The notes under the pieces are model-generated. The model was not told the DNA's origin. It worked only from the letters and a program-made list of their open reading frames with translations, and did no database searches. This document shows positions 1 to 64,000 of a stretch of 64,000 nucleotides of DNA, piece after piece. The translations under genes were made by a program, and so were the position numbers. Source of the stretch: Thermomicrobiales bacterium (GTDB taxonomy: Bacteria; Chloroflexota; Chloroflexia; Thermomicrobiales; UBA6265). Numbering within the stretch: the first letter of the stretch is position 1; the number at the start of each line of letters is the position of its first letter. The stretch is from positions 182,655-246,654 of the forward strand of contig JAGQGU010000001.1 of assembly GCA_020432165.1 (NCBI GenBank), read 5' to 3'.

Positions 1-845
1 GCAAACGCCTGGAGCAACGTCGGCAGGTCTTCGAAGACGAAATCTGGCAGAATCTCACTCTCCGCCACCATCTGCCGTGTGGTTAATCCGGTAAGGACCA
101 GTGCCGTCATCATGCCTGCGCGTTGCGCCGAGAGCACATCGGTATCGAGTCGATCACCAACCATTACAGCCTCACCGATGTGGCAGCCGAGCTGCTCTGC
201 CGCCTTTGTCATCATCAGTGGTTCCGGTTTGCCGACGATCAGTGGCTGCACCCGACTTGCGACGGCAATACCGGCGATACAGGCGCCGGCGCCTGGCTGA
301 TAGCCGTGCTCGGTGGGCAGACGATCGTCCGCATTGGTCGCGATGAAGCGCGCCCCATGCCCGATCGCGGAGACAGCTCGGGTCATCTTCTGATAGGTAA
401 AGTCGAAATCGAGCCCAGCCACCACCACATTGGCACTCGCGGGATCATCGTCCTCAGCAACGATCTGGAAATCTGTACCGGTCTGCAGAATGGAGGCAAT
501 CGAGGGCTGACCGACGCACAGAATCCGCGCATTGTCTGGAATCGATTCATCGTCGCGCAGCAGATCACGCGTGACGGTTGTGGATGTCTGAATCTGATCT
601 GCACTTACTGTCACTCCCATCGCTGCCAAACGCTCGACAAAGTCCTGCTGGGTGGCAGTGGAGTTGTTCGTCCCTAGTACGAATGGGACATCGCGCAACC
701 GGAGCATATCAAAGAGATCGTTCACGCCGGGTAGAAGCCGCGATCCGAGATAGATGACGCCATCCATATCGAAGACGAATCCCTTTGCGGCCCGCAACCG
801 GTCGTAATGATGCGTGATCGCTTCCTTCTTCCCAGAATCCGACAT
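1..845 (-). CDS. HAD-superfamily phosphatase, NagD-like (3' end outside window)
   Basis: Read on the minus strand from the ATG at 843-845, the frame stays open to the window edge, so about 280 residues are visible and the C-terminus is missing. HAD motif I, DMDGVIYLG, lies near residue 26, with D26 as nucleophile and D28 as acid/base. A motif IV VGDRLDTDV follows much later. The large cap between them is the C2 type of the NagD / 4-nitrophenylphosphatase branch. Members dephosphorylate small sugar phosphates or nucleotides in the cytoplasm; the substrate cannot be read here. It is divergent from the M20 peptidase gene across a 66-base gap. Family is secure, substrate unknown. Confidence 0.9.
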   Translation of the reverse strand, partial: MSDSGKKEAITHHYDRLRAAKGFVFDMDGVIYLGSRLLPGVNDLFDMLRLRDVPFVLGTNNSTATQQDFVERLAAMGVTVSADQIQTSTTVTRDLLRDDESIPDNARILCVGQPSIASILQTGTDFQIVAEDDDPASANVVVAGLDFDFTYQKMTRAVSAIGHGARFIATNADDRLPTEHGYQPGAGACIAGIAVASRVQPLIVGKPEPLMMTKAAEQLGCHIGEAVMVGDRLDTDVLSAQRAGMMTALVLTGLTTRQMVAESEILPDFVFEDLPTLLQAF

Positions 846-911
846 TTAGGCGAAACTCCTTATACGCGCATTTGCGATTTACCTCTCAGCAACTATAGGA
901 GGATTCGTCCC

Positions 912-2132
912 ATGGATGCCAAGCGTACCCTGTCCGATCTCGAAGATGCCGTATTGAGTCTGATCTCCGAGGATGAGATCGTTGCCTTCCACCGGGGATT
1001 GGTGCAGATTCCTTCTGTCAATCCCCCCGGTGATTGTGTCGATAACATCGCCTTTGTGCAGAAGCCGCTGGAGGAAGCCGGTTTCTCCATCGACTACATC
1101 TTCGATGATCCAACCCAGCCGAATATCGCCGCCAGCTACGGACCGACCGGTGGTAAGAAACTGCTCGTAAACGCCCACGTCGATGTGGTGCCGATCGGCG
1201 AGCGTTCCGCCTGGAAGCATGAGCCTTTCGGTGCGGAAGTGGAGGATGGCAAGATCTACGGACGTGGTGCTGGCGACGACAAGGCCAGTGTGACCGCGCA
1301 GGTAATCGCCTCGCTTGCGTTGCAGCGGAGCGGTATCCCTCTGAAGGGGCAGCTTATCTACACTTGCGTTTCCGATGAGGAGAATGGTGGTGTGCACGGG
1401 GCCTCTCTCGTCGCTGAGAAGTACCCAGATCCAGATTGGGCCATCGTTGGCGAACAGACATTGAATCGCGTCGCGGTCGGTGAAAAAGGTGGCGCGGGTG
1501 TTCAATTTGTTGTCCACGGAAAAACCGCCCACGGTGCGCTTCCCTGGGAAGGTGCCAACGCCATTGAGGGCGCAGCCGAGATCATCGTGGCGCTTCGTCG
1601 CGAGTACTGGCCCAAGCTGAAGGATCGCGTTCACTGGGCTTTCAAGCCATCCAGTGCTTCTGTCAACATGATTAGTGGTGGTGTGAAAGCAAACGTTGTG
1701 CCGGATCGCGCGACGCTGCTCATCGACCGTCGCATTGTTCCTGGCGAGAAGCCGGACGATGTCCGCAATGAGATGTTCGAGATCGCCAAGCAGGCGATTC
1801 AGAACGTTCCTGGTTGCACCGTGGAGATGGAAATTGGTTTCCCGGGTAAGGAGGCTAACGCCAATGCCGTTACCGATCCGTTGGTGGTGGCGATGTTGGG
1901 AGCCAACGAGAAGCTGGGTTTGAACACCGAGCCAACCGGCTTCAGTATGGGCACCGATGGTCGTTTCTGGAACGCCAAGGGTGTTCCCACCATCATCTAC
2001 GGACCTGGCGATCCGAGCCTGGCCCATATTCCGGATGAGTGGGTTGGGATCGACGAAATGGTCGATGCTGCCCGTGCGTATGCTGTCGCAATGGTTCGCC
2101 TGCTTGGCGATTACGAGGGGAACAACAACTAA
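912..2132 (+). CDS. M20 family metallopeptidase, ArgE/DapE type
   Basis: This 406-residue protein is a two-zinc hydrolase of the ArgE/DapE/CPG2 group, which removes acyl or aminoacyl groups from small peptides and amino acids. Visible ligands and catalytic residues are H89 and D91 in HVDVVP, D122 in GRGAGDDKA, and the Glu pair E156-E157 in SDEENGG. A late His in LAHIPDE fits the last zinc ligand. An in-frame ATG exists at 807, but the start at 912 is chosen because AGGAGGA sits just upstream at 897-903. The stop overlaps the next gene by one base (TAATG), so the two peptidases are co-translated. The true substrate is not determined by sequence. Confidence 0.93.
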   Translation: MDAKRTLSDLEDAVLSLISEDEIVAFHRGLVQIPSVNPPGDCVDNIAFVQKPLEEAGFSIDYIFDDPTQPNIAASYGPTGGKKLLVNAHVDVVPIGERSAWKHEPFGAEVEDGKIYGRGAGDDKASVTAQVIASLALQRSGIPLKGQLIYTCVSDEENGGVHGASLVAEKYPDPDWAIVGEQTLNRVAVGEKGGAGVQFVVHGKTAHGALPWEGANAIEGAAEIIVALRREYWPKLKDRVHWAFKPSSASVNMISGGVKANVVPDRATLLIDRRIVPGEKPDDVRNEMFEIAKQAIQNVPGCTVEMEIGFPGKEANANAVTDPLVVAMLGANEKLGLNTEPTGFSMGTDGRFWNAKGVPTIIYGPGDPSLAHIPDEWVGIDEMVDAARAYAVAMVRLLGDYEGNNN

Positions 2133-3496
2133 TGACCGATCTCAATGCGGTTTACACCTACGTCGATGAGCATGCCGAGGAGTACATCGCCCAGCTGCAG
2201 AAGATGCTGAATCAACCCAGCATCGCTGCCCAGGGCGTTGGTATGACCGAGATGGCTGCGATGGTGCAGCAGGATATGGATGCGCTCGGGTTTGAGACTG
2301 AACAGTACGATACCCGCGGCGGCTTCCCGGTGGTTTATGGCGAGAAAGCGGGCAAGGCTGACAAGACGTTGGTCTTCTACGATCACTACGATGTTCAGCC
2401 CGCAGATCCTCTTGATCTCTGGACCTCCGATCCGTGGAGCGGCGAGATTCGGGATGGCAAAATCTGGGCGCGCGGTGTTGCCGATAACAAAGGCAATATC
2501 GCGGCTCGTTTTGCGGCGATTGATGCCTGGCAGAAGATCGTTGGCGAGCTTCCTCTCAATCTTAAGTTCATCATTGAGGGTGAGGAAGAGATTGGCTCAA
2601 TGCATCTCCAGAACTTCATCGATGACCACAACGATCTCTGCCAGGCCGATGCCTGCATTTGGGAGTTTGGTGGTCGCGATATCGATGATCGCCCCCAGAT
2701 TCACCTCGGTCTGAAGGGTATCTGCTACGTCGAGTTGCGTGTCTCCGGTGCTCGCCGGGATTGGCACTCTTCGCAGGCAACCTCGATCCCCAATCCTGCC
2801 TGGCGGTTGGTTTGGGCACTCTCCACGCTGAAGGGGCCGGACGATCGCATCCTTATCCCAGGCTTCTATGACAAGGTGAAAGCTGCCACCGAGGCGGAGC
2901 TTCAGGCGCTGGAGAATCTCCCGGATACCGAACAGATTCTGCTTGATGATGCCCAGATCCCTGGCTTCATCAATGGCCTTACCGGCATGGAGCTCAAACT
3001 CAAGGATTACTTCGAGCCGACCTGCACGATCTCGGGACTGCTCAGTGGCTACACCGAGAAGGGTCAGAAGACGGTTCTGCCAAGCAAGGCGATGGCCAAG
3101 ATCGATATGCGGCTGGTAGCCGATCAGGATCCTCACGAGATCTATGCGCTCTTGCGGAAGCACCTCAATGACAACGGTTTTACGGATATCGAGAGCGAGC
3201 TGGTTGGTGCCGGTTATCCATCGCGCACCAGCCTGGATGCACCGATCGCGCGCGTGGTCGCGGAGACTTATGAAGAGGTTTTCGGCCAGGAGCCAGTGAT
3301 CTATCCAACCAGCTCTGGTTCCGGACCGTGGTATCAACTCTGTGATGCTTTCGGGATTGATGCTGCGACTGCCGGTGTCGGCAATGGCTATAGCCAGGCG
3401 CACGCACCCGACGAGAACATCAACGTGGAGGACTACATCCTCGGTATCAAGCACATCGTGGCGATCATGGATCGTTTCGCACAGAGCGAGGGCTGA
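2132..3496 (+). CDS. M20 family dipeptidase (CNDP-like)
   Basis: This 454-residue protein is a second M20 peptidase, of the longer carnosinase/CNDP-like dipeptidase branch. Metal and catalytic residues are H85 and D87 in YDHYDVQP, D118 in ARGVADNKG, and E151-E152 in EGEEEIGS. A dimerisation insert occupies the middle third, and there is a conserved late segment SSGSGPWYQL. The start ATG at 2132 shares a base with the upstream stop. Members cleave dipeptides or N-acyl amino acids in the cytoplasm. With the preceding M20 gene and the following serine hydrolase it forms a three-gene run that looks devoted to peptide or amide breakdown. That shared role is inference. Confidence 0.93.
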   Translation: MTDLNAVYTYVDEHAEEYIAQLQKMLNQPSIAAQGVGMTEMAAMVQQDMDALGFETEQYDTRGGFPVVYGEKAGKADKTLVFYDHYDVQPADPLDLWTSDPWSGEIRDGKIWARGVADNKGNIAARFAAIDAWQKIVGELPLNLKFIIEGEEEIGSMHLQNFIDDHNDLCQADACIWEFGGRDIDDRPQIHLGLKGICYVELRVSGARRDWHSSQATSIPNPAWRLVWALSTLKGPDDRILIPGFYDKVKAATEAELQALENLPDTEQILLDDAQIPGFINGLTGMELKLKDYFEPTCTISGLLSGYTEKGQKTVLPSKAMAKIDMRLVADQDPHEIYALLRKHLNDNGFTDIESELVGAGYPSRTSLDAPIARVVAETYEEVFGQEPVIYPTSSGSGPWYQLCDAFGIDAATAGVGNGYSQAHAPDENINVEDYILGIKHIVAIMDRFAQSEG

Positions 3497-3501
3497 TTGT
3501 C

Positions 3502-4890
3502 GTGACAGATGACGTAAAGGCGATCAAGACAGCTCTGGCATATGCCAGCAAATGGCTCGCATTCCAACACCAATACAATCCCTATGTGGGTGCGCAGGTC
3601 GCGGTGCGGGTGGATGGCGAACTCCTTATGAACGAGGCGTTCGGAATGGCCGATATCGAGAACGATATCGCGCTCACTACCGACCATCTCTTCCGTATCG
3701 CTTCACATTCCAAGACCTTCACCGGCATTGCTATCATGCAGCTTGTCGAGGCAGGCAAGTTGCGTCTGGACGATACTGTTGGCCAACACATCCCGGAACT
3801 TGCCGGGAGTGGCATTGCCGATGTTACCGTGAGGCAGCTGGCAAGCCATATGGGAGGCGTTATTCGCGATGGCGATAATGCAGACTGGTGGGAGCTTGGC
3901 AAGCCATTTCCGAATCGGAAAGAACTCCTCACCCTTGCCAGAAAACACGGCAAGGTTCTGGAGAGCAATGTCGAGTTCAAGTACAGCAATATTGGCTTCT
4001 CGCTTCTCGGTGTAATCATCGAACATGCTTCCGGTATGCCATACCGCGATTACGTAACAGCAAACATTGTTGATAAATTGGGGCTTAAGGACACTGGTCC
4101 CGATCTTAACATGGATCGCATAGATGACTATGCAGTTGGTTACTCCAGTCGCGTGCACGGCCCGAAACGCATCCCGATCGACCACATCGATACATTCGAG
4201 GAGAGTTCGGCGACCGGATTTTATGCGACAGCGTCCGATCTGACGGGCTATTTCCAGGCTCATATTTCAGGCGACACACGACTGATTACTGACGCCAGCA
4301 AACGAACCATGCAACAGAAGATCGGGGAGTCCACCGAGATCAGCTGGTACGGTATCGGACTGGTTATTGAAAAGCTTGGCGATCGTACCTATATCGGTCA
4401 CTCCGGCGGCTACCCGGGGCACATCACCATGAGCAAGACCGATGTTGGTCGAAAACTTAGTGTGAGCGTTCTGACAAACACGAACGATGGTCCGGCCGCC
4501 GTTCTCTGCGCGGGTATCCTGGCCTTGATCGAACTGGCGGTCTCCCCGAAGGCCCCTGTCAGCCAGCCAGGTAAGCCGAGAGATCTCAAGAAGTTTGAGG
4601 GTCGTTTCGCGACCCTTTGGGGCCTAACGGACATCGTCAATCTGGGTGGTCGCCTCTATGCGCTCGCGCCAACGCTGGATGATCCGGCCGGTATGGCAGT
4701 GGAATTGGAAGTGACGGGCGAGAATACGCTTAAGCGCGTGGGCGGACCCAAGGGCGGTTCGCGCGGTGAAGAGATCGTCTATCATTTTGACGCAAAGGGT
4801 AAGGTGAGCAAGATCGAAGGTGGGCACACGATGTTGCCAGTCGATCAGTTCACGCTTCCGGAAAGGGTGACGCGCCCAACCAGGAAGTAG
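3502..4890 (+). CDS. Serine hydrolase, beta-lactamase class C / penicillin-binding-protein fold
   Basis: The GTG start is five bases after the upstream stop. The 462-residue product has the three class-C signatures: S68-x-x-K71 in RIASHSKTFTG, a YSN motif in EFKYSNIGFSLLG near residue 161, and an HSGG box in place of KTG near residue 300. The last hundred residues form a separate beta-rich C-terminal domain. No signal peptide is visible, so it is probably cytoplasmic. Relatives include esterases, D-aminopeptidases and DD-peptidases. The operon with two M20 peptidases favours peptide or amide substrates over cell-wall work, but this is inference. Calling it an antibiotic-resistance beta-lactamase would not be justified. 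Confidence 0.9.
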   Translation: MTDDVKAIKTALAYASKWLAFQHQYNPYVGAQVAVRVDGELLMNEAFGMADIENDIALTTDHLFRIASHSKTFTGIAIMQLVEAGKLRLDDTVGQHIPELAGSGIADVTVRQLASHMGGVIRDGDNADWWELGKPFPNRKELLTLARKHGKVLESNVEFKYSNIGFSLLGVIIEHASGMPYRDYVTANIVDKLGLKDTGPDLNMDRIDDYAVGYSSRVHGPKRIPIDHIDTFEESSATGFYATASDLTGYFQAHISGDTRLITDASKRTMQQKIGESTEISWYGIGLVIEKLGDRTYIGHSGGYPGHITMSKTDVGRKLSVSVLTNTNDGPAAVLCAGILALIELAVSPKAPVSQPGKPRDLKKFEGRFATLWGLTDIVNLGGRLYALAPTLDDPAGMAVELEVTGENTLKRVGGPKGGSRGEEIVYHFDAKGKVSKIEGGHTMLPVDQFTLPERVTRPTRK

Positions 4891-4898
4891 GGGGCAGT

Positions 4899-6059
4899 AT
4901 GGCCAGGGATCCTGAGTCGAATCAACCAGAACACTCCGAGATCAAAGGATTCTCCCGGCCGGACCCACGCACTGTCTCGTCAATCTATATAGCGCTCATG
5001 CTCGTTGTTCTGAGTGTGGGCGCTATTTGGGTTATGGTCCAGGCCAAATCCATTCTCGTGCTCTTCTTCGTGGCACTACTCATCGCCTGCAGTCTCGATA
5101 GTCCCGTAAAGCGGCTGGAAAAGTGGGGAACGCCACGGGCGGCGGCAATCCTCTTGCTCTTCTCCCTGGTGGGTGCATTTGCTGTCGGAGCAATCTGGTA
5201 CGCGGTGCCGCCTCTTATTGGCCAACTCTCAGAGACTGTTGATTCTCTGCCGGATCGGGCCAGGCAGTTTCAGCAACTTCGGGAGCGTATCGACTCTCTG
5301 AAGACCGACTATCCGATGCTGGAAGATGTGGAGGATCAGGCAATCAGTTCGCTGAGCGGATTCGTCACCTCACTCTCACAGTGGGTCGTGGGTGTACCCG
5401 CCCTGATTACACTCGCGATCTTCGTCGTCACCAGCCTGTTCACGCTTTCCTTCCTCATGCTGATGTCATGGTCCAGTATTAAGGTGTCATTCTTTCGGCT
5501 TGTCCATCCAAATCATCGCGCGGTGGTAGAGCGGGTCATTACCTCGTCGGGAGAGCGACTGGGTGCCTATGTACGTGCCAAGTTCATCATCTGCACGGTG
5601 GTGGGCGTCTGGATGTACATCGTGATGATTCTTCTGGGCTCGCAGATCGCCCTGCTGATAGCGATAGTCGCAGCCATGTTCGAGATTATTCCGCGCATCG
5701 GTCCACTCATCGCTCGCATGCTTATCGTGGTGGCAGTGCTGCCGTTGGGGTGGAAAGCGGTTCTTATCGCATTTGCGCTTCACATGGTGATCGACAACAT
5801 CAAGGGTTCATGGCTGTCCCCATTGATCGAAGGACACCAAGTAGAGGTGCACCCGCTGACAGCATTTGCCGCGGTCATGATTGGCGCAGTCATCATGGGC
5901 TGGATGGGCGCACTTATCGCTGTGCCGACTGCGGCTGTGGTGCAAGTGATCTTTGAAGAAGTGATTGTTCCGTGGCGATTGCGCCAACTGAATCTGGCCG
6001 ACTCAGTGCCGGATTTGGAGCGACGCGATCCGATGGAAGATCCGGGTGAACCGTCCTAG
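4899..6059 (+). CDS. AI-2E family transporter (PerM-like membrane protein)
   Basis: This 386-residue integral membrane protein begins eight bases after the hydrolase stop. It has two membrane helices near residues 30-75, another pair around 85-115, a soluble amphipathic middle (roughly 115-170), and then four to five further helices up to about residue 350. The conserved segment PRIGPLIARM and a late GSWLSPLIEGHQVEVHPL are typical of the AI-2E / PerM permease family. Members have been linked to export of autoinducer-2 or to sodium/proton exchange, so the substrate stays open. It is followed convergently by the GNAT gene with a nine-base gap. Confidence 0.9.
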   Translation: MARDPESNQPEHSEIKGFSRPDPRTVSSIYIALMLVVLSVGAIWVMVQAKSILVLFFVALLIACSLDSPVKRLEKWGTPRAAAILLLFSLVGAFAVGAIWYAVPPLIGQLSETVDSLPDRARQFQQLRERIDSLKTDYPMLEDVEDQAISSLSGFVTSLSQWVVGVPALITLAIFVVTSLFTLSFLMLMSWSSIKVSFFRLVHPNHRAVVERVITSSGERLGAYVRAKFIICTVVGVWMYIVMILLGSQIALLIAIVAAMFEIIPRIGPLIARMLIVVAVLPLGWKAVLIAFALHMVIDNIKGSWLSPLIEGHQVEVHPLTAFAAVMIGAVIMGWMGALIAVPTAAVVQVIFEEVIVPWRLRQLNLADSVPDLERRDPMEDPGEPS

Positions 6060-6068
6060 GCTATTGCA

Positions 6069-6587
6069 TCACGGTCGCCACTCAAATACCTGCACCGATG
6101 TCCCCTGGCGCACTTCAATCTCGTCCGTCGGAGTGAATCCCTGACTCACGTAATAGGCGACAAGTCGCTTGTCTCCACCCGACCAGCAGTCGACCCGCAT
6201 CAATCCAATACCCTCCTCAATAGTTCGCGCGCGGGCGCGTTGTATGAGTTGATGGCCGATTCCTTCGCCGCGGTGGGCTGGTGATGCGATCAGGAGTTTG
6301 AGGTAACGTTCGGGTTCGTCGACTGGTGGTACATACGGCATGGGATGATCGGTGAGCACACTGGCGCCAACGACCTTACTCTCAACCTCCGCGACGGTAA
6401 ACTCGCCTCTGGTGAGAATATCGGCAACAAACTCAGTCCTTTGAGGATTGGTGGAAAACGGTTCGCTGCCCCACTGCGCTGAACGACCACGTGCAACGAG
6501 CCATTCGATGTTGTCATCGAAGAGCCTCAGTACGTCAGCGAGATCGTCAGGTGTACCGGGACGGAAGTTGAGCATCGTTCCACTCAC
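6069..6587 (-). CDS. GNAT family N-acetyltransferase
   Basis: This 172-residue single-domain acetyltransferase carries the GNAT motif A pyrophosphate-binding segment HRGEGIGHQLIQRA near residue 115, followed by a motif B region with YYVSQGFTPTDEI. Members transfer an acetyl group from acetyl-CoA to an amine on a small molecule, peptide or protein. Nothing nearby indicates the acceptor. The start could be at 6587 or at a second ATG four codons later (6575); neither has a strong ribosome site. It lies just downstream of the thrS terminator on the same strand, so it is probably a separate transcript. Confidence 0.88.
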   Translation of the reverse strand: MSGTMLNFRPGTPDDLADVLRLFDDNIEWLVARGRSAQWGSEPFSTNPQRTEFVADILTRGEFTVAEVESKVVGASVLTDHPMPYVPPVDEPERYLKLLIASPAHRGEGIGHQLIQRARARTIEEGIGLMRVDCWSGGDKRLVAYYVSQGFTPTDEIEVRQGTSVQVFEWRP

Positions 6588-6602
6588 AATTCTGTGCGAC
6601 GC

Positions 6603-6637
6603 GAATGCAAAGAGCCGATCGCCCTTGCGATCGGCTC
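6603..6637 (-). terminator. Intrinsic terminator after thrS
   Basis: The inverted repeat GAGCCGATCGC (6612-6622) / GCGATCGGCTC (6627-6637) gives a perfect 11-bp stem with a four-base loop. It is followed on the minus strand by TTTGCATT. It sits 13 bases past the thrS stop and separates thrS from the GNAT gene. Confidence 0.75.
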
Positions 6638-6649
6638 CATCATGTTGCG

Positions 6650-8458
6650 TTATCCGATCACCGCTCGCGGCTGCACCAGATCGAGACTCTTCGTCTCAAT
6701 CACCGGCCGGATCATCTCTTCAAAGGCACTGACCGTCATTGCGCCAAGATCGTCTCCTGTGCGCAAGCGGACAGCCACACTGTCAGCCTCGGCTTCGCGT
6801 GCACCGATGACGAGCATGTACGGGATCTTCTGCAGCTGCGCCTGTCGAATCTTGGCCTGCATGCGACCACTGCCCGAGCTCAGCTCGGCGCGGATGCCCG
6901 CATCTTTCAGGCGCTGCTCAACCTGCTTCGCAAACGGAATCTGATCATCCGTCACCGTGATGATGCTTGCCTGTACCGGTGCCAACCACGCCGGGAATGC
7001 GCCCGCGTAATGCTCGATCAGTCCACCGACAAAGCGCTCCATCGAACCCAGCAGTGTGCGGTGAATCATGGCGGCACGGTGCCTGCCTCCGTCCTCAGCC
7101 ACATAGTTCACATCGAACCGCTCGGGCAGGTTGAAGTCCACCTGAATCGTTGGACCCGTCCACGCGCGACCGAGGGCATCCAGCCATTTGATATCGATCT
7201 TGGGGCCATAGAAGGCACCCTCGCCAGCATCAATCTTGTACTTCATCCCACGGCTCTCGAGCGCTTGCCGCAGCGTTTCTGTGGCTTCATCCCAGATCTC
7301 GTCCGAGCCGATTGCTTTCGCCGGCTTCGTGCAGAGGTAGACCTCCAACCCGTATCCGAAGACGTCTGCCATGTGGAGCGCCAGATCAATTACACCACCG
7401 ACTTCGCCCGCTACCTGCTCGTGCGTGCAGAAGATGTGACTATCGTCCTGCGTGAAGCCGCGTACGCGCAGCATCCCATGCAATGTGCCGGAGCGCTCAA
7501 ACCGGTAGACCGTGCCCAGTTCGGCGAGACGAATCGGCAACTCGCGATAGCTGTGGATGCCATTGTTGTAGATGGCGATATGGCCCGGGCAGTTCATCGG
7601 TTTGAGGTAGTAATCCACCTCTTCGATGCTCATTGGGCTGTACATATTTTCGCCGTACGTTTCCAGGTGGCCGCTCGTCTTGTAGATCTTCTCGCTGGCG
7701 ATGTGTGGTGTGTAAACGAGATCGTACCCGCGCTTGAGTTGCTCCTGCTGCTCGAACTGTTCAATCAGGTAGCGGATGAGCGCACCCTTGGGGTGCCACA
7801 GGATGAGGCCTGGCCCAATCTCCTCGTTCACCGAGAAGAGATCGAGTTCCTTGCCCAACTTCCGATGATCGCGCTTGGCAGCTTCCTCCAGCTTGTGCAG
7901 GTAATCGTCCAGCTCTTCCTTGCTGTTGAACGCTGTGCCATAGATGCGTTGCAGCATTGGTCGATTCTCATCGCCACGCCAGTAGGCACCGGCAACCGAT
8001 TGCAGCTTGAATGGACCGATCTCCTTCGTACTCTCCACGTGCGGACCGCGGCAGAGATCGAGGAAATCGCCTTGCTGGTATGTGCTTATCACTTCGCCTT
8101 CCGGGAAGTTCGCAATCAGTTCCAGCTTGTACGGATTGTTCTTGAAAATCTCCATCGCTTCCTCGCGGGAGACTTCCTTGCGTTCAAAGACTTCGTTCTT
8201 GTTTTTGTGCTTGATCATGCGCTTTTCGATCTCTTTGAGATCGTCAGGCGTGAGCGCCCGCGGCAGATCGAAGTCGTAATAGAAGCCATTCTCGATCGCT
8301 GGTCCGATACCGAATTTGGCTTCCGGGAATACTTCCTGCACAGCTTCTGCCATCAGGTGGGCTGTGGAGTGACGCATGCGCGCCAACTCGTATGCTGCGC
8401 GATCCTCGGGATCGACAGCAATATCCATATGTTCTACATCTTGCTCCTGGGCAACCAT
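6650..8458 (-). CDS. thrS: Threonyl-tRNA synthetase, lacking the N-terminal TGS domain
   Basis: This 602-residue class II synthetase charges tRNA-Thr. The editing domain starts almost at once with the HxxxH motif in RHSTAHLMA near residue 28 and continues to DLCRGPHV. The catalytic core contains MNCPGHIAIY and RFERSGTLHGMLRVR, and the anticodon-binding domain ends the protein. Typical ThrRS proteins carry a TGS domain of about 60 residues before the editing domain; here it is absent, and the in-frame upstream sequence up to 8518 is T-box leader, not TGS. The start ATG at 8458 is preceded by GAAAGGAG. Expression is expected to be controlled by the T-box directly upstream. Confidence 0.96.
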   Translation of the reverse strand: MVAQEQDVEHMDIAVDPEDRAAYELARMRHSTAHLMAEAVQEVFPEAKFGIGPAIENGFYYDFDLPRALTPDDLKEIEKRMIKHKNKNEVFERKEVSREEAMEIFKNNPYKLELIANFPEGEVISTYQQGDFLDLCRGPHVESTKEIGPFKLQSVAGAYWRGDENRPMLQRIYGTAFNSKEELDDYLHKLEEAAKRDHRKLGKELDLFSVNEEIGPGLILWHPKGALIRYLIEQFEQQEQLKRGYDLVYTPHIASEKIYKTSGHLETYGENMYSPMSIEEVDYYLKPMNCPGHIAIYNNGIHSYRELPIRLAELGTVYRFERSGTLHGMLRVRGFTQDDSHIFCTHEQVAGEVGGVIDLALHMADVFGYGLEVYLCTKPAKAIGSDEIWDEATETLRQALESRGMKYKIDAGEGAFYGPKIDIKWLDALGRAWTGPTIQVDFNLPERFDVNYVAEDGGRHRAAMIHRTLLGSMERFVGGLIEHYAGAFPAWLAPVQASIITVTDDQIPFAKQVEQRLKDAGIRAELSSGSGRMQAKIRQAQLQKIPYMLVIGAREAEADSVAVRLRTGDDLGAMTVSAFEEMIRPVIETKSLDLVQPRAVIG

Positions 8459-8488
8459 GAGTGTGGCTCCTTTCGCTGAAGCGCTGTT

Positions 8489-8752
8489 GCGAAAACGAAA
8501 ACGACCCGATGTCCGCAAAGGGACGCCGGGCCAGACGTGGTTCCACCCTCATTCCGAAGTACGTAGATGAGTACTTCGCTTGATTGCGCCTGATATCGGA
8601 GGCTTCCGGAATCGGTTGAGGCCTGTTGCCGTTCACCGTTCTGCTCACAGATGGTAGCCACGTGCTTGTTTACGAGCCGATTTTCACCGTTCTCGGCCTC
8701 TCTGAACGCAACACAACACCGGCGTTGTTCTGATCAACGCACATCTTCAGTT
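8489..8752 (-). promoter_or_regulatory. T-box riboswitch leader of thrS
   Basis: The minus-strand leader carries the T-box AGGGTGGAACCACG at 8536-8549. Its UGGA can pair with the NCCA end of uncharged tRNA having a U discriminator. Upstream is a clean stem III hairpin, GAAGTAC / GTACTTC (about 8557-8577). The distal stem I signature AGAGAG...CGGTGAAAATCGG lies near 8672-8703. The likely specifier is ACC (Thr) at 8653-8655, on the 3' side of stem I and followed by A. A competing terminator, CCCG..GTCC / GGAC..CGGG (8505-8530) with TCGTTTTCGTTTT after it, indicates transcriptional control. Low charging of tRNA-Thr should favour readthrough into thrS. T-box identity is firm; the specifier call is less so. 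Confidence 0.92.
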
Positions 8753-8758
8753 GGGTAG

Positions 8759-8787
8759 AGAGTAGGGTGGTAAAGCCCGAATGTCAA
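8759..8787 (-). promoter_or_regulatory. Sigma-70-type promoter for the thrS T-box transcript
   Basis: On the minus strand TTGACA (8782-8787) is followed after exactly 17 bases by TACTCT (8759-8764). The start of transcription would fall near 8752, just ahead of stem I. The -35 box overlaps the last codons of the carboxypeptidase gene. Confidence 0.65.
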
Positions 8788-10115
8788 GCCTGATTGTGCG
8801 TGTCGGATTGTTCATCCGGATTCGGCAGATCGTCCAGCGGTACATCGGCACCAACCATCAGATCGCTGCCAGCCTCCTTTGATCTAGAGGGCGCTTTACC
8901 CGGAAGAACAGCATTCTTGAGGGAATGGCCTGCTGCCGAGAAACCCGCACCGAGAGATTCCATCGACGCATCGCCGCCAAGATCACGCCAGCGACTTGCA
9001 GCCATGGTACCCACCATCACAGCGCCGCCGATCCCGGTTAAAAGCGCGCTGCTTTTCCTGCCGCTGAAAGAAACCGAGTCGGTGGCAGTGGTGGTTGCAT
9101 TCTCGGTTGTTACGCGCTCCGGCACCGTCAGCGGCTTGTCGACTTCCTGTACCACCGATTCTCCGGAGGTCGCGTTACCGATGATAGAAGCGGAGCCCGT
9201 TCCGGCCTGCAAGAAGACGGCAGTATCCGGATTTGTCCAGGTGACGAACTCGCCGGTGAATGCTTTCGTTCCCAGCGCATCCTGCTGCTCAAATCCGTAA
9301 TCCAGCAGCACCAGGTTGTCGTTGTACCAGTCGTCGGGGGCGATGCCATCCAGAGTCACAGCGATGATGCGAGTATCCTCGCGTTGAGCTATCTGCACCA
9401 GGCAGTAGCCAGCATCGTCATCGTAACCGGTTTTGCCGCCGATCACGCTTGGCGCAGAAGTCAGCACTTTGTTGGTATTCGTGACCGTGTAGCCATTGCT
9501 GGTGGTGAAACTCTTGGTGCCCATTACCTGCAATACAAAGTCGTTATGGCTGGCGTAGGCCATGAAGGCGGCGACATCGGCAGCGGAAGAGTAGTGACCA
9601 TCGACACCCCAGCCATCTGGGTTGAGGAGATGGGTATTTTGTAATCCCATGTCTTGCACGCGTTGGTTAACCAGATCCATAAAGCGCTGCACCGCGGTAT
9701 CGGCATCGTCGCCTTCTTCCGCACCGAGAGCGCGTGCGATAGCCTGAGCAGCGTCGTTGCCACTCGGGAGCAGCATGCCGAAGATCAACTCTTCCAGCGT
9801 GAAAGACTCGCCCGGGCCAAATCCCATCACCGTTGCTTCGGAAGAGACCATATCGTCCTCTGTGGTAACGATGATGGTATCCAGCGGTGCCAGATTCACT
9901 GCCTCCATGGCAGTAAAGATCTTGGTAAGACTGGCGATGGCCACTTGCTCGTTGGCATCGCGCTGGGCGAAGATCGCGCCGGTTTCGGCATTTGTCGCAA
10001 TATAGCGAGTGGAGTTGATCTGAAGCTCTTCAGCTTCTTGAGCAGCGCCTGACTCGATCGTGCTGCCAAGCAACACACCGACTCCCGTTGCCATCAGTTG
10101 TCGACGTGTCAGCAT
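8784..10115 (-). CDS. Exported D-alanyl-D-alanine carboxypeptidase (peptidase S11)
   Basis: This 443-residue penicillin-binding-protein-type peptidase trims the terminal D-Ala from peptidoglycan stem peptides. Active-site motifs are S62-x-x-K65 (SLTK), S118-G-N and K228-T-G in GGKTGYDDDAG. The N-terminus MLTRRQLMATGVG has a twin-arginine pair and ends in a signal cleavage region near SGAAQEA. A single hydrophobic segment near residue 370 (SALLTGIGGAVMVGTMAAS) probably anchors it, followed by a charged tail of about 55 residues. The open frame extends upstream to 10241, but that extension looks non-coding. It is transcribed in the same direction as the tRNA, from which it is separated by a terminator. 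Confidence 0.92.
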   Translation of the reverse strand: MLTRRQLMATGVGVLLGSTIESGAAQEAEELQINSTRYIATNAETGAIFAQRDANEQVAIASLTKIFTAMEAVNLAPLDTIIVTTEDDMVSSEATVMGFGPGESFTLEELIFGMLLPSGNDAAQAIARALGAEEGDDADTAVQRFMDLVNQRVQDMGLQNTHLLNPDGWGVDGHYSSAADVAAFMAYASHNDFVLQVMGTKSFTTSNGYTVTNTNKVLTSAPSVIGGKTGYDDDAGYCLVQIAQREDTRIIAVTLDGIAPDDWYNDNLVLLDYGFEQQDALGTKAFTGEFVTWTNPDTAVFLQAGTGSASIIGNATSGESVVQEVDKPLTVPERVTTENATTTATDSVSFSGRKSSALLTGIGGAVMVGTMAASRWRDLGGDASMESLGAGFSAAGHSLKNAVLPGKAPSRSKEAGSDLMVGADVPLDDLPNPDEQSDTHNQA

Positions 10116-10218
10116 GTGCGTGATCCGGGCGAAGCGATCGGCCAATCCGCCCAAATGATACAAGAGAATATCGATATCTGTCTGCAATGTACGTTCTATG
10201 CCGATATCGCGATATGGT

Positions 10219-10252
10219 GAAAAACAGATGAAGCCACCCATTGGGTGGCTTC
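10219..10252 (-). terminator. Intrinsic terminator of tRNA-Val
   Basis: GAAGCCACCC (10230-10239) and GGGTGGCTTC (10243-10252) form a perfect 10-bp stem with a three-base loop. On the minus strand it is followed by ATCTGTTTTTC. It begins nine bases past the mature 3' end of the tRNA. Confidence 0.88.
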
Positions 10253-10260
10253 TGTGAGGG

Positions 10261-10334
10261 TGGGAGATACTGGACTCGAACCAGTGACCTCCACGATGTC
10301 AACGTGGCGCTCTAACCAGCTGAGCTAATCCCCC
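10261..10334 (-). tRNA. tRNA-Val (anticodon GAC)
   Basis: The minus strand folds into a full cloverleaf. The acceptor stem is GGGGGAT / ATCTCCC with one G-U pair. The D arm is GCTCAGCTGGTTAGAGC, the anticodon stem CCACG / CGTGG encloses TTGACAT with anticodon GAC at 10298-10300, and the T arm is ACTGG-TTCGAGT-CCAGT. The discriminator is A and CCA is not encoded, so it must be added by a nucleotidyltransferase. The anticodon reads GUC and GUU valine codons. Confidence 0.96.
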
Positions 10335-10366
10335 TCAGCCCCGAAAGTATATGCGCTGAGATTCTG

Positions 10367-10855
10367 CTATGCAAGCGACGAGGAGAGTTCTCGCCCGCAT
10401 TCCACCAGATCATCAACGGTACTCACTATCCGACCGCCGCTGGCGTGAATGAAGTACTCGATCTGCAGATTGACGGTAGAACCGAGATTGTCGCCCGCCA
10501 ATCGAAAATCGGTGCGGATTCCATACACCTTTTTGCCTGTGCCAAACGCATAGCCGATTTCGGCGGCGGTACCGGAATCGACATCGACGCCGTCCAACAC
10601 CGCAAACACAGCATCGCTACGATCGATCATTTCGGTGTTGCTGCGACCAATCTCAAAATTGATTGCTTCCAGTTTCGCAATGCGTTCAGCGTAGGAGTCG
10701 ATCGTCGAACAGGCGAGGATTGCCTCTGAGAACTCCGTCTTGTCCCAGGGATTCTCCACCGCCACAATCGGTTCAAGCGCTGCCACAAGATCGCCCATAA
10801 ACGCCATTGTCGATGTGGCGAATCCGAGCGGAGAGGCGAGATAGATTCGTTTCAT
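10367..10855 (-). CDS. Nucleoside 2-deoxyribosyltransferase family protein
   Basis: This 162-residue cytoplasmic protein fits the nucleoside 2-deoxyribosyltransferase / DNMP hydrolase family. It opens with MKRIYLASPLGF, the usual first strand and loop. It has an acidic segment FAVLDGVDVDSGTAAEIGYAFGTGKKVYG that contains the catalytic Asp/Glu region DSGTAAEIG. Members exchange or remove the base of deoxynucleosides or deoxynucleotides, working in nucleotide salvage or sanitation. It is divergent from the small membrane gene with only 27 bases between, so the two promoters must overlap. Which of the two activities it has is not resolved. Confidence 0.88.
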   Translation of the reverse strand: MKRIYLASPLGFATSTMAFMGDLVAALEPIVAVENPWDKTEFSEAILACSTIDSYAERIAKLEAINFEIGRSNTEMIDRSDAVFAVLDGVDVDSGTAAEIGYAFGTGKKVYGIRTDFRLAGDNLGSTVNLQIEYFIHASGGRIVSTVDDLVECGRELSSSLA

Positions 10856-10882
10856 TGTTGTTCCGTTCTGTATACTCGCGGC

Positions 10883-11086
10883 ATGAAGGTTGACCGTTCC
10901 AAACCAGTCCCATCCCGATCAGATGCCTACCGTCGAGCAGCGAACTATGCGTTGGTAGCCACCGTTGTTCTGCTGATGCTGCTCAAGTTCTTCACAGCCA
11001 TCACACTGTTCCCCGCGTTACTTGCCGCCATGTGCATTTTCGTGATCGTATTCGGTTTCAAGCTCCGCATGACTCCGTTTGCCTGA
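10883..11086 (+). CDS. Small hypothetical membrane protein (67 aa)
   Basis: Not recognised. The product has a basic, hydrophilic N-terminus of about 20 residues followed by two closely spaced hydrophobic segments (about 22-42 and 44-60), and ends with a positively charged KLRMTPFA tail. This matches a two-helix hairpin membrane protein. TATACT lies seven bases before the ATG, so if that is a -10 box the message would be nearly leaderless. Coding character rests on the clean hydrophobic pattern and on filling an otherwise empty gap. No function can be given. Confidence 0.55.
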   Translation: MKVDRSKPVPSRSDAYRRAANYALVATVVLLMLLKFFTAITLFPALLAAMCIFVIVFGFKLRMTPFA

Positions 11087-11115
11087 TCGTTCAGTTGCAT
11101 GAACTCCGACGTACG

Positions 11116-11134
11116 CCCGCACTTTATGTGCGGG
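11116..11134. other. Hairpin between convergent genes
   Basis: CCCGCAC and GTGCGGG form a perfect 7-bp stem with a TTTAT loop between the small membrane gene and the RNase H gene. Neither side has a U-rich tail, so terminator function is doubtful. Confidence 0.35.
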
Positions 11135-11166
11135 TAACAGCACGGGCCTACGGCCAGTGTGGGAAC

Positions 11167-11565
11167 CTAATGTCCCAACTTTCTCACTGAATTGCTGCGG
11201 TCGTGCCAGATTGCCTCCCACGATCCCACCTCGGTAAGCAGGCCACCCGCTTCGGCCCAAAGCGGCTGCATGTTCGCGTTCTTTACCTTCCACACACCCG
11301 TGATCTGGCTGATGACCAGTTTGCTATCGCCGCGAATGATGAGATGTGCTTTGGTCGCATCGACACGCGGATTTTCCACAATCGCCTTGAGCGCGCGGAT
11401 CAGGCTGATGTATTCCGCCTGATTGTTCGTCATGTTATCGCCGTACTGCATCTCGATCTTGCGGTCGTATAACTCGCCATTGCGCTCAATGTCGTAGCTG
11501 CCATAGGCCTTGCCAGGATTGCCCTTGCTACCCCCATCGAAGACGATCTCAAACGTGTCAACCAT
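11167..11565 (-). CDS. Ribonuclease H-like protein with atypical short C-terminus
   Basis: This 132-residue protein has the RNase HI fold landmarks. The first strand carries DGGSKGNPG with the first catalytic Asp near residue 10, NNQAEY supplies the Glu near 50, and RGDSKLVISQITG supplies the second Asp near 79. RNase HI cuts the RNA strand of RNA-DNA hybrids using four acidic residues. Here the C-terminal part is WHDRSNSVRKLGH followed by the stop, so the expected fourth Asp of the usual RxxNxxAD motif is absent and a terminal His stands near its place. It may still be active with a different ligand set. It lies upstream of the EF-G-like gene terminator, on the same strand. Confidence 0.85.
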   Translation of the reverse strand: MVDTFEIVFDGGSKGNPGKAYGSYDIERNGELYDRKIEMQYGDNMTNNQAEYISLIRALKAIVENPRVDATKAHLIIRGDSKLVISQITGVWKVKNANMQPLWAEAGGLLTEVGSWEAIWHDRSNSVRKLGH

Positions 11566-11581
11566 TGCTCACTCAGTTACT

Positions 11582-11613
11582 CAACAAAACAGAGGGGCCA
11601 CCTGGCCCCTCTG
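11582..11613 (-). terminator. Intrinsic terminator of the EF-G-like gene
   Basis: CAGAGGGGCC / GGCCCCTCTG (11590-11613) forms a GC-rich stem of at least 10 bp with a short loop. On the minus strand TTTTGTTGA follows. It begins 26 bases past the stop codon. Confidence 0.9.
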
Positions 11614-11639
11614 CAATCATGCCATGTTTGCAGGGACGA

Positions 11640-13706
11640 TTACTCGTCTTTCTTATACTCCGCCACAATCTTCTCCACCATATGGTGTGGTACGGATTGA
11701 TAGTGGCTGAACTCGGCCTCATAGGTACCGCGTCCCTGCGTCATCGATCGTAGATCGGTGGCGTAGCGCTGAATCTCACCACCAGGTATCTGCGCCTCAA
11801 TCACAGTCGTGCCATCATCCCGCGTATCCATACCGGTGACCTGGCCGCGACGCGTATTGAGATCGCTCATGACATCGCCCATGAACTGCTCGGTGATGAT
11901 CACCCTCACATCCATGATCGGTTCAAGCAGTGTCGGCTGCCCCGCCAAAATACCCTTCTTGAAAGCCTCTTTGGCGGCGATGCGGAAGGCCATTTCGTTC
12001 GAATCCACATCGTGATAACTGCCATCGTAGAGCGTGGCCTTCACGTTTACGACCGGGAAGCCTGCCACCGGACCTTCCGCCAACGCATCGCGAATACCCT
12101 TCTCAACCGCCGGGAAGAAGTTCTTGGGTACCGCTCCACCGACCACGCGATCGGCGAAGATGAAGTCTCCGTCTGCCAGCGGCTCGAGCTCCAGGTGCAC
12201 ATGACCGTATTGGCCTGCGCCGCCTGTCTGCTTCTTGTGCTTGTATTCGCTCTTAACCTGTGCCTGAATCGTTTCGCGGTAGGGGACGCGCGGTGTACCG
12301 AGTGTGACCTCGATATTGCTGCGACGTTTCATTCGCTCCACCGCGATTTGCACGTGCGGTTCGCCCATACCGGAAACCAGGACATCGCCGGTATCAGGAT
12401 CGCGACTGATCTTCAGGCTGGGATCCTCGTCCTGCATGCGCTGCAGAGCCTGGCTGAGCTTGTCGAGATCGTTCTGTGACGCCGGGTGAATAGAGGCGGT
12501 GAAGGCACTGTGCGGGAAACGGATCCCATCCAGCGTAACCTTCTTGCCATTGGTAAGCGTATCGCCCGTATCAACGGATTCCAGCTTGCTGACACCACCG
12601 ATATCACCAGCAGTAACGCTGTCTGTGCTCAGATGATCCTTGCCGCGATTGAAGAAGAGTTGGCCTACGCGCTCTTCCTTGCCCTTATTGGCATTGAAGA
12701 GTGTGCTGCTGGATTTTAGCGTGCCGCTGTAGACACGGAACCAGGTCACCTTGCCGACGTGTGGATCGGCCTGTGTCTTGAACGCCAGGGCGACGAAATC
12801 GCCATTCGGATCGGCGATGATCTCCATCGGTTCGCCGTCAACGTCCGCGATCTCCTTGTGTTCCGCTGCCGATGGGAGGACATCGATAATCGTTTGCATC
12901 AGCGGTTGCACGCCCAGGTTCTCACTGGCCGCGCCGAGGACCATCGGTACCACCGAACCATCCTCAAAGCACTTGTGCAGCTCGCTATGCAGTTCCTCGT
13001 CGCTGATCTCCTCACCTTCGAGATAGCGCATCGTCAACTCTTCGTTATGCTCGGCAATAGCTTCCACCAGTGTCTGACGGTAGAACTCAACATCGTCTGC
13101 CAGCTCCGCCGGAATCTCGGTCTCCTCATAGGTGCCATTGCCATCTTTGGTGAAGACCAGCGCCTTCTTGGCGAGGAGATCGACGATACCGCGGAAGTTC
13201 TCTTCCTGACCGATCGGGAACTGCAATGGTGCTACGCGCTTGCCGAAGGCAGCGATCATGGCTTCCAGAGCCCCTCGGAAATCCGCATGCTCGCGGTCCA
13301 TCTTGTTGACAAAGAGGAGTCGCGGCAATCCGAGCGACTCGGCGTTGTGCCAGACCTGTTCGGTTCCGACTTCCACACCGGCGCTGGCATCCACCACGAT
13401 AATCGCGGCTTCCACCACACGCATGGCACTGCGCACATCACCACCGAAATCCGCGAAATCGGGGGTATCAATCACATTGATCTTGCAGTCGTTGTATTCG
13501 ATGGGGATAACCGAGTGGGTGAGCGAGATGTGTCGCTTGATCTCTTCCGGATCGGTGTCAGATGCAGTCGTGCCAAGCGAAACACGTCCGCGTCGGGAGG
13601 TAGCGCCGCTATCGAAGAGCATGGCTTCGACCAACGTTGTGCGCCCGGCGCCCCCGTGCGAGAAGACACCGACGTTGAAAACTCTTTCGGCAGGGTACTG
13701 GTTCAT
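11640..13706 (-). CDS. EF-G-like translational GTPase with altered P-loop
   Basis: This protein of about 688 residues has the five-domain layout of elongation factor G and resembles the divergent EF-G2 / EF-G-like branch. The start MNQYPAERV (13706) is chosen because GAAGGGATG sits at good distance, while the ATG three codons earlier directly abuts it. The P-loop reads SHGGAGRTT at residues 16-24, so the invariant Lys is Arg (R22, codon 13641-13643). The G3 motif reads DTPDFADF rather than DTPGHVDF. The G4 motif NKMD is normal. Canonical EF-G drives ribosomal translocation and recycling. Whether this variant hydrolyses GTP cannot be told from sequence. It has its own strong terminator and is unlikely to be the housekeeping EF-G. 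Confidence 0.92.
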   Translation of the reverse strand: MNQYPAERVFNVGVFSHGGAGRTTLVEAMLFDSGATSRRGRVSLGTTASDTDPEEIKRHISLTHSVIPIEYNDCKINVIDTPDFADFGGDVRSAMRVVEAAIIVVDASAGVEVGTEQVWHNAESLGLPRLLFVNKMDREHADFRGALEAMIAAFGKRVAPLQFPIGQEENFRGIVDLLAKKALVFTKDGNGTYEETEIPAELADDVEFYRQTLVEAIAEHNEELTMRYLEGEEISDEELHSELHKCFEDGSVVPMVLGAASENLGVQPLMQTIIDVLPSAAEHKEIADVDGEPMEIIADPNGDFVALAFKTQADPHVGKVTWFRVYSGTLKSSSTLFNANKGKEERVGQLFFNRGKDHLSTDSVTAGDIGGVSKLESVDTGDTLTNGKKVTLDGIRFPHSAFTASIHPASQNDLDKLSQALQRMQDEDPSLKISRDPDTGDVLVSGMGEPHVQIAVERMKRRSNIEVTLGTPRVPYRETIQAQVKSEYKHKKQTGGAGQYGHVHLELEPLADGDFIFADRVVGGAVPKNFFPAVEKGIRDALAEGPVAGFPVVNVKATLYDGSYHDVDSNEMAFRIAAKEAFKKGILAGQPTLLEPIMDVRVIITEQFMGDVMSDLNTRRGQVTGMDTRDDGTTVIEAQIPGGEIQRYATDLRSMTQGRGTYEAEFSHYQSVPHHMVEKIVAEYKKDE

Positions 13707-13822
13707 CACGCGCATCCCTTCGGCTTTGATGTGCCCCCGGAGATCGTCGACGACACATCGCGAATCACAACAGATTTGACTTGTGGAAAGTATACCGAAC
13801 AATTCGCACAAAGCTGTCGGGA

Positions 13823-14608
13823 TTACTCCGGTGTTGCGCCTTTGACACGTTCCCACACCAGACGGAGGCCATTAATGGTGAGATCGGGGTCGTAATGATC
13901 GATCATGGCGGAGTTCTTGGCGAAGAGCTCCGCATAGCCACCCGTTACCACGACGGTCGGTGTACCCTGCAGCTCGGCCGCAAGCCGCACGATCATGCCT
14001 TCTACCAACGAGATGTACCCCAGAACCAGACCGCTCTGAATCGCCGTGATGGTGTTTGTGCCAATGGCTGCGGGGGGTGGCACGAGGTCGACCGAGAAGA
14101 GCTTGGCCGCGCGCGATGTCATCGCTTCCAACGCAATCACCAGCCCTGGCGCCAGGGCACCACCGAGGTAATGTCCCCGGTGATCGACGATATCAAAATT
14201 CACCGCTGTGCCGAAATCGATGCTGATGACGGGCGCACCATAGGCGTCCAGCGCTGCGAGTGAATTGACGATTCGATCGGCGCCGACTTCGGCGGGGTTG
14301 TCCGCATCGATCGGTAGACCCAGATCGAGTGCCGCGCTGACGATGACGGGTTCGATACGCAGTCGATGCTTCGCCAGTACCCCCAGCCAACGTGTCACCG
14401 AGGGCACCACACTGCTGAGCACGAAGCCATCGATCTGTTGCAGGCTCACACCCTGCATCGTCAGTACTGGCTCCAGAATGGCGTACCATTCATCCGGCAT
14501 GCGATCATGTTGCGTAGCCGTGCGCGCTGTCGCGATCGGATGCGGATCGCCGTGGTGATAGACGCCAAACGTGGAATTCGTATTCCCGACATCGGCCACG
14601 AGTAACAT
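13823..14608 (-). CDS. coaX: Type III pantothenate kinase
   Basis: This 261-residue ASKHA-fold kinase phosphorylates pantothenate, the first step of coenzyme A synthesis, in the cytoplasm. The phosphate-binding start MLLVADVGNTN, the pantothenate-pocket segment VGADRIVNSL, and IDFGTAVNFDIV followed by GGALAPGL all match CoaX. The start at 14608 is chosen because the family begins at this Asp loop; the open frame upstream to 14671 overlaps the divergent S41 gene. It lies upstream of the EF-G-like gene on the same strand, with 116 bases between them. Confidence 0.95.
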   Translation of the reverse strand: MLLVADVGNTNSTFGVYHHGDPHPIATARTATQHDRMPDEWYAILEPVLTMQGVSLQQIDGFVLSSVVPSVTRWLGVLAKHRLRIEPVIVSAALDLGLPIDADNPAEVGADRIVNSLAALDAYGAPVISIDFGTAVNFDIVDHRGHYLGGALAPGLVIALEAMTSRAAKLFSVDLVPPPAAIGTNTITAIQSGLVLGYISLVEGMIVRLAAELQGTPTVVVTGGYAELFAKNSAMIDHYDPDLTINGLRLVWERVKGATPE

Positions 14609-14650
14609 CCGCCAATCCCTCCTCATTCGCGCTGATCTTCTGGAGTCAGT

Positions 14651-15934
14651 ATGAACCGCCAACACACCCACCGCCAGCAGCAGTGGTACATTGCGCGATC
14701 AATTTTGCTCTGCCTCATCCTGCTTGTCGCTGGCTTCTTCGGCGGCATGATGGTGCAACGCTTGCGCGCCGATAACTCCACCTCCACCTTTGCCGATCTC
14801 GATGCTGTCTATAAGGTCATTGAGGAGAACTACTACTACCTTCCCACCGATGAGGCCGGGCAGGAGCAGATGACCTCCGATATGGAGTCTGGTGCGATCG
14901 ACGGTGCGCTGGAAACACTTGATGATGCCTACACCCGCTATTTGGATGTGGACGAATCCCAGACCTCTCAGGAGAGTCTACAGGGTACGTATGGTGGTAT
15001 CGGTGTCGATATCGTGCTGGATGGCGATGTCGCCTTCGTGAGCGCGGTCGTGCCCGAATCGCCGGCGGATAAGGCGGGCATCCAGCGCGGCGATGTGATT
15101 GAGCAGGTCGATGGCGCGCGCGTGCAGACAACAGACATTGATGAAGCGACGCAGTTACTGCGCGGGGAGATCGGTGATCCTGTCACGATCACTACCATCA
15201 GACCCACTACGGGCGAAGCGCAGACACTGGAACTTACCTTTGAGGAGATTGTGGTCCCGCAGGTGACACTTGCCTTTGTTGAGGGCACTTCATATGCCTG
15301 GCTGCGAATCACGCTCTTCGGTGATGCCACGGTTCCGGATCTGGACAACGCCATTGCCGAGATTCGTGCGCATGGTTCCACGGGCATCATTCTCGATCTT
15401 CGCGGTAATGGTGGCGGTTGGGTCGATGCCGCTCGGGCGACCCTCGGACGTTTCCTCGATCCCTCGGTAGGTCCAGCCATGTACGAGGATCAATCGTCTG
15501 CCGATGGCGATCTCATCGCCATGCCGATCGAGACGGGCGATAGCGTCGAGATTCTCGACCTACCGATGGTGGTACTCATCGACGGCGGTACTGCCAGCGC
15601 TGCGGAGATTGTGGCCGGAGCACTCAAGGACTATGGACGCGCTACCGTGATTGGTCAGAACAGTTTTGGTAAGGGTTCGGTACAACGAATCTACGAGTTC
15701 TCCGATGGCTCCACCATGCGTGTCACAGTGGCGGAATGGTTTACGCCCAGCAAGTCCCGCATTCAAAGCGAAGGGATCCGGCCGGATATCGAGGTGGATG
15801 CTGGCGGTGATACGGATGCGAGCGATCCGATGCTGGAGGCAGCTATCATTCATCTGGATGCCCGTCTCGCACCAGCCGCAACTCCTGCGGCAAGTCCAGC
15901 CGCCAACGTTAACAAAATCACTCCCGGCATTTAA
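14651..15934 (+). CDS. S41 family C-terminal processing peptidase, membrane anchored
   Basis: This 427-residue protein has a single N-terminal anchor (about residues 15-34) and a PDZ domain (about 113-185) containing YGGIGVD and KAGIQRGDVIEQVDG. The protease core carries the Ser-Lys dyad S316 (in DGGTASAAEI) and K341 (in NSFGKGSVQ). CtpA/Prc-type proteases degrade or mature proteins outside the membrane after recognising their C-termini. The final residues are rich in Ala, Pro, Thr and Ser (PAATPAASPAA), a tail shared with other exported proteins in this window. It is divergent from coaX over 42 bases. The last codons overlap the first TTAAC of the probable Pho box. Confidence 0.93.
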   Translation: MNRQHTHRQQQWYIARSILLCLILLVAGFFGGMMVQRLRADNSTSTFADLDAVYKVIEENYYYLPTDEAGQEQMTSDMESGAIDGALETLDDAYTRYLDVDESQTSQESLQGTYGGIGVDIVLDGDVAFVSAVVPESPADKAGIQRGDVIEQVDGARVQTTDIDEATQLLRGEIGDPVTITTIRPTTGEAQTLELTFEEIVVPQVTLAFVEGTSYAWLRITLFGDATVPDLDNAIAEIRAHGSTGIILDLRGNGGGWVDAARATLGRFLDPSVGPAMYEDQSSADGDLIAMPIETGDSVEILDLPMVVLIDGGTASAAEIVAGALKDYGRATVIGQNSFGKGSVQRIYEFSDGSTMRVTVAEWFTPSKSRIQSEGIRPDIEVDAGGDTDASDPMLEAAIIHLDARLAPAATPAASPAANVNKITPGI

Positions 15935-15973
15935 CACAACCCTTACGCTGGCTTAACCTGGCGTCTCTATCAT
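15909..15973 (+). promoter_or_regulatory. Probable Pho box and -10 element upstream of the response regulator
   Basis: TTAAC occurs at 15909, 15931 and 15953, exactly 22 bases apart, with an extra CTTAC at 15942 halfway between the last two. A -10-like TATCAT lies at 15968-15973, ten bases after the last repeat, and there is no recognisable -35 box. In known PhoB/PhoP promoters, repeats of 11 or 22 bp replace the -35 element. The position ahead of the regulator and pst genes supports phosphate control, but the operator identity is inferred. Confidence 0.55.
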
Positions 15974-16000
15974 CCGGATGTACGTGAATGGAGAAGCGAG

Positions 16001-16819
16001 ATGCACTCGCTCCACACGCACATCGCGGAGGATGACTCGTTGGTAGTGAAGCAGGGCAAACCGCTTGTTCTTCTTGTTGAGGATGACCCCACGCTGCGCA
16101 GCACGTTGGGCTTCAATCTGACCCGAGAAGGGTATTCGGTGATTTCTGCGGAGGACGGGCTGGTAGCCCTCGCCGCCATTGAGGAGCATGGAAGTGATCT
16201 CAGTCTGATCATTCTGGATGTCATGTTGCCCGGAATGAACGGTCTGCAGGTCTTACGGCGCGTCCGTCAATCGCTCAATACGCCCGTGCTGATGCTTTCC
16301 GCCCGTGGTGAGGAGAACGATCGGATCGATGGCCTCGAGCTTGGTGCCGATGATTATGTGGTGAAGCCGTTCGCATTGCGCGAGCTGCTTGCCCGTGTCC
16401 GCACCCATGTTCGTCGTCACAACAATCCGGAGCTACGCCTACCTTCTGTGCTGGTTCGTGGTTCGTTGCGTATAGAGACCGATCAACGTTTGGTAACGGT
16501 CTCCGATCGCGAGCTGGAACTTCGTCCCAAAGAGTTCGGATTGCTGGCCACAATCGCTCTTGAACCGGGGCGAGTCTTTAGCCGCGAGGAACTGCTGGGA
16601 ACCGTATGGGGCCACGATGTGGTGGTCGATGCGCGGACGGTGGATGTCCATATCAGTTGGCTACGCAACAAGCTGGCAAACGCCGGTATGCAGGGCGAGG
16701 TTATCCGCACGGTCTATGGTTCAGGGTATCGCTTTGTCGGTTCGGCAGATGAATCCGAATCGCAGCGTCTCCCCTCGACAACCCACGAAGTCGATTCACG
16801 TATTAGCGTCTCTGGATAG
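16001..16819 (+). CDS. OmpR/PhoB-type response regulator, probable phosphate regulator
   Basis: This 272-residue two-domain regulator has a receiver with the acidic pocket VEDD at residues 26-29, phosphoacceptor D73, switch S100 and K122 in VVKPFALREL. A winged-helix DNA-binding domain spans about residues 148-245, ending with VRTVYGSGYRFVG. The start used is the ATG at 16001; the conserved domain begins about 20 residues in, so a later GTG start is possible. Because it directly precedes pstSCAB-phoU and follows a Pho-box-like array, a PhoB/PhoP role is likely and it may regulate itself. No sensor histidine kinase gene is next to it. Confidence 0.92.
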   Translation: MHSLHTHIAEDDSLVVKQGKPLVLLVEDDPTLRSTLGFNLTREGYSVISAEDGLVALAAIEEHGSDLSLIILDVMLPGMNGLQVLRRVRQSLNTPVLMLSARGEENDRIDGLELGADDYVVKPFALRELLARVRTHVRRHNNPELRLPSVLVRGSLRIETDQRLVTVSDRELELRPKEFGLLATIALEPGRVFSREELLGTVWGHDVVVDARTVDVHISWLRNKLANAGMQGEVIRTVYGSGYRFVGSADESESQRLPSTTHEVDSRISVSG

Positions 16820-16823
16820 TGGG

Positions 16824-16842
16824 ACCGGCACAGCCGGTTTTT
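16824..16842 (+). terminator. Short hairpin terminator after the response regulator
   Basis: ACCGGC (16824-16829) / GCCGGT (16833-16838) with loop ACA is followed by TTTT. It lies five bases past the stop, so regulator and pstS may be only partly co-transcribed. Confidence 0.6.
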
Positions 16843-16913
16843 GGAAGTCAACGAATCTAGTCGGATGCTCAGCACATGCTGGCATCACATCGGATCTTGA
16901 GGAGTCTTTGCAC

Positions 16914-17954
16914 ATGGAACTCATGAACATCAAGCTCAATCGTCGTTCACTGGCAGCCATCACGGCTGGTACGGTTGCTCTCGCTCCATTCGGTCGTATC
17001 TTTGCCCAGGATGAAAACGTTGTCACCTATGAGGCACCTGAGAACGTAGGCGATCTCTCCGGATCGTTTGAGTCCGATGGTTCCTCCACACTCGGTCCGC
17101 TGACCGAGGCTGCGATCGAAGAGTTCGCGGCGATCGCGCCAAATGTCCGCATCACCAATGGCATTTCCGGTACTGGTGGTGGTTTCGAGCGCTTCACCAA
17201 GGGTGAGATCGCCATTGCCAACGCTTCTCGACCAATCAAGGATTCTGAGGCGGAAGCAGCTGCCGCAGCCGGTATTGCCTGGTACCAATTCGATGTCGCG
17301 TATGACGGTATCACGGTCGTTGTTAGTGCCGAGAACGATTTCATCACCGATCTCACCGTCGAGGAACTTGCCAATATTTGGGCCTCCGATGGTGGTGTTA
17401 CCACCTGGGCGGATGTCCGCGCCGAGTGGCCGGCGGAGAATATCGAGCTTTACGGACCGGGCACTGCATCCGGCACCTTCGATTTCTTCAACGAAGCCAT
17501 CCTCGGTGAGCGCGAGGTTCGCACCGACTACACGCCCAGTGAGGATGACAATGTACTGGTGCAGGGAGTAGCCGGCAGTGCCAATGCGCTCGGTTACTTC
17601 GGATTCTCCTACTACGAAGAGAATCAGGACATCCTCAAGGCCGTCGCTGTCGACAATGGCGCCGGTGCTGTTGCGCCGAGCGTTGAGACGATCTCCGATG
17701 GCACCTATGCACCACTCGGTCGCACGCTCTTCATCTACGTTTCGGCCAGCGAGCTCCAGGGTCGAGCAGAGGTTGCCGAGTTCGTGAAGTTCTACGCGGC
17801 TACCGCCGATGAACTCGCACCATCGGTTGGCTACATCTCGCTGCACGCCGACGATCAGCAGTCCACCTGGGACAAGGTTGTTGGAGCCATTGATGGTTCG
17901 GTAGCGCCGGATTCCGATTCCTTCGGCACACCAGAGGCGAGCCCTGCCGCCTAG
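16914..17954 (+). CDS. pstS: Phosphate ABC transporter substrate-binding protein PstS
   Basis: This 346-residue exported protein captures inorganic phosphate outside the membrane and passes it to PstCA. The N-terminus has a twin-arginine-like segment (NRRSLAAITAG) ending near IFAQ. The phosphate-binding loops are visible as SDGSSTLGPLTEAA and GISGTGGGFERF near residues 55 and 80. The C-terminus ends GTPEASPAA, the Ala/Thr/Pro/Ser tail seen on other exported proteins here. The start at 16914 follows TGAGGAG; an open frame running back to 16560 only shadows the regulator gene. No lipobox Cys is present, so anchoring, if any, must be by another route. Confidence 0.95.
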   Translation: MELMNIKLNRRSLAAITAGTVALAPFGRIFAQDENVVTYEAPENVGDLSGSFESDGSSTLGPLTEAAIEEFAAIAPNVRITNGISGTGGGFERFTKGEIAIANASRPIKDSEAEAAAAAGIAWYQFDVAYDGITVVVSAENDFITDLTVEELANIWASDGGVTTWADVRAEWPAENIELYGPGTASGTFDFFNEAILGEREVRTDYTPSEDDNVLVQGVAGSANALGYFGFSYYEENQDILKAVAVDNGAGAVAPSVETISDGTYAPLGRTLFIYVSASELQGRAEVAEFVKFYAATADELAPSVGYISLHADDQQSTWDKVVGAIDGSVAPDSDSFGTPEASPAA

Positions 17955-17963
17955 TTTTTATAG

Positions 17964-17993
17964 CGGAGCACTCGGCATGGTCCGGGTGCTCCG
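17964..17993 (+). other. Strong intercistronic hairpin between pstS and pstC
   Basis: CGGAGCACTCGG (17964-17975) / CCGGGTGCTCCG (17982-17993) forms a 12-bp stem with one G-U pair and a six-base loop, followed by GATTTGTTTG. In many pst operons such a structure stabilises the pstS message or attenuates readthrough, giving more PstS than permease. That role is inference. Confidence 0.6.
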
Positions 17994-18028
17994 GATTTGT
18001 TTGTTCGCTCCCCATCAGGAGGGCATGC

Positions 18029-19003
18029 GTGTCCAGCACCGTGGCACCACTTCGGCCGGATGATCGGCCACCACTGAATCTCACCGGTAAGAAAAGTCGG
18101 CAAAGATCAGAGGAAGTTATCAAATATGCGTTGATTGCCTGCGCGCTCGTCACACTTCTGACGACGGTGGGCATCATTGGCGTCTTGCTCTTTGAGGCAG
18201 CCAAATTCTTCGCTGAAGTGCCGATCTGGGACTTTCTCAGCGGTACTACCTGGACACCACTCTTCGCCGGCTCTCAGCAGGAGTTCGGTGTGCTCCCGTT
18301 GGTTATGGGCACGCTCATGACCAGTCTGGTTGCGGCGTGTATCTCCCTGCCACTCGGGCTCGCAGCCGCTATCTATTTGAGTGAGTTTGCCAGCGAACGC
18401 GCTCGATCTATCCTCAAGCCGGTTCTGGAAGTGCTAGCCGGTGTACCGACGATCGTTTATGGCTTCTTCGCGCTCACATTCATCACGCCAGTCATTCTCG
18501 AGCCACTCTTTCCCAATATCGGCACATTCAACGGACTCAGCGCTGGTATCGCCATCGGTATCATGGCCATGCCGACTGTCGCCTCGCTCTCTGAAGATGC
18601 GCTACGAGCTGTGCCGCGTAGCCTGCGTGAGGCCGCATACGGGCTCGGTGCCACCAAGTTCGAAGCTACCGCGCGGGTGGTTGTTCCCGCGGCGATCTCC
18701 GGTATCGTCGCCTCATTCATCCTGGCCATCAGCCGTGCCATCGGCGAGACGATGATCGTTGCAGTCGCTGCTGGTCAGAGTCCGGCTGGACAATCTGGTG
18801 CGAGTAACAGCGTCTTCGATCTCATGAACAGCATGCAAACCATGACCGGGTTCATCGCCTACACCTTCAGCAGCGATGTCGCCCGCGATTCGGTCGCATT
18901 CTATTCGCTCTTAGGGGTTGGTCTACTGCTCTTCATCATGACATTTGGCATGAATCTGGCCAGTCAATGGGTCACACGCAAGTATCGGGAGGAGTACGAA
19001 TGA
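18029..19003 (+). CDS. pstC: Phosphate ABC transporter permease PstC
   Basis: This 324-residue inner-membrane permease forms the phosphate channel with PstA. It has about six membrane helices and the ABC permease coupling-loop region EDALRAVPRSLREAAYGLGATKFEA followed by IGETMIVAVAAG. The GTG at 18029 is chosen because AGGAGGGC sits at the right distance; a nearby ATG at 18025 is in another frame. Its stop overlaps the pstA start by four bases (ATGA), so the two permeases are translationally coupled. Confidence 0.96.
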   Translation: MSSTVAPLRPDDRPPLNLTGKKSRQRSEEVIKYALIACALVTLLTTVGIIGVLLFEAAKFFAEVPIWDFLSGTTWTPLFAGSQQEFGVLPLVMGTLMTSLVAACISLPLGLAAAIYLSEFASERARSILKPVLEVLAGVPTIVYGFFALTFITPVILEPLFPNIGTFNGLSAGIAIGIMAMPTVASLSEDALRAVPRSLREAAYGLGATKFEATARVVVPAAISGIVASFILAISRAIGETMIVAVAAGQSPAGQSGASNSVFDLMNSMQTMTGFIAYTFSSDVARDSVAFYSLLGVGLLLFIMTFGMNLASQWVTRKYREEYE

Positions 19004-19902
19004 GTCTGGATGCGAAATCCACCGGTCTCGCCACCTCCGTCTATTCGCCACGGATCGGCACTCGCCAGTTCATCGGCAAGGTATGGCGCTGGATCTTCTT
19101 TGGTTCCACTGCTTTGGCGATCGTTCTGCTTGGCTTGCTGCTCTGGTCGATTATCGAACCTGGCTGGAGTTGGCTGAGTTGGAACCTCATTGCCAATCCT
19201 CCTTCCCGTATTGCTGAGAAGGCAGGTATGAATCCGGCTATCTGGGGTTCACTCTGGATCGTGCTGGGTTCGGGCATCGGCGCGTTTGTGGTGGGGTTGG
19301 GTACAGCCATTTATCTGGAGGAGTACGCAGCCAAGGGTAGGTTCAACGACTTTATCCAGACCAATATCGCCAACCTCGCCGGTGTGCCGAGTATCGTCTA
19401 CGGTCTGTTGGGTCTTCTGGTCTTCGTCGATCTGCTGCATATGGGACGCTCACTCATCGCAGGCTGTCTCACTATGGCGTTGCTGATTCTGCCGGTAGTG
19501 GTAATCAGTTCGCGGGAGGCGATTCGCGCAGTACCGAGCAGTTTGCGCGAGGCGAGCTATGGGCTGGGTGCCACCCGTTGGCAAACGATTTGGCATCATG
19601 TTCTCCCCGCCGCCTTCCCAGGTGTGCTCACCGGCATCATTCTCGCCATGAGCCGCGCCATCGGTGAAACTGCTCCACTGCTCGTTGTGGGTGGAGCCAG
19701 TCAGGTGTTGTGGAAGCCGGATGGTCTCTTCTCCACGTTCATGGTCATGCCGCTGCAGATCTATAACTGGACCGGTCGACCACAAGAAGAGTTTGAGCAC
19801 CTCGCCGCTGCCGCCATCATCGTGCTCATGATCATCCTTCTCCTCATGAACTCCGTCGCAATCGGCCTTCGTCAGCACTTCAGCAAGAAAGCAAGGTGGT
19901 AA
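19000..19902 (+). CDS. pstA: Phosphate ABC transporter permease PstA
   Basis: This 300-residue membrane permease pairs with PstC. It shows six hydrophobic segments and a coupling loop REAIRAVPSSLREASYGLG followed by IGETAPLLVVGGA. The start ATG at 19000 overlaps the pstC stop and follows GGGAGGAG. The preceding helix region and PSIVYGLLGLLVFVD are typical of PstA. It is followed after three bases by pstB. Confidence 0.96.
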   Translation: MSLDAKSTGLATSVYSPRIGTRQFIGKVWRWIFFGSTALAIVLLGLLLWSIIEPGWSWLSWNLIANPPSRIAEKAGMNPAIWGSLWIVLGSGIGAFVVGLGTAIYLEEYAAKGRFNDFIQTNIANLAGVPSIVYGLLGLLVFVDLLHMGRSLIAGCLTMALLILPVVVISSREAIRAVPSSLREASYGLGATRWQTIWHHVLPAAFPGVLTGIILAMSRAIGETAPLLVVGGASQVLWKPDGLFSTFMVMPLQIYNWTGRPQEEFEHLAAAAIIVLMIILLLMNSVAIGLRQHFSKKARW

Positions 19903-19905
19903 TCC

Positions 19906-20805
19906 ATGTCCGACACACTCACCATGACCATGAATCCAACGGAAAGCTCTACACATCTGGAATCCAACCACGACGCGGTCGTCAAGATTCCAGGAATCAG
20001 CGCCCAGGCTTTTCAGCAGGTGCAGAAGTCGACCACGAAGAAGAACAGTGTGCTCGAGCTTAAGGATTTGAACGTCCACTATGGCAATTTTCATGCCGTG
20101 AACAACGTAAATCTGTCCATTCCCGAGAAATCCATCACCGCTTTTATCGGACCCTCCGGTTGTGGCAAGAGTACGGTGCTGCGCTGCATCAACCGCATGA
20201 ACGATCTCATCCCCTCAGCCCGGGTCGATGGCGAGATTCTCTATCATGGCCAGGATGTGAATGCGCGTGGTGTCGATCCGGTGGAAGTTCGCCGCCGTAT
20301 CGGTATGGTTTTTCAGCGTCCGAATCCCTTCCCCAAGAGCATTTACGAGAATGTTGCCTGGGGAGCGCGTATCAATGGTTATAAGGGCAACTTCGATGAA
20401 CTGGTCGAGGCGAGCCTCGTTCGCGCAGCTCTCTGGGACGAAGTGAAGGACAAGCTGAAGGAGAGCGGCCTGGGCCTCTCTGGCGGACAGCAACAGCGAC
20501 TCTGCATCGCCCGTGCGCTTGCCACCAATCCGGATGTGATTCTGCTGGATGAGCCCGCCTCGGCGCTGGATCCTATTTCCACGTTGAAGATCGAGGATCT
20601 GCTGCGCGAACTGGAATCCGAATACACCATCGTCATCGTCACCCACAATATGCAGCAGGCTGCCCGCGTAAGTGACCAAACGGTCTTCTACTCCCTGAAC
20701 GAGAACCGCCAGGGTATTCTTGTTGAGTCCGGTCCCACCCAGAAAATGTTCACCCGCCCGGACGATCCGCGCACAGAGGGATACATCTCGGGTCGCTTCG
20801 GATAA
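19906..20805 (+). CDS. pstB: Phosphate ABC transporter ATP-binding protein PstB
   Basis: This 299-residue ATPase energises PstCA. Walker A is GPSGCGKST at residues 82-90, the signature is LSGGQQQR, and Walker B is [13 protein letters not shown]. The family usually begins near the [14 protein letters not shown] strand; here about 45 extra residues rich in Thr, Ser and Lys precede it. The ATG at 19906 lies three bases after the pstA stop, so the extension appears to be translated. Its function is unknown. Confidence 0.96.
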
Positions 20806-20963
20806 AGCGCCGTTCGATTGACGATTTCCGTTGTGGCATTTGAATGGATTCCTGGTGCCCTGTCAGGGATGCCAGCGCGAACATCCGCAGAACTTCGGAT
20901 GGGTAGCGCAAACGTGCGCGTGCGTGTATTGTCTCAACATCATTAGCAGGGTAGGGGTGGAAT

Positions 20964-21644
20964 ATGTCGGTACGATCGAACTTTGACCAACAATTGCAGG
21001 GGCTCAGCGATCAGGTTGTTACCATGGCCAGCATGGTTGACAAGGCTATCTCGCGATCACTGGAAGCATTGCGGCTGCAGAATGTTGCGCTCGCCGACGA
21101 AGTGCAACGCAGTGACAACGCTATCAATCAACTGCACCGGGCCGGAGAAGAGCGTGCTGTCGTTCTCATCGCTCTACAGGGACCGGTCGGTAGTGACGTC
21201 CGCCGGGTTGCCAGCGCGATCAGCATCTTCTCGAATCTGGAGCGTATGGGTGACTATGCAGCGGGAATCGCCCGCATCGTGGTCGAGGGTTCGGGCGACA
21301 GTTTGCTGAAGCCATTGGTGGATATCCCCAACATGGGAGTGATTGCCAGGGATATGCTGGATGCTGCGATCCAGGCCTATGTGAACAATGATGTCGAGGC
21401 TGCCCGCGCCGTGGCCGCCCGCGACGATGAGCTGGACGACCTCTACGACGCGATCGTCACCGAGCTGATGGATTACATGGTGAATGACCCCTCGACGGTC
21501 GCACGAGCTACGCACCTGCTTTGGGTCGCGCACAATCTGGAACGCATCGGTGATCGGGTGACGAATATCTGCGAACGTGTTGTCTATATCGTGACCGGTG
21601 ATTACGAGGAGCTTGATGGTCCTCATATCGGCAGGATTGACTAG
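20964..21644 (+). CDS. phoU: Phosphate signalling complex protein PhoU
   Basis: This 226-residue all-helical protein has the two PhoU repeats, with the metal-binding signature RMGDYAAGIARI near residue 95 and NLERIGDRVTNICERVVYI near the end. PhoU links the Pst transporter to the phosphate two-component system and dampens it when phosphate is plentiful. It lies 158 bases after pstB, a gap with small hairpin potential but no clear terminator. Its TAG stop shares the CTAG tetramer with the stop of the convergent receiver gene. Confidence 0.95.
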   Translation: MSVRSNFDQQLQGLSDQVVTMASMVDKAISRSLEALRLQNVALADEVQRSDNAINQLHRAGEERAVVLIALQGPVGSDVRRVASAISIFSNLERMGDYAAGIARIVVEGSGDSLLKPLVDIPNMGVIARDMLDAAIQAYVNNDVEAARAVAARDDELDDLYDAIVTELMDYMVNDPSTVARATHLLWVAHNLERIGDRVTNICERVVYIVTGDYEELDGPHIGRID

Positions 21645-22120
21645 TTTCGCGTTGGATCGTCGGACATTGGCATATCCGGGTTATTGGCGCGCCATTCCTC
21701 GAAAACGCGGTGCAGCTCCGGGACAAGCTCATCCAACTCGATCGGAGCGTGGAGCATACGCTCAATGCCCATCTTGCGCTGCATATCCGGCGCTATTTCT
21801 ATCGGCCTTTCCGAGATCACGACAACAGGGGCGGAGGTGCGTGCCGCCTGTTCTTGTACGCGGCTGGAGTTCCCTCGTAACCGCAGCATCAGTTCTTCGG
21901 CGTTGAAGCTCCGTAGTCCGTAATCCATGATGATCAGATCGAACTGGCGGAGGCGAAAAACCTCCAGCACCTGGAGTCCACTCGAGATCACCGTCGTCCA
22001 AAATCCGCCAAGCGGTAGACCTTCGTTGAGGAAGGTCGCTAGCTCGGGATCATCGGCAACGATCAGTACATGTGGTCGCTCGTAGTGCTTGCGCGCCTGC
22101 AGGAGGGGACGATCGCTCAT
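21641..22120 (-). CDS. Stand-alone response-regulator receiver protein, degenerate
   Basis: This 159-residue protein is a single receiver domain with no output domain. The acidic pocket ADDPE (residues 22-26), the phosphoacceptor D66 in IIMDYGL, and switch S103 are present. The conserved Lys before the cis-Pro is missing: the sequence there reads MLHAPIEL. It may therefore be phosphorylated weakly or act without phosphorylation. Its ATG overlaps the stop of the M14 peptidase gene (ATGA), so the two are coupled. The pairing suggests a shared process, but none can be named. It ends convergently against phoU, sharing a CTAG. Confidence 0.82.
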   Translation of the reverse strand: MSDRPLLQARKHYERPHVLIVADDPELATFLNEGLPLGGFWTTVISSGLQVLEVFRLRQFDLIIMDYGLRSFNAEELMLRLRGNSSRVQEQAARTSAPVVVISERPIEIAPDMQRKMGIERMLHAPIELDELVPELHRVFEEWRANNPDMPMSDDPTRN

Positions 22121-24588
22121 GACTTGTTCTGTCTGCTTCCGAATTGCTGCATGATCGCGTTGGTAAGAATCGGTTCACTTGCCAGCATTTGAGTGCGAAA
22201 ATGCGGTCGGAACGCGAAGGCAGTGAAGTGACCTACTCCAAGGGCCAGCTGCGCGACGGCACAAAGACCGGCCAGATGTTCCTCGCCTTCGATCAGTCCA
22301 CTCACAACCGTGCCCTTCCGGGCGAATGTTGCCGCTGCAATCTGATGTCCGGAATCGCGCAGTTCGAACCCGTGCGCACCGATATGCATGGCCGCAAAGG
22401 GTTCCTCGATACCGAGCGTCAGATCATCGCCAGCGGATGGCACGATCCGCACTGCAGCACCGCTGCTACTGAATGTGTGGGGTTTCAGCTTTGCCAGCGG
22501 CATCGCCAGATCGAGATTGAGCGGCTTCTTCAGCGCAGTAACTGCATCCTCGAATGCGATGATGTGTCCGCCCTGATGCAGCCACGTTCGTAATATGCTG
22601 CCGACACGCTCACTGATTCCACGGGTATAGCGTTGCGGATACATCTGCCGATTCTTGGCAGCGTAGATATCGGTGGAAGCATGGGGAAAGAGAAGCGTGT
22701 CCAGATCGTCCAGCGCGCCGTGAATGACCTCTTCGCTGGTAACGACCTGATAGTCGAACCCGGCCCGCTCCAGCCACAACTTGAGCCACCCGAAATCACT
22801 TGAGGATGTGTGCTCGGGATCATAGAGACCGATGCGGGGAGGCACGATCTCAATCGTGTTCCGCGCTGTATTGTCGATGACCCAGGTGCGTACGTGCATA
22901 TTGGCAGCGTGCGCCATCACGTCCCACATCGTGCCATCGGTAATTAGCCAGGTACCAGCGGGGACGATGCGATTCTGCGAGAAAATGGATTTGGTGCTGC
23001 GAACTACTTTACTGCCTGTTCTTAGCGCATGGTTCACCAGCCGAATCGAAGACGAACTGCGTGGATCAATTGCCAGCCAGGCATGCGGCCGTATCTCTGC
23101 CGCTGTTGCCGGTTGGAACGGTGTCAAATCTTCCCCGGTTAGCTCACGCACACCCTCCAGCATCGATGCATCGTGATACCGAACCTCCACACCCATATGT
23201 ACTGGCAGGCAGTGACTTGTGACATCGTATGGTTTGTTGCCCGGTGGATAGGTGACCAGGTTGAGCAGTGCATTTGCATAGCTGCCAAAGGGCTGCTGCA
23301 GCGAAATGACAAAACTGCCATCCTGGATCAGCGGGTCATCCTGAGCAATATCAATCCGTACATCACCGCGCTGGAGTATCTCGATCAATTCCCGGGCCGC
23401 GGCAGGATCCAACTGCTGCCGTAGCGGTGGGATCACCCAGCTACCGCGATCATGCGTGTGAACCTGATCACTCAGCATACGCCACTGATCGGTGATCCAG
23501 CGATCAGCGTGGTCCGCCACCTCCTGCAGTACCGTATCGATGGTCTGCCGGTGCAGGTGGATGATGTCCGCCAGGTGCCATGTGCCACCGTGGAAGGGCA
23601 GGGGCATATGGACGCTCGGGAATGATGCCGGTGTATCGCTAAAGTGGTTGATCTCGCTTTCATCGATATGGATCGGGCTCGCGATGCCGCAACTCGCTGC
23701 CTCCGCGAGAATGCGCACGCCGCCGTGATAGTGCATATAGGCGCGGGTGGGGGAATAGCAATCGAACATGACCCCGCTACAGACACCGCGATTTCCGGCG
23801 CGCATATGATCAGCGGAAATTTTGCTGCCCAACTCCCCGGCCAGCTGATAGATCAGAGGATGGACGTGGAGTTCGGCTGGGTCAATATAGGGCGGGATCA
23901 CATAGCGCGGAGATTTCTGCCCCATCTGGTGGAGATCGATGACCACATGCGGATGCCAGATGCGATGTATCTCATCCACCACCACCTGTGTTTCCTGCAG
24001 ATGTTGCTGATACCAGTCACGATTGTTATCGTGGCCAGCATATTGATGATAGAGAGCAGGAGGCGCAGTTCCTTCCGCTGGCGTGCCCAGTGTCTGCCGG
24101 TACCAATCGTGTACCAGCGCCATCCCATCGGGATTGAGCGTCGGCACAATCAACACGATGATCTTTTCGAGTAGGTCGTGATAGCGTTCGGATTGTGCCA
24201 GATCCAGAATGAACTCGGGCATCATCTGCACGCCACCAACCTCGGTGGCGTGGATACCGGCCGTGATCAGCACAACCGGTTTTCCACCCGCCAACATGGC
24301 GTGACTGCTGGACACATCGCGGTACAATTCGGGAGATGCCAGTAGAGCCTGGCGCGCGATCACACCGTCAATATTGGCCAGCGTATCGGGTGAACTGGCG
24401 ATAATCATACGGAGCTCGGCACCATCAGTGCTGGTGCCAACGATCTGGCTGCTGAGATAGTCACTCGCTTCCGGAACGGTATCTATCCAGGCACACATGG
24501 GTTCCCAGTCGATGAGGACACGGTCATCGCCGGGAATGGCATCGAAAACTGTCTCGAGGTTGGCATAATCGCGAAGATTGATAAGCAT
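22117..24588 (-). CDS. Large M14-type zinc carboxypeptidase family protein
   Basis: This 823-residue protein begins with a short N-terminal region and then an M14 metallopeptidase domain. HxxE is present as H113-x-x-E116 in GIHATEVGGVQ, and IDLHQMGQ is a fitting site for the third zinc ligand around residue 220. About 450 residues of further sequence follow, with no recognised motif beyond a Rossmann-like stretch near 595-700. No signal peptide is seen. M14 enzymes remove C-terminal residues from peptides or act on cell-wall peptides. This group is about twice the length of simple carboxypeptidases. It is the first gene of a two-gene operon with the receiver protein. Confidence 0.88.
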   Translation of the reverse strand: MLINLRDYANLETVFDAIPGDDRVLIDWEPMCAWIDTVPEASDYLSSQIVGTSTDGAELRMIIASSPDTLANIDGVIARQALLASPELYRDVSSSHAMLAGGKPVVLITAGIHATEVGGVQMMPEFILDLAQSERYHDLLEKIIVLIVPTLNPDGMALVHDWYRQTLGTPAEGTAPPALYHQYAGHDNNRDWYQQHLQETQVVVDEIHRIWHPHVVIDLHQMGQKSPRYVIPPYIDPAELHVHPLIYQLAGELGSKISADHMRAGNRGVCSGVMFDCYSPTRAYMHYHGGVRILAEAASCGIASPIHIDESEINHFSDTPASFPSVHMPLPFHGGTWHLADIIHLHRQTIDTVLQEVADHADRWITDQWRMLSDQVHTHDRGSWVIPPLRQQLDPAAARELIEILQRGDVRIDIAQDDPLIQDGSFVISLQQPFGSYANALLNLVTYPPGNKPYDVTSHCLPVHMGVEVRYHDASMLEGVRELTGEDLTPFQPATAAEIRPHAWLAIDPRSSSSIRLVNHALRTGSKVVRSTKSIFSQNRIVPAGTWLITDGTMWDVMAHAANMHVRTWVIDNTARNTIEIVPPRIGLYDPEHTSSSDFGWLKLWLERAGFDYQVVTSEEVIHGALDDLDTLLFPHASTDIYAAKNRQMYPQRYTRGISERVGSILRTWLHQGGHIIAFEDAVTALKKPLNLDLAMPLAKLKPHTFSSSGAAVRIVPSAGDDLTLGIEEPFAAMHIGAHGFELRDSGHQIAAATFARKGTVVSGLIEGEEHLAGLCAVAQLALGVGHFTAFAFRPHFRTQMLASEPILTNAIMQQFGSRQNKS

Positions 24589-24637
24589 GATCTACCTTGT
24601 ACCCGATACGCCAACGCGCATTCACTCGAAAGCATAA

Positions 24638-25240
24638 ATGGAAACAACCAATACGCGTAGCAACTGGATATTTGAGGAAGACGATGGTGCGCCTACGCCG
24701 CCAGCCGTAGTGAGATTGATGCTGCAGTACGGCGAACGCCTTCACTTGCAGCAGGCACGGTTACAGATCACGACAAGTCGACGTGTCTTTGGTCGGTGGC
24801 TGGGCAGACGTATTCCTTCCAGCTATGGCGGTGCGTACGTTTACCTGACGCACGCCAAAACGCATGCGATTCTCATCAATCTGGAGAGGATCGATCACAA
24901 GCAGGAGCGCGCACTGGAGGTGGTGATCGCTGAAGAGCTGATCCATATGCGCGACTGGCTGGATGGGGATCGTCGTCGCCACGCCAAGCATGGCCACGAT
25001 CGCATTGCGTATCGGGTGGCGGAGTATACCGGTGCCACGCTTGAGGAAGTTCGAAGTGCCCTCGTCCCGGTGCAGCAACGCGAATATCGCTACATTTACG
25101 CCTGCCCGCAATGTGGGAAGACGATCCGACGGAAGCGGACTGGTCGTTGGGCGTGCCGGAGTTGCTATGATCGCACAGGCCATCATTACCAGTTACAGGT
25201 TATTCAGGAAATCACACCATCGTCATCCGATTTACAATAG
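24638..25240 (+). CDS. SprT-like protein with zinc ribbon and degenerate metal site
   Basis: This 200-residue protein resembles SprT-family proteins in its helical metal-site region followed by a zinc ribbon. The ribbon is C156-x2-C159 and C173-x2-C176. The usual HExxH is replaced by E99-E100-L-I-H103, so the first zinc-binding His is Glu, although histidines at 118 and 120 could supply the third ligand. Active SprT-like proteins such as SPRTN cut proteins crosslinked to DNA. This copy may be inactive as a protease or use an altered ligand set. It is divergent from the M14 gene by 49 bases. The family assignment is by pattern only. Confidence 0.75.
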   Translation: METTNTRSNWIFEEDDGAPTPPAVVRLMLQYGERLHLQQARLQITTSRRVFGRWLGRRIPSSYGGAYVYLTHAKTHAILINLERIDHKQERALEVVIAEELIHMRDWLDGDRRRHAKHGHDRIAYRVAEYTGATLEEVRSALVPVQQREYRYIYACPQCGKTIRRKRTGRWACRSCYDRTGHHYQLQVIQEITPSSSDLQ

Positions 25241-25265
25241 TTAGAGATATTGCCTCCGTGAAGGG

Positions 25266-26033
25266 ATGATCGTGAAGTTCTTCAAGCTCCTCTGGGCCGC
25301 GCTGAAAGATATCTATCACCAGTTCGCCTATTTTGTCGCACTCTCTATGGTCTTCTGCTTCCTGATGCTGCCCACTGCATTCGTTTACTTCACCTTTACG
25401 TGGGCGATTTTTACGCTTCCTATCTTCCTGATCGGAAGCATTCTGGTTCCACCGACGATCACCATGCTTTACACCCTTGTCGACCCCAGAATGCAGTTGA
25501 CTCATCCCGAAGTGCGCGAGCTTCCGGGTATGTGGCTGCGTTCGTTTAAGCGAAGTTGGCTGATAGCACTCTATACGATCTTGCCGTTGATCATCATCGG
25601 CTGGAATATCGCATACTTCTCGGGCTCGGATCATGCACTACAGATACTGGTGCCACTCTGGGTGGTGATGTGGATCTTCATCTACGTCTTTACCCACTAT
25701 TGCTTTTGCCTGAGTGGAACCCTGGAGAGCGGTCCTCGGAATGCCTTCCGCGGCGGGATGTTCGTGATGGTGAAATATCCGTTCCGTGCGGTCTTCCTTT
25801 CGCTGGGAATGATCGTGCTCGGATACGCTTTTACCATCACGCTGTTGCCAATGCTGGTTTTCGGTCCAACGTTCTTTGCTGCTGTCGTCACCAGATTCGT
25901 CTTTGACGCGCTGGAAGTCTATGTGGACGATCCGGAGCTCCCCACTGATGAGCGTGCCTGGGAGCGTGAGCGTGGACTTAACGAGGAGAAGCCACTCATT
26001 CAGCGTATGTTCCGCAAGGATGCCCGGCAGTAG
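25266..26033 (+). CDS. Hypothetical membrane protein, DUF624/YesL-like layout
   Basis: The 255-residue product has five or six hydrophobic segments: about 20-45, 48-70, 100-120, 128-155, 180-205 and 208-225. A hydrophilic C-terminal tail of about 35 residues is rich in Glu and Arg. The spacing and the short segment RNAFRGGMFVMVKYP recall DUF624/YesL-like membrane proteins, but the match is weak. The gene starts 25 bases after the SprT-like gene and probably shares its transcript. It ends convergently seven bases from dtxR. No function can be assigned. Confidence 0.75.
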   Translation: MIVKFFKLLWAALKDIYHQFAYFVALSMVFCFLMLPTAFVYFTFTWAIFTLPIFLIGSILVPPTITMLYTLVDPRMQLTHPEVRELPGMWLRSFKRSWLIALYTILPLIIIGWNIAYFSGSDHALQILVPLWVVMWIFIYVFTHYCFCLSGTLESGPRNAFRGGMFVMVKYPFRAVFLSLGMIVLGYAFTITLLPMLVFGPTFFAAVVTRFVFDALEVYVDDPELPTDERAWERERGLNEEKPLIQRMFRKDARQ

Positions 26034-26039
26034 CGGATA

Positions 26040-26717
26040 TTACACCGCTCGCACACGGACGGCCTGGACCTGTTCTGCGGAGATCGCGACGGTTTGATTG
26101 TCGACGAGGGTCAATAGCATGCTGCCATTCTCGCCATCAATCGCATGAATGATGGCTCCTGGTAGCACACCTGTTGCTACCAGACTGCGCACCGTCTCGG
26201 CGTTACGATCGCTGACCCGCGTTACCACCACAGGCGCGTTTGCCTCCGCCAGCGGCATATCATCCAACTCAGGTATGGTCAGATCAGGAGCCGGGATCGG
26301 ATCTCCATGAGGATCAAACTCCGGGAAGCCCAGCATTGCCGCGATCTTGGTTTCGAGTTCCTCGGAAACGTGGTGCTCCAGCACATCGGCCTCTGCATGC
26401 ACAGCATCCAGATCCATCCCCAGCGTCTGCGCCAAAAAGAGCTCGAGCAAGCGATGATGTCGGATCACTTCCAGAGCCACCGCCGTGCCGGTGGGAGTTA
26501 GCCGCACACCCTTGTAGGGTTCCAGCACCAGCAGGTTCAGATCGTGCAATCGCTTCTGCATATTGGTGATGCTGGCGCCGCTATAGCCCAACTCATCCGC
26601 CAATTGCTGATTGGTCACGGGATCGCCATCTATCTGCAGACGATAGATCGCCTTCAGGTAGTCCTCCATACTGGAGGTTATGCGGGGATCGCTGGTGGGG
26701 GACGGTTGCTGATCCAT
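26040..26717 (-). CDS. DtxR/MntR-family metal-dependent transcriptional regulator
   Basis: This 225-residue regulator has an N-terminal winged helix (SSMEDYLKAIYRLQ, then NQQLADELGYSGASIT, residues about 15-75). The metal-binding dimer domain contains RHHRLLELFLAQTLG and EADVLEHHVSEELE. A C-terminal SH3-like/FeoA-type domain covers about residues 145-225. Family members repress iron or manganese uptake genes when bound to metal. No transporter is adjacent; the gene lies three bases downstream of ffh as the last cistron of ftsY-ffh-dtxR. Which metal it senses is not readable. Confidence 0.92.
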   Translation of the reverse strand: MDQQPSPTSDPRITSSMEDYLKAIYRLQIDGDPVTNQQLADELGYSGASITNMQKRLHDLNLLVLEPYKGVRLTPTGTAVALEVIRHHRLLELFLAQTLGMDLDAVHAEADVLEHHVSEELETKIAAMLGFPEFDPHGDPIPAPDLTIPELDDMPLAEANAPVVVTRVSDRNAETVRSLVATGVLPGAIIHAIDGENGSMLLTLVDNQTVAISAEQVQAVRVRAV

Positions 26718-26720
26718 CGG

Positions 26721-28094
26721 CTAGAAATCGAATGGCAAATCAGGCATTTGCATCATGCCACGACGACCTTTTTTGCCCTTCTTTCCTTTGCCACTTTTAC
26801 CCATACGCCCGAACTGGCCCATCATCTCCTGCATCTGTTTGAACTGCTGCAGCATACGACCGACTTCCTGGCGTTCCACACCGGCCCCGGCAGCAATACG
26901 ACGTCGGCGCGAGTGACTGATCTTCTCCGGATTGCGGCGCTCCCATGGCGTCATGCTATAGATGATGGCCTCGATCTGCTTATAGGCATCATCGCTGATC
27001 TGGGCGTTTGCCTGTCGCATCTGCTGACCGATACCCGGGATCATCTCGATCAGTTGGCTAAGCGGCCCCATCTTCTTGATTGATTGCAGTTGATTCAGGA
27101 AGTCCTCCAGATCGAACTGCCCCTTCATCATCCGCTCTTGCAGGCGTTCGGCATCCTCTTCGGTTGTCTGCTCCTGGGCGCGCTCGATCAGGCTGAGGAC
27201 ATCGCCCATGCCGAGAATGCGGCCCGCGAGACGATCCGGATAGAAGGGTTCCAGCGCGTCCATCTTCTCGCCGGTACCGATGAATTTGATCGGTACACCG
27301 GTGACCGAACGAATGCTGAGTGCGGCACCACCGCGAGCATCGCCATCCATCTTGGTAAGGATGAGGCCAGTTACTCCAAGGCGATCGTGGAAGGTCTCCG
27401 CGACTCCCACCGCTTCCTGACCGGTCATGGCGTCTGCCACCAGCAGGATCTCGGTTGGGTTCACATTGCCCTTGATATCGACGAGTTCCTGCATCAACGG
27501 CTCGTCGATCTGCAAGCGGCCCGCGGTATCGATGATGATTGGATTCAAACCGCGCTGTTCGGCGAACTTGAGCGCATTCTTCGTGATATTGACCGGAGTG
27601 TTGTCCGTGCCTTCATCGTAGACAGGGATATCGACCTGCTTGCCGAGTGTTTGCAACTGCTTCACAGCAGCCGGGCGTTGCACATCGGCCGCAACCAGCA
27701 ACGGATTACGTCCCTGCTTGCGCAGATGCAGAGCGATTTTGGCGGCATGAGTCGTCTTGCCGGCACCTTGCAGACCGACCATCATCAAGATTTGGGGACC
27801 CTTGGTCGGGTAGGTGAGTGGTACCTGCTCCTCACCCAGGATGCGCTGTAGCTCCTCGTTGACGATGGCGATAACGCTCTGCCCCGGTGTGAGGCTTGCC
27901 ATGACCTCTTCACCCTGGGCACGTTCCTTCACCGCGGTAACAAAGTCTTTGGTGACCTTGAAGTTGACATCGGCTTCCAGCAGTGCGCGACGCACATCGC
28001 GCATGGCATCGTCGATATCCTTCTCGGTCAGGCGGGCACTGCGGCCAAGCTTGCCAAAGGTCTGGTTCAGGCGATCAGAGAGTGTCTCAAACAT
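26721..28094 (-). CDS. ffh: Signal recognition particle protein Ffh
   Basis: This 457-residue GTPase binds signal sequences of nascent membrane proteins and delivers ribosomes to FtsY. The N domain opens with MFETLSDRLNQTFGKLG. The G domain has P-loop GLQGAGKTTHAAK, DTAGRLQID, and TKMDGDARGG. The Met-rich M domain carries RRRRIAAGAGV and ends in a Lys/Gly-rich segment and a Met-Pro tail (MMQMPDLPFDF). It starts three bases after the ftsY stop. The SRP RNA gene is not visible in this window. Confidence 0.97.
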   Translation of the reverse strand: MFETLSDRLNQTFGKLGRSARLTEKDIDDAMRDVRRALLEADVNFKVTKDFVTAVKERAQGEEVMASLTPGQSVIAIVNEELQRILGEEQVPLTYPTKGPQILMMVGLQGAGKTTHAAKIALHLRKQGRNPLLVAADVQRPAAVKQLQTLGKQVDIPVYDEGTDNTPVNITKNALKFAEQRGLNPIIIDTAGRLQIDEPLMQELVDIKGNVNPTEILLVADAMTGQEAVGVAETFHDRLGVTGLILTKMDGDARGGAALSIRSVTGVPIKFIGTGEKMDALEPFYPDRLAGRILGMGDVLSLIERAQEQTTEEDAERLQERMMKGQFDLEDFLNQLQSIKKMGPLSQLIEMIPGIGQQMRQANAQISDDAYKQIEAIIYSMTPWERRNPEKISHSRRRRIAAGAGVERQEVGRMLQQFKQMQEMMGQFGRMGKSGKGKKGKKGRRGMMQMPDLPFDF

Positions 28095-28097
28095 GGG

Positions 28098-29060
28098 TTA
28101 GAATCCTTCGCCTTCGCCGAAGAAGAGGGAATCGACATAGGTGTCGGGTCGGAACTCCGCCATATCGCTGCTCTTCTCGCCAGTGCCGATGTAGGTGATG
28201 GGTGTGCCAAGCTCCTTGGCGACGCTGAACGCGATACCGCCGCGCGCCGTGCCATCGAGCTTGCTGATGAAGATGTCGCTGACATCCGCGCTCTTGGTGA
28301 ACTCGGCCGCCTGGATCAATCCGTTCTGACCGGTGGTGGCATCGATCACCAGCACGACTTCCTGTGGTGCCTCGGGCACCGTCTTCTGGATGATCTTCTT
28401 GATTTTGTTCAGCTCAGCCATCAGGTTGTACTTGGTGTGGAGTCGACCGGCTGTATCGATGATGAGCACATCCACATTGCGGTTGTGTGCTGCCTGCATC
28501 GCATCGAAGACGACAGCACCAGGATCGGCATTGGGTTGATGGGCGATCACCGGTACGTTCAGCCGCTCACCCCAGATCTTGAGTTGATCGATGGCGGCTG
28601 CGCGGAAGGTATCGCCGGCGGCGAGCATTACGGTACGTCCAAACTGCTGATGGTACTGCACCAGCTTGGCGATACCGGTTGTCTTGCCGGTGCCATTCAC
28701 ACCGACGACCAGCACCACCCAGGGTACGCCGCGCTGCAGAATCTTCACCTTGCGATTTCGGGTCGCCAATTCCAGCAATTGGGTCATTTCCAGCCGTAGC
28801 ACTTCGCGAGCATCGGCCGGATTGACGATGCGTTCGTCTTCGACTTTCTGTCGCAGTTCAGCGACGAGTTGCTGACTGACATCCCAGCCCACATCGGCCT
28901 GGATCAGCAGCATCTCCAGGTCTTCATAGAGTTCTTCGTCCATCTCATGGCGGTCGAAGAGTTTCGTGATCTCGCTAAATACGCCACGCCGTGTCTTCTC
29001 CAGACCTTTCTCGATCTGGACATCAGGTTCGGCATTACGGCGGAACAATTTACGGAACAA
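28098..29060 (-). CDS. ftsY: Signal recognition particle receptor FtsY
   Basis: This 320-residue SRP receptor pairs with Ffh at the membrane. It has a short N-terminal basic segment (MFRKLFRRN) instead of the long acidic A domain of enterobacteria. The N domain follows, and the G domain has P-loop GVNGTGKTTGIAK, DTAGRLHTK, and SKLDGTARGG. The order ftsY-ffh-dtxR with three-base gaps shows one operon. Next to the MFS gene upstream is a 205-base divergent gap in which I found no convincing gene. Confidence 0.97.
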   Translation of the reverse strand: MFRKLFRRNAEPDVQIEKGLEKTRRGVFSEITKLFDRHEMDEELYEDLEMLLIQADVGWDVSQQLVAELRQKVEDERIVNPADAREVLRLEMTQLLELATRNRKVKILQRGVPWVVLVVGVNGTGKTTGIAKLVQYHQQFGRTVMLAAGDTFRAAAIDQLKIWGERLNVPVIAHQPNADPGAVVFDAMQAAHNRNVDVLIIDTAGRLHTKYNLMAELNKIKKIIQKTVPEAPQEVVLVIDATTGQNGLIQAAEFTKSADVSDIFISKLDGTARGGIAFSVAKELGTPITYIGTGEKSSDMAEFRPDTYVDSLFFGEGEGF

Positions 29061-29265
29061 TTACGCGTCTCCTGAATCGTGGCCATTGGTAACGCGAAGG
29101 CAACACAAAACTGCCCAATTGGGCCACGTTCTGGGGACAAGTATACCGTGACGGCGGAGCTGCTCGTTCCTTATCTATCCCCGGTGGTGTGCCGCCCGGG
29201 AGATTCCCCGAATCCGGTCTCGGTGGTACGATCTGCACACGACCTGATGGTTTGGGAGTGACTAC

Positions 29266-30483
29266 ATGCAGCGCAACAACGACCTCTGGCTGGGCGTCTA
29301 TCTACCCACGATGCTGCTCGCCCTTGGTCAAGGTGCGCTTTTGGCAACCCTGCCGCTCTACGCCAGCGAACTTGGCTTCGGCTACACCATGATCTCGGTT
29401 ATCAGCGCTGCCGCCGGTATTGGCACGCTGGTCACGGATGTCCCCGCTGGCATGGCTATCCATCGGCTCGGTATGCGGCGTTGCATGTATTTTGGTACCG
29501 CTCTGGTCGCCTTCAGTACCTTCCCTCTGGCGCTCGATCTTGGCGCTGGTGCCATCGTTGCTCTGCGTATTTCCGCTGGAGTTGGTACAGCCCTTTGGGG
29601 TCTTAGCCGCCACACCTACATCGCCACTGCTGTCCCCATCGCAAGTCGAGGTCAGGCCATCTCCACATTCGGTGGGGTCAATCGCATTGGTATCTTTGGT
29701 GGTCCGGCACTCGGTGGCCTCATTGGCACCATCTGGGGTATGCAGGCCAGCTTTATTTTGACCGGTGTGATGGCATTGCTGGCGTTGATCACGGTAGTGA
29801 TAGCGTTGCCCAAGACCTCGGACACGGCACCCCAGCCGCGCGGTGAATCGCGCGAACGGTGGCAACTCGTGCGCCACACGATCAAATCCAACGCCGGTGA
29901 TCTTACCGCCGCTGGCGTCGCACAACTTTTCGCCCAGATGATTCGGCAGGGACGTCAACTGTTGATTCCACTGATTGGAGCAAATCTGGTTGGCCTCAGC
30001 GCCGCTCAGGTTGGCCTTGTCATGACGATCTCATCCGTTGTGGATATGAGCATGTTCATTCCGGCAGGCTACCTCATGGATCGATTCGGACGTAAGTTCG
30101 CCACTGTCCCATGCTTTGCCATCATGGGAATCGGATTGGCGATGCTACCCTTCGCTACCAGTTTCGCCACGATGACTGCCATTGGCGTGGTGATCGGACT
30201 CGGTAATGGTCTTGGTTCCGGTTCGATGATGACGCTCGGTGCCGATCTCGCACCTGAGGGTGCTACCGGGGAGTTTCTCGGCATCTGGCGCCTGATCGGC
30301 GATGTTGGTATGGTCATGGGACCGTTACTTGTCGGCGTGATCGCTGCCAATCTTGATCTCACCATGTCCGCCATCGTCCTGGGCTGTGCAGGACTCATAT
30401 CCAGCTTGATGTTCCTCTTCCTCGTCAAGGAGACACGAATTACACCGGAACCCGTTGTCGTCGCGAAAACCACAGGAGATTAG
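29266..30483 (+). CDS. Major facilitator superfamily transporter
   Basis: This 405-residue membrane protein shows about twelve hydrophobic segments in two halves. The loop after helix 2 has the MFS pattern DVPAGMAIHRLGMRR, and the matching loop in the second half is GYLMDRFGRKFA. This is the usual layout of drug or sugar efflux transporters driven by protons. The first gene of a tight four-gene run, it is followed five bases later by the extradiol dioxygenase-like gene. An aromatic or small-molecule substrate would suit that neighbour but is unproven. Confidence 0.93.
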   Translation: MQRNNDLWLGVYLPTMLLALGQGALLATLPLYASELGFGYTMISVISAAAGIGTLVTDVPAGMAIHRLGMRRCMYFGTALVAFSTFPLALDLGAGAIVALRISAGVGTALWGLSRHTYIATAVPIASRGQAISTFGGVNRIGIFGGPALGGLIGTIWGMQASFILTGVMALLALITVVIALPKTSDTAPQPRGESRERWQLVRHTIKSNAGDLTAAGVAQLFAQMIRQGRQLLIPLIGANLVGLSAAQVGLVMTISSVVDMSMFIPAGYLMDRFGRKFATVPCFAIMGIGLAMLPFATSFATMTAIGVVIGLGNGLGSGSMMTLGADLAPEGATGEFLGIWRLIGDVGMVMGPLLVGVIAANLDLTMSAIVLGCAGLISSLMFLFLVKETRITPEPVVVAKTTGD

Positions 30484-30488
30484 TCACT

Positions 30489-31355
30489 ATGCCACTCGTA
30501 GCCGCTTCGATTCTTCCGCATGGATTCCCCCTTATCCCCGCGCTGGATAATGGATTGGAGGACATTGCCAAACTGCGCGCCGGTATGGAGATTGTGGGTA
30601 AGCAATTCGCCGATGCTGGTGTCGACACAATTGTGCTGGTGGGTCCGCACGGTACACGCGTTGATGGCGCTATGGCCCTCGTCCGTACCGGTCGTGCAGC
30701 CGGTACGCTCGCTCATGGCGGCAAGCGTGTCGAGATGAATGTGCCCATCGACCACGCCTTTGTGGATGAGATTGCCGCAGCCACGGAAGCGGCTGGTATC
30801 CCGGTTGCTCTCGTCGGTTACGGCGGAAACCGTATGGATCAGGCGGTTATGCCGATGGATTGGGGCGCAATGGGACCGCTCTGGTTCCTCGGTCACGACC
30901 AGGACCGTTCCGACCTCGGCAATCCACTCGCAGGCACACCGGATGGTGAGGACGGACCGCCGGTTGTGCTGATCACACCGAGTCGGATGCTGAGTCGAGA
31001 TACGCAGATCGCCTTCGGACGGGCACTTGGCACACTCTTTGCGCAGTCAGATCGTCGTATTGGGTTCGTGGCGTCCTGCGATTGGAGCCACGTCCACAGC
31101 GAATCCGGTCCTTACGGCGCTCACCCAATCGCACGGCAGATGGACGATACGATTCTGGCGGCGATCCGCGCCAACGATTTACGCAGTCTGCAGTATTTGC
31201 CGCAGCCCGATGTTGAAGCAGCGGCGATTGATGGCATGTGGCAGTGCCTGATTCTGTCAGGTATCCAACAGATCACTCTGCTATCGAGCACGCTTCTCGC
31301 CTACGGTATCGATGGCTACTACAGCATGATTGTCGCCAGTTTCATGCCGGAGTAG
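30489..31355 (+). CDS. Class III extradiol dioxygenase subunit B-like (LigB family) protein
   Basis: This 288-residue protein has the LigB-fold pattern: an early metal-binding ILPHG (His near residue 11), a second GPHGT (His near 56), and a late CDWSHVHSESGPYG segment. LigB-type enzymes use Fe(II) to open catechol rings; the related Memo proteins keep the fold with other roles. The Cys-Asp-Trp-Ser-His segment is reminiscent of Memo as well. It lies between an MFS transporter and radC in an operon. The substrate is unknown, and a ring-opening activity should be regarded as possible only. Confidence 0.85.
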   Translation: MPLVAASILPHGFPLIPALDNGLEDIAKLRAGMEIVGKQFADAGVDTIVLVGPHGTRVDGAMALVRTGRAAGTLAHGGKRVEMNVPIDHAFVDEIAAATEAAGIPVALVGYGGNRMDQAVMPMDWGAMGPLWFLGHDQDRSDLGNPLAGTPDGEDGPPVVLITPSRMLSRDTQIAFGRALGTLFAQSDRRIGFVASCDWSHVHSESGPYGAHPIARQMDDTILAAIRANDLRSLQYLPQPDVEAAAIDGMWQCLILSGIQQITLLSSTLLAYGIDGYYSMIVASFMPE

Positions 31356-31358
31356 TGT

Positions 31359-32072
31359 ATGACGGAGCCATACTCCCACAAGATCAAGGAGATGGACGCC
31401 AGCGAGCGCCCGCGAGAGCGTCTGGAGCACTACGGTGCGGGAGTTCTCTCTTCGGCGGAACTCGTCGCGATCATCCTGAACACAGGCGTTCAGGGCGAAT
31501 CAGTGCTGCCGCTCAGCCAACGGATTCTCAATGAGAATGGTGGCCTCACCGGACTCATGCGCATGGAGCACGCCGAACTGGCGCAGATAAAGGGAATTGG
31601 GAAAGCCAAAGCCGCCAAACTCAAGGCTGCGCTGGAGATGGGACGTCGACTCACAACCATCCTGGATGACGACAAGCCGCGCGCAGCCAGTCCGGAGGAT
31701 ATCGTTCGCCTGCTTGGCGTCGAGATGGGAGCTCTCGAGCGGGAGGAGTTGCGTGTAGTGCTGCTGGATACTAAGCACCATATCACCAGCGTTGTCACGG
31801 TGGCGCAAGGTGCAGTCAACTCCGCCAACGTGCGTATGGCCGAACTTTTCGCTCCCGCTGTAAGACGGATGAGTCCATACATCATTCTGGTACACAACCA
31901 TCCCAGTGGCGATCCCTCGCCATCCTCGGCCGATATCGTATTCACGCGCGATGCGGGCCGGGCCGGGAAGCTGCTGGATATCGGTGTGCTGGATCACATT
32001 ATTCTCGGACAAGGTCGACACACTTCTATGAAGCGGCTTGGTTTGGGATTTGATGAAGGAGATTTGCGATGA
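31359..32072 (+). CDS. radC: RadC-family JAB metalloprotease-like protein
   Basis: This 237-residue protein has an N-terminal helix-hairpin-helix region (KIKEMDASERPRERL; IKGIGKAKAAKLKA) and a C-terminal JAMM/MPN domain with HNHPSGDPSPSSAD near residue 180. The name RadC is historical; a direct DNA repair role has been questioned, and the JAB domain suggests metal-dependent hydrolysis. The ATG is three bases after the dioxygenase stop. Its own stop overlaps the LLM gene (ATGA), which ties it to an unusual metabolic operon. Confidence 0.94.
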   Translation: MTEPYSHKIKEMDASERPRERLEHYGAGVLSSAELVAIILNTGVQGESVLPLSQRILNENGGLTGLMRMEHAELAQIKGIGKAKAAKLKAALEMGRRLTTILDDDKPRAASPEDIVRLLGVEMGALEREELRVVLLDTKHHITSVVTVAQGAVNSANVRMAELFAPAVRRMSPYIILVHNHPSGDPSPSSADIVFTRDAGRAGKLLDIGVLDHIILGQGRHTSMKRLGLGFDEGDLR

Positions 32073-32857
32073 GTCTGGATGTATCCCGATTTGGTTTTGG
32101 CATTGTCGGTGCGACTCCGCACGATCTCGTTCGGGAACTCGCACCGATGGTGGAGCAGGCGGGCTTCAATACACTTTGGTTCAATCACACCACGCAAGCC
32201 AACGCGTATGAAGCTATTGCGGTGGCCGCACAGGTGACAACGACGATCCGGCTCGCCACCGGTGTCACCAATCTGGATGGGGTAATGCCGACTCGCGAGA
32301 TCATCGCCAATGTCCGTGATCTCGATTTGCCTCTCGATCGACTCATCATCGGTATCGGGGCGAACCAGCCCCCGAGTCCATTGCGTTCTGTCTCCGAGGC
32401 GATTGGCGTGCTGAAAGATGAGTTGCCATCGGTACCCGTGGTGGTTGGCGCGCTGGGACCGAAGATGCGTGCACTCGGTGTGCAGCAATCGCAGGGTGTT
32501 CTGCTCAACTGGCTCACACCCGCTGGCGCGGAACTCGCGATGGTTGATCGCGCGCAGGACGCTCCGAATACTGATGCCCAGGTGGCACTCTATATTCGTT
32601 GCTCGCTCGGCGCCGAAGGTCGCATCGCCATGCAGCGTGAAGCGCACCGTTACCAGAATATCGCCAGTTATAAGGCGAACTTTGGGCGACTGGGCTTCAG
32701 TGCGATGGATGCTGCTGTCTGCGCCGACACATCTACGCAGATTCGCGAGGGGCTGGCTCAATACCAAAGTGTTGTTGACCAGCCTGTGTTGAGAGCGATC
32801 GTCGGGAACGAAACGATTGCCGACTATGCCTCGCTGGTGGATGCGTGCAGGAATTGA
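32069..32857 (+). CDS. LLM-class flavin-dependent oxidoreductase-like protein, short
   Basis: The 262-residue product has the start of a luciferase-like TIM barrel (FGFGIVGATPHDLVRELAPMVEQAG, split here by the loop) and the segment IRLATGVTNLDG near residue 60. Full LLM enzymes are usually 300-350 residues, so this is a shortened form or a distant member. They use FMN or F420 for monooxygenation or hydride transfer. Translation is coupled to radC. The last 34 bases overlap the 3' end of the convergent hypothetical gene. Confidence 0.8.
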   Translation: MSLDVSRFGFGIVGATPHDLVRELAPMVEQAGFNTLWFNHTTQANAYEAIAVAAQVTTTIRLATGVTNLDGVMPTREIIANVRDLDLPLDRLIIGIGANQPPSPLRSVSEAIGVLKDELPSVPVVVGALGPKMRALGVQQSQGVLLNWLTPAGAELAMVDRAQDAPNTDAQVALYIRCSLGAEGRIAMQREAHRYQNIASYKANFGRLGFSAMDAAVCADTSTQIREGLAQYQSVVDQPVLRAIVGNETIADYASLVDACRN

Positions 32858-33270
32858 TCGAGCTCGATGGCGGTCTCCAGTTTTTGCAGACTCGGTGGCC
32901 ACTCATGCGGTCCGTTGTGCAGGCAGTCGCAGAAGAGTGTCGCCTCGCCGAAGTGATCGACAGCCAGATGCCGTAAAGTCGTCATGCCATTGCGGCTGAC
33001 AACCGGTTCCCGTTCGACTGCGCTGGCGGAGTGGAGCACGCAATAAACATCGATCGGCACGGTAGGTGCTTCGATCTCTCCTGGGCGAATCCAGGGTTTG
33101 GCAGGTGACACGGCGGGTTGTGGTGGCTCGGGAGTTGAGAGCGGAATCTCTTCGGCGATGACTGGTTCGACTGCCGTTTCCGCTACCGATTGAGCGTGTG
33201 GACGACTCTTGTGTCGTCGCGGGCGACGCCGATTCCTCGATTCGGTACGTTCATTCTGTACATCTGACAT
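32824..33270 (-). CDS. Hypothetical protein, basic N-terminus and Pro-rich linker
   Basis: Not recognised. The 148-residue product begins with a very basic segment (RNRRRPRRHKSRP), followed by a Glu/Pro-rich linker to about residue 70 and a compact C-terminal region with several Cys and His (CVLHSAS, LFCDCLHNGPHEW). The start ATG at 33270 is chosen; the frame also opens two codons earlier with GTG. It overlaps the LLM gene 3' end by 34 bases. A basic arm plus a small domain could suggest nucleic acid binding, but nothing more is visible. Confidence 0.55.
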   Translation of the reverse strand: MSDVQNERTESRNRRRPRRHKSRPHAQSVAETAVEPVIAEEIPLSTPEPPQPAVSPAKPWIRPGEIEAPTVPIDVYCVLHSASAVEREPVVSRNGMTTLRHLAVDHFGEATLFCDCLHNGPHEWPPSLQKLETAIELDQFLHASTSEA

Positions 33271-33367
33271 GGTCACAGTTTACTCTTGACTTGGCACGTG
33301 TTGGCAGCCGCCTACGTTTGTGTGCGCCAATCGTTGCCCGAATACTGCACTGTTAGAGGAAGCATAC

Positions 33368-34372
33368 ATGCCCAAGCAAGTAGGAATTGATCTCGGAACC
33401 GCCAATGTGCTCGTTTTTGTGCGCGGTCGTGGTGTCGTGATCAACGAGCCGTCCGTCGTTGCGATCTCCGCCAAGGATGGCAAGGTGAAAGCCGTCGGGC
33501 TCGAGGCCCGCGATATGCTTGGGCGCGAACCACGTGAGACGATCGAAGTTGTTCGCCCGATGCGCGATGGTGTGATCGCCGATTACGTGGTCACCCAGAA
33601 GATGTTGGAGTACTTCATCGGTAAGGCCGTGGGGCGGTTCTCGCTTATCCGGCCCGATGTGATGATCTGCGTGCCCGCTGGTGTGACCGGTGTGGAACGC
33701 CGTGCTGTGCGCGAGAGCGCGCTCAATGCTGGCGCCCGCCGTGCTTACCTGATTTCCGAACCACTTGCTGCCGCAATTGGTGCGCGCGTCCCTGTGGCAG
33801 ACCCCAGTGGCAACATGATCATCGATATCGGTGGCGGTACCACCGAGGTGGCAGTGATTAGTTTGAACGGTATCGTCGTGGCGCGATCTTTGCGGGTCGG
33901 TGGCAGCAAGTTCGACGATGCGATCAGCAACTACATCAAGCGCAAATACAATCTTCGCGTTGGTGAGCGCACCGCGGAAGAGGTGAAGATCGCCATCGGC
34001 TCCGCCATGCCGCTGGAAGAAGATCACATCATGGAAGTGCGTGGTCGTGATGAAGTCGCCGGTCTGCCGCGTACCATCCAGATTCGGGCCAGTGAGATCA
34101 CTGATGCTATCACCGAGCCACTGGAGGCCATCATCGGTGCCGTGCGCGCAGTGCTGGAGGAGACTCCGCCGGAACTCTCATCGGACATTATTGACAAGGG
34201 CATGATTCTAACCGGTGGCGGTGCACTCTTACGCCAGCTACCAGAGTTGCTTACGGAAGTAACCGGCGTGCCGTGTTATGTTGCAGACGATCCGCTTTCG
34301 GCGGTGGCGATAGGCACCGGATTGGCGCTGGAACATATGGATATTCTGCGCGACAGTCTGGAAGATCGCTGA
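33368..34372 (+). CDS. mreB: Rod shape-determining protein MreB
   Basis: This 334-residue actin-like protein forms membrane-associated filaments that guide lateral wall synthesis. Phosphate loop 1 reads [11 protein letters not shown] at residues 7-17, loop 2 reads [13 protein letters not shown] near 155, and the adenosine motif [14 protein letters not shown] is near 280. The ATG at 33368 is chosen because the family starts at [10 protein letters not shown]; an in-frame upstream ATG (33320) lacks a ribosome site. No mreC or mreD follows, so this is a solitary copy within the window. Confidence 0.95.
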
Positions 34373-34419
34373 ACATCGTAAACTGTTCACATACAGCACC
34401 GGCAGGAGGAGGGGAACGC

Positions 34420-35175
34420 ATGAATTGGTTCGCATCGAGATCGATACACCACGTCGTCGGCGTTGCCGCTCTGAGCGTTTGCCTGATGCTCGCCGCATGC
34501 GGCGGTAGCGATTCTTCTGATCCCACGCCAACCGCTACTACGGCTTCCCAAAATGCAGTGGAAACCCAGGCGCCGCAACCAACGCTTCCTCCCGTAACCA
34601 CACCAGAGGTGGTTGCGACCGATGCTGTGACACCAACCAGCGTGGTTTCTACCTCCGTTGCTACACCGACCGGAACCGAATCGACGGTTGCGACTCCGGT
34701 GGGGGTCAGCGCGGCATCGCCTGTTGCTGAATCCACAGAGACACCAGATACCGAAGGATCTACGGTTGCTACGCCAATGGTGCAGGGAGTCACTTCGGAT
34801 AACCCCGGCGACGGTACCGGTGGGTCCGGCATGACCGAGCGCGACCAAAGCGATGATGAGGAAGCCACCGCAGTTGCTGCTACCCCCGCGGCCTCTCCAG
34901 TCGCGCAACTCAGTGTCGAAGGTTGCGAGGTCCCGGACGTTCCCATCTACAGTGGCACGAACACGGAAGTGACATTGACTTCCGATGTGAACTTCCGCTC
35001 CGGCCCTGGCACCGACTGCGATCCGTTGAGCGATGAACCGCTCGGTGAAGGGCAGACCGTGACAGTTACGGGCGGCCCGGTGACGCAGGCGGCCGATGGC
35101 AGTGAATGGATTGAGGTTGAGGTGAATGGCCAGAAGGGTTGGATCAGCACCGAATTCGTCGAGCCTGCCGAGTAA
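34420..35175 (+). CDS. Lipoprotein with SH3-type C-terminal domain
   Basis: The 251-residue product has a lipoprotein signal ending in a lipobox LAAC near residue 27, followed by GGSD. A long low-complexity linker (about residues 32-165) is rich in Thr, Pro, Val and Ala and contains ATPAASPVA. A bacterial SH3 domain follows (about 175-250), with VNFRSGPGTDC and WIEVEVNGQKGWISTEFV. SH3b domains often bind cell-wall peptides. The start at 34420 follows AGGAGGAGGGG, and a frame running back to 34273 is shadow of mreB. A wall-facing anchor protein is the best guess, next to mreB. Confidence 0.88.
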   Translation: MNWFASRSIHHVVGVAALSVCLMLAACGGSDSSDPTPTATTASQNAVETQAPQPTLPPVTTPEVVATDAVTPTSVVSTSVATPTGTESTVATPVGVSAASPVAESTETPDTEGSTVATPMVQGVTSDNPGDGTGGSGMTERDQSDDEEATAVAATPAASPVAQLSVEGCEVPDVPIYSGTNTEVTLTSDVNFRSGPGTDCDPLSDEPLGEGQTVTVTGGPVTQAADGSEWIEVEVNGQKGWISTEFVEPAE

Positions 35176-35218
35176 ACTACCCACATACGAATAGTCTCGT
35201 CATTGAAAGGCGATATCC

Positions 35219-36784
35219 ATGCAGTTTCCTCGCGAATCTGGCATTCTGCTGCATCCAACATCACTTCCCGGTGACTTTGGTATTGGTGATTTTGGCGGGA
35301 GCGCCTATCGCTTTGTCGATTGGTTGGAGGCCTCCGGTCAGCGACTTTGGCAGGTAATGCCGCTCGGACCGGTTGGATATGGTGATTCGCCATATTCCGC
35401 GACCAGCGCCTTCGCCGGCAATCCTCTGCTTGTATCGCTCTCTGTTCTGATCGGCGATGGTTTGCTGACAGATGCCGACTTGGTGGATGCTTCCGACTTC
35501 CCGGAGGCGCGGGTCGATTGGGAGTTGGTGCGACCATGGCGCTGGAATAAGTTACGTCTTGCCTACGACCGCCTCCATGACAATCCCATGCTCATGGCGG
35601 AGTTTGTCCGCTTCCTTGATGTGGCACCCCAGTGGTTGCACGATTACACCCTCTTCGTCAGCCTGAAGGATCACTTTGGCGGCGGCTGGTGGCTGGATTG
35701 GCCAGCGGACATTCGTGCACACGAAGGTGCGGCCATTGAGCATTGGACCGTTGAACTCGCACCTGAGATTCGTTTCCAAAGCTTTGTCCAGTTTCTCTTC
35801 CAGCGGCAGTGGCATACGCTGCGCACCTATGCCAATCAGCGTGGTATCCGCCTGATCGGTGATATTCCGATCTTCGTCGCGTTAGACAGCGCCGATGTCT
35901 GGGCGAATCAGCATCAGTTCAACTTTGATGCTAACGGTCAGCCCACCTGGGTCGCCGGTGTGCCGCCGGACTACTTTAGCCCTACCGGGCAGCGCTGGGG
36001 AAACCCAACCTATAACTGGCCAGTGATGCAGTCTGATGGATTCAGTTGGTGGGTAGAGCGATTCCGTGCGGTGCGTGATCTGGTTGATATCATCCGCATC
36101 GATCACTTCCGTGGTTTCGCTGCCGCCTGGCATGTTCCGGGTACCGACGACACCGCCGCCAATGGCCATTGGGAACTGGCACCGGGCGCTGAAGTCTTCG
36201 CTGCTGCGCGGCGCGCGATCGGCGAATTCCCTGTAATTGTCGAGGATTTGGGGCTAATCACGGCCGATGTCGTGACGTTGCGCGAGATTCTCGGTTTCCC
36301 GGGCATGAATGTGTTGCATTTCGCATTTGATGGCGATCCATCCAACAGTTATCTACCACACAATCAGCTGCGGCATTCCGTCACCTATACCGCCACGCAC
36401 GATAACCAGACAACGATTGGTTGGTGGGAATCGCAAGGGGACGATGCGCAGGAGCGAGTGCGCCACTATCTTGGACACCCGGTAGCTGATCCGGCCTGGG
36501 ATCTGCTGCGCGTCGCATTGAGCAGCGTTAGCAACACCGCGATCATTCCGATGCAGGACGTACTCCGCCTTGGTGACGAGGCGCGCATGAACACTCCCGC
36601 CACGACCTGGGGAAACTGGGGCTGGATGATGACCCCTGCCCAACTCGATTTCGGATTGGCCCAAGGGTTGCGCGATCTTACCAGCACCTATGGCCGCATC
36701 TCGGACGATTACCCACCCCGTACCGTGAGTGAATTTGACTATTCCTCGCCGTTCAGTGGTATCACCGCCACCAGATCCTGGTGA
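35219..36784 (+). CDS. malQ: 4-alpha-glucanotransferase (amylomaltase)
   Basis: This 521-residue GH77 enzyme moves alpha-1,4-glucan segments between acceptors, releasing glucose or longer chains. The N-terminus RESGILLHPTSLPGDFGIGDFG is diagnostic. Catalytic segments are IRIDHFRGFAAAW (nucleophile Asp), IVEDLGLI (acid/base Glu) and TATHDNQTTIGWW (third Asp). It lies 43 bases after the lipoprotein gene and about 120 bases before the GH57 branching enzyme. Together with the distant GlgE cluster it would remodel linear glucan. Confidence 0.96.
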   Translation: MQFPRESGILLHPTSLPGDFGIGDFGGSAYRFVDWLEASGQRLWQVMPLGPVGYGDSPYSATSAFAGNPLLVSLSVLIGDGLLTDADLVDASDFPEARVDWELVRPWRWNKLRLAYDRLHDNPMLMAEFVRFLDVAPQWLHDYTLFVSLKDHFGGGWWLDWPADIRAHEGAAIEHWTVELAPEIRFQSFVQFLFQRQWHTLRTYANQRGIRLIGDIPIFVALDSADVWANQHQFNFDANGQPTWVAGVPPDYFSPTGQRWGNPTYNWPVMQSDGFSWWVERFRAVRDLVDIIRIDHFRGFAAAWHVPGTDDTAANGHWELAPGAEVFAAARRAIGEFPVIVEDLGLITADVVTLREILGFPGMNVLHFAFDGDPSNSYLPHNQLRHSVTYTATHDNQTTIGWWESQGDDAQERVRHYLGHPVADPAWDLLRVALSSVSNTAIIPMQDVLRLGDEARMNTPATTWGNWGWMMTPAQLDFGLAQGLRDLTSTYGRISDDYPPRTVSEFDYSSPFSGITATRSW

Positions 36785-36839
36785 TGGTGATGTCGTTCGG
36801 AATCTGGGCCATTCACCTGTAAACTAGGGACAGAATCAG

Positions 36840-36860
36840 TCGGGAAGGGGGGCTTCCCGA
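36840..36860 (+). other. Hairpin between malQ and the GH57 gene
   Basis: TCGGGAAG / CTTCCCGA gives a perfect 8-bp stem with a five-G loop, followed by TTTCTGC. It could act as a weak terminator or message-processing site. Confidence 0.45.
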
Positions 36861-36907
36861 TTTCTGCACGAGTCCAAACACCGCTGTTGGGCAGACTGGA
36901 GCGAGTA

Positions 36908-38620
36908 ATGCCACAGGCCAATGGTGCATTCACATTTGTGTTGCACAGTCATCTTCCATATGCACGTCAGGCGGGAATGTGGCCACACGGAGAAGAATGG
37001 GTTCACGAGGCCATTGCTGAGACGTATGTGCCTTTGTGGAATGCGCTCTACGACCTGGCGGAGCAGGGGATCGACTACAAAATCACGGTCAGTATCACTC
37101 CCATTCTGGGTGAGCAACTTGCTGATCCGTTGATCGTCGATCACTTCATCACCTATGCCGAAGAGCGTGCTGCCTGGGCTGCAGCCGATATCGAACGCTT
37201 CCGCAAGGATGGCGACCCAGAGATGGAAGCATTGGCAATCCATTTCCACCATTGGTATAGCCGCATCCTTACCAGCTTCCGGGATCGCTTCAACTGTGAT
37301 CTTCTTGGTTCGCTCAAGCGTCTGCAGGATGCTGGTCTCGTCGAGATTTCGACCTCTGCTGCCACCCACGGTTACCTGCCCTTGCTCGCTCGTGATTCCT
37401 CCATCTTTGGCCAGATTCAGACCGGTGTCAGCTCCTACGAGCGTCACTTCGGCCGTCGGCCCAAGGCCATCTGGTTGCCGGAATGTGCCTATCGTCCGGC
37501 ATATGTGGAAGAGGATGGCGTCAAGCGTCCTGGTTTGGAAACCTACCTCGGTGAGCAAGGCATTCGTGTCTTCTTCAGCGAAACGCACACCGTCGAAGGT
37601 GGACGTCCCGTCGGCAAGGCTGCCGGAGATAGCATCGGCATTTATGGTGCCGTGCCCCGTCGCCAGTTGATTGCTCAACCGCATGACGAGCAAACCGAAC
37701 CGGGCACCACCTTCAAGAGCTACTGGGTTGGTGATGAGCCGGGCCGCGTCGCTGTACTGGGTCGCAACAACCGTACTGGTCAGCAGGTTTGGAGCGGTCA
37801 GTTCGGATACCCGGGCGATGAGTGGTATCGCGAATTCCATCGCAAGGATGGCGTCAGCGGTATGCAGTACTGGCGTATCGGTATGCCCGGCACCGATCTC
37901 GGAGCCAAGCCCCCCTACGATCCGGCGACGGCATCCGAGCGTGTGAAAGCGCACGCTGCGCACTTTGTTGGTCTGGTCAGTGATCTCCTGCGGGAGAACC
38001 GTGAGACGACCGGCGAGTACGGCATTATCGCCAGTAATTACGATACCGAGCTTTTCGGACACTGGTGGTTCGAGGGTGTTGATTGGTTGAAGGAAGTGCT
38101 GATCGGACTCGCGGCCGACGATACCGTCGATCTCACCACAGCGTCAGCCTGGGTGGAAGAGCACGGTGGCGATAGCGTCATGGTGCTACCGGAGTCCAGT
38201 TGGGGAATGGGTGGCAATCACTACACCTGGATGAACGATCAGACCAGCTGGATGTGGCCGGTTATCCACGCCGCCGAGAATCGCATGGAAGCGTTGATTG
38301 CAGCATATCCCGATGCCGATGGCGATCTGGAGCGCGTATTGGCGCAGGCGGCGCGCGAGTTGCTCCTTCTGGAGAGCTCCGACTGGCCGTTCCTGGTCAC
38401 CACTGGTCAGGCGAACGAATACGCCATTCAGCGCTTCAATGAGCATGTTGAACGCTTCAATCAGATGGCCGACCTCGCCGAGGCAGGTGCTGACCTGGAC
38501 GAAGTTACAGCCATGAACCTGGATGCATTGGAGGATCAGGACAATCCCTTCCCGGCAATCGATTATCGTGTCTTCGCGGCCCGGCAGGGGCATGCCGAGG
38601 TACTCCTCGAAGCCGACTAG
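36908..38620 (+). CDS. GH57 1,4-alpha-glucan branching enzyme
   Basis: This 570-residue GH57 enzyme introduces alpha-1,6 branches into alpha-glucan. The N-terminus FVLHSHLPYAR and GEEWVHEAIAETYVPL are typical of the branching subgroup. Catalytic Glu lies in KAIWLPECAYRP (about residue 193) and the Asp in NYDTELFGHWWFEG (about residue 380). The helical C-terminal domain is of the GH57 type. The ATG at 36908 follows GGAGCG and is preferred over an upstream TTG at 36887. This enzyme would replace the usual GH13 GlgB, which is not seen in the window. Confidence 0.93.
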   Translation: MPQANGAFTFVLHSHLPYARQAGMWPHGEEWVHEAIAETYVPLWNALYDLAEQGIDYKITVSITPILGEQLADPLIVDHFITYAEERAAWAAADIERFRKDGDPEMEALAIHFHHWYSRILTSFRDRFNCDLLGSLKRLQDAGLVEISTSAATHGYLPLLARDSSIFGQIQTGVSSYERHFGRRPKAIWLPECAYRPAYVEEDGVKRPGLETYLGEQGIRVFFSETHTVEGGRPVGKAAGDSIGIYGAVPRRQLIAQPHDEQTEPGTTFKSYWVGDEPGRVAVLGRNNRTGQQVWSGQFGYPGDEWYREFHRKDGVSGMQYWRIGMPGTDLGAKPPYDPATASERVKAHAAHFVGLVSDLLRENRETTGEYGIIASNYDTELFGHWWFEGVDWLKEVLIGLAADDTVDLTTASAWVEEHGGDSVMVLPESSWGMGGNHYTWMNDQTSWMWPVIHAAENRMEALIAAYPDADGDLERVLAQAARELLLLESSDWPFLVTTGQANEYAIQRFNEHVERFNQMADLAEAGADLDEVTAMNLDALEDQDNPFPAIDYRVFAARQGHAEVLLEAD

Positions 38621-38670
38621 AGCATTCTTCACAGAACTTGATCATCGATCTCAGGGAGTTTGCGTCTCTG

Positions 38671-38761
38671 TCGGTAGTGGCGACCTTCATGGTCGCCCGA
38701 GAAGGCACGTTGGGTGCTGATCATCCGCCACCAAGGTGACCACGAGGGTCACCACTACCGA
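38671..38761. repeat. REP-type inverted doublet (BIME-like) with GTAG heads
   Basis: Two 27-base arms (38671-38697 and 38735-38761) are inverted copies differing at four positions. Each begins TCGGTAGTGG and contains its own 7-bp hairpin, GGCGACC/GGTCGCC in one and GGTGACC/GGTCACC in the other, with five-base loops. The C-G to T-A difference is compensatory, so pairing is kept. A GTAG before the hairpin is the hallmark of REP sequences moved by RAYT (REP-associated tyrosine) transposases. No RAYT gene is in the window. Confidence 0.8.
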
Positions 38762-38821
38762 TGGCGTGGGCGGCTCTTTTGCTCAGTGACTATGAAGATT
38801 GCTGTAATATGCATGGTGATA

Positions 38822-38847
38822 GGGCGGATCGCAAGATCCGCCCTTTT
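38822..38847 (+). terminator. Intrinsic terminator upstream of the MarR gene
   Basis: GGGCGGATC (38822-38830) / GATCCGCCC (38835-38843) is a perfect 9-bp stem with a GCAA tetraloop, followed by TTTTCT. It ends transcripts from the GH57 side just before the MarR promoter. Confidence 0.85.
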
Positions 38848-38863
38848 CTGTGCCCAGACTCCA

Positions 38864-38892
38864 TTGCAAAACATATCGTAATACGATAGAGT
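38864..38892 (+). promoter_or_regulatory. MarR promoter with embedded palindromic operator
   Basis: TTGCAA (38864-38869) and TAGAGT (38887-38892) are separated by 17 bases. Inside lies the palindrome TATCGTA-A-TACGATA (38874-38888). A perfect 15-base palindrome between the promoter boxes fits an autoregulatory MarR operator. Confidence 0.65.
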
Positions 38893-38900
38893 ATGCTGCG

Positions 38901-39338
38901 ATGAGAGAAGAGACCACTGCACCAAACTACACAGCCCTCGCCGACTTTCGCACCGAACTGCGGAGGTTTCTGGCGACAAGCGCAGATGCAGCCAGGTCGG
39001 CCGGTATTGACCCGACCCAACATCAGTTATTGCTGGTGGTGAAAGGCATGGAGCCGATGCAGGTCACGATTGGTGATCTGGCGGATCGCCTGATGATCAA
39101 GCATCACAGTGCGGTCGAGCTCGTGAATCGCTGCGAGCAGAATGGCTGGATCGAACGTCATCGGGATGATGTCGATCGCCGTGTCGTGCATGTGCGTCTG
39201 ACGGCACAGGGGGAGACCATCCTCTCGGATCTCTCGACGCTGCATATGCGAGAGCTGCAATCCTCAGGGCCACGATTGATCAAGGCGCTTACGGCAATTC
39301 TCAAAGACAACGCAATCTCGGGTAAGGGAGACCAATGA
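38901..39338 (+). CDS. MarR-family transcriptional regulator
   Basis: This 145-residue winged-helix regulator has a DNA-recognition helix in TIGDLADRLMIKHHSAVELVNRCEQNGWIER (residues about 60-95, split by the turn) and the wing DDVDRRVVHVRLTAQG. The start at 38901 is chosen because the operator and promoter lie directly before it; the frame is open upstream without a ribosome site. Members repress until a ligand, often phenolic or oxidising, binds. The gene is translationally coupled (ATGA) to the ClC channel, so it probably controls the channel and itself. Confidence 0.92.
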   Translation: MREETTAPNYTALADFRTELRRFLATSADAARSAGIDPTQHQLLLVVKGMEPMQVTIGDLADRLMIKHHSAVELVNRCEQNGWIERHRDDVDRRVVHVRLTAQGETILSDLSTLHMRELQSSGPRLIKALTAILKDNAISGKGDQ

Positions 39339-41143
39339 CGGAAGCACACGGACTATCCGGAGAGGGTGATTTCTCAGCAACGCGGCGCATGCTGGTGCTT
39401 GCTGGCTTCGCTGTGGTCATCGGTTCGCTCGGGGCGGTATTGGCGTGGGCGCTGCTACGACTCATCAATTTCTTCACGAATCTCTTCTACTTTCATCAAT
39501 TCTCGTTTGCCAAAGCTTCACCGGCGGATAACCACCTGGGCATCTGGGCGCTCTTTGTACCTGTTCTGGGTGGCCTCATTCTTGGTCTGATGGCGCGATT
39601 TGGCAGCGAACGTATTCGCGGTCACGGTATCCCGGAAGCGATCGAGGCGATCATGCTCAATGGCAGTCGCATGTCGTTTCGTGTGGCAGGTCTCAAGCCG
39701 CTCTCGTCTGCCATTAGCATCGGTTCGGGTGGTCCGTTCGGCGCAGAAGGTCCCATCATTATGACCGGCGGCGCGGCGGGATCATTGCTGGCGCAGTTTT
39801 TCCATTTCTCCAATGCAGAACGCAAAACCCTCATGATTGCCGGCGCGGCTGCCGGTATGTCGGCGGTCTTTGCCACACCAGTGGCAGCACTGGCGTTGGC
39901 CGTGGAACTCCTGCTCTTCGAAATGAAGCCGCGGTCGCTCTTTCCCGTCGCAGTCGCATCGATCACCGCCGCGATCCTGCGCACATCGCTTCTCGGTCAT
40001 GGTCCAATCTTCCCGGTTGGTCAGTTTCATTTGAGCATGAACTGGCAGTTGGCGCTCTTCTGCATCCTCTCTGGTGTTCTTGCCGGCTGTCTCGCCTGGG
40101 TGATTACCAATATGGTCTACCTGGCGGAGGATTCATTCCTGAAGCTACCTGTGCACTGGATGTGGTGGCCTGCCATCGGTGGTATCGCCGTCGGCATCGG
40201 TGGACTCATCTTCCCGCAAGCCCTCGGTGTGGGCTACGACGTGATTGAGGAGTTGCTTACCACTCACGCCTCCATGCAGCTCATCCTCGGTGTGTTGGTG
40301 GTGAAGTCAGTCATCTGGGCTATCCCGCTTGGTGCGGGCACCAGTGGTGGTGTGTTGGCCCCGATGCTGATGATGGGTGCCGCGCTTGGTGCACTGGAGG
40401 GTCGAGTCTTTCCGGATCATGGCACGGGATTCTGGGCACTCATCGGTATGTGCGCGATTCTGGCTGGTACCATGCGTGTACCGTTCACCGCGCTCTTCTT
40501 CGCGATTGAACTCACGCATGATATGTCGCTACTCTTGCCACTGATGATTGCCGCAGTGATCGCCTATGGCACCACGGTCCTGATCCTGCCGCGGAGCGTT
40601 CTCACCGAGAAAATCAGCCGACGTGGCTATCACATCACCCGCGAATACTCGATCGATCCTTTGGAGGTATTGATGGTGCGGGATGTCATGCGTACAGATA
40701 TCGCCGCCTTCCCGATCTCCATGCCGCTATCCGACGTGCAGCTGATTGCACGAGAATCGTCGCAGCGAAAGGGCCAGCACCTCTATCCTGTGCTTGCCGA
40801 TGCTGGTGCCATGGTGGGTGTCGTCACCAGACGTACGCTTTGGTCGGCGCTGGATGACCCCAACTTTGCTTCGGCGGAGCGTCCGTTGGAGACACTCTCG
40901 CTGAAGTCACCTCAGGTTGTTGGCGATCGCGATACGTTGCGCTCAGTGTTGAATCGCATGGCTGAATCCGGTTTGATGGCTTACCCGGTGGTAGATTCCG
41001 GAACCGGTGAACTGAAAGGGCTTATCGGCTTGCGTGATATGGTTACCGCCGAGGAGAAGACATTGAACGAAGAACGCACCCGCGAGCGCTGGCTGCGAGT
41101 GCGTCTCTTTGGGCGATCATCACAAGAAGTTGTCAATACCTGA
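39335..41143 (+). CDS. ClC-type chloride channel/antiporter with CBS domains
   Basis: This 602-residue membrane protein has the ClC signature segments GSGGPFGAEGPIIMTGG (residues about 128-145), the Glu gate in that motif, and GAGTSGGVLAPMLMMGA near 330. About eighteen helices are expected. A C-terminal pair of CBS domains (about residues 445-575), starting VMRTDIAAFP, is likely a nucleotide sensor. ClC proteins pass chloride through a channel or exchange it for protons. Its partner gene MarR, overlapping at the start, suggests a ligand-controlled stress role. Confidence 0.94.
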   Translation: MTEAHGLSGEGDFSATRRMLVLAGFAVVIGSLGAVLAWALLRLINFFTNLFYFHQFSFAKASPADNHLGIWALFVPVLGGLILGLMARFGSERIRGHGIPEAIEAIMLNGSRMSFRVAGLKPLSSAISIGSGGPFGAEGPIIMTGGAAGSLLAQFFHFSNAERKTLMIAGAAAGMSAVFATPVAALALAVELLLFEMKPRSLFPVAVASITAAILRTSLLGHGPIFPVGQFHLSMNWQLALFCILSGVLAGCLAWVITNMVYLAEDSFLKLPVHWMWWPAIGGIAVGIGGLIFPQALGVGYDVIEELLTTHASMQLILGVLVVKSVIWAIPLGAGTSGGVLAPMLMMGAALGALEGRVFPDHGTGFWALIGMCAILAGTMRVPFTALFFAIELTHDMSLLLPLMIAAVIAYGTTVLILPRSVLTEKISRRGYHITREYSIDPLEVLMVRDVMRTDIAAFPISMPLSDVQLIARESSQRKGQHLYPVLADAGAMVGVVTRRTLWSALDDPNFASAERPLETLSLKSPQVVGDRDTLRSVLNRMAESGLMAYPVVDSGTGELKGLIGLRDMVTAEEKTLNEERTRERWLRVRLFGRSSQEVVNT

Positions 41144-41146
41144 CAG

Positions 41147-42913
41147 CTACGCCTCCGGGGTGGATTCCGCTGGCATGGCTTCGCGATCCACCGTCACCTC
41201 GGCGTCAATGCGCACGGGTGTTGATCCACTCCACGGCCCCTGACGGGTGCCCTGCAACCAATCTTTCTGGACATAGGCCGGATTCCAGAAACCGATGGGA
41301 ATCAACACCGCGTTCTTCAGTAGCAATGTCTCCGCTTCGGCGTAGAGGGCATTGCGCTTTTCTTCGTCCAGCTCAGTCGTGGCTGCGGTGATCTTTTCAT
41401 CGAATGTGGCGGCATCGGCACCCGGTGTGTAATCACCGGAGTCCTCCAGCGATGGTTCCCAGTTGAACCAACCCGCGTTGTAGTCGCTATCCTGGGCTGC
41501 GATGGCGAGGAGCGATGGCACATCCGTATCGATCTGCCACTGCACCAGTTGCATCTGCAGACCGCCAGCATCCTGCCGCGCTGCGGTGATTTGTTCGGCG
41601 GTTAGTGCAGTATCGTGGGTGATGGTAAGTCCGGTTGCGTCCTGGAGCATCGTGACAAGCTGTGCCATCCGATCCATCGCATCGGAAGCCTCGGTTGCCG
41701 GTTGATAGAGCATAAGCTCGTATTCGCTCGACTCAGGATCAAGTTCGGCATCGGCCAGCAGAGCAGCGACATCATCATCGAAGGCATCGGTTGGAGCCTC
41801 ATAGTTGGCGATGCTGGCCAATACGGGTGGGGTGAAGCTGTTCGCAGCCACGTAGGTATCGAGTTGAATATCGGCTGCCCACTGCTCACGGTTGATTGCT
41901 GCCGCGAACGCCCGCCGTACACGGACATCGTTGAACGGAGTTTGATGGAAGTCGAGCGCGAGTGCGTAGACCGAACTTTGGGTATCGAACTGATGTAGAG
42001 ATTCCCGCAGGGCATCATCCTCTGCCAGTGTGCTGAGAATCCCGATCGGTAGATCGGCAACTGCTACGGCATCATCCTGGAACCACTGCAAGATCTCGGC
42101 ATCAGTGCCGCCCGTCGGAGCAATGCGCCACTCGATCTCGCCGATGTCAGCCGATTTCTCGCTCCAGTGGTAGGGATTCGGCGTCATGCGAATGGTGCTA
42201 TCGGTAAATTCCGTGATTCGCCATGGACCGGATGCGGCGTCTACCAACTCCACCGGATCGTCCGTCGCACCATACTTGGGGTGCACGACCGCATACCCGA
42301 ATGTGGCGAGATAGCTGGGGAAATGGGCGAGGGGAGCTGTGAGGGTGATCTCCAGTGTGCGTTCATCAGGAGCGGTCACGCTGAGGGCCAGGTTCTCACC
42401 GGCAGCCCGCTCTGCCGCGCCACCAATGGGTGCGAAGTAACGGTACATCGGAGTCAGTGCTGTGCTATCCAATGCCCTATGCCAGCTATCGATGAAGTGC
42501 TCCGCGGTGATGATCGTGCCATCAGCGAAGGCGATCCCGTCGCGCAGTGTCGCGGTCCACACCGAGCCATCCTCGTTTGGTTCCACACTTTCGGCGAGAT
42601 CCGCTTCCACGGCGCCATTCTCGTCAAAGCGGAGAAGTCCGCTCCAGGCATATGGCAGCATGACCCAGAAAGGTCCCCAGTTGACGGAGCGGTGAGGATC
42701 CACCGTTACTGGCTGTCCATAGGCATTGAATGGCAGGTGCAATGTGATATCGGCTGTTTCCGGGATAGCTGGCGGGGTGGATGTACCCTGCCCCAATGCC
42801 CGGATCGGCACCGCACTCACAGCCAATCCAGCCGTGAGCGCGGACATCCGGAGGAAATCGCGACGGTTCTGCGACATACGCACAAGACGGTGGAACTCGG
42901 TGTGGGCTCGCAT
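41147..42913 (-). CDS. Exported extracellular solute-binding protein, family 5 (OppA-like)
   Basis: This 588-residue protein resembles OppA/DppA binding proteins of peptide ABC transporters. A twin-arginine signal (NRRDFLRMSALTAG, from residue 16) is followed by a cleavable region near ALGQG. The mature part has PHRSVNWGPFWVMLPYAWSGL and a long family-5 domain. The start at 42913 is chosen because GAGGAG lies six bases upstream. The C-terminus ends AESTPEA, another Thr/Pro/Glu/Ala tail. No permease or ATPase lies nearby, so it is an orphan and may work with a distant transporter. Confidence 0.9.
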   Translation of the reverse strand: MRAHTEFHRLVRMSQNRRDFLRMSALTAGLAVSAVPIRALGQGTSTPPAIPETADITLHLPFNAYGQPVTVDPHRSVNWGPFWVMLPYAWSGLLRFDENGAVEADLAESVEPNEDGSVWTATLRDGIAFADGTIITAEHFIDSWHRALDSTALTPMYRYFAPIGGAAERAAGENLALSVTAPDERTLEITLTAPLAHFPSYLATFGYAVVHPKYGATDDPVELVDAASGPWRITEFTDSTIRMTPNPYHWSEKSADIGEIEWRIAPTGGTDAEILQWFQDDAVAVADLPIGILSTLAEDDALRESLHQFDTQSSVYALALDFHQTPFNDVRVRRAFAAAINREQWAADIQLDTYVAANSFTPPVLASIANYEAPTDAFDDDVAALLADAELDPESSEYELMLYQPATEASDAMDRMAQLVTMLQDATGLTITHDTALTAEQITAARQDAGGLQMQLVQWQIDTDVPSLLAIAAQDSDYNAGWFNWEPSLEDSGDYTPGADAATFDEKITAATTELDEEKRNALYAEAETLLLKNAVLIPIGFWNPAYVQKDWLQGTRQGPWSGSTPVRIDAEVTVDREAMPAESTPEA

Positions 42914-42983
42914 GGAATCTCCTCTACCGCGGATACTGTTCGTCTATGTATTCAAACGTCGCGCTACACCGTTTGGTTACACG

Positions 42984-44036
42984 CTATCCCAGATTGTATC
43001 CATAGTCGCGTGTGCCTGCCTCGCGCAGGAACTGCGCCAGCAGATCGATACAGGCCTGGATATCGCTCTTGGCGCACATTTCGTTGACGGAATGCACATA
43101 GCGGCTGGGGATCGAAATGGTGCAGGTGATAGAACCCTCGCCTGCGCGCTGGAAGGCACCAGCATCGGTACCGCCGCGCGGTAGAACTTCCAGCTGGTAT
43201 GGGATATCGTTCTGCTCCGCAATCTCCTGCAGATGCGCAATCAACTTGCGGTTTGGCAGTTGCGATCCATCAAACACCTTGATCGCAGCTCCGGCTCCGA
43301 GTTTCGTGACGGCGCCATCGGGTGTCATGCCCGGGATATCCCCCGCGATGGTGGTGTCGATCGCAATCGTGATCTCTGGTTGCACACCAAATGCTGCGGT
43401 GGTGGCACCTCGGAGTCCCACTTCTTCCTGGACTGTTGCTACTGGATAGACATCGGCGGCGACATCCCCCGCAGCACGAATGGCTTCCAGCATGACGTAG
43501 CAGCCGAGCCGGTCATCCAGGCTCTTGCTCACTACCATATCGCCGATTTCTTCAAACTCCCGTCGGAGCGTGATCATATCGCCGATTTGTACCTTATCCT
43601 TGACCACCTCACCCTTGAGACCGAGATCGACGAAGAGGTCTTCCAGCGTGAGGTCCTTCTTCTCACCTGCGCCGAGCAGATGGATCGGTTTGGTACCGGG
43701 CATGAGGGTACCGGGAAGCACGCCATCGTTTCGGGTATAGACGGAGACTCTTTGTGCCACCAACGTGCGCGGATCGAATCCACCTACCGGCTGAAGGCGG
43801 ATATAGCCGCTCTCCTCGATAAAGCGCACAATGAACCCGATTTCATCCATATGTGCTGTAACAACAACCTTGGGACCGCCGCTGCCGGGAATGCGGGCGA
43901 TGATATTGCCGAGAGCATCGGCGCGGATATCCTGCGCCAGTGTGTTGAGTTCGGAGACGATGACAGCTCGCGGTTCATCCTCACAACCGGGAATACCGTT
44001 GGCCTGGGTTAGTTGACGCATCAGCTCGAGATTCAT
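42984..44036 (-). CDS. M42 family metallopeptidase (aminopeptidase)
   Basis: This 350-residue enzyme belongs to the M42 group of dizinc aminopeptidases that form tetrahedral particles. Visible landmarks are TAHMDEIGFIV (first His and Asp of the metal site), DDRLGCYVMLEA (bridging Asp), TVQEEVGLRGA (catalytic Glu and ligand), and a late ligand in RYVHSVNEMC. Such enzymes remove N-terminal residues from short peptides, downstream of the proteasome or Clp proteases. The gene follows the solute-binding gene on the same strand at 70 bases. Confidence 0.93.
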   Translation of the reverse strand: MNLELMRQLTQANGIPGCEDEPRAVIVSELNTLAQDIRADALGNIIARIPGSGGPKVVVTAHMDEIGFIVRFIEESGYIRLQPVGGFDPRTLVAQRVSVYTRNDGVLPGTLMPGTKPIHLLGAGEKKDLTLEDLFVDLGLKGEVVKDKVQIGDMITLRREFEEIGDMVVSKSLDDRLGCYVMLEAIRAAGDVAADVYPVATVQEEVGLRGATTAAFGVQPEITIAIDTTIAGDIPGMTPDGAVTKLGAGAAIKVFDGSQLPNRKLIAHLQEIAEQNDIPYQLEVLPRGGTDAGAFQRAGEGSITCTISIPSRYVHSVNEMCAKSDIQACIDLLAQFLREAGTRDYGYNLG

Positions 44037-44068
44037 GGAACCGCAACTCCTCTATTCAGAAAGTACTT

Positions 44069-44101
44069 CGGGGGCATGGTACCGCATGTACCACACCCCC
44101 G
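44069..44101 (-). terminator. Hairpin terminator of the DUF3352 gene
   Basis: A 14-bp stem with two G-U pairs spans 44069-44101 with a five-base loop, 30 bases past the stop. The following U content is low, so efficiency is uncertain. Confidence 0.55.
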
Positions 44102-44130
44102 GAAGTCATCGTTACTCGATTTGCTCTCGG

Positions 44131-46065
44131 TTATTGGCCGATGAGCAGGATTGAGCTAACCCAAACAGCATCGTCATCGACCCAGGTCACCGAACCAGCG
44201 GCCGGGATGTGAACTACATCCACGAAGCTTTCAGGTGTTGCTTCAACAGGCGTGGATTCGGCGAAGTAGTCCTCGCAGGCAGTGCCATCGAAGTCGTAAT
44301 CGAGATTCCACAGTGTGCTGGAATCCGCATCGTACGCATCCTGTGCTTCCTGCTGCGTGGCGTAGTCACCACACGCCGGATCGTTATCCAGAGTGGAGAA
44401 GGAACTGTTCAGGCTCGTAACCAGTGCGTCCAGCAATGGCAGGACCTGTCCCTCGATGTTCACATAGCTGATTGCGACGACATTGTCACTCGGCAAGGCC
44501 GCGAGAACCGCCTGATAGTTGGCATCGTCGGCCAGCTTGTCGCTATCGCCGGCGAGATAGTCATCGATGGCACCATTGACGCTGATCACCAGCTGATCAT
44601 TGACCACGCCATACTCAATCACTACCGGAACTCCACTGGTGCTTTCCGTACTCAGGGTGACAGTCTGCAACGTGCCGCCATCAACCTCACGGACACCTGT
44701 TTCGTAGCTGCCATCGTTCATTTGCTGCACAAGTGCCGCAATGGTATCGGTGGTGTTCTGCAAGGTGGCTGGATCAGAGCTGTCGCTCACGAAGAGCACC
44801 TGCGGATTCATCTGGAAGGTTTCAGGATCGAATCCCTGGATGGAGGCAGCGACTGCCCATTCGCCATCCAGCTTCTGGAGCAGATCGGTATTCGGATTGA
44901 ATCCGAGCTGAGACTCGAGCATCGCCCATGATTCATCGACGGTCGGTGTTGCTTCATCCTGCACACCGTCGCCATCCGCGTCAGACAAGGCGGCCTGTAC
45001 CAGGCTATCAAGCAACTCGCCTACGCCACTCCCATAGATATCGTTGGCATTCTCGAAGAGCAGAATGTCTGCCGGGAATGCACTGGCCATGCTCGGAGTG
45101 AAGTCACCGGCTGCAGGCAGTGTTGAGGCATCGGTAGGAACGAAGACACTATCAGCATGGAATCCCGCGTCGGAAGCATAGACCGAGAAACCGGCGTGAC
45201 CGCCACTATTCTCCAGACCAGCCAGTTCGTCAGCGAACTCAGGATCGCTGGCCGCTGCAGTCAGCATGGCATCGATATTGATGTAACCGAAGATCAGATT
45301 GTCAGCACCGAGCTTGTCTGCAACCTTGCCGAATCCTTCTTCGCTGCCCAGGCTGTCCGCATCGCCGTTGATCGTATCGATAATCGGCTCAAGGTCGGTG
45401 GGGGACAGCGAGAGGAGCACGATTCCATTGACTTCAGCCGTGGCGGAGTTGGCAGATGGATTGTCGGTGCTCTCAAAGTAGGTGATGGTTACGCCGTTGT
45501 AGTCGCTGGTTTGCACCTCAGCACCGTTGGTGTCAGCGTCGCTGCTCACCATATCCAGGAACTGCTGGGCAATTGCTTCTGGATCGTCCGGCTGGATCAT
45601 GAGGGCGAAGCCCTCGGGCACGGCGGGTGTTTCACCACCCTCCATTTCGGAGGAGAGGGCCATGGCATCGCTCGTGGCAGCCGAAATATCTGTCGAGGAG
45701 TACTGGATCAGCGAATCGGCATCGGTAAAGACCATGGCGGCAGTACCGGAGATATTCATCTGCTCAGCAGTTTGGCCAAGTTCGTCAACCGAGGCACCGG
45801 TCTCTTCTTCAGCGACCTGGCTCAAGCCGGCACGGTCGAGAAGTTCAAACGTCTTCGTCCATTGATCGGAGGCTTGATCGAGCTCGACCTCCATGTAGAT
45901 AACGGTGCCTGCGGGTGCGGCCGATGCCAGACTGTGGTCATCGCCCTGGGCACTCACGCGCACTGCCGCTGCCAATGCACTCGAAAGGAGCATGAGCACC
46001 ATTGTTAACGTGAGCAAGATACGAGATCGAGACGGCGCGGGAAGCGCGCGCGCATGAGCGTTCAT
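44131..46065 (-). CDS. Exported DUF3352 protein with C-terminal excalibur domain
   Basis: This 644-residue exported protein starts at 46065, where AAAGGAG precedes the ATG; upstream in-frame sequence looks non-coding. A signal segment occupies about residues 16-40. The body matches DUF3352-type proteins in layout: a long pseudo-repeated region with many Asp, Ser and Thr, segments such as PAGTVIYMEVELD near the start, and an ADILLFENAND stretch. Near the end is an excalibur-like calcium-binding domain (CGDYATQQEAQDAYDAD, then DYDFDGTACEDYFA). It ends with STPVEATPES and a short hydrophobic tail. Function is unknown; a calcium-linked envelope role is inference. Confidence 0.85.
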   Translation of the reverse strand: MNAHARALPAPSRSRILLTLTMVLMLLSSALAAAVRVSAQGDDHSLASAAPAGTVIYMEVELDQASDQWTKTFELLDRAGLSQVAEEETGASVDELGQTAEQMNISGTAAMVFTDADSLIQYSSTDISAATSDAMALSSEMEGGETPAVPEGFALMIQPDDPEAIAQQFLDMVSSDADTNGAEVQTSDYNGVTITYFESTDNPSANSATAEVNGIVLLSLSPTDLEPIIDTINGDADSLGSEEGFGKVADKLGADNLIFGYINIDAMLTAAASDPEFADELAGLENSGGHAGFSVYASDAGFHADSVFVPTDASTLPAAGDFTPSMASAFPADILLFENANDIYGSGVGELLDSLVQAALSDADGDGVQDEATPTVDESWAMLESQLGFNPNTDLLQKLDGEWAVAASIQGFDPETFQMNPQVLFVSDSSDPATLQNTTDTIAALVQQMNDGSYETGVREVDGGTLQTVTLSTESTSGVPVVIEYGVVNDQLVISVNGAIDDYLAGDSDKLADDANYQAVLAALPSDNVVAISYVNIEGQVLPLLDALVTSLNSSFSTLDNDPACGDYATQQEAQDAYDADSSTLWNLDYDFDGTACEDYFAESTPVEATPESFVDVVHIPAAGSVTWVDDDAVWVSSILLIGQ

Positions 46066-46191
46066 ACCGACTCCTTTAGCAAACTCGCGAGATGCATCCA
46101 CTGCCTCGCGATGTGAATCGACATGCCAGTGCCATCGAAAGGGATCGAACACAGCATTTCCAATCGGGAACCGTTCCAGGGAGCGGTTTCG

Positions 46192-46329
46192 CTATTCGTT
46201 GGACGTGCGCTTGTCGAACATTGTTCCCAGCGAGAAAACGATCGGGAAGAGTGCGGCAACGATCAAAATCACAGCCACAATGGCACCAAAGGTGAGTGCC
46301 GCACCGATCAAGCCAAGCAGAAAGTCCAT
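46192..46329 (-). CDS. Small membrane protein (45 aa)
   Basis: Read from the ATG at 46327-46329, the 45-residue product is one hydrophobic helix of about 30 residues (FLLGLIGAALTFGAIVAVIL and onward) followed by a short charged tail FDKRTSNE. CAGGG lies nine bases upstream as a possible ribosome site. The gene lies before the DUF3352 gene on the same strand with a 126-base gap. It is too small for confident gene calling, but its clean membrane-peptide pattern argues against chance. Function unknown. Confidence 0.5.
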   Translation of the reverse strand: MDFLLGLIGAALTFGAIVAVILIVAALFPIVFSLGTMFDKRTSNE

Positions 46330-46421
46330 GTTCGTCAACCCTGTTCATCAGGCCATCTGGCCCCGAAATTCATTCGGGTTCACCCCGAGTATACGTATGC
46401 ATTCCGCCGTGGATGTCACGG

Positions 46422-46466
46422 AAAAGCGTCGAAGGTGCGACGGATTGATTGCTCCCCGTCGCACCT
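46422..46466 (-). terminator. Intrinsic terminator of the hspR-clpB operon
   Basis: AGGTGCGACGG (46433-46443) / CCGTCGCACCT (46456-46466) forms a perfect 11-bp stem with a 12-base loop. On the minus strand TCGACGCTTTT follows. It lies 14 bases past the clpB stop. Confidence 0.7.
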
Positions 46467-46479
46467 CCTATTATGCCGC

Positions 46480-49089
<2,610 letters not shown>

Positions 49090-49139
49090 ATATTCTCTTC
49101 CTGCGGTAAAGCTATTTCAGGATGCCTGCATTCAAATAG

Positions 49140-49514
49140 TTACTGTCGCGTTTGCTTGCGCACTTCTTCCTGATCGATATGACCAAGCATGGCGAGCATA
49201 TTGCTGAGTTCTCTGTGGATCTTGCGCGTTTCTTCGTCTTCGGTATCGAGCTTGTCCCGCAGCTTCAGAAGCTCACGCGTGAGATCAAGTGCCATCTGCA
49301 CGCCTGCCAGGTTCATGCTGCGTTCCTCCACCAGGTATTTCACCTGCCGGAGTCGTTCGATATCCTGATCGGAATAAAGTCGCAAATTGCCTGATGTTCG
49401 GGAGGGCGCGATCAGCCCTTCGCGTTCATACTTACGGAGTGTCTGCGGATGCATCTCGACGAGACGCGCGGCGACACTTATGACAAAAAGTGGTTCGGAA
49501 AATCGTTGTGCCAC
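49140..49514 (-). CDS. hspR: Heat-shock regulator HspR (MerR family)
   Basis: This 124-residue protein is a MerR-type winged-helix repressor of chaperone genes. The helix-turn-helix lies in VISVAARLVEMHPQTLRKYE, followed by EGLIAPSRTSGNLRLY, and then a C-terminal coiled coil with many Glu, Leu and Lys. The GTG at 49514 is preferred to the ATG at 49538 because GGAGGTG precedes it at the right distance and the promoter start falls near 49540. In known systems HspR binds HAIR sites with DnaK as partner; here it heads an operon with clpB. Confidence 0.93.
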   Translation of the reverse strand: MAQRFSEPLFVISVAARLVEMHPQTLRKYEREGLIAPSRTSGNLRLYSDQDIERLRQVKYLVEERSMNLAGVQMALDLTRELLKLRDKLDTEDEETRKIHRELSNMLAMLGHIDQEEVRKQTRQ

Positions 49515-49546
49515 GGATAACACCTCCAGTCTGTGCACATGATTGA

Positions 49547-49576
49547 ATCATACACGTTGATACAGATCGTGTCAAC
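49547..49576 (-). promoter_or_regulatory. hspR-clpB promoter overlapping a HAIR-like HspR operator
   Basis: Minus strand: TTGACA (49570-49575), 17 bases, TATGAT (49547-49552). The inverted repeat GTTGATA-N7-TGTCAAC (49556-49576) lies over the -35 and spacer. Its TTGA...TCAA core has the same 11-base spacing as the HAIR consensus CTTGAGT-N7-ACTCAAG, though outer bases differ. Autoregulation by HspR is the simplest reading. Confidence 0.75.
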
Positions 49577-49597
49577 TTTGGAGAGAAGGAGACGTCA

Positions 49598-50272
49598 ATG
49601 GCTGCACGTATCTATGGACATCGAGGCGCGCCAGCGGAACTGCCGGAGAACACACTGCCAGGATTCGCCCGGGCAAAGGATCTGGGAGTCTACGGTATTG
49701 AGCTGGATGTGCATCTGAGCAAGGACGGCGTGGCGGTGGTTTGTCACGACGAAACGCTCGATCGCACCACCAATGCGTCCGGCCCGATTTCGGATTACAC
49801 CGTCGCTGAGCTCCGTAATGTTGATGCCGGCCAGGGCAATCATGTGCCCACGCTTGCGGAAGTGCTGACCCTGGTGGGCGACAGCATGATGGTGGATATC
49901 GAAGTCAAGGCGAATGCCGCCGGTGTTGCCGTGCTGGAAGAGGTCCAGAAGGTTCCCGGTTTGCGCTGGCTGGTGAGCAGTTTTGATTGGGATGTTCTGC
50001 GTTATGTCCGCAGTCAGGATGCGAATGCCGATCTGTGGGTGCTCACGCCAGGAGCCAGCGATGATGCGATCGCTGCCTACCACGAGGTGAATGCTGGTGC
50101 CCTGGCGATTTGGGATAAGGGTATCGATGCCGATATTGCCAGCTATCTCGCCGAGCAGAACATCCCCTGGTGGCCGTGGACGGTGAACGATCCTGCCCGT
50201 GCGAAGGAATTGGTGGATATGGGTGCCATCGGCATCTGCACCGATAACCCGGCGATGGTGCTGCCAGAGTAA
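49598..50272 (+). CDS. Glycerophosphodiester phosphodiesterase
   Basis: This 224-residue GDPD-family enzyme hydrolyses glycerophosphodiesters to glycerol-3-phosphate and an alcohol. The catalytic motif IYGHRGAPAELPENTLPGF (first His near residue 6, acidic Glu after) and ELDVHLSKDGVAVVCHDETLDRTT (metal-binding Glu/Asp and second His) match it. No signal peptide is seen, so it acts in the cytoplasm. GAAGGAG lies before the ATG. It is divergent from hspR, whose operator is 22 bases upstream of this start, so the repressor could also influence it. The next gene makes phospholipid head groups. Confidence 0.94.
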   Translation: MAARIYGHRGAPAELPENTLPGFARAKDLGVYGIELDVHLSKDGVAVVCHDETLDRTTNASGPISDYTVAELRNVDAGQGNHVPTLAEVLTLVGDSMMVDIEVKANAAGVAVLEEVQKVPGLRWLVSSFDWDVLRYVRSQDANADLWVLTPGASDDAIAAYHEVNAGALAIWDKGIDADIASYLAEQNIPWWPWTVNDPARAKELVDMGAIGICTDNPAMVLPE

Positions 50273-50361
50273 TGTTGCGTGCTACACTCCTTGCAGGAAC
50301 GAACGCAATTGGCTGCCACACAAGGATGACAGCAGAAAGGGTGATGACCAGGTGAGTTTCC

Positions 50362-51012
50362 GTGGCTAACGCGATCACCATTGGTCGATTAATCCTGCTG
50401 TTCATCGTGGTTGCGATGATCTACTTCGGCAATGTGCAGGTGATCACACTTTGCATGTTGCTGTTGTTGGTTGTTATCGCCGCAGACGGTGTTGACGGCT
50501 GGGTTGCGCGCAAGCGCAACGAGACTTCTACCTTTGGTGCGGTCTTCGATATCGCTGGCGATCGTATCGTCGAGAACACTCTCTGGATCGTCTTCTCCGA
50601 TCTCGGATTGATTCCGGTCTGGGTGCCGATTTTGGTCATCAGCCGTGGATTTATTGTCGATGGCCTGCGTGCACTCTCCATGCAGGAGGGTATGACCGCC
50701 TTTGGCGAGAAGAATATGATGCGGTCTCCGTTGACTACCTGGCTGACAGCTGGCCGTTTCATGCGTGGCTTCTTTGGCTACGCCAAGGCGCTGGCATTTG
50801 TCTTCCTGTGTGGCCTGGAGGCCTGGGAACATCACGATACAACCGATACATTCCTGGGTAGCCTTTACGGTATGGATTGGTTCCGGTATTTGGGATGGAG
50901 TCTGGTTTGGCTGGCGGTAGCGCTGACGGTGATTCGCGGTATACCGGTGATCATCGATGGACTCGCCTATGTGCGAGAACTGGACGCGCGCAAGCGACGT
51001 GAAGCAAGCTAG
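50362..51012 (+). CDS. CDP-alcohol phosphatidyltransferase
   Basis: This 216-residue membrane enzyme carries the family signature DG-x2-AR-x8-G-x3-D-x3-D as DGWVARKRNETSTFGAVFDI followed by AGD (residues about 45-67). About five hydrophobic segments surround it. Members transfer a phosphatidyl group from CDP-diacylglycerol to an alcohol such as glycerol-3-phosphate or inositol phosphate. The start is GTG at 50362. Placement between GDPD and an acyltransferase suggests membrane lipid synthesis, and a PgsA-type role is likely, but the acceptor cannot be read. Confidence 0.92.
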   Translation: MANAITIGRLILLFIVVAMIYFGNVQVITLCMLLLLVVIAADGVDGWVARKRNETSTFGAVFDIAGDRIVENTLWIVFSDLGLIPVWVPILVISRGFIVDGLRALSMQEGMTAFGEKNMMRSPLTTWLTAGRFMRGFFGYAKALAFVFLCGLEAWEHHDTTDTFLGSLYGMDWFRYLGWSLVWLAVALTVIRGIPVIIDGLAYVRELDARKRREAS

Positions 51013-51090
51013 TTCCGGTAACCTAATGTGAAGTTAAGGTCGCCGCCCGGCTCGTCCGGGCGGTGCCATATCAGTAGTGAGGGAAGCTTC

Positions 51091-52164
51091 GTGGGTAGCA
51101 ACCAAAAGAAGACACCCACATTCCGCCGCGAAGAACGCAGCGAATTTCGCACGCAGCTTTCGGAGTTGATTGCGCGCGTGCTCTCCTGGATCGTGCTTTT
51201 GATCCCCTGGCCATTGCGTGATGCTATCGCGAACGCAATGGGTGCTATTTCGTACCGCTCTTCCACCGGGTATCGCAGCAATGTCGAGGCGAACGTCTCC
51301 ACTGTGCTCGGCGCCGAGGTCAGTGATGCCGAGGTGGAGTGGATCACGCAGCATATCTTCCGTACCAATGCTCGCAACTTCTCGGATTTGCTGACACTCA
51401 CCTGGCGATCACCGGCCTGGCTATCACGGGCGACGCGGATCGCCAGCGGCAGTTTTGAGATGATCGATACTGAACGTGCCCGGGGTAAGGGTGTCATTTT
51501 CGTCTCCGCCCACCTCGGTTGCTTTGATTTCATTGGGCAGAGCTTCCAGGCGCGCGGATACCCCCTCACAGTCGTTACCGGTCGCACCACTTCGCGCTTC
51601 GTCTTCGATGGTGTTACCTGGCTACGCGGCCGTCGGGGTGCACGCATGGTCGAACCGACTCCGGCCGGGATTCGCCATGTAATCAAGGCGCTTCGTAATA
51701 ACGAATGCGCGGTGATTGTTGCCGATCGCGATTTCTTCGAGAACGGGCACCAGGTTGATTTCTTTGGTCATCCCACCACCTTGCCCCCGGGAGCGATACG
51801 AATCGCTCGTGACACCGGTGCACCCATCATTCCGCTTTACACGCAACGGGGCAAAGGGAATCTGCACAATATTCACATCTTGCCTCCGATTTACGTGGAG
51901 AAGACAAAAGATGTGGACGCCGATATTGAGCGGGGGATGGAGCAGCTACTTCCTGTTTTGGAGGAGGGGATTGCTACGTCGTTGGATCAGTGGGTGATGT
52001 TCCAACGGGTGTGGCCCGAGATGCCGCCGGAATCGATTCGCATCTTTCCGACCGGTTCTCCGTTGGAGAGTCCGCTGCTGGAGCGGGAAGCCCAGGCACT
52101 GCCGGAGAAACGGACCGGTGACGATGGGACACCTCCACGACGCCCCGGATCAGAGACCTCCTGA
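51091..52164 (+). CDS. Lysophospholipid acyltransferase-like protein (LpxL/PatA family)
   Basis: This 357-residue acyltransferase belongs to the LpxL/HtrB and PatA group. The HX4D motif is HLGCFD in VSAHLGCFDFIGQ near residue 149, followed by DRDFFENG and the GAIRIARDTGAPIIPL acyl-binding segment. One N-terminal hydrophobic segment (about 25-45) anchors it. The GTG at 51091 is chosen because GAGGGAAG precedes it; an upstream GTG at 51028 is possible. With the CDP-alcohol transferase it resembles the actinobacterial PI-mannoside gene order, but the acceptor could equally be another glycolipid. Confidence 0.9.
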   Translation: MGSNQKKTPTFRREERSEFRTQLSELIARVLSWIVLLIPWPLRDAIANAMGAISYRSSTGYRSNVEANVSTVLGAEVSDAEVEWITQHIFRTNARNFSDLLTLTWRSPAWLSRATRIASGSFEMIDTERARGKGVIFVSAHLGCFDFIGQSFQARGYPLTVVTGRTTSRFVFDGVTWLRGRRGARMVEPTPAGIRHVIKALRNNECAVIVADRDFFENGHQVDFFGHPTTLPPGAIRIARDTGAPIIPLYTQRGKGNLHNIHILPPIYVEKTKDVDADIERGMEQLLPVLEEGIATSLDQWVMFQRVWPEMPPESIRIFPTGSPLESPLLEREAQALPEKRTGDDGTPPRRPGSETS

Positions 52165-52234
52165 CGGAGAACGGAACGATTTCGGTCCAAGACCCAAATC
52201 CCGGACCGATTCGCTAACTCCGCAATTGAATCGG

Positions 52235-52726
52235 TTATCGATAATTGGTGAACTGTAAGGCTACCGGGTAATCTTCCCCCTTGAGGTGATTGATCACCGC
52301 CTGGAGATCATCCCGACTCTTCGCCTGCACGCGAATGGCGTCGCCCTGAATCTGGGCGTTCACCTTCTTGAAGTTGTCGCGAATTTCCTTGCTGATTTTC
52401 TTGGCGATCTCGTCATTGATGCCTTCACGCAGCTTCACAACCTGTCGCTTGCGTGCGCCGCTGGCGTCCTCTTCTGCCTGATAGTCCAGAATCTTGAGGC
52501 TCAGCTTACGGCTGATCATTTTGCTTTCCAGCACATCCCGCACTGCACCGAGCGAGTAGTCACTTTCGGTGTTGATGGTGATGCTGTTGTCATCGAGCGT
52601 GATTTCGGTTTTCGTATCCTTGAGATCGTAACGGGTGCGAACTTCGCGCTCTGTTTGATCGACGGCGTTCTTGAGCTCCTGGCGATCAAATTTGGAAACA
52701 ACATCAAACGAACTATTGGCTGCCAC
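52235..52726 (-). CDS. YajQ-family nucleotide-binding protein
   Basis: This 163-residue protein has the YajQ length and start ([20 protein letters not shown]). Two ferredoxin-like repeats follow. Reports in other bacteria describe YajQ-family proteins binding cyclic di-GMP or RNA; the role here is open. The GTG at 52726 is chosen because GGAGG lies six bases upstream, whereas the ATG at 52732 directly abuts that ribosome site. It lies convergent with the acyltransferase gene and divergent from the sensor kinase. Confidence 0.9.
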
Positions 52727-52820
52727 AAACATCCTCCGGGTACTGGTATGCACATTTCCACCCGAGTGTACCAAAATGGTGAGAACGCGCGGCCAGAGGC
52801 TGCGATCGCAGGACTAGGGA

Positions 52821-53852
52821 ATGATTGAACGACTTCAGCTCTTTCCGTTGCAATACAAGCTGATCATCGCCAATGTCGTCATCGTGATCATCGGTGCCGC
52901 GGGCGGCACCTGGCTGGTTGCCAAGCTCGCATCGGGTAACGACGGGCTCCGGCTCGTATTACTGGCGATGGGATTTGCGCTGGTGGGTGGCTGGATGAGC
53001 ACGCTGGCCAACATTTGGGTGGTACGTAAAACACTCAAGCCGCTGGATGATATCGCCGCTACCGCTGATCGTGTGCGCCACGGCGACTATACCGCTCGCA
53101 CCGGAGCTGATCCTTTCCGGGATCCACAGCTGGAGCAGATCGTTGTCTCGTTCAATGGTGCGCTGGATCAGGTGGAAAGTGACCGTGATCGCATTAAGGA
53201 TCTGGTGAACCGGGTCATTGCCGCCCAGGAAGATGAGCGCAAACGCATCGCCCGTGAACTTCACGACGATACCAGCCAGGTGCTCTTTGCCCAGCTTCTG
53301 CGCGTGAGCGCAATGAAGAACTCGGAGAACGAAGAAATCCGTGCTGTGGCAGGTCAACTCGAGGATATGTTCGCCGAGTCCATGGAGGCCGTGCGCCGGC
53401 TTGGGCACGAGTTGCGTCCGCCGAGTCTTGACGATTTGGGGTTGCGCGAGGCGACGGGTGCCCTGGTGCAACGCATGCGAGATCGCAGCGGTATCGACAT
53501 CACTTACGATGCTTCCGAGTTGCGGGAGCGTACCGACGAAGCCATCGAATTGGTGCTCTACCGTGTGGCCCAGGAGGCGTTGACGAATATGTGGAAGCAC
53601 GCCCATGCAACCGCAGCGAACGTTACCCTGGCACTTGTGGACGATGGCATCGAACTGGTGGTTGAGGACAACGGTCGTGGTTTCAATCCGCACGGAGAGA
53701 ATCGTAGCGACGGCAAAGGTCTTGGACTCGGTGTTTTTGGTATGCAAGAGCGGGTTGACCTTGTGGGTGGTACTCTTGAGATTGAGGGTGATCGCAACCC
53801 GGGCACGCGTGTGCGTGCGTGGATTCCGCTTACAGGCGATTCTGGCGCCTGA
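52821..53852 (+). CDS. Sensor histidine kinase, NarL/DesK (HisKA_3) type
   Basis: This 343-residue kinase has two N-terminal membrane helices (about residues 12-33 and 45-67) with almost no extracellular loop, a HAMP-like linker (about 68-120), and a dimerisation helix with phosphoacceptor H148 in RIARELHDDTSQVL. An HATPase_c domain follows with NMWKHAHATAANV and VEDNGRGF. A very short sensor region points to input from within or near the membrane. It is co-transcribed with the response regulator 24 bases downstream. Confidence 0.93.
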   Translation: MIERLQLFPLQYKLIIANVVIVIIGAAGGTWLVAKLASGNDGLRLVLLAMGFALVGGWMSTLANIWVVRKTLKPLDDIAATADRVRHGDYTARTGADPFRDPQLEQIVVSFNGALDQVESDRDRIKDLVNRVIAAQEDERKRIARELHDDTSQVLFAQLLRVSAMKNSENEEIRAVAGQLEDMFAESMEAVRRLGHELRPPSLDDLGLREATGALVQRMRDRSGIDITYDASELRERTDEAIELVLYRVAQEALTNMWKHAHATAANVTLALVDDGIELVVEDNGRGFNPHGENRSDGKGLGLGVFGMQERVDLVGGTLEIEGDRNPGTRVRAWIPLTGDSGA

Positions 53853-53876
53853 CGCACAGTGATTTGTGGGGGACGT

Positions 53877-54542
53877 ATGGAACAGGGTCCTATTCGGGTT
53901 GTACTTGCCGATGATCACGGTGTGGTCCGTGCTGGCCTGCGAGCATTGCTGGAGAGTCAGCCAGATATTACTGTGGTTGGCGAGGCAGAGGATGGCCCAG
54001 GTGCCGTGCGTGCCGTCAGTGAGCTTCACCCAAACGTGGTGGTGACGGATCTCTCTATGCCCGGTGGTGGGATGGAGGTCGTTCGCGAACTCACCGCCCT
54101 CGGCGATTCGACCAAGGTACTTGTTCTTACTGTCCATGCTGAGGAGCGCTACCTGCTGCCGGTGCTACAGGCGGGCGGACTTGGGTACGTGCGTAAATCG
54201 AGTGCTCACACCGATCTGTTGAATGCCATTCGCACTGTGGCCAAGGGTGAAGTCTTCCTTGATCCTGCTGCAACCAAGACACTGCTACGCGGTTATCTTG
54301 GGCGAAGCACCGATGGCGAAGACCTGGACATTGTCGAGGTTCTCTCGGAGCGTGAGCGCGAAGTGGTGAAGCTCACCGCCGAGGGCTACACCGCCCAGCA
54401 GAGTGCTGAGTTCCTGAGTCTCTCGCCAAAGACGGTGGAGACCTATCGACATCGTGCCATGCAGAAATTGGGACTCACCAATCGCGCCGAATTGGTGCGA
54501 TATGCACTTCGGGCAGGACTCCTCACCGAGGAGGTAATGTAG
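53877..54542 (+). CDS. LuxR/NarL-family response regulator
   Basis: This 221-residue partner of the preceding kinase has a receiver domain (VVLADDHGVVRAG at the start, phosphoacceptor D58 in VVVTDLSMPG) and a LuxR-type helix-turn-helix (LSEREREVVKLTAEG, then SPKTVETYRHRAMQKLG). The ATG at 53877 is preferred to the GTG at 53859 since GGGGGA lies before it. NarL-type regulators bind as dimers after phosphorylation. The target genes are not evident from the context. Confidence 0.94.
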   Translation: MEQGPIRVVLADDHGVVRAGLRALLESQPDITVVGEAEDGPGAVRAVSELHPNVVVTDLSMPGGGMEVVRELTALGDSTKVLVLTVHAEERYLLPVLQAGGLGYVRKSSAHTDLLNAIRTVAKGEVFLDPAATKTLLRGYLGRSTDGEDLDIVEVLSEREREVVKLTAEGYTAQQSAEFLSLSPKTVETYRHRAMQKLGLTNRAELVRYALRAGLLTEEVM

Positions 54543-54559
54543 GACACTGTATGCAGTTT

Positions 54560-54580
54560 GGAAAAGTGTCAAACTTTTCC
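54560..54580 (+). other. Hairpin after the response regulator
   Basis: GGAAAAGT / ACTTTTCC forms a perfect 8-bp stem with loop GTCAA, 18 bases past the stop. No U-run follows, so it is a weak terminator candidate at best. Confidence 0.35.
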
Positions 54581-54670
54581 CTACATGGCAAAACGTAGTC
54601 ACGCAACATTCCCTGTCAATTGTTGAAAGCGTGCAGCCGTACAATTGGCATCAGCGAATAATGATCTGAT

Positions 54671-54684
54671 GCACAACATTGTGC
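54671..54684 (+). promoter_or_regulatory. Palindrome upstream of the second MarR gene, operator candidate
   Basis: GCACAA-CA-TTGTGC is a perfect inverted repeat 26 bases before the preferred ATG at 54711. Autoregulation by the MarR product would place an operator here. Confidence 0.45.
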
Positions 54685-54710
54685 GTATATCTCACGAACG
54701 GATAGGGATC

Positions 54711-55244
54711 ATGGCCACTACAATGACGCGAGCTTCAGTACATCCCAAATGGTTGGTCTTCGATGACTCCTGGCAGGCGCCCCACGAAGGGCAAGCCAAT
54801 ATTGATTCGGTACGGTATCACGCTTTCATGCAGCTTATCCGTACGGCGGGTGCACTTGATCGCGCCGCAACCGATGCGTTGGTTGACCTGGACCTCACCG
54901 CCGGTGCCTATGGTGCGCTGGTAGAACTCGCCGAGGTAGGTGATATCGGCATCGCTCCTTCCGAGTTGGCGCGTCGTCTCGCAGTGGCACGTCGAACTGC
55001 AACGCTTTATGTCGACATTCTGGCCAAACACGGTTGGGCCACCCGTGAAGCGCATCCTGAAGATCGCCGTATGGTCCTGGCGCGTCTGACTCCGGCTGGT
55101 GAGGAATTGCTTGAACGTGTTGGTCATGCCTATCAGCATCGCCTCAGCATGCTTCTGGGTGAGATGAGCTCCTATCAGGCTGAGATGCTGCAGGATTTGC
55201 TCTCCATCATCCCCACCGATCGTGATCCTATCGGCGAACACTAG
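54711..55244 (+). CDS. MarR-family transcriptional regulator
   Basis: This 177-residue protein has a long N-terminal arm (about 35 residues) and a MarR winged helix: GIAPSELARRLAVARRTATLYVDILAKHG (residues about 80-110, split by the turn), and a wing EDRRMVLARLTPAG. The start at 54711 is chosen because a palindrome likely to be its operator lies just upstream; the frame opens earlier at 54645. The inducing ligand and targets are unknown. It ends convergently against glgX across about 95 bases of inverted repeats. Confidence 0.85.
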   Translation: MATTMTRASVHPKWLVFDDSWQAPHEGQANIDSVRYHAFMQLIRTAGALDRAATDALVDLDLTAGAYGALVELAEVGDIGIAPSELARRLAVARRTATLYVDILAKHGWATREAHPEDRRMVLARLTPAGEELLERVGHAYQHRLSMLLGEMSSYQAEMLQDLLSIIPTDRDPIGEH

Positions 55245-55256
55245 ATCAAACACGAA

Positions 55257-55335
55257 GGGTGGATTTGGCTAGGCCAAATCCACCCGCAACGATTCATCGA
55301 TAACGCCGGGCAGAGATGTCCGGCGTTTCTCCTTG
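55257..55335. terminator. Two hairpins between convergent marR and glgX
   Basis: The first stem is GGGTGGATTTGGC (55257-55269) / GCCAAATCCACCC (55273-55285), perfect over 13 bp with a TAG loop. The second, AACGCCGG / CCGGCGTT (about 55302-55327), has a ten-base loop and TCTCCTT after it on the plus strand. The pair probably stops transcription from one or both sides. Confidence 0.6.
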
Positions 55336-55340
55336 TCGCG

Positions 55341-57536
55341 CTACAAGTACTCTTGTCCGTCCAACTCCGTGCTGGGGAGGAAGATCATCACCGTCCGTGA
55401 GGGAACCGGAATGGTATCTCCGGCCTTCGCCTTGAGCGATACCCGGCCATCGTCACTGTCTGTGCTAAGCAAAGCTACCCAGTGACTCAGTTCCTCTCCG
55501 CGCTCGACGAGTGGCAGTGTGAACTCCGTCTCCTCTTCACCGGCGTGAAAAATAAGCAGGACAGAGGCTGGTTCGATAGGATCGCCATCGTCATCGATCT
55601 CATGAATGGCCCCGCCATCCAGACGCATGCCGAGTGTGCGTAGCTCCGGATTCGTCCAGTCACCGACCGTCATTTCATATCCATCCGGATGCAGCCAGGT
55701 AACATCCTTCATGTCTCCCTGTGCCTGCGGCATCCCCTGGAAGAAATAGCGACGTCGTAATGCTGGATTGTCCTTACGGATATCGATTGCGAGCTGCGTG
55801 AAGGCGATCAGCTCCTTGTCCGCATCGGTCAGATTCCAGTCATACCAACTGATGGCATTGTCCTGGGCATAAGCGTTGTTATTGCCCTGCTGAGTGCGGC
55901 CGAGCTCATCGCCGCCGCAGATCATGGGCGTGCCCTGGCTAAAGAGCAGGGTTGCCAGCATGTTCCGCTTCTGGCGTTCGCGCAGTGCCAGGATCTTCGG
56001 ATCATCGGTTACGCCTTCAACACCGTAATTGGCGCCGATATTGTGATTGTGACCATCCTGATTACCCTCGCCATTGGCATCATTATGCTTTTGGGTATAG
56101 CTGACCAGATCGTTCAGGCTAAAGCCATCGTGGGCCGCGATGAAGTTCAGACTGGCCATTGGTTTGCGGCCGCTGAGCTGGAAGATATCGCTGGATCCCG
56201 TGAGTCGATAACCCATCGCGGGCAGGATCGGGCGCGAGGTCTGCCAAAAGGTGCGGACATCGTCTCGATATTTGTCGTTCCACTCGGCCCAGATAACCGG
56301 GAAGTTGCCCAGTTGATAACCACCCGGACCGGTGTCCCATGGTTCGGCGATGAGCTTCACATCACTCAGTACCGGATCGCAATAGATAGCATCGAAGAAA
56401 CCGCCGTGGCGATCAAAATCCGGATACTCACGCCCGAGAGTCACCGCGAGATCGAAGCGGAAGCCATCCACGTGCATCTCTTGCACCCAGTAGCGCAGCG
56501 AATCCAGCACCAGCCGCATAACCTGCGGATGCCCGACATTCACCGTGTTACCAGTTCCCGTGAAGTTCTCGTTCTGGCGTAGGTTGTTCGGATCGAGCTT
56601 GTAATAGGTGCGGTTATCCAGACCGCGGAAGGAGAGCACTGGCCCCTTCTCACTTCCCTCACACGTATGATTGAAGACCACATCCAGAATCACTTCCAGA
56701 CCGGCCTCGTGAAGCGCCTTCACCATGTCGCGGAACTCGTTGATCTCTGCCCCGGGTGTTTTGTTCGCGGCGTAGCGGGCAGCTGGTGCAAAGTAACCAA
56801 GCGTGCTGTAGCCCCAGTAATTCACCTTGCCCTGATCGGTGAGGAATTCATCGTTAACAAACGCGTGTACCGGGAGAAGTTCAACTGCGCTGACACCGAG
56901 ACTCTTGAGGTACTCGATGGCTTTTGGGTGCGCCAGGCCGGCATAGGTCCCACGCAACTCCGCCGGGATATCCGGATTCTGCTCCGTGAATCCCTTGACG
57001 TGGATCTCGTAAATGATCGTTTCATCCCATGGGATATTCAGTTGCTTGTCATCGCCCCAGTCATAACCATCCGCCACGATCATGCCCTTGGGCACGAAGG
57101 CGTCGTTCGGCAGATCGCTCATCACCAGATCATTGCCGGGCGTATGGGCGAATGAGGCATCGCCCCAAACGGGTTCTCCAACAACAGCTCTGGCATAAGG
57201 ATCAAGAAGGAGCTTGTTCTCGTTGAAGCGCAGCCCGTTCTGCGGATCCCACGCGCCATGCGCGCGGAGTCCGTACTTCGTGCCTTCACCCACACCGGGA
57301 ATGAATCCGTGAAAGACACGTTCGGTGCGCTCCGGCAGGGTGAAGACCTGGGTTGGTTTCTCGTCGTCCTCGGCGAAGAGACAGATATCAATCTGGGTGG
57401 CATTTGCGGAATACACCGCGAAGTTGGTGCCGCCATCGACGATGGTGGCACCAAGAGGTCGCGCGCTTCCGGGACGAATCTTCTGCGTCTCGTTGCCTAC
57501 GGAAATCGTCTGTGCCTGCGGCTCAGTGGTAATCAT
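55341..57536 (-). CDS. glgX: Glycogen debranching enzyme GlgX
   Basis: This 731-residue GH13 isoamylase-type enzyme removes alpha-1,6 branches from glycogen. An N-terminal carbohydrate-binding module (about 25-130) has GATIVDGGTNFAVYSANA. The barrel follows with VVFNHTCEG, the nucleophile region VDGFRFDLAVTLG, the acid/base Glu in LIAEPWDTG, and ISWYDWNLTD. The start at 57536 has only a weak ribosome site, so a nearby alternative is possible. It is divergent from glgE, with three small genes on its own strand in between. Confidence 0.95.
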   Translation of the reverse strand: MITTEPQAQTISVGNETQKIRPGSARPLGATIVDGGTNFAVYSANATQIDICLFAEDDEKPTQVFTLPERTERVFHGFIPGVGEGTKYGLRAHGAWDPQNGLRFNENKLLLDPYARAVVGEPVWGDASFAHTPGNDLVMSDLPNDAFVPKGMIVADGYDWGDDKQLNIPWDETIIYEIHVKGFTEQNPDIPAELRGTYAGLAHPKAIEYLKSLGVSAVELLPVHAFVNDEFLTDQGKVNYWGYSTLGYFAPAARYAANKTPGAEINEFRDMVKALHEAGLEVILDVVFNHTCEGSEKGPVLSFRGLDNRTYYKLDPNNLRQNENFTGTGNTVNVGHPQVMRLVLDSLRYWVQEMHVDGFRFDLAVTLGREYPDFDRHGGFFDAIYCDPVLSDVKLIAEPWDTGPGGYQLGNFPVIWAEWNDKYRDDVRTFWQTSRPILPAMGYRLTGSSDIFQLSGRKPMASLNFIAAHDGFSLNDLVSYTQKHNDANGEGNQDGHNHNIGANYGVEGVTDDPKILALRERQKRNMLATLLFSQGTPMICGGDELGRTQQGNNNAYAQDNAISWYDWNLTDADKELIAFTQLAIDIRKDNPALRRRYFFQGMPQAQGDMKDVTWLHPDGYEMTVGDWTNPELRTLGMRLDGGAIHEIDDDGDPIEPASVLLIFHAGEEETEFTLPLVERGEELSHWVALLSTDSDDGRVSLKAKAGDTIPVPSRTVMIFLPSTELDGQEYL

Positions 57537-57556
57537 CGCTTTGCGTCGACCTCGAC

Positions 57557-57727
57557 CTATGCCGGGGCAGATTCGCTGTCCAGCAATGTCACCTGGATCA
57601 GCTCATAGGAATCACCATCGCCGGTGATCTGCTGCTGCGCGATCTCAGCTGCGGCTGCGGCAGTTTCAGCTTCTACCTCAAGGGTGCCTTCTTCGCCATT
57701 GAGCAAATATCGTACTTCGTAGTTCAT
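57557..57727 (-). CDS. Small hypothetical protein (56 aa) before glgX
   Basis: Not recognised. The 56-residue protein starts MNYEVRYLLNGEEG and continues with an Ala-rich amphipathic helix (TAAAAAEIAQQQI) and a final beta-like strand SYELIQVTLLDSE. The beta-alpha-beta order with a short repeat resembles many tiny domain proteins. The ATG at 57727 is preferred over an in-frame earlier ATG because GGAAG lies upstream. It is followed after 20 bases by glgX. A regulatory role is possible but unsupported. Confidence 0.55.
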   Translation of the reverse strand: MNYEVRYLLNGEEGTLEVEAETAAAAAEIAQQQITGDGDSYELIQVTLLDSESAPA

Positions 57728-57747
57728 TGTTGCTTCCAATCTTTCCA

Positions 57748-58260
57748 TCAACTTCCCGCCAGCGATTCAAGGTCGTGTTGGGAGGCGGTGAACTCATCTG
57801 CCGCTGCGCCAAACTCTGTTACCAGATCACTCATTCCTGAGAAGTTGAATGTGCGTAGCGCTGTCCGCGCTGCATCAAAGGCGGAGGTTACAGTGTCCGA
57901 TGCCGCCAAAATGCGTGCATGTACATCAGCGAAGCGATTCGGTACACCGTGATCTTCGCCATAGGCACGGATTTCGCCAGTAAGGGTCTCTATCACCGTG
58001 CCAGCGCGCGTCAGCGCCAGAATATCTCGACTCTTGCCTTCTACCATCTCACGAGTGGCAGAAACTTCCTCGACCAGTGCATCCAGGCGAGGGGCAACGT
58101 ACTCATAGTACGCCTGCTCGTCAACTGTTAAGCCCGTTCCGCTTGCATCCACAGGCTGCAGATCAACATGCTGGTACGCCATATTCGCCGTGATCAGGCC
58201 CCCAATGAGCAGCATGGCGAGGAGGATAAGAGCAACTGGCGAGCGGAAGAATCGGGTCAT
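57748..58260 (-). CDS. Hypothetical membrane-anchored protein (170 aa)
   Basis: Not recognised. A hydrophobic N-terminal segment (residues about 8-27, FRSPVALILLAMLLIGGLI) anchors it, and the remaining 140 residues are mostly helical and acidic. The pattern of short helices with many Ala, Glu and Thr suggests a coiled or bundle domain outside the membrane. The ATG at 58260 follows GGAGTGA; the frame continues upstream to 58350 without a ribosome site. It precedes the small gene and glgX on the same strand, so it may belong to the same transcript. Confidence 0.65.
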   Translation of the reverse strand: MTRFFRSPVALILLAMLLIGGLITANMAYQHVDLQPVDASGTGLTVDEQAYYEYVAPRLDALVEEVSATREMVEGKSRDILALTRAGTVIETLTGEIRAYGEDHGVPNRFADVHARILAASDTVTSAFDAARTALRTFNFSGMSDLVTEFGAAADEFTASQHDLESLAGS

Positions 58261-58353
58261 TATAGCAATCACTCCGTATGGGCATTGTGGGATGTTGATC
58301 AGGTGTACGATCACATCCCGAATGCAATTGTACTCGTAGAGATCAACCACTTC

Positions 58354-58382
58354 TTGCGATAATCAGCATAGCGATGTTAGAT
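58354..58382 (+). promoter_or_regulatory. Promoter candidate for glgE
   Basis: TTGCGA (58354-58359) is followed after 17 bases by TTAGAT (58377-58382). A start near 58389 gives a short leader before the glgE ATG at 58406. Confidence 0.5.
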
Positions 58383-58405
58383 ATTGCCGCCACAGGCGGG
58401 TACGC

Positions 58406-60418
58406 ATGAACGAGGAATCCATGAATCTCGATCTCCAGTCCTATGCCGAAGCTCCGAGTGGCGTGCTTATAGAGAACGTCCAACCAACGGTTGACTGTGG
58501 CCGCTACGCGCTCAAGCGCGAAGTGGGCGATACGGTCGATGTCACCGCCGATATCTTTCGCGAGGGGCATGACCTTATCGCTGCGGTGATCCAGTACCGG
58601 CAGCGAGGTCAGTGCGAATGGAGCGAAGCTCCGCTGGTACTGGTGGATAACGATGGTTGGGCGGGATCATTCACCGTCGATATCGTCGGCGCTGCCGAAT
58701 ATCGCATCTTGGCTTGGCCAGATCATTTTGAGAGCTGGCGACATGAACTCGAGAAAAAGGTCGATGCTGGTCTGGACGTCTCCAGTGAACTGCTTGAAGG
58801 GCGTAACTTCGTCGAGGAGAGCTTTGCCCGTGCCAGCGATGAGGATCGCGAATGGATGCAAAGCATTCTCGATGCCGCCGAGACTGCAGTCGCTCAGACG
58901 ACCGCTGCCGAAATTATGCTGCAGGATGATCTCGCTTCTTTGATGTACCGCAGCGCTGCTCGCGATCACGCCGCGATTGCCGGACCGTATCCGATCTATG
59001 TCGATCGGGTGCGGGCGCGCTTCGCGGCCTGGTACAGCATGTTTCCCCGGAGCGCAGGTTCAGTCGAAGGCCAGAGTGGCACCTTCAAGGATGTAGAGAA
59101 GCAACTTCCACGCATTCAGGGAATGGGCTTCAATGTCCTGTACTTCACGCCGATTCACCCTATCAGCGAGCAAAAGCGTAAGGGCCGCAACAACAGCCTT
59201 GTCAGCGAACCAGGCGATCCGGGGGTGCCGTACGCCATTGGTAACAAACACGGTGGCCACGATGCGATTCACCCGGATCTGGGAACCTGGGACGATTTCG
59301 ATGAGCTTGTCGCCAGAGCTGCCGAGCATGGTATGGAGATCGCCATGGATCTGGCGGTGCAAGGCTCACCGGAGCATCCCTGGCTGACCGAACATCCGGA
59401 GTGGTTCTTTATTCGACCTGACGGCACGATTAAGTACGGCGAGAATCCTCCAAAAAAATACGAGGATATGTATCCCGTCAATTTCAACCAGGCACACTGG
59501 CGGGAGTTGTATGAGGAGATCTATCGCATTCTCATGGTCTGGGTTGGGCATGGTGTTAAAACGATTCGCGTCGACAATCCCCACACCAAACCGACCTCCT
59601 TCTGGGAGTGGCTGATCGCCAAGGTTCATGAAACCGATCCGGATGTGATCTTCTTGAGCGAAGCCTTCACCAAACCCAAGGTGATGAAGGCGCTGGCCAA
59701 AGCGGGATTTGCCCAGAGTTACACCTATTTCACCTGGCGCAACTACAAGCACGAGATTGTTGAGTACGCGGAAGAACTGACACAGACCGAGATGAAAGAC
59801 TTCTTCCGGGGCAATTTCTTCACGAATACGCACGATATCAATCCGAGCATTCTCCAGATCGGAGGCACGCCAGCGTTCAAGTACCGTGTCGTCCTCGCCA
59901 GCACGCTCTCCAGCGTTTATGGCATTTACAGTGGTTTTGAGCTTTGCGAAGGCACACCGGTGCCCGGCAAGGAGGAATACCTCAACTCGGAGAAATACGA
60001 GTACAAGGTGTGGGATTGGGATCGCGAAGGCAACATCACGCCCTATATCAGTCGACTTAATGCCATCCGCAATGCTCACGCTGCGCTGCAGGAATACGAT
60101 AATCTCAGCTTCTTCGAAGTGCAGAACGACAACATCCTCGGCTATGTCAAACGCACGCCAGACAATGGCGATATCGTGGTGGTGCTGTGTAATATCAATC
60201 CGTTCGAGACACACGAAGCCTGGTTCCAGCTGCCAATTGCTGACTGGGGGATTGCGCCAGATCACCAGTATCTTGCGGTCGATGAGTTGAACGACAACGC
60301 GGTTCACAGCTGGACCGGAGCGTGGCAGCATCTTCGCCTTGATCCACAGGTGAATCCCGCGATGATCCTGCACATTCGACCCTGGCAGCACGTTGAATAC
60401 GTGGATATCGTTCTGTAA
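58406..60418 (+). CDS. glgE: Alpha-1,4-glucan:maltose-1-phosphate maltosyltransferase GlgE
   Basis: This 670-residue GH13 enzyme extends alpha-1,4-glucan using maltose-1-phosphate as donor. An N-terminal beta-sandwich domain precedes a barrel with [15 protein letters not shown] and [16 protein letters not shown]. The nucleophile is D390 in RVDNPHTKP and the acid/base is E419 in [10 protein letters not shown], 29 residues apart as expected of characterised GlgE. An alternative ATG at 58421 has a better ribosome site (GAGGA) and may be the true start. TreS and maltokinase, which make the donor, follow directly. GH13 maltodextrin hydrolases are excluded by the WYSMFPRS and [10 protein letters not shown] segments. 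Confidence 0.95.
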
Positions 60419-60552
60419 CCAAAGATGTGGCGACATCAGGCCTGGTACCCGATGGATCAGCCATGAATTGGCGGTATATTGACATCAACACAACGCCTCT
60501 GCAGCGAGCAGGGGAGGGTGCATTGCGCACGCAAGGAAAGAGGAGTCGCCAC

Positions 60553-62208
60553 ATGTTGAGCCGCGATGATATGTGGTTCAAGGACGCCGTTATCTATCAG
60601 GTGATGGTGAAGAGTTTTTTCGACTCGTCGAATGATGGCTTTGGCGACTTCGTCGGCCTCACCGAGAAGCTGGACTACATCCGTGATCTCGGTGTCGACT
60701 GCATCTGGCTCACACCTATCTACCCGAGCCCCCTGCGTGATGATGGCTACGATATCTCCGATTTCACCAGCATCTTCCCGGATTACGGCACGGTCAACGA
60801 TTTCCAGGCATTCACGGACGCTGCTCACGAGCGCGGTATCCGGGTTATTGCCGATTTGGTTATGAACCATACCAGCGATCAGCATGCCTGGTTCCAGGAA
60901 GCGCGCTCCGATCCCAACTCACCCAAACGCGACTACTATGTCTGGACAGATGATCCCTCCGAGTACGATGGTGTGCGCATCATCTTCACGGATACCGAAA
61001 CCAGCAACTGGACCTACGATAACGTCGCTGGTCAGTACTTCTGGCATCGCTTCTTCAGCCACCAGCCGGATCTGAATTACGACAATCCCGCCGTGCATGA
61101 GGAGATGTTCAACGTCACCCGCTTCTGGATGAATCTTGGCCTCGACGGCTTCCGCTGCGATGCGGTGCCGTATCTTTACGAGCGCGAAGGCACCATCTGC
61201 GAGAATCTGCCGGAGACGCACCAGTTCCTCCGCGATCTGCGCAAGATGGTCGATACCGAGTATCCGGGCGCGATCCTGCTTGCCGAGGCGAACCAGTGGC
61301 CGGCTGATGTGGTGGAGTACTTTGGCACCGATGAGGCGCCGGAGTTCCAGATGGCATTCCACTTCCCTCTGATGCCCCGCATGTACATGGCGGTGCGACA
61401 GGAGAGCCGTACACCGATCGTCGAAATTATGGCGAACACGCCGGAGATTTCCGAGAAGAATCAGTGGGCCATCTTCCTGCGTAATCACGATGAACTCACG
61501 CTGGAAATGGTGACCGACGAAGAGCGGGACTATATGTACCGGGAATACGCCAAGGATCCGCGCATGCGGATCAATGTTGGTATTCGCCGTCGCCTCGCGC
61601 CCCTGCTGGATAACGGACGTCGTCAAACTGAGTTGCTGAACTCGCTGCTGTTGAGTATGCCGGGATCCCCCGTGATCTATTACGGCGACGAGATCGGCAT
61701 GGGCGATAACATCTACCTTGGTGATCGCAACGGTGTACGCACGCCAATGCAATGGAACGGTGATCGCAATGCCGGCTTCAGCCGTGCAGATCCAGCAAAG
61801 CTCGTCTTCCCGGTTATCACCGATCCTGTGTATGGGTATCAGGGTGTCAATGTGGAGGCGCAGGAGCGCGTACCCACCAGCTTGCTGAACTGGATGAAGC
61901 GGATGCTGGCGGTACGTCGCCGACACAAGGCATTCGGTCGTGGCTCTCTCCGCTTCCTGCACCCGGAGAATCAGAAGATTCTGGTTTATCTGCGTGAGTA
62001 TCAGGACGAGATCCTGCTCTGTGCAGTCAACCTCAGTCGCTTCGTGCAGGCCGCGGAAATCGATCTTTCCGAGTTCGAGGGGTATCAGCCCGTCGAATTG
62101 ATCGGCGAGACGCGCTTCCCAACCATTGGTGAGTTGCCATATTTCATGACCTTTGGCGCTCACAACTTCTATTGGTTCCGTTTGGAGAAGCCGGTGGAAC
62201 AAGGATAA
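60553..62208 (+). CDS. treS: Trehalose synthase (maltose alpha-D-glucosyltransferase)
   Basis: This 551-residue GH13 enzyme interconverts trehalose and maltose. It begins [22 protein letters not shown] and has the catalytic set D203 in [11 protein letters not shown]245 in LLAEANQW and D313 in RNHDELTL. The segment [16 protein letters not shown] is typical of TreS. The ATG at 60553 follows GAGGAG; the frame opens earlier at 60427 but without support. In many bacteria TreS is fused to maltokinase; here they are separate, two bases apart. Maltose from trehalose is handed to the kinase. Confidence 0.96.
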
Positions 62209-62210
62209 GC

Positions 62211-63575
62211 ATGGAATCGCTGGCCCAACAATTTCTGGATCATCTCGAATGGCTGGTCTCACGTCGCTGGTTTGGTGACAAGGCGAGACCTGTTACCGAC
62301 CTGAGCGTTGATATCGCCGATTTCGTGATGTGCGGGAAAGTGCCAGTGATTCTGGCGATTGTCCGTTGCGAATTTGAGTGGGGTCCAGCCAGCGCCTACT
62401 TCGTGCCGATTCTCGCGACTCCGGGACCATTACCAGAGCGAGACGCCACCGCCAATCCCGCCTTCCTTGAATGGCTGGTCAGCGGCTTCGCGCACGAGCG
62501 CGAGGTTGGAGGACGATGGCGGTGGCGTCGCATTGGAGACGATTTTCCGGAGACCGAGGGACTGGACTACAGTCGGGCCAAGGCGATTGCGTCTGAGCAG
62601 AGCAATACCAGCATCGTTTTCGATAGCGCATTCATCGGCAAAGTCTTCCGTAAGGTCCAACCTGGACTAAACCCTGATCTCGAGATCGCAGAACACATCA
62701 TGCGCGGTGGTACCTTCCACCATGTGCCCGAACTCTACGGCGTGATCGAGCTCTGGCAGGACGGTGCGCGGACGGATATTTTGGCCGTTCAGCAGTTTGT
62801 GGCCAACATCGGCGATGGCTGGAGCTGGATGCTCCATGAACTCGCCCAGCCTGAACGCCGCGATGCGCTGGTGCACGATGTGGCGCTTCTTGGCACACGC
62901 ACGGCGGAAATGCACCTGGCCTTGAGCGCAGATCTCGGTGACGATGCCTTTGCTCCTGAAACGGTTGGATGTGATCAGGCTGAGGCGATCATCCAGCGCG
63001 TGATTGCCGAGATGGAAGGCTCTGTCGAGGGACTCTCCCACGTGCTTGGTCCGGAGCGGGTTGAACGACTCCACAAGGGGCTGGGCGCCATGATGGGCGA
63101 CGCCTGGAGTATGGTTGGCACGGCGCTTATCCGTGTGCATGGTGATTACCACCTGGGGCAAACCCTGCGCACACAACATGACGATTTCGCCATCATCGAT
63201 TTCGAGGGTGAACCCAGCCGTAGCATGGACGAACGGCGGCAGAAATTGCCGGCCTTGAAGGATGTTGCCGGCATGCTGCGTTCACTCGATTACGCTGCCG
63301 CCACGCTCACGCAACAGTATCCGGAGCAAAAGCAGGAATTGGCGGATTGGGTCGAAACCGCCAGCGACGCATTTGTTGCCGCCTACAGGCAGGCGATCAC
63401 AGCGACCACCGTACCGTTGGTGCCGACAGATGATGCTGCATTTGCCAGCGTGCTGAATCTCATGATCGCTGAAAAGGCGCTTTACGAGACACGGTACGAG
63501 ATGAACAACCGACCGGACTGGCTTGGTATTCCACTCGGAGCACTGCTGCGACTCGTTGGAATAGAGGAGGGCTGA
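62211..63575 (+). CDS. mak: Maltokinase (Pep2-like)
   Basis: This 454-residue aminoglycoside-phosphotransferase-fold kinase makes maltose-1-phosphate from maltose and ATP. The N-terminal cap begins LEWLVSRRWFGDKAR, a segment typical of the family. The Brenner motif is H310-G-D-Y-H in IRVHGDYHLGQTL, and the metal-binding Asp lies in AIIDFEGEPSR. The ATG at 62211 follows AAGGA, two bases past treS. The pair supplies GlgE with its donor. Confidence 0.94.
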   Translation: MESLAQQFLDHLEWLVSRRWFGDKARPVTDLSVDIADFVMCGKVPVILAIVRCEFEWGPASAYFVPILATPGPLPERDATANPAFLEWLVSGFAHEREVGGRWRWRRIGDDFPETEGLDYSRAKAIASEQSNTSIVFDSAFIGKVFRKVQPGLNPDLEIAEHIMRGGTFHHVPELYGVIELWQDGARTDILAVQQFVANIGDGWSWMLHELAQPERRDALVHDVALLGTRTAEMHLALSADLGDDAFAPETVGCDQAEAIIQRVIAEMEGSVEGLSHVLGPERVERLHKGLGAMMGDAWSMVGTALIRVHGDYHLGQTLRTQHDDFAIIDFEGEPSRSMDERRQKLPALKDVAGMLRSLDYAAATLTQQYPEQKQELADWVETASDAFVAAYRQAITATTVPLVPTDDAAFASVLNLMIAEKALYETRYEMNNRPDWLGIPLGALLRLVGIEEG

Positions 63576-64000
63576 TGGGTTCGCTTGTCCTCGATTTTCT
63601 GCTGGTCATCATCTTCCTGATGATGGTTCCCATCGGGTTTTATCGAGGTGGCCTGCGCGAACTCTGCACAGCGGCCGGACTGCTTCTCGGTATCCTTATG
63701 GCGCAGGCATGGGGTAGCGACTGGAGTAGCCTTTTTACCCGGATGTTTGGCTGGACTCCCGGTGCTGCCGAATTCTTGATGAGTGTACTCATTGTGGTGG
63801 CGATCACCGCGCTCATTGGCTACGGTGGCAGCGCCGCCTTCAGCTATCGACCAGGACCCGGCGGTCGCCTCTATGGCGCGTTTCTGGCGCTTTTCAATGC
63901 GATGATTCTGGCTGGGTACCTTATCAATCTCTATGGGGAGACGATCGTTCCGGGCGGCCAGACCAAGCCAGTCACCTCTGGCATTGTCGCCCGAACATTG
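63575..64000 (+). CDS. CvpA-like membrane protein (3' end outside window)
   Basis: The frame opens at the ATG at 63575 (overlap TGATG with mak) and is still open at the window edge after 142 codons. It has hydrophobic segments at about residues 5-24, 32-47, 63-82 and 100-118, and the early FYRGGLRELCTAAGL motif. This suits the CvpA / colicin V production family, small four-helix membrane proteins of poorly known function. Whether it belongs to the trehalose-glucan operon is only suggested by the overlap. Confidence 0.8.
   Translation, partial: MGSLVLDFLLVIIFLMMVPIGFYRGGLRELCTAAGLLLGILMAQAWGSDWSSLFTRMFGWTPGAAEFLMSVLIVVAITALIGYGGSAAFSYRPGPGGRLYGAFLALFNAMILAGYLINLYGETIVPGGQTKPVTSGIVARTL

Follow-up and report, generated by a model that had tools for sequence, protein, structure and literature searches.

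A phosphate gene set on the plus strand of the window (the whole stretch of DNA that was analysed, 64,000 nucleotides) begins with a gene for a PhoB-like response regulator, continues through pstSCAB to phoU, and is preceded by a gene for an S41 peptidase. A run of direct repeats extends from the end of the peptidase gene towards the regulator gene (Table 1). The sequence of positions 15908-15973 is GTTAACAAAATCACTCCCGGCATTTAACACAACCCTTACGCTGGCTTAACCTGGCGTCTCTATCAT. As the initial annotation had noted, TTAAC begins at 15909, 15931 and 15953, with a CTTAC interposed at 15942-15946, when the letters are read directly in the window. The exact 22-base period that it described holds as a spacing (TTAAC-N17-TTAAC), but the true period is 11 bp, and 22 bp corresponds to two units. 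The complete series is TTAAC at 15909, a degenerate ACTCC at 15920, TTAAC at 15931, CTTAC at 15942 and TTAAC at 15953. The first TTAAC wholly, and the second mostly, falls inside the 3' end of the peptidase gene (14651-15934).

The rest of that description also stands. Exactly ten bases separate the last TTAAC from a TATCAT -10 element at 15968-15973, and a search of 15700-17000 finds no sigma-70 promoter that has a -35 box. This is the geometry of a Pho-type activator promoter, in which 11-bp repeats occupy the place of the -35 element and end 10 bp before the -10, as in E. coli. The exact pattern TTAAC-N17-TTAAC occurs twice in the window and in none of 100 shuffles, and these two occurrences are the only ones in the 3.2 Mb genome. 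A genome scan for the same two-unit pattern with one mismatch was discarded. Its matches were fewer than those of a reversed-pattern control, and two-unit TTAAC patterns are therefore uninformative.

Table 1. Features of the phosphate locus (window coordinates)
Feature	Position	Strand	Basis or remark
S41 C-terminal processing peptidase, end overlaps box	14651-15934	+	TIGR00225 above cut-off; synteny kept in 20 of 21 family loci
Outer TTAAC unit, 22 bp 5' of core box	15909-15913	+	Kept at the same place in same-genus G030 and G029
Predicted core Pho box plus -10, profile R1 match	15929-15972	+	24.7 bits, E 1.8e-6 in window
Box unit 1, TTAAC	15931-15935	+	Four or more of the five bases agree in 21 of 23 loci
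Box unit 2, CTTAC	15942-15946	+	Window sequence, family motif, anchored loci
Box unit 3, TTAAC	15953-15957	+	Four or more of the five bases agree in 20 of 23 loci
-10 element TATCAT, 10 bp past unit 3, no -35	15968-15973	+	TANNNT spacing in 23 loci
phoB-like OmpR-family response regulator, presumably the protein that binds the box and its first target	16001-16819	+	Best model TIGR02154
pstS, phosphate-binding protein	16914-17954	+	TIGR02136 above cut-off
pstC, permease	18029-19003	+	TIGR02138 above cut-off
pstA, permease (coordinates of the listed ORF; translation may begin later)	18967-19902	+	TIGR00974 above cut-off
pstB, ATPase	19906-20805	+	TIGR00972 above cut-off
phoU	20964-21644	+	TIGR02135 above cut-off

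Two further features of the locus may be mentioned. Between phoB and pstS, a hairpin (ACCGGC-ACA-GCCGGT, then TTTT) at 16824-16842 has a T run too short for the terminator scan, and may attenuate transcription into the pst genes. At the other end, a 159-aa receiver-domain protein with no output domain is encoded on the minus strand (21641-22120), convergent with phoU and overlapping its end.

Recurrence of the repeats in related genomes

At the threshold used, 21 of 32 genomes of the family encode a phoB-like regulator. An ungapped motif search of their 21 phoB upstream regions returned ATTTAAC-N6-CTTAC-N6-TTAAC-N10-TANNNT, which carries 35.1 bits, as against 12.5-13.7 bits in eight shuffled sets. 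In these 21 relatives the element consists of three YTWAC-N6 units, then 10-11 bp and TANNNT. When 23 loci are anchored on unit 1, units match at 0, +11 and +22, and some loci have an outer unit at -22 or -11. TANNNT follows unit 3 at 10 bp in 19 of these loci and at 11 bp in three. The -22 unit keeps at least four of five bases in 7 of 22 relatives. Most family loci share the gene order S41-phoB-pstS, with the peptidase gene found in 20 of 21.

A sequence-only profile (R1) was built from 20 family boxes. In the window's own genome, it has one match at E<=10 among the best 150 of 185 candidates, the phoB promoter (E 9e-5), and no second strong box among them. The scan found no second box before pstS in the window. 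Nor does a box precede the gene for the genome's second PstS-like protein (C21), and no PhoD phosphatase was found in the genome. Over the 32 family genomes there is essentially one site per genome. Sites outside the training set precede phoB in G029 and G025 and pstS in G022, where phoB is absent from the locus and the S41 gene directly precedes pstS. Matches also lie upstream of phoB-pstS in G340, G343 and G353, which belong to two further families of the order.

Over 301 genomes of the phylum, R1 finds 16 other matches, six of which precede phosphate genes of Chloroflexota, no more than about 150 bp from the gene start: pstS in G044, G203, G277 and G125 (G203 and G277 being close relatives of each other), phnD in G044 and pstC in G150. 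A control profile, the columns of R1 in reverse order, gave 12 matches in the same 301 genomes, none of them beside a pst, pho or phn gene. The one-sided Fisher probability for 6 of 16 versus 0 of 12, calculated by hand, is 0.02. The match totals (16 versus 12) say little, and the force of the comparison lies in the identity of the genes. Less certain R1 matches involve an aminoethylphosphonate-like binding protein, PhoB-like regulators, a UgpA-like permease, a PHP phosphoesterase, a metallo-beta-lactamase-fold hydrolase and a pyrophosphatase. In about half of the matches across the phylum, no phosphate gene is evident. Several profile matches without such a gene (at tilS, DUF1800, GAF proteins and a glycosyltransferase) were taken as chance.

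The promoter element recurs together with the repeats. Ten held-out phosphate sites were examined for it (the held-out set minus phoB of G029 and G025), and nine have the repeats with TANNNT at 10 bp. At pstS of G044, the unit adjoining the -10 is degenerate. The -10 is not independent evidence where the profile match reaches column 40 or beyond. At phnD of G044 it is independent, because the match ended before the -10.

The regulator, its candidate kinase and known Pho boxes

The regulator encoded at 16001-16819 scores best against the PhoB model TIGR02154 but falls short of its curated cut-off (226.9 versus 296.2 bits), and for this reason it is named PhoB-like. As is required of a functional PhoB, it is an OmpR-type regulator encoded with pstSCAB-phoU. 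Its DNA-binding domain is nearest to that of E. coli PhoB among solved structures, and its nearest named relative, from a Chloroflexia MAG, is 63% identical. The recognition helix is nearly invariant in the family, reading RTVDVHISWLR or, with its one variable position, RTVDVH[IV]SWLR, and RTIDVHMSWLR in G025. E. coli PhoB has RTVDVHIRRLR, so that HIRRLR is replaced by HISWLR in the window regulator. Because the helix differs, a site with different letters and the same geometry is expected. Almost no boxes are found upstream of Chloroflexia PhoB homologues at 45-50% identity, and these proteins are probably paralogues or other regulators.

Ten OmpR-type regulators of the genome, the window regulator included, align over both receiver and DNA-binding domains, and one of the nine others is 48% identical to it. 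A PhoR-like kinase adjoins nine of the ten. The window regulator is the exception, and no kinase gene occurs in the phoB-pstSCAB-phoU operon. Outside the window, one PhoR-like kinase with GAF, PAS, HisKA and HATPase domains (G000:C76:148169-149215; loci L218 and L223) is the only one found without a neighbouring regulator, and no homologue of the window regulator is encoded within 2 kb of it. By elimination, this kinase is the best candidate for the partner of the orphan PhoB-like regulator.

Sites at which regulators land during phosphate starvation are well known in other bacteria. The Pho box of E. coli PhoB is made of CTGTCAT repeats (PMC4415409, PMC1906773), arranged as 11-bp repeats that end 10 bp before the -10 (PMC1906773). 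The window element likewise has 11-bp direct repeats that replace the -35 and stand 10 bp before a TANNNT-type -10, but its core is TTAAC rather than TGTCA; the initial annotation had noted that the motif is not the enterobacterial one. The PhoP box of Streptomyces is built from 11-nt units with the sequence GTTCACC (PMC4415409, PMC6754071). It shares the direct repeat units of the window element, and its TTCAC is one base from TTAAC. It belongs to another phylum, and the C of its core is an A in the window.

The closest letters are those of the cyanobacterial SphR box, CTTAACCT, which is repeated in three tandem copies with 3-bp linkers to give 11-bp repeats (PMC1906773). It shares with the window element the 11-bp tandem repeats, the TTAAC core and a position before pstS and other phosphate genes, and an exact copy of CTTAACCT is present at 15952-15959. 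The sphX box of Synechocystis, TTTAACCAaacCTTTACTAgggCTTAACCT (PMC1906773), is nearly the window's reading. A TTAAC-type motif is thus not new among bacteria. However, the window element lacks a conserved CT after TTAAC, has CTTAC as its middle unit, keeps a strict 10 bp to the -10 and precedes the regulator gene itself, and the phylum is a different one. The element resembles the SphR box but is not filed as one, because only the unit at 15952-15959 matches all eight bases of a box defined by 8-bp copies with 3-bp linkers. The literature searched, which covered few subscription journals, yielded no account of a Pho box in Chloroflexota.

A predicted Pho box and its alternatives

The repeats, their spacing, their near-uniqueness in the genome, their conservation and their position at phosphate genes across the phylum are all direct observations. 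A Pho box is recognized by at least two direct repeats with an 11-bp period, by a location that replaces the -35, some 10 bp before a sigma-70 -10, and by recurrence before phosphate-acquisition genes. The phosphorylated regulator would further be expected to bind such a box and to raise transcription at low phosphate. The window element has the first two properties, and in relatives it recurs before phoB, pstS, pstC and phnD. The initial annotation had suggested that it could define the Pho box of this lineage and that the phosphate genes of relatives should be scanned. The element is found before phoB in the family, before phoB-pstS in the order and before pstS, pstC or phnD in the phylum, and the reversed profile finds no phosphate gene. 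Family conservation, the held-out phosphate sites and the reversed control therefore point to the Pho box of this lineage, and we assign the element to the phoB-pstSCAB-phoU operon with high confidence. It is almost certainly where the regulator of phosphate starvation lands on the DNA to activate its own gene and, behind it, those of the importer. The PhoB-like regulator very probably is the protein that binds the box and activates the operon.

By analogy with known PhoB biology, a sensor kinase would phosphorylate the PhoB-like regulator when phosphate is scarce. Regulator dimers would then bind the 11-bp repeats at 15931-15957 head-to-tail on one face of the DNA, helped by the outer unit at 15909. 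The bound dimers would substitute for a -35 and keep RNA polymerase with sigma-70 at the -10 (TATCAT, 15968). Transcription would start near 15980 and run into phoB and the pst genes, and the regulator would thereby amplify both itself and the importer.

A different OmpR-family regulator, such as the C41 paralogue or a protein of WalR/RpaB type, could instead bind the repeats and control phoB. OmpR-family regulators often bind tandem repeats of some 10-11 bp, and the sites of WalR/RpaB-like regulators are likewise tandem TTAC-like repeats. The genome supplies candidates among its nine additional OmpR-type regulators. This alternative is nevertheless improbable. Among the best 150 of 185 candidates, the sole match of the profile in its own genome is the phoB promoter, and matches elsewhere include phosphate and phosphonate genes, as a phosphate regulator predicts. 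For a cell-wall or light-stress regulator, other target genes would be expected.

Still less probable is that the Pho box assignment mistakes shared descent for function, with the letters conserved merely as part of a syntenic S41-phoB-pstS region or as the coding end of the S41 gene. The prevailing gene order and the overlap of the first units with the S41 gene in the window are in keeping with this explanation. However, beyond the closest relatives the identity between S41 proteins is only 35-52%, and many loci have the matched S41 end at a good distance upstream of the box. In G340, G343 and G353, phoB has no visible S41 homologue beside it. Shared descent is contradicted by the cross-family sites, at which the element also precedes pstS, pstC and phnD. 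Finally, three TTAAC words at one promoter might be chance A+T-rich repeats near an ordinary promoter, a reading with a negligible probability that is refuted by the shuffles (0 of 100), the 35 bits over 21 relatives and the fixed 10-bp spacing to the -10.

Extent of the regulon and other candidate boxes

For Chloroflexota, a large phylum most of whose members are uncultured, these results supply a predicted operator sequence of phosphate control. The box allows Pho regulons to be predicted in this group, and it links a change in the recognition helix of a regulator with a change in its DNA site. We tentatively raise the possibility, which we consider less likely than its opposite, that the strong-box Pho regulon has shrunk here to one self-regulated operon under the unlinked GAF-PAS kinase, with wider sets in relatives across the phylum (pstS, phnD, a ugp-like permease and phosphoesterases). 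If so, a TTAAC-type box would be common to Chloroflexota and Cyanobacteria, by descent or by convergence.

Several strong boxes occur in G350, a genome of another family. They precede genes for a UgpA-like permease, a PHP phosphoesterase, and a metallo-beta-lactamase-fold hydrolase with a permease (L209, L213 and L215), which suggests a wider Pho regulon. Among twelve matches without a phosphate gene, L155, L160 and L166 show every part of the architecture and could likewise be genuine boxes. At L155 (1501-1535, G081) it stands before a gene for a secreted protein that belongs to no Pfam family, and at L160 (1501-1538, G092) before a phosphodiester glycosidase gene; both are possible new members of the Pho regulon. 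Full Pho-box-like architecture is also found at L153 (1501-1540, G125), between two divergent genes, urtA (urea transporter) and one for a PhoB-like regulator. In Synechocystis, urtA is phosphate-responsive (PMC1906773).
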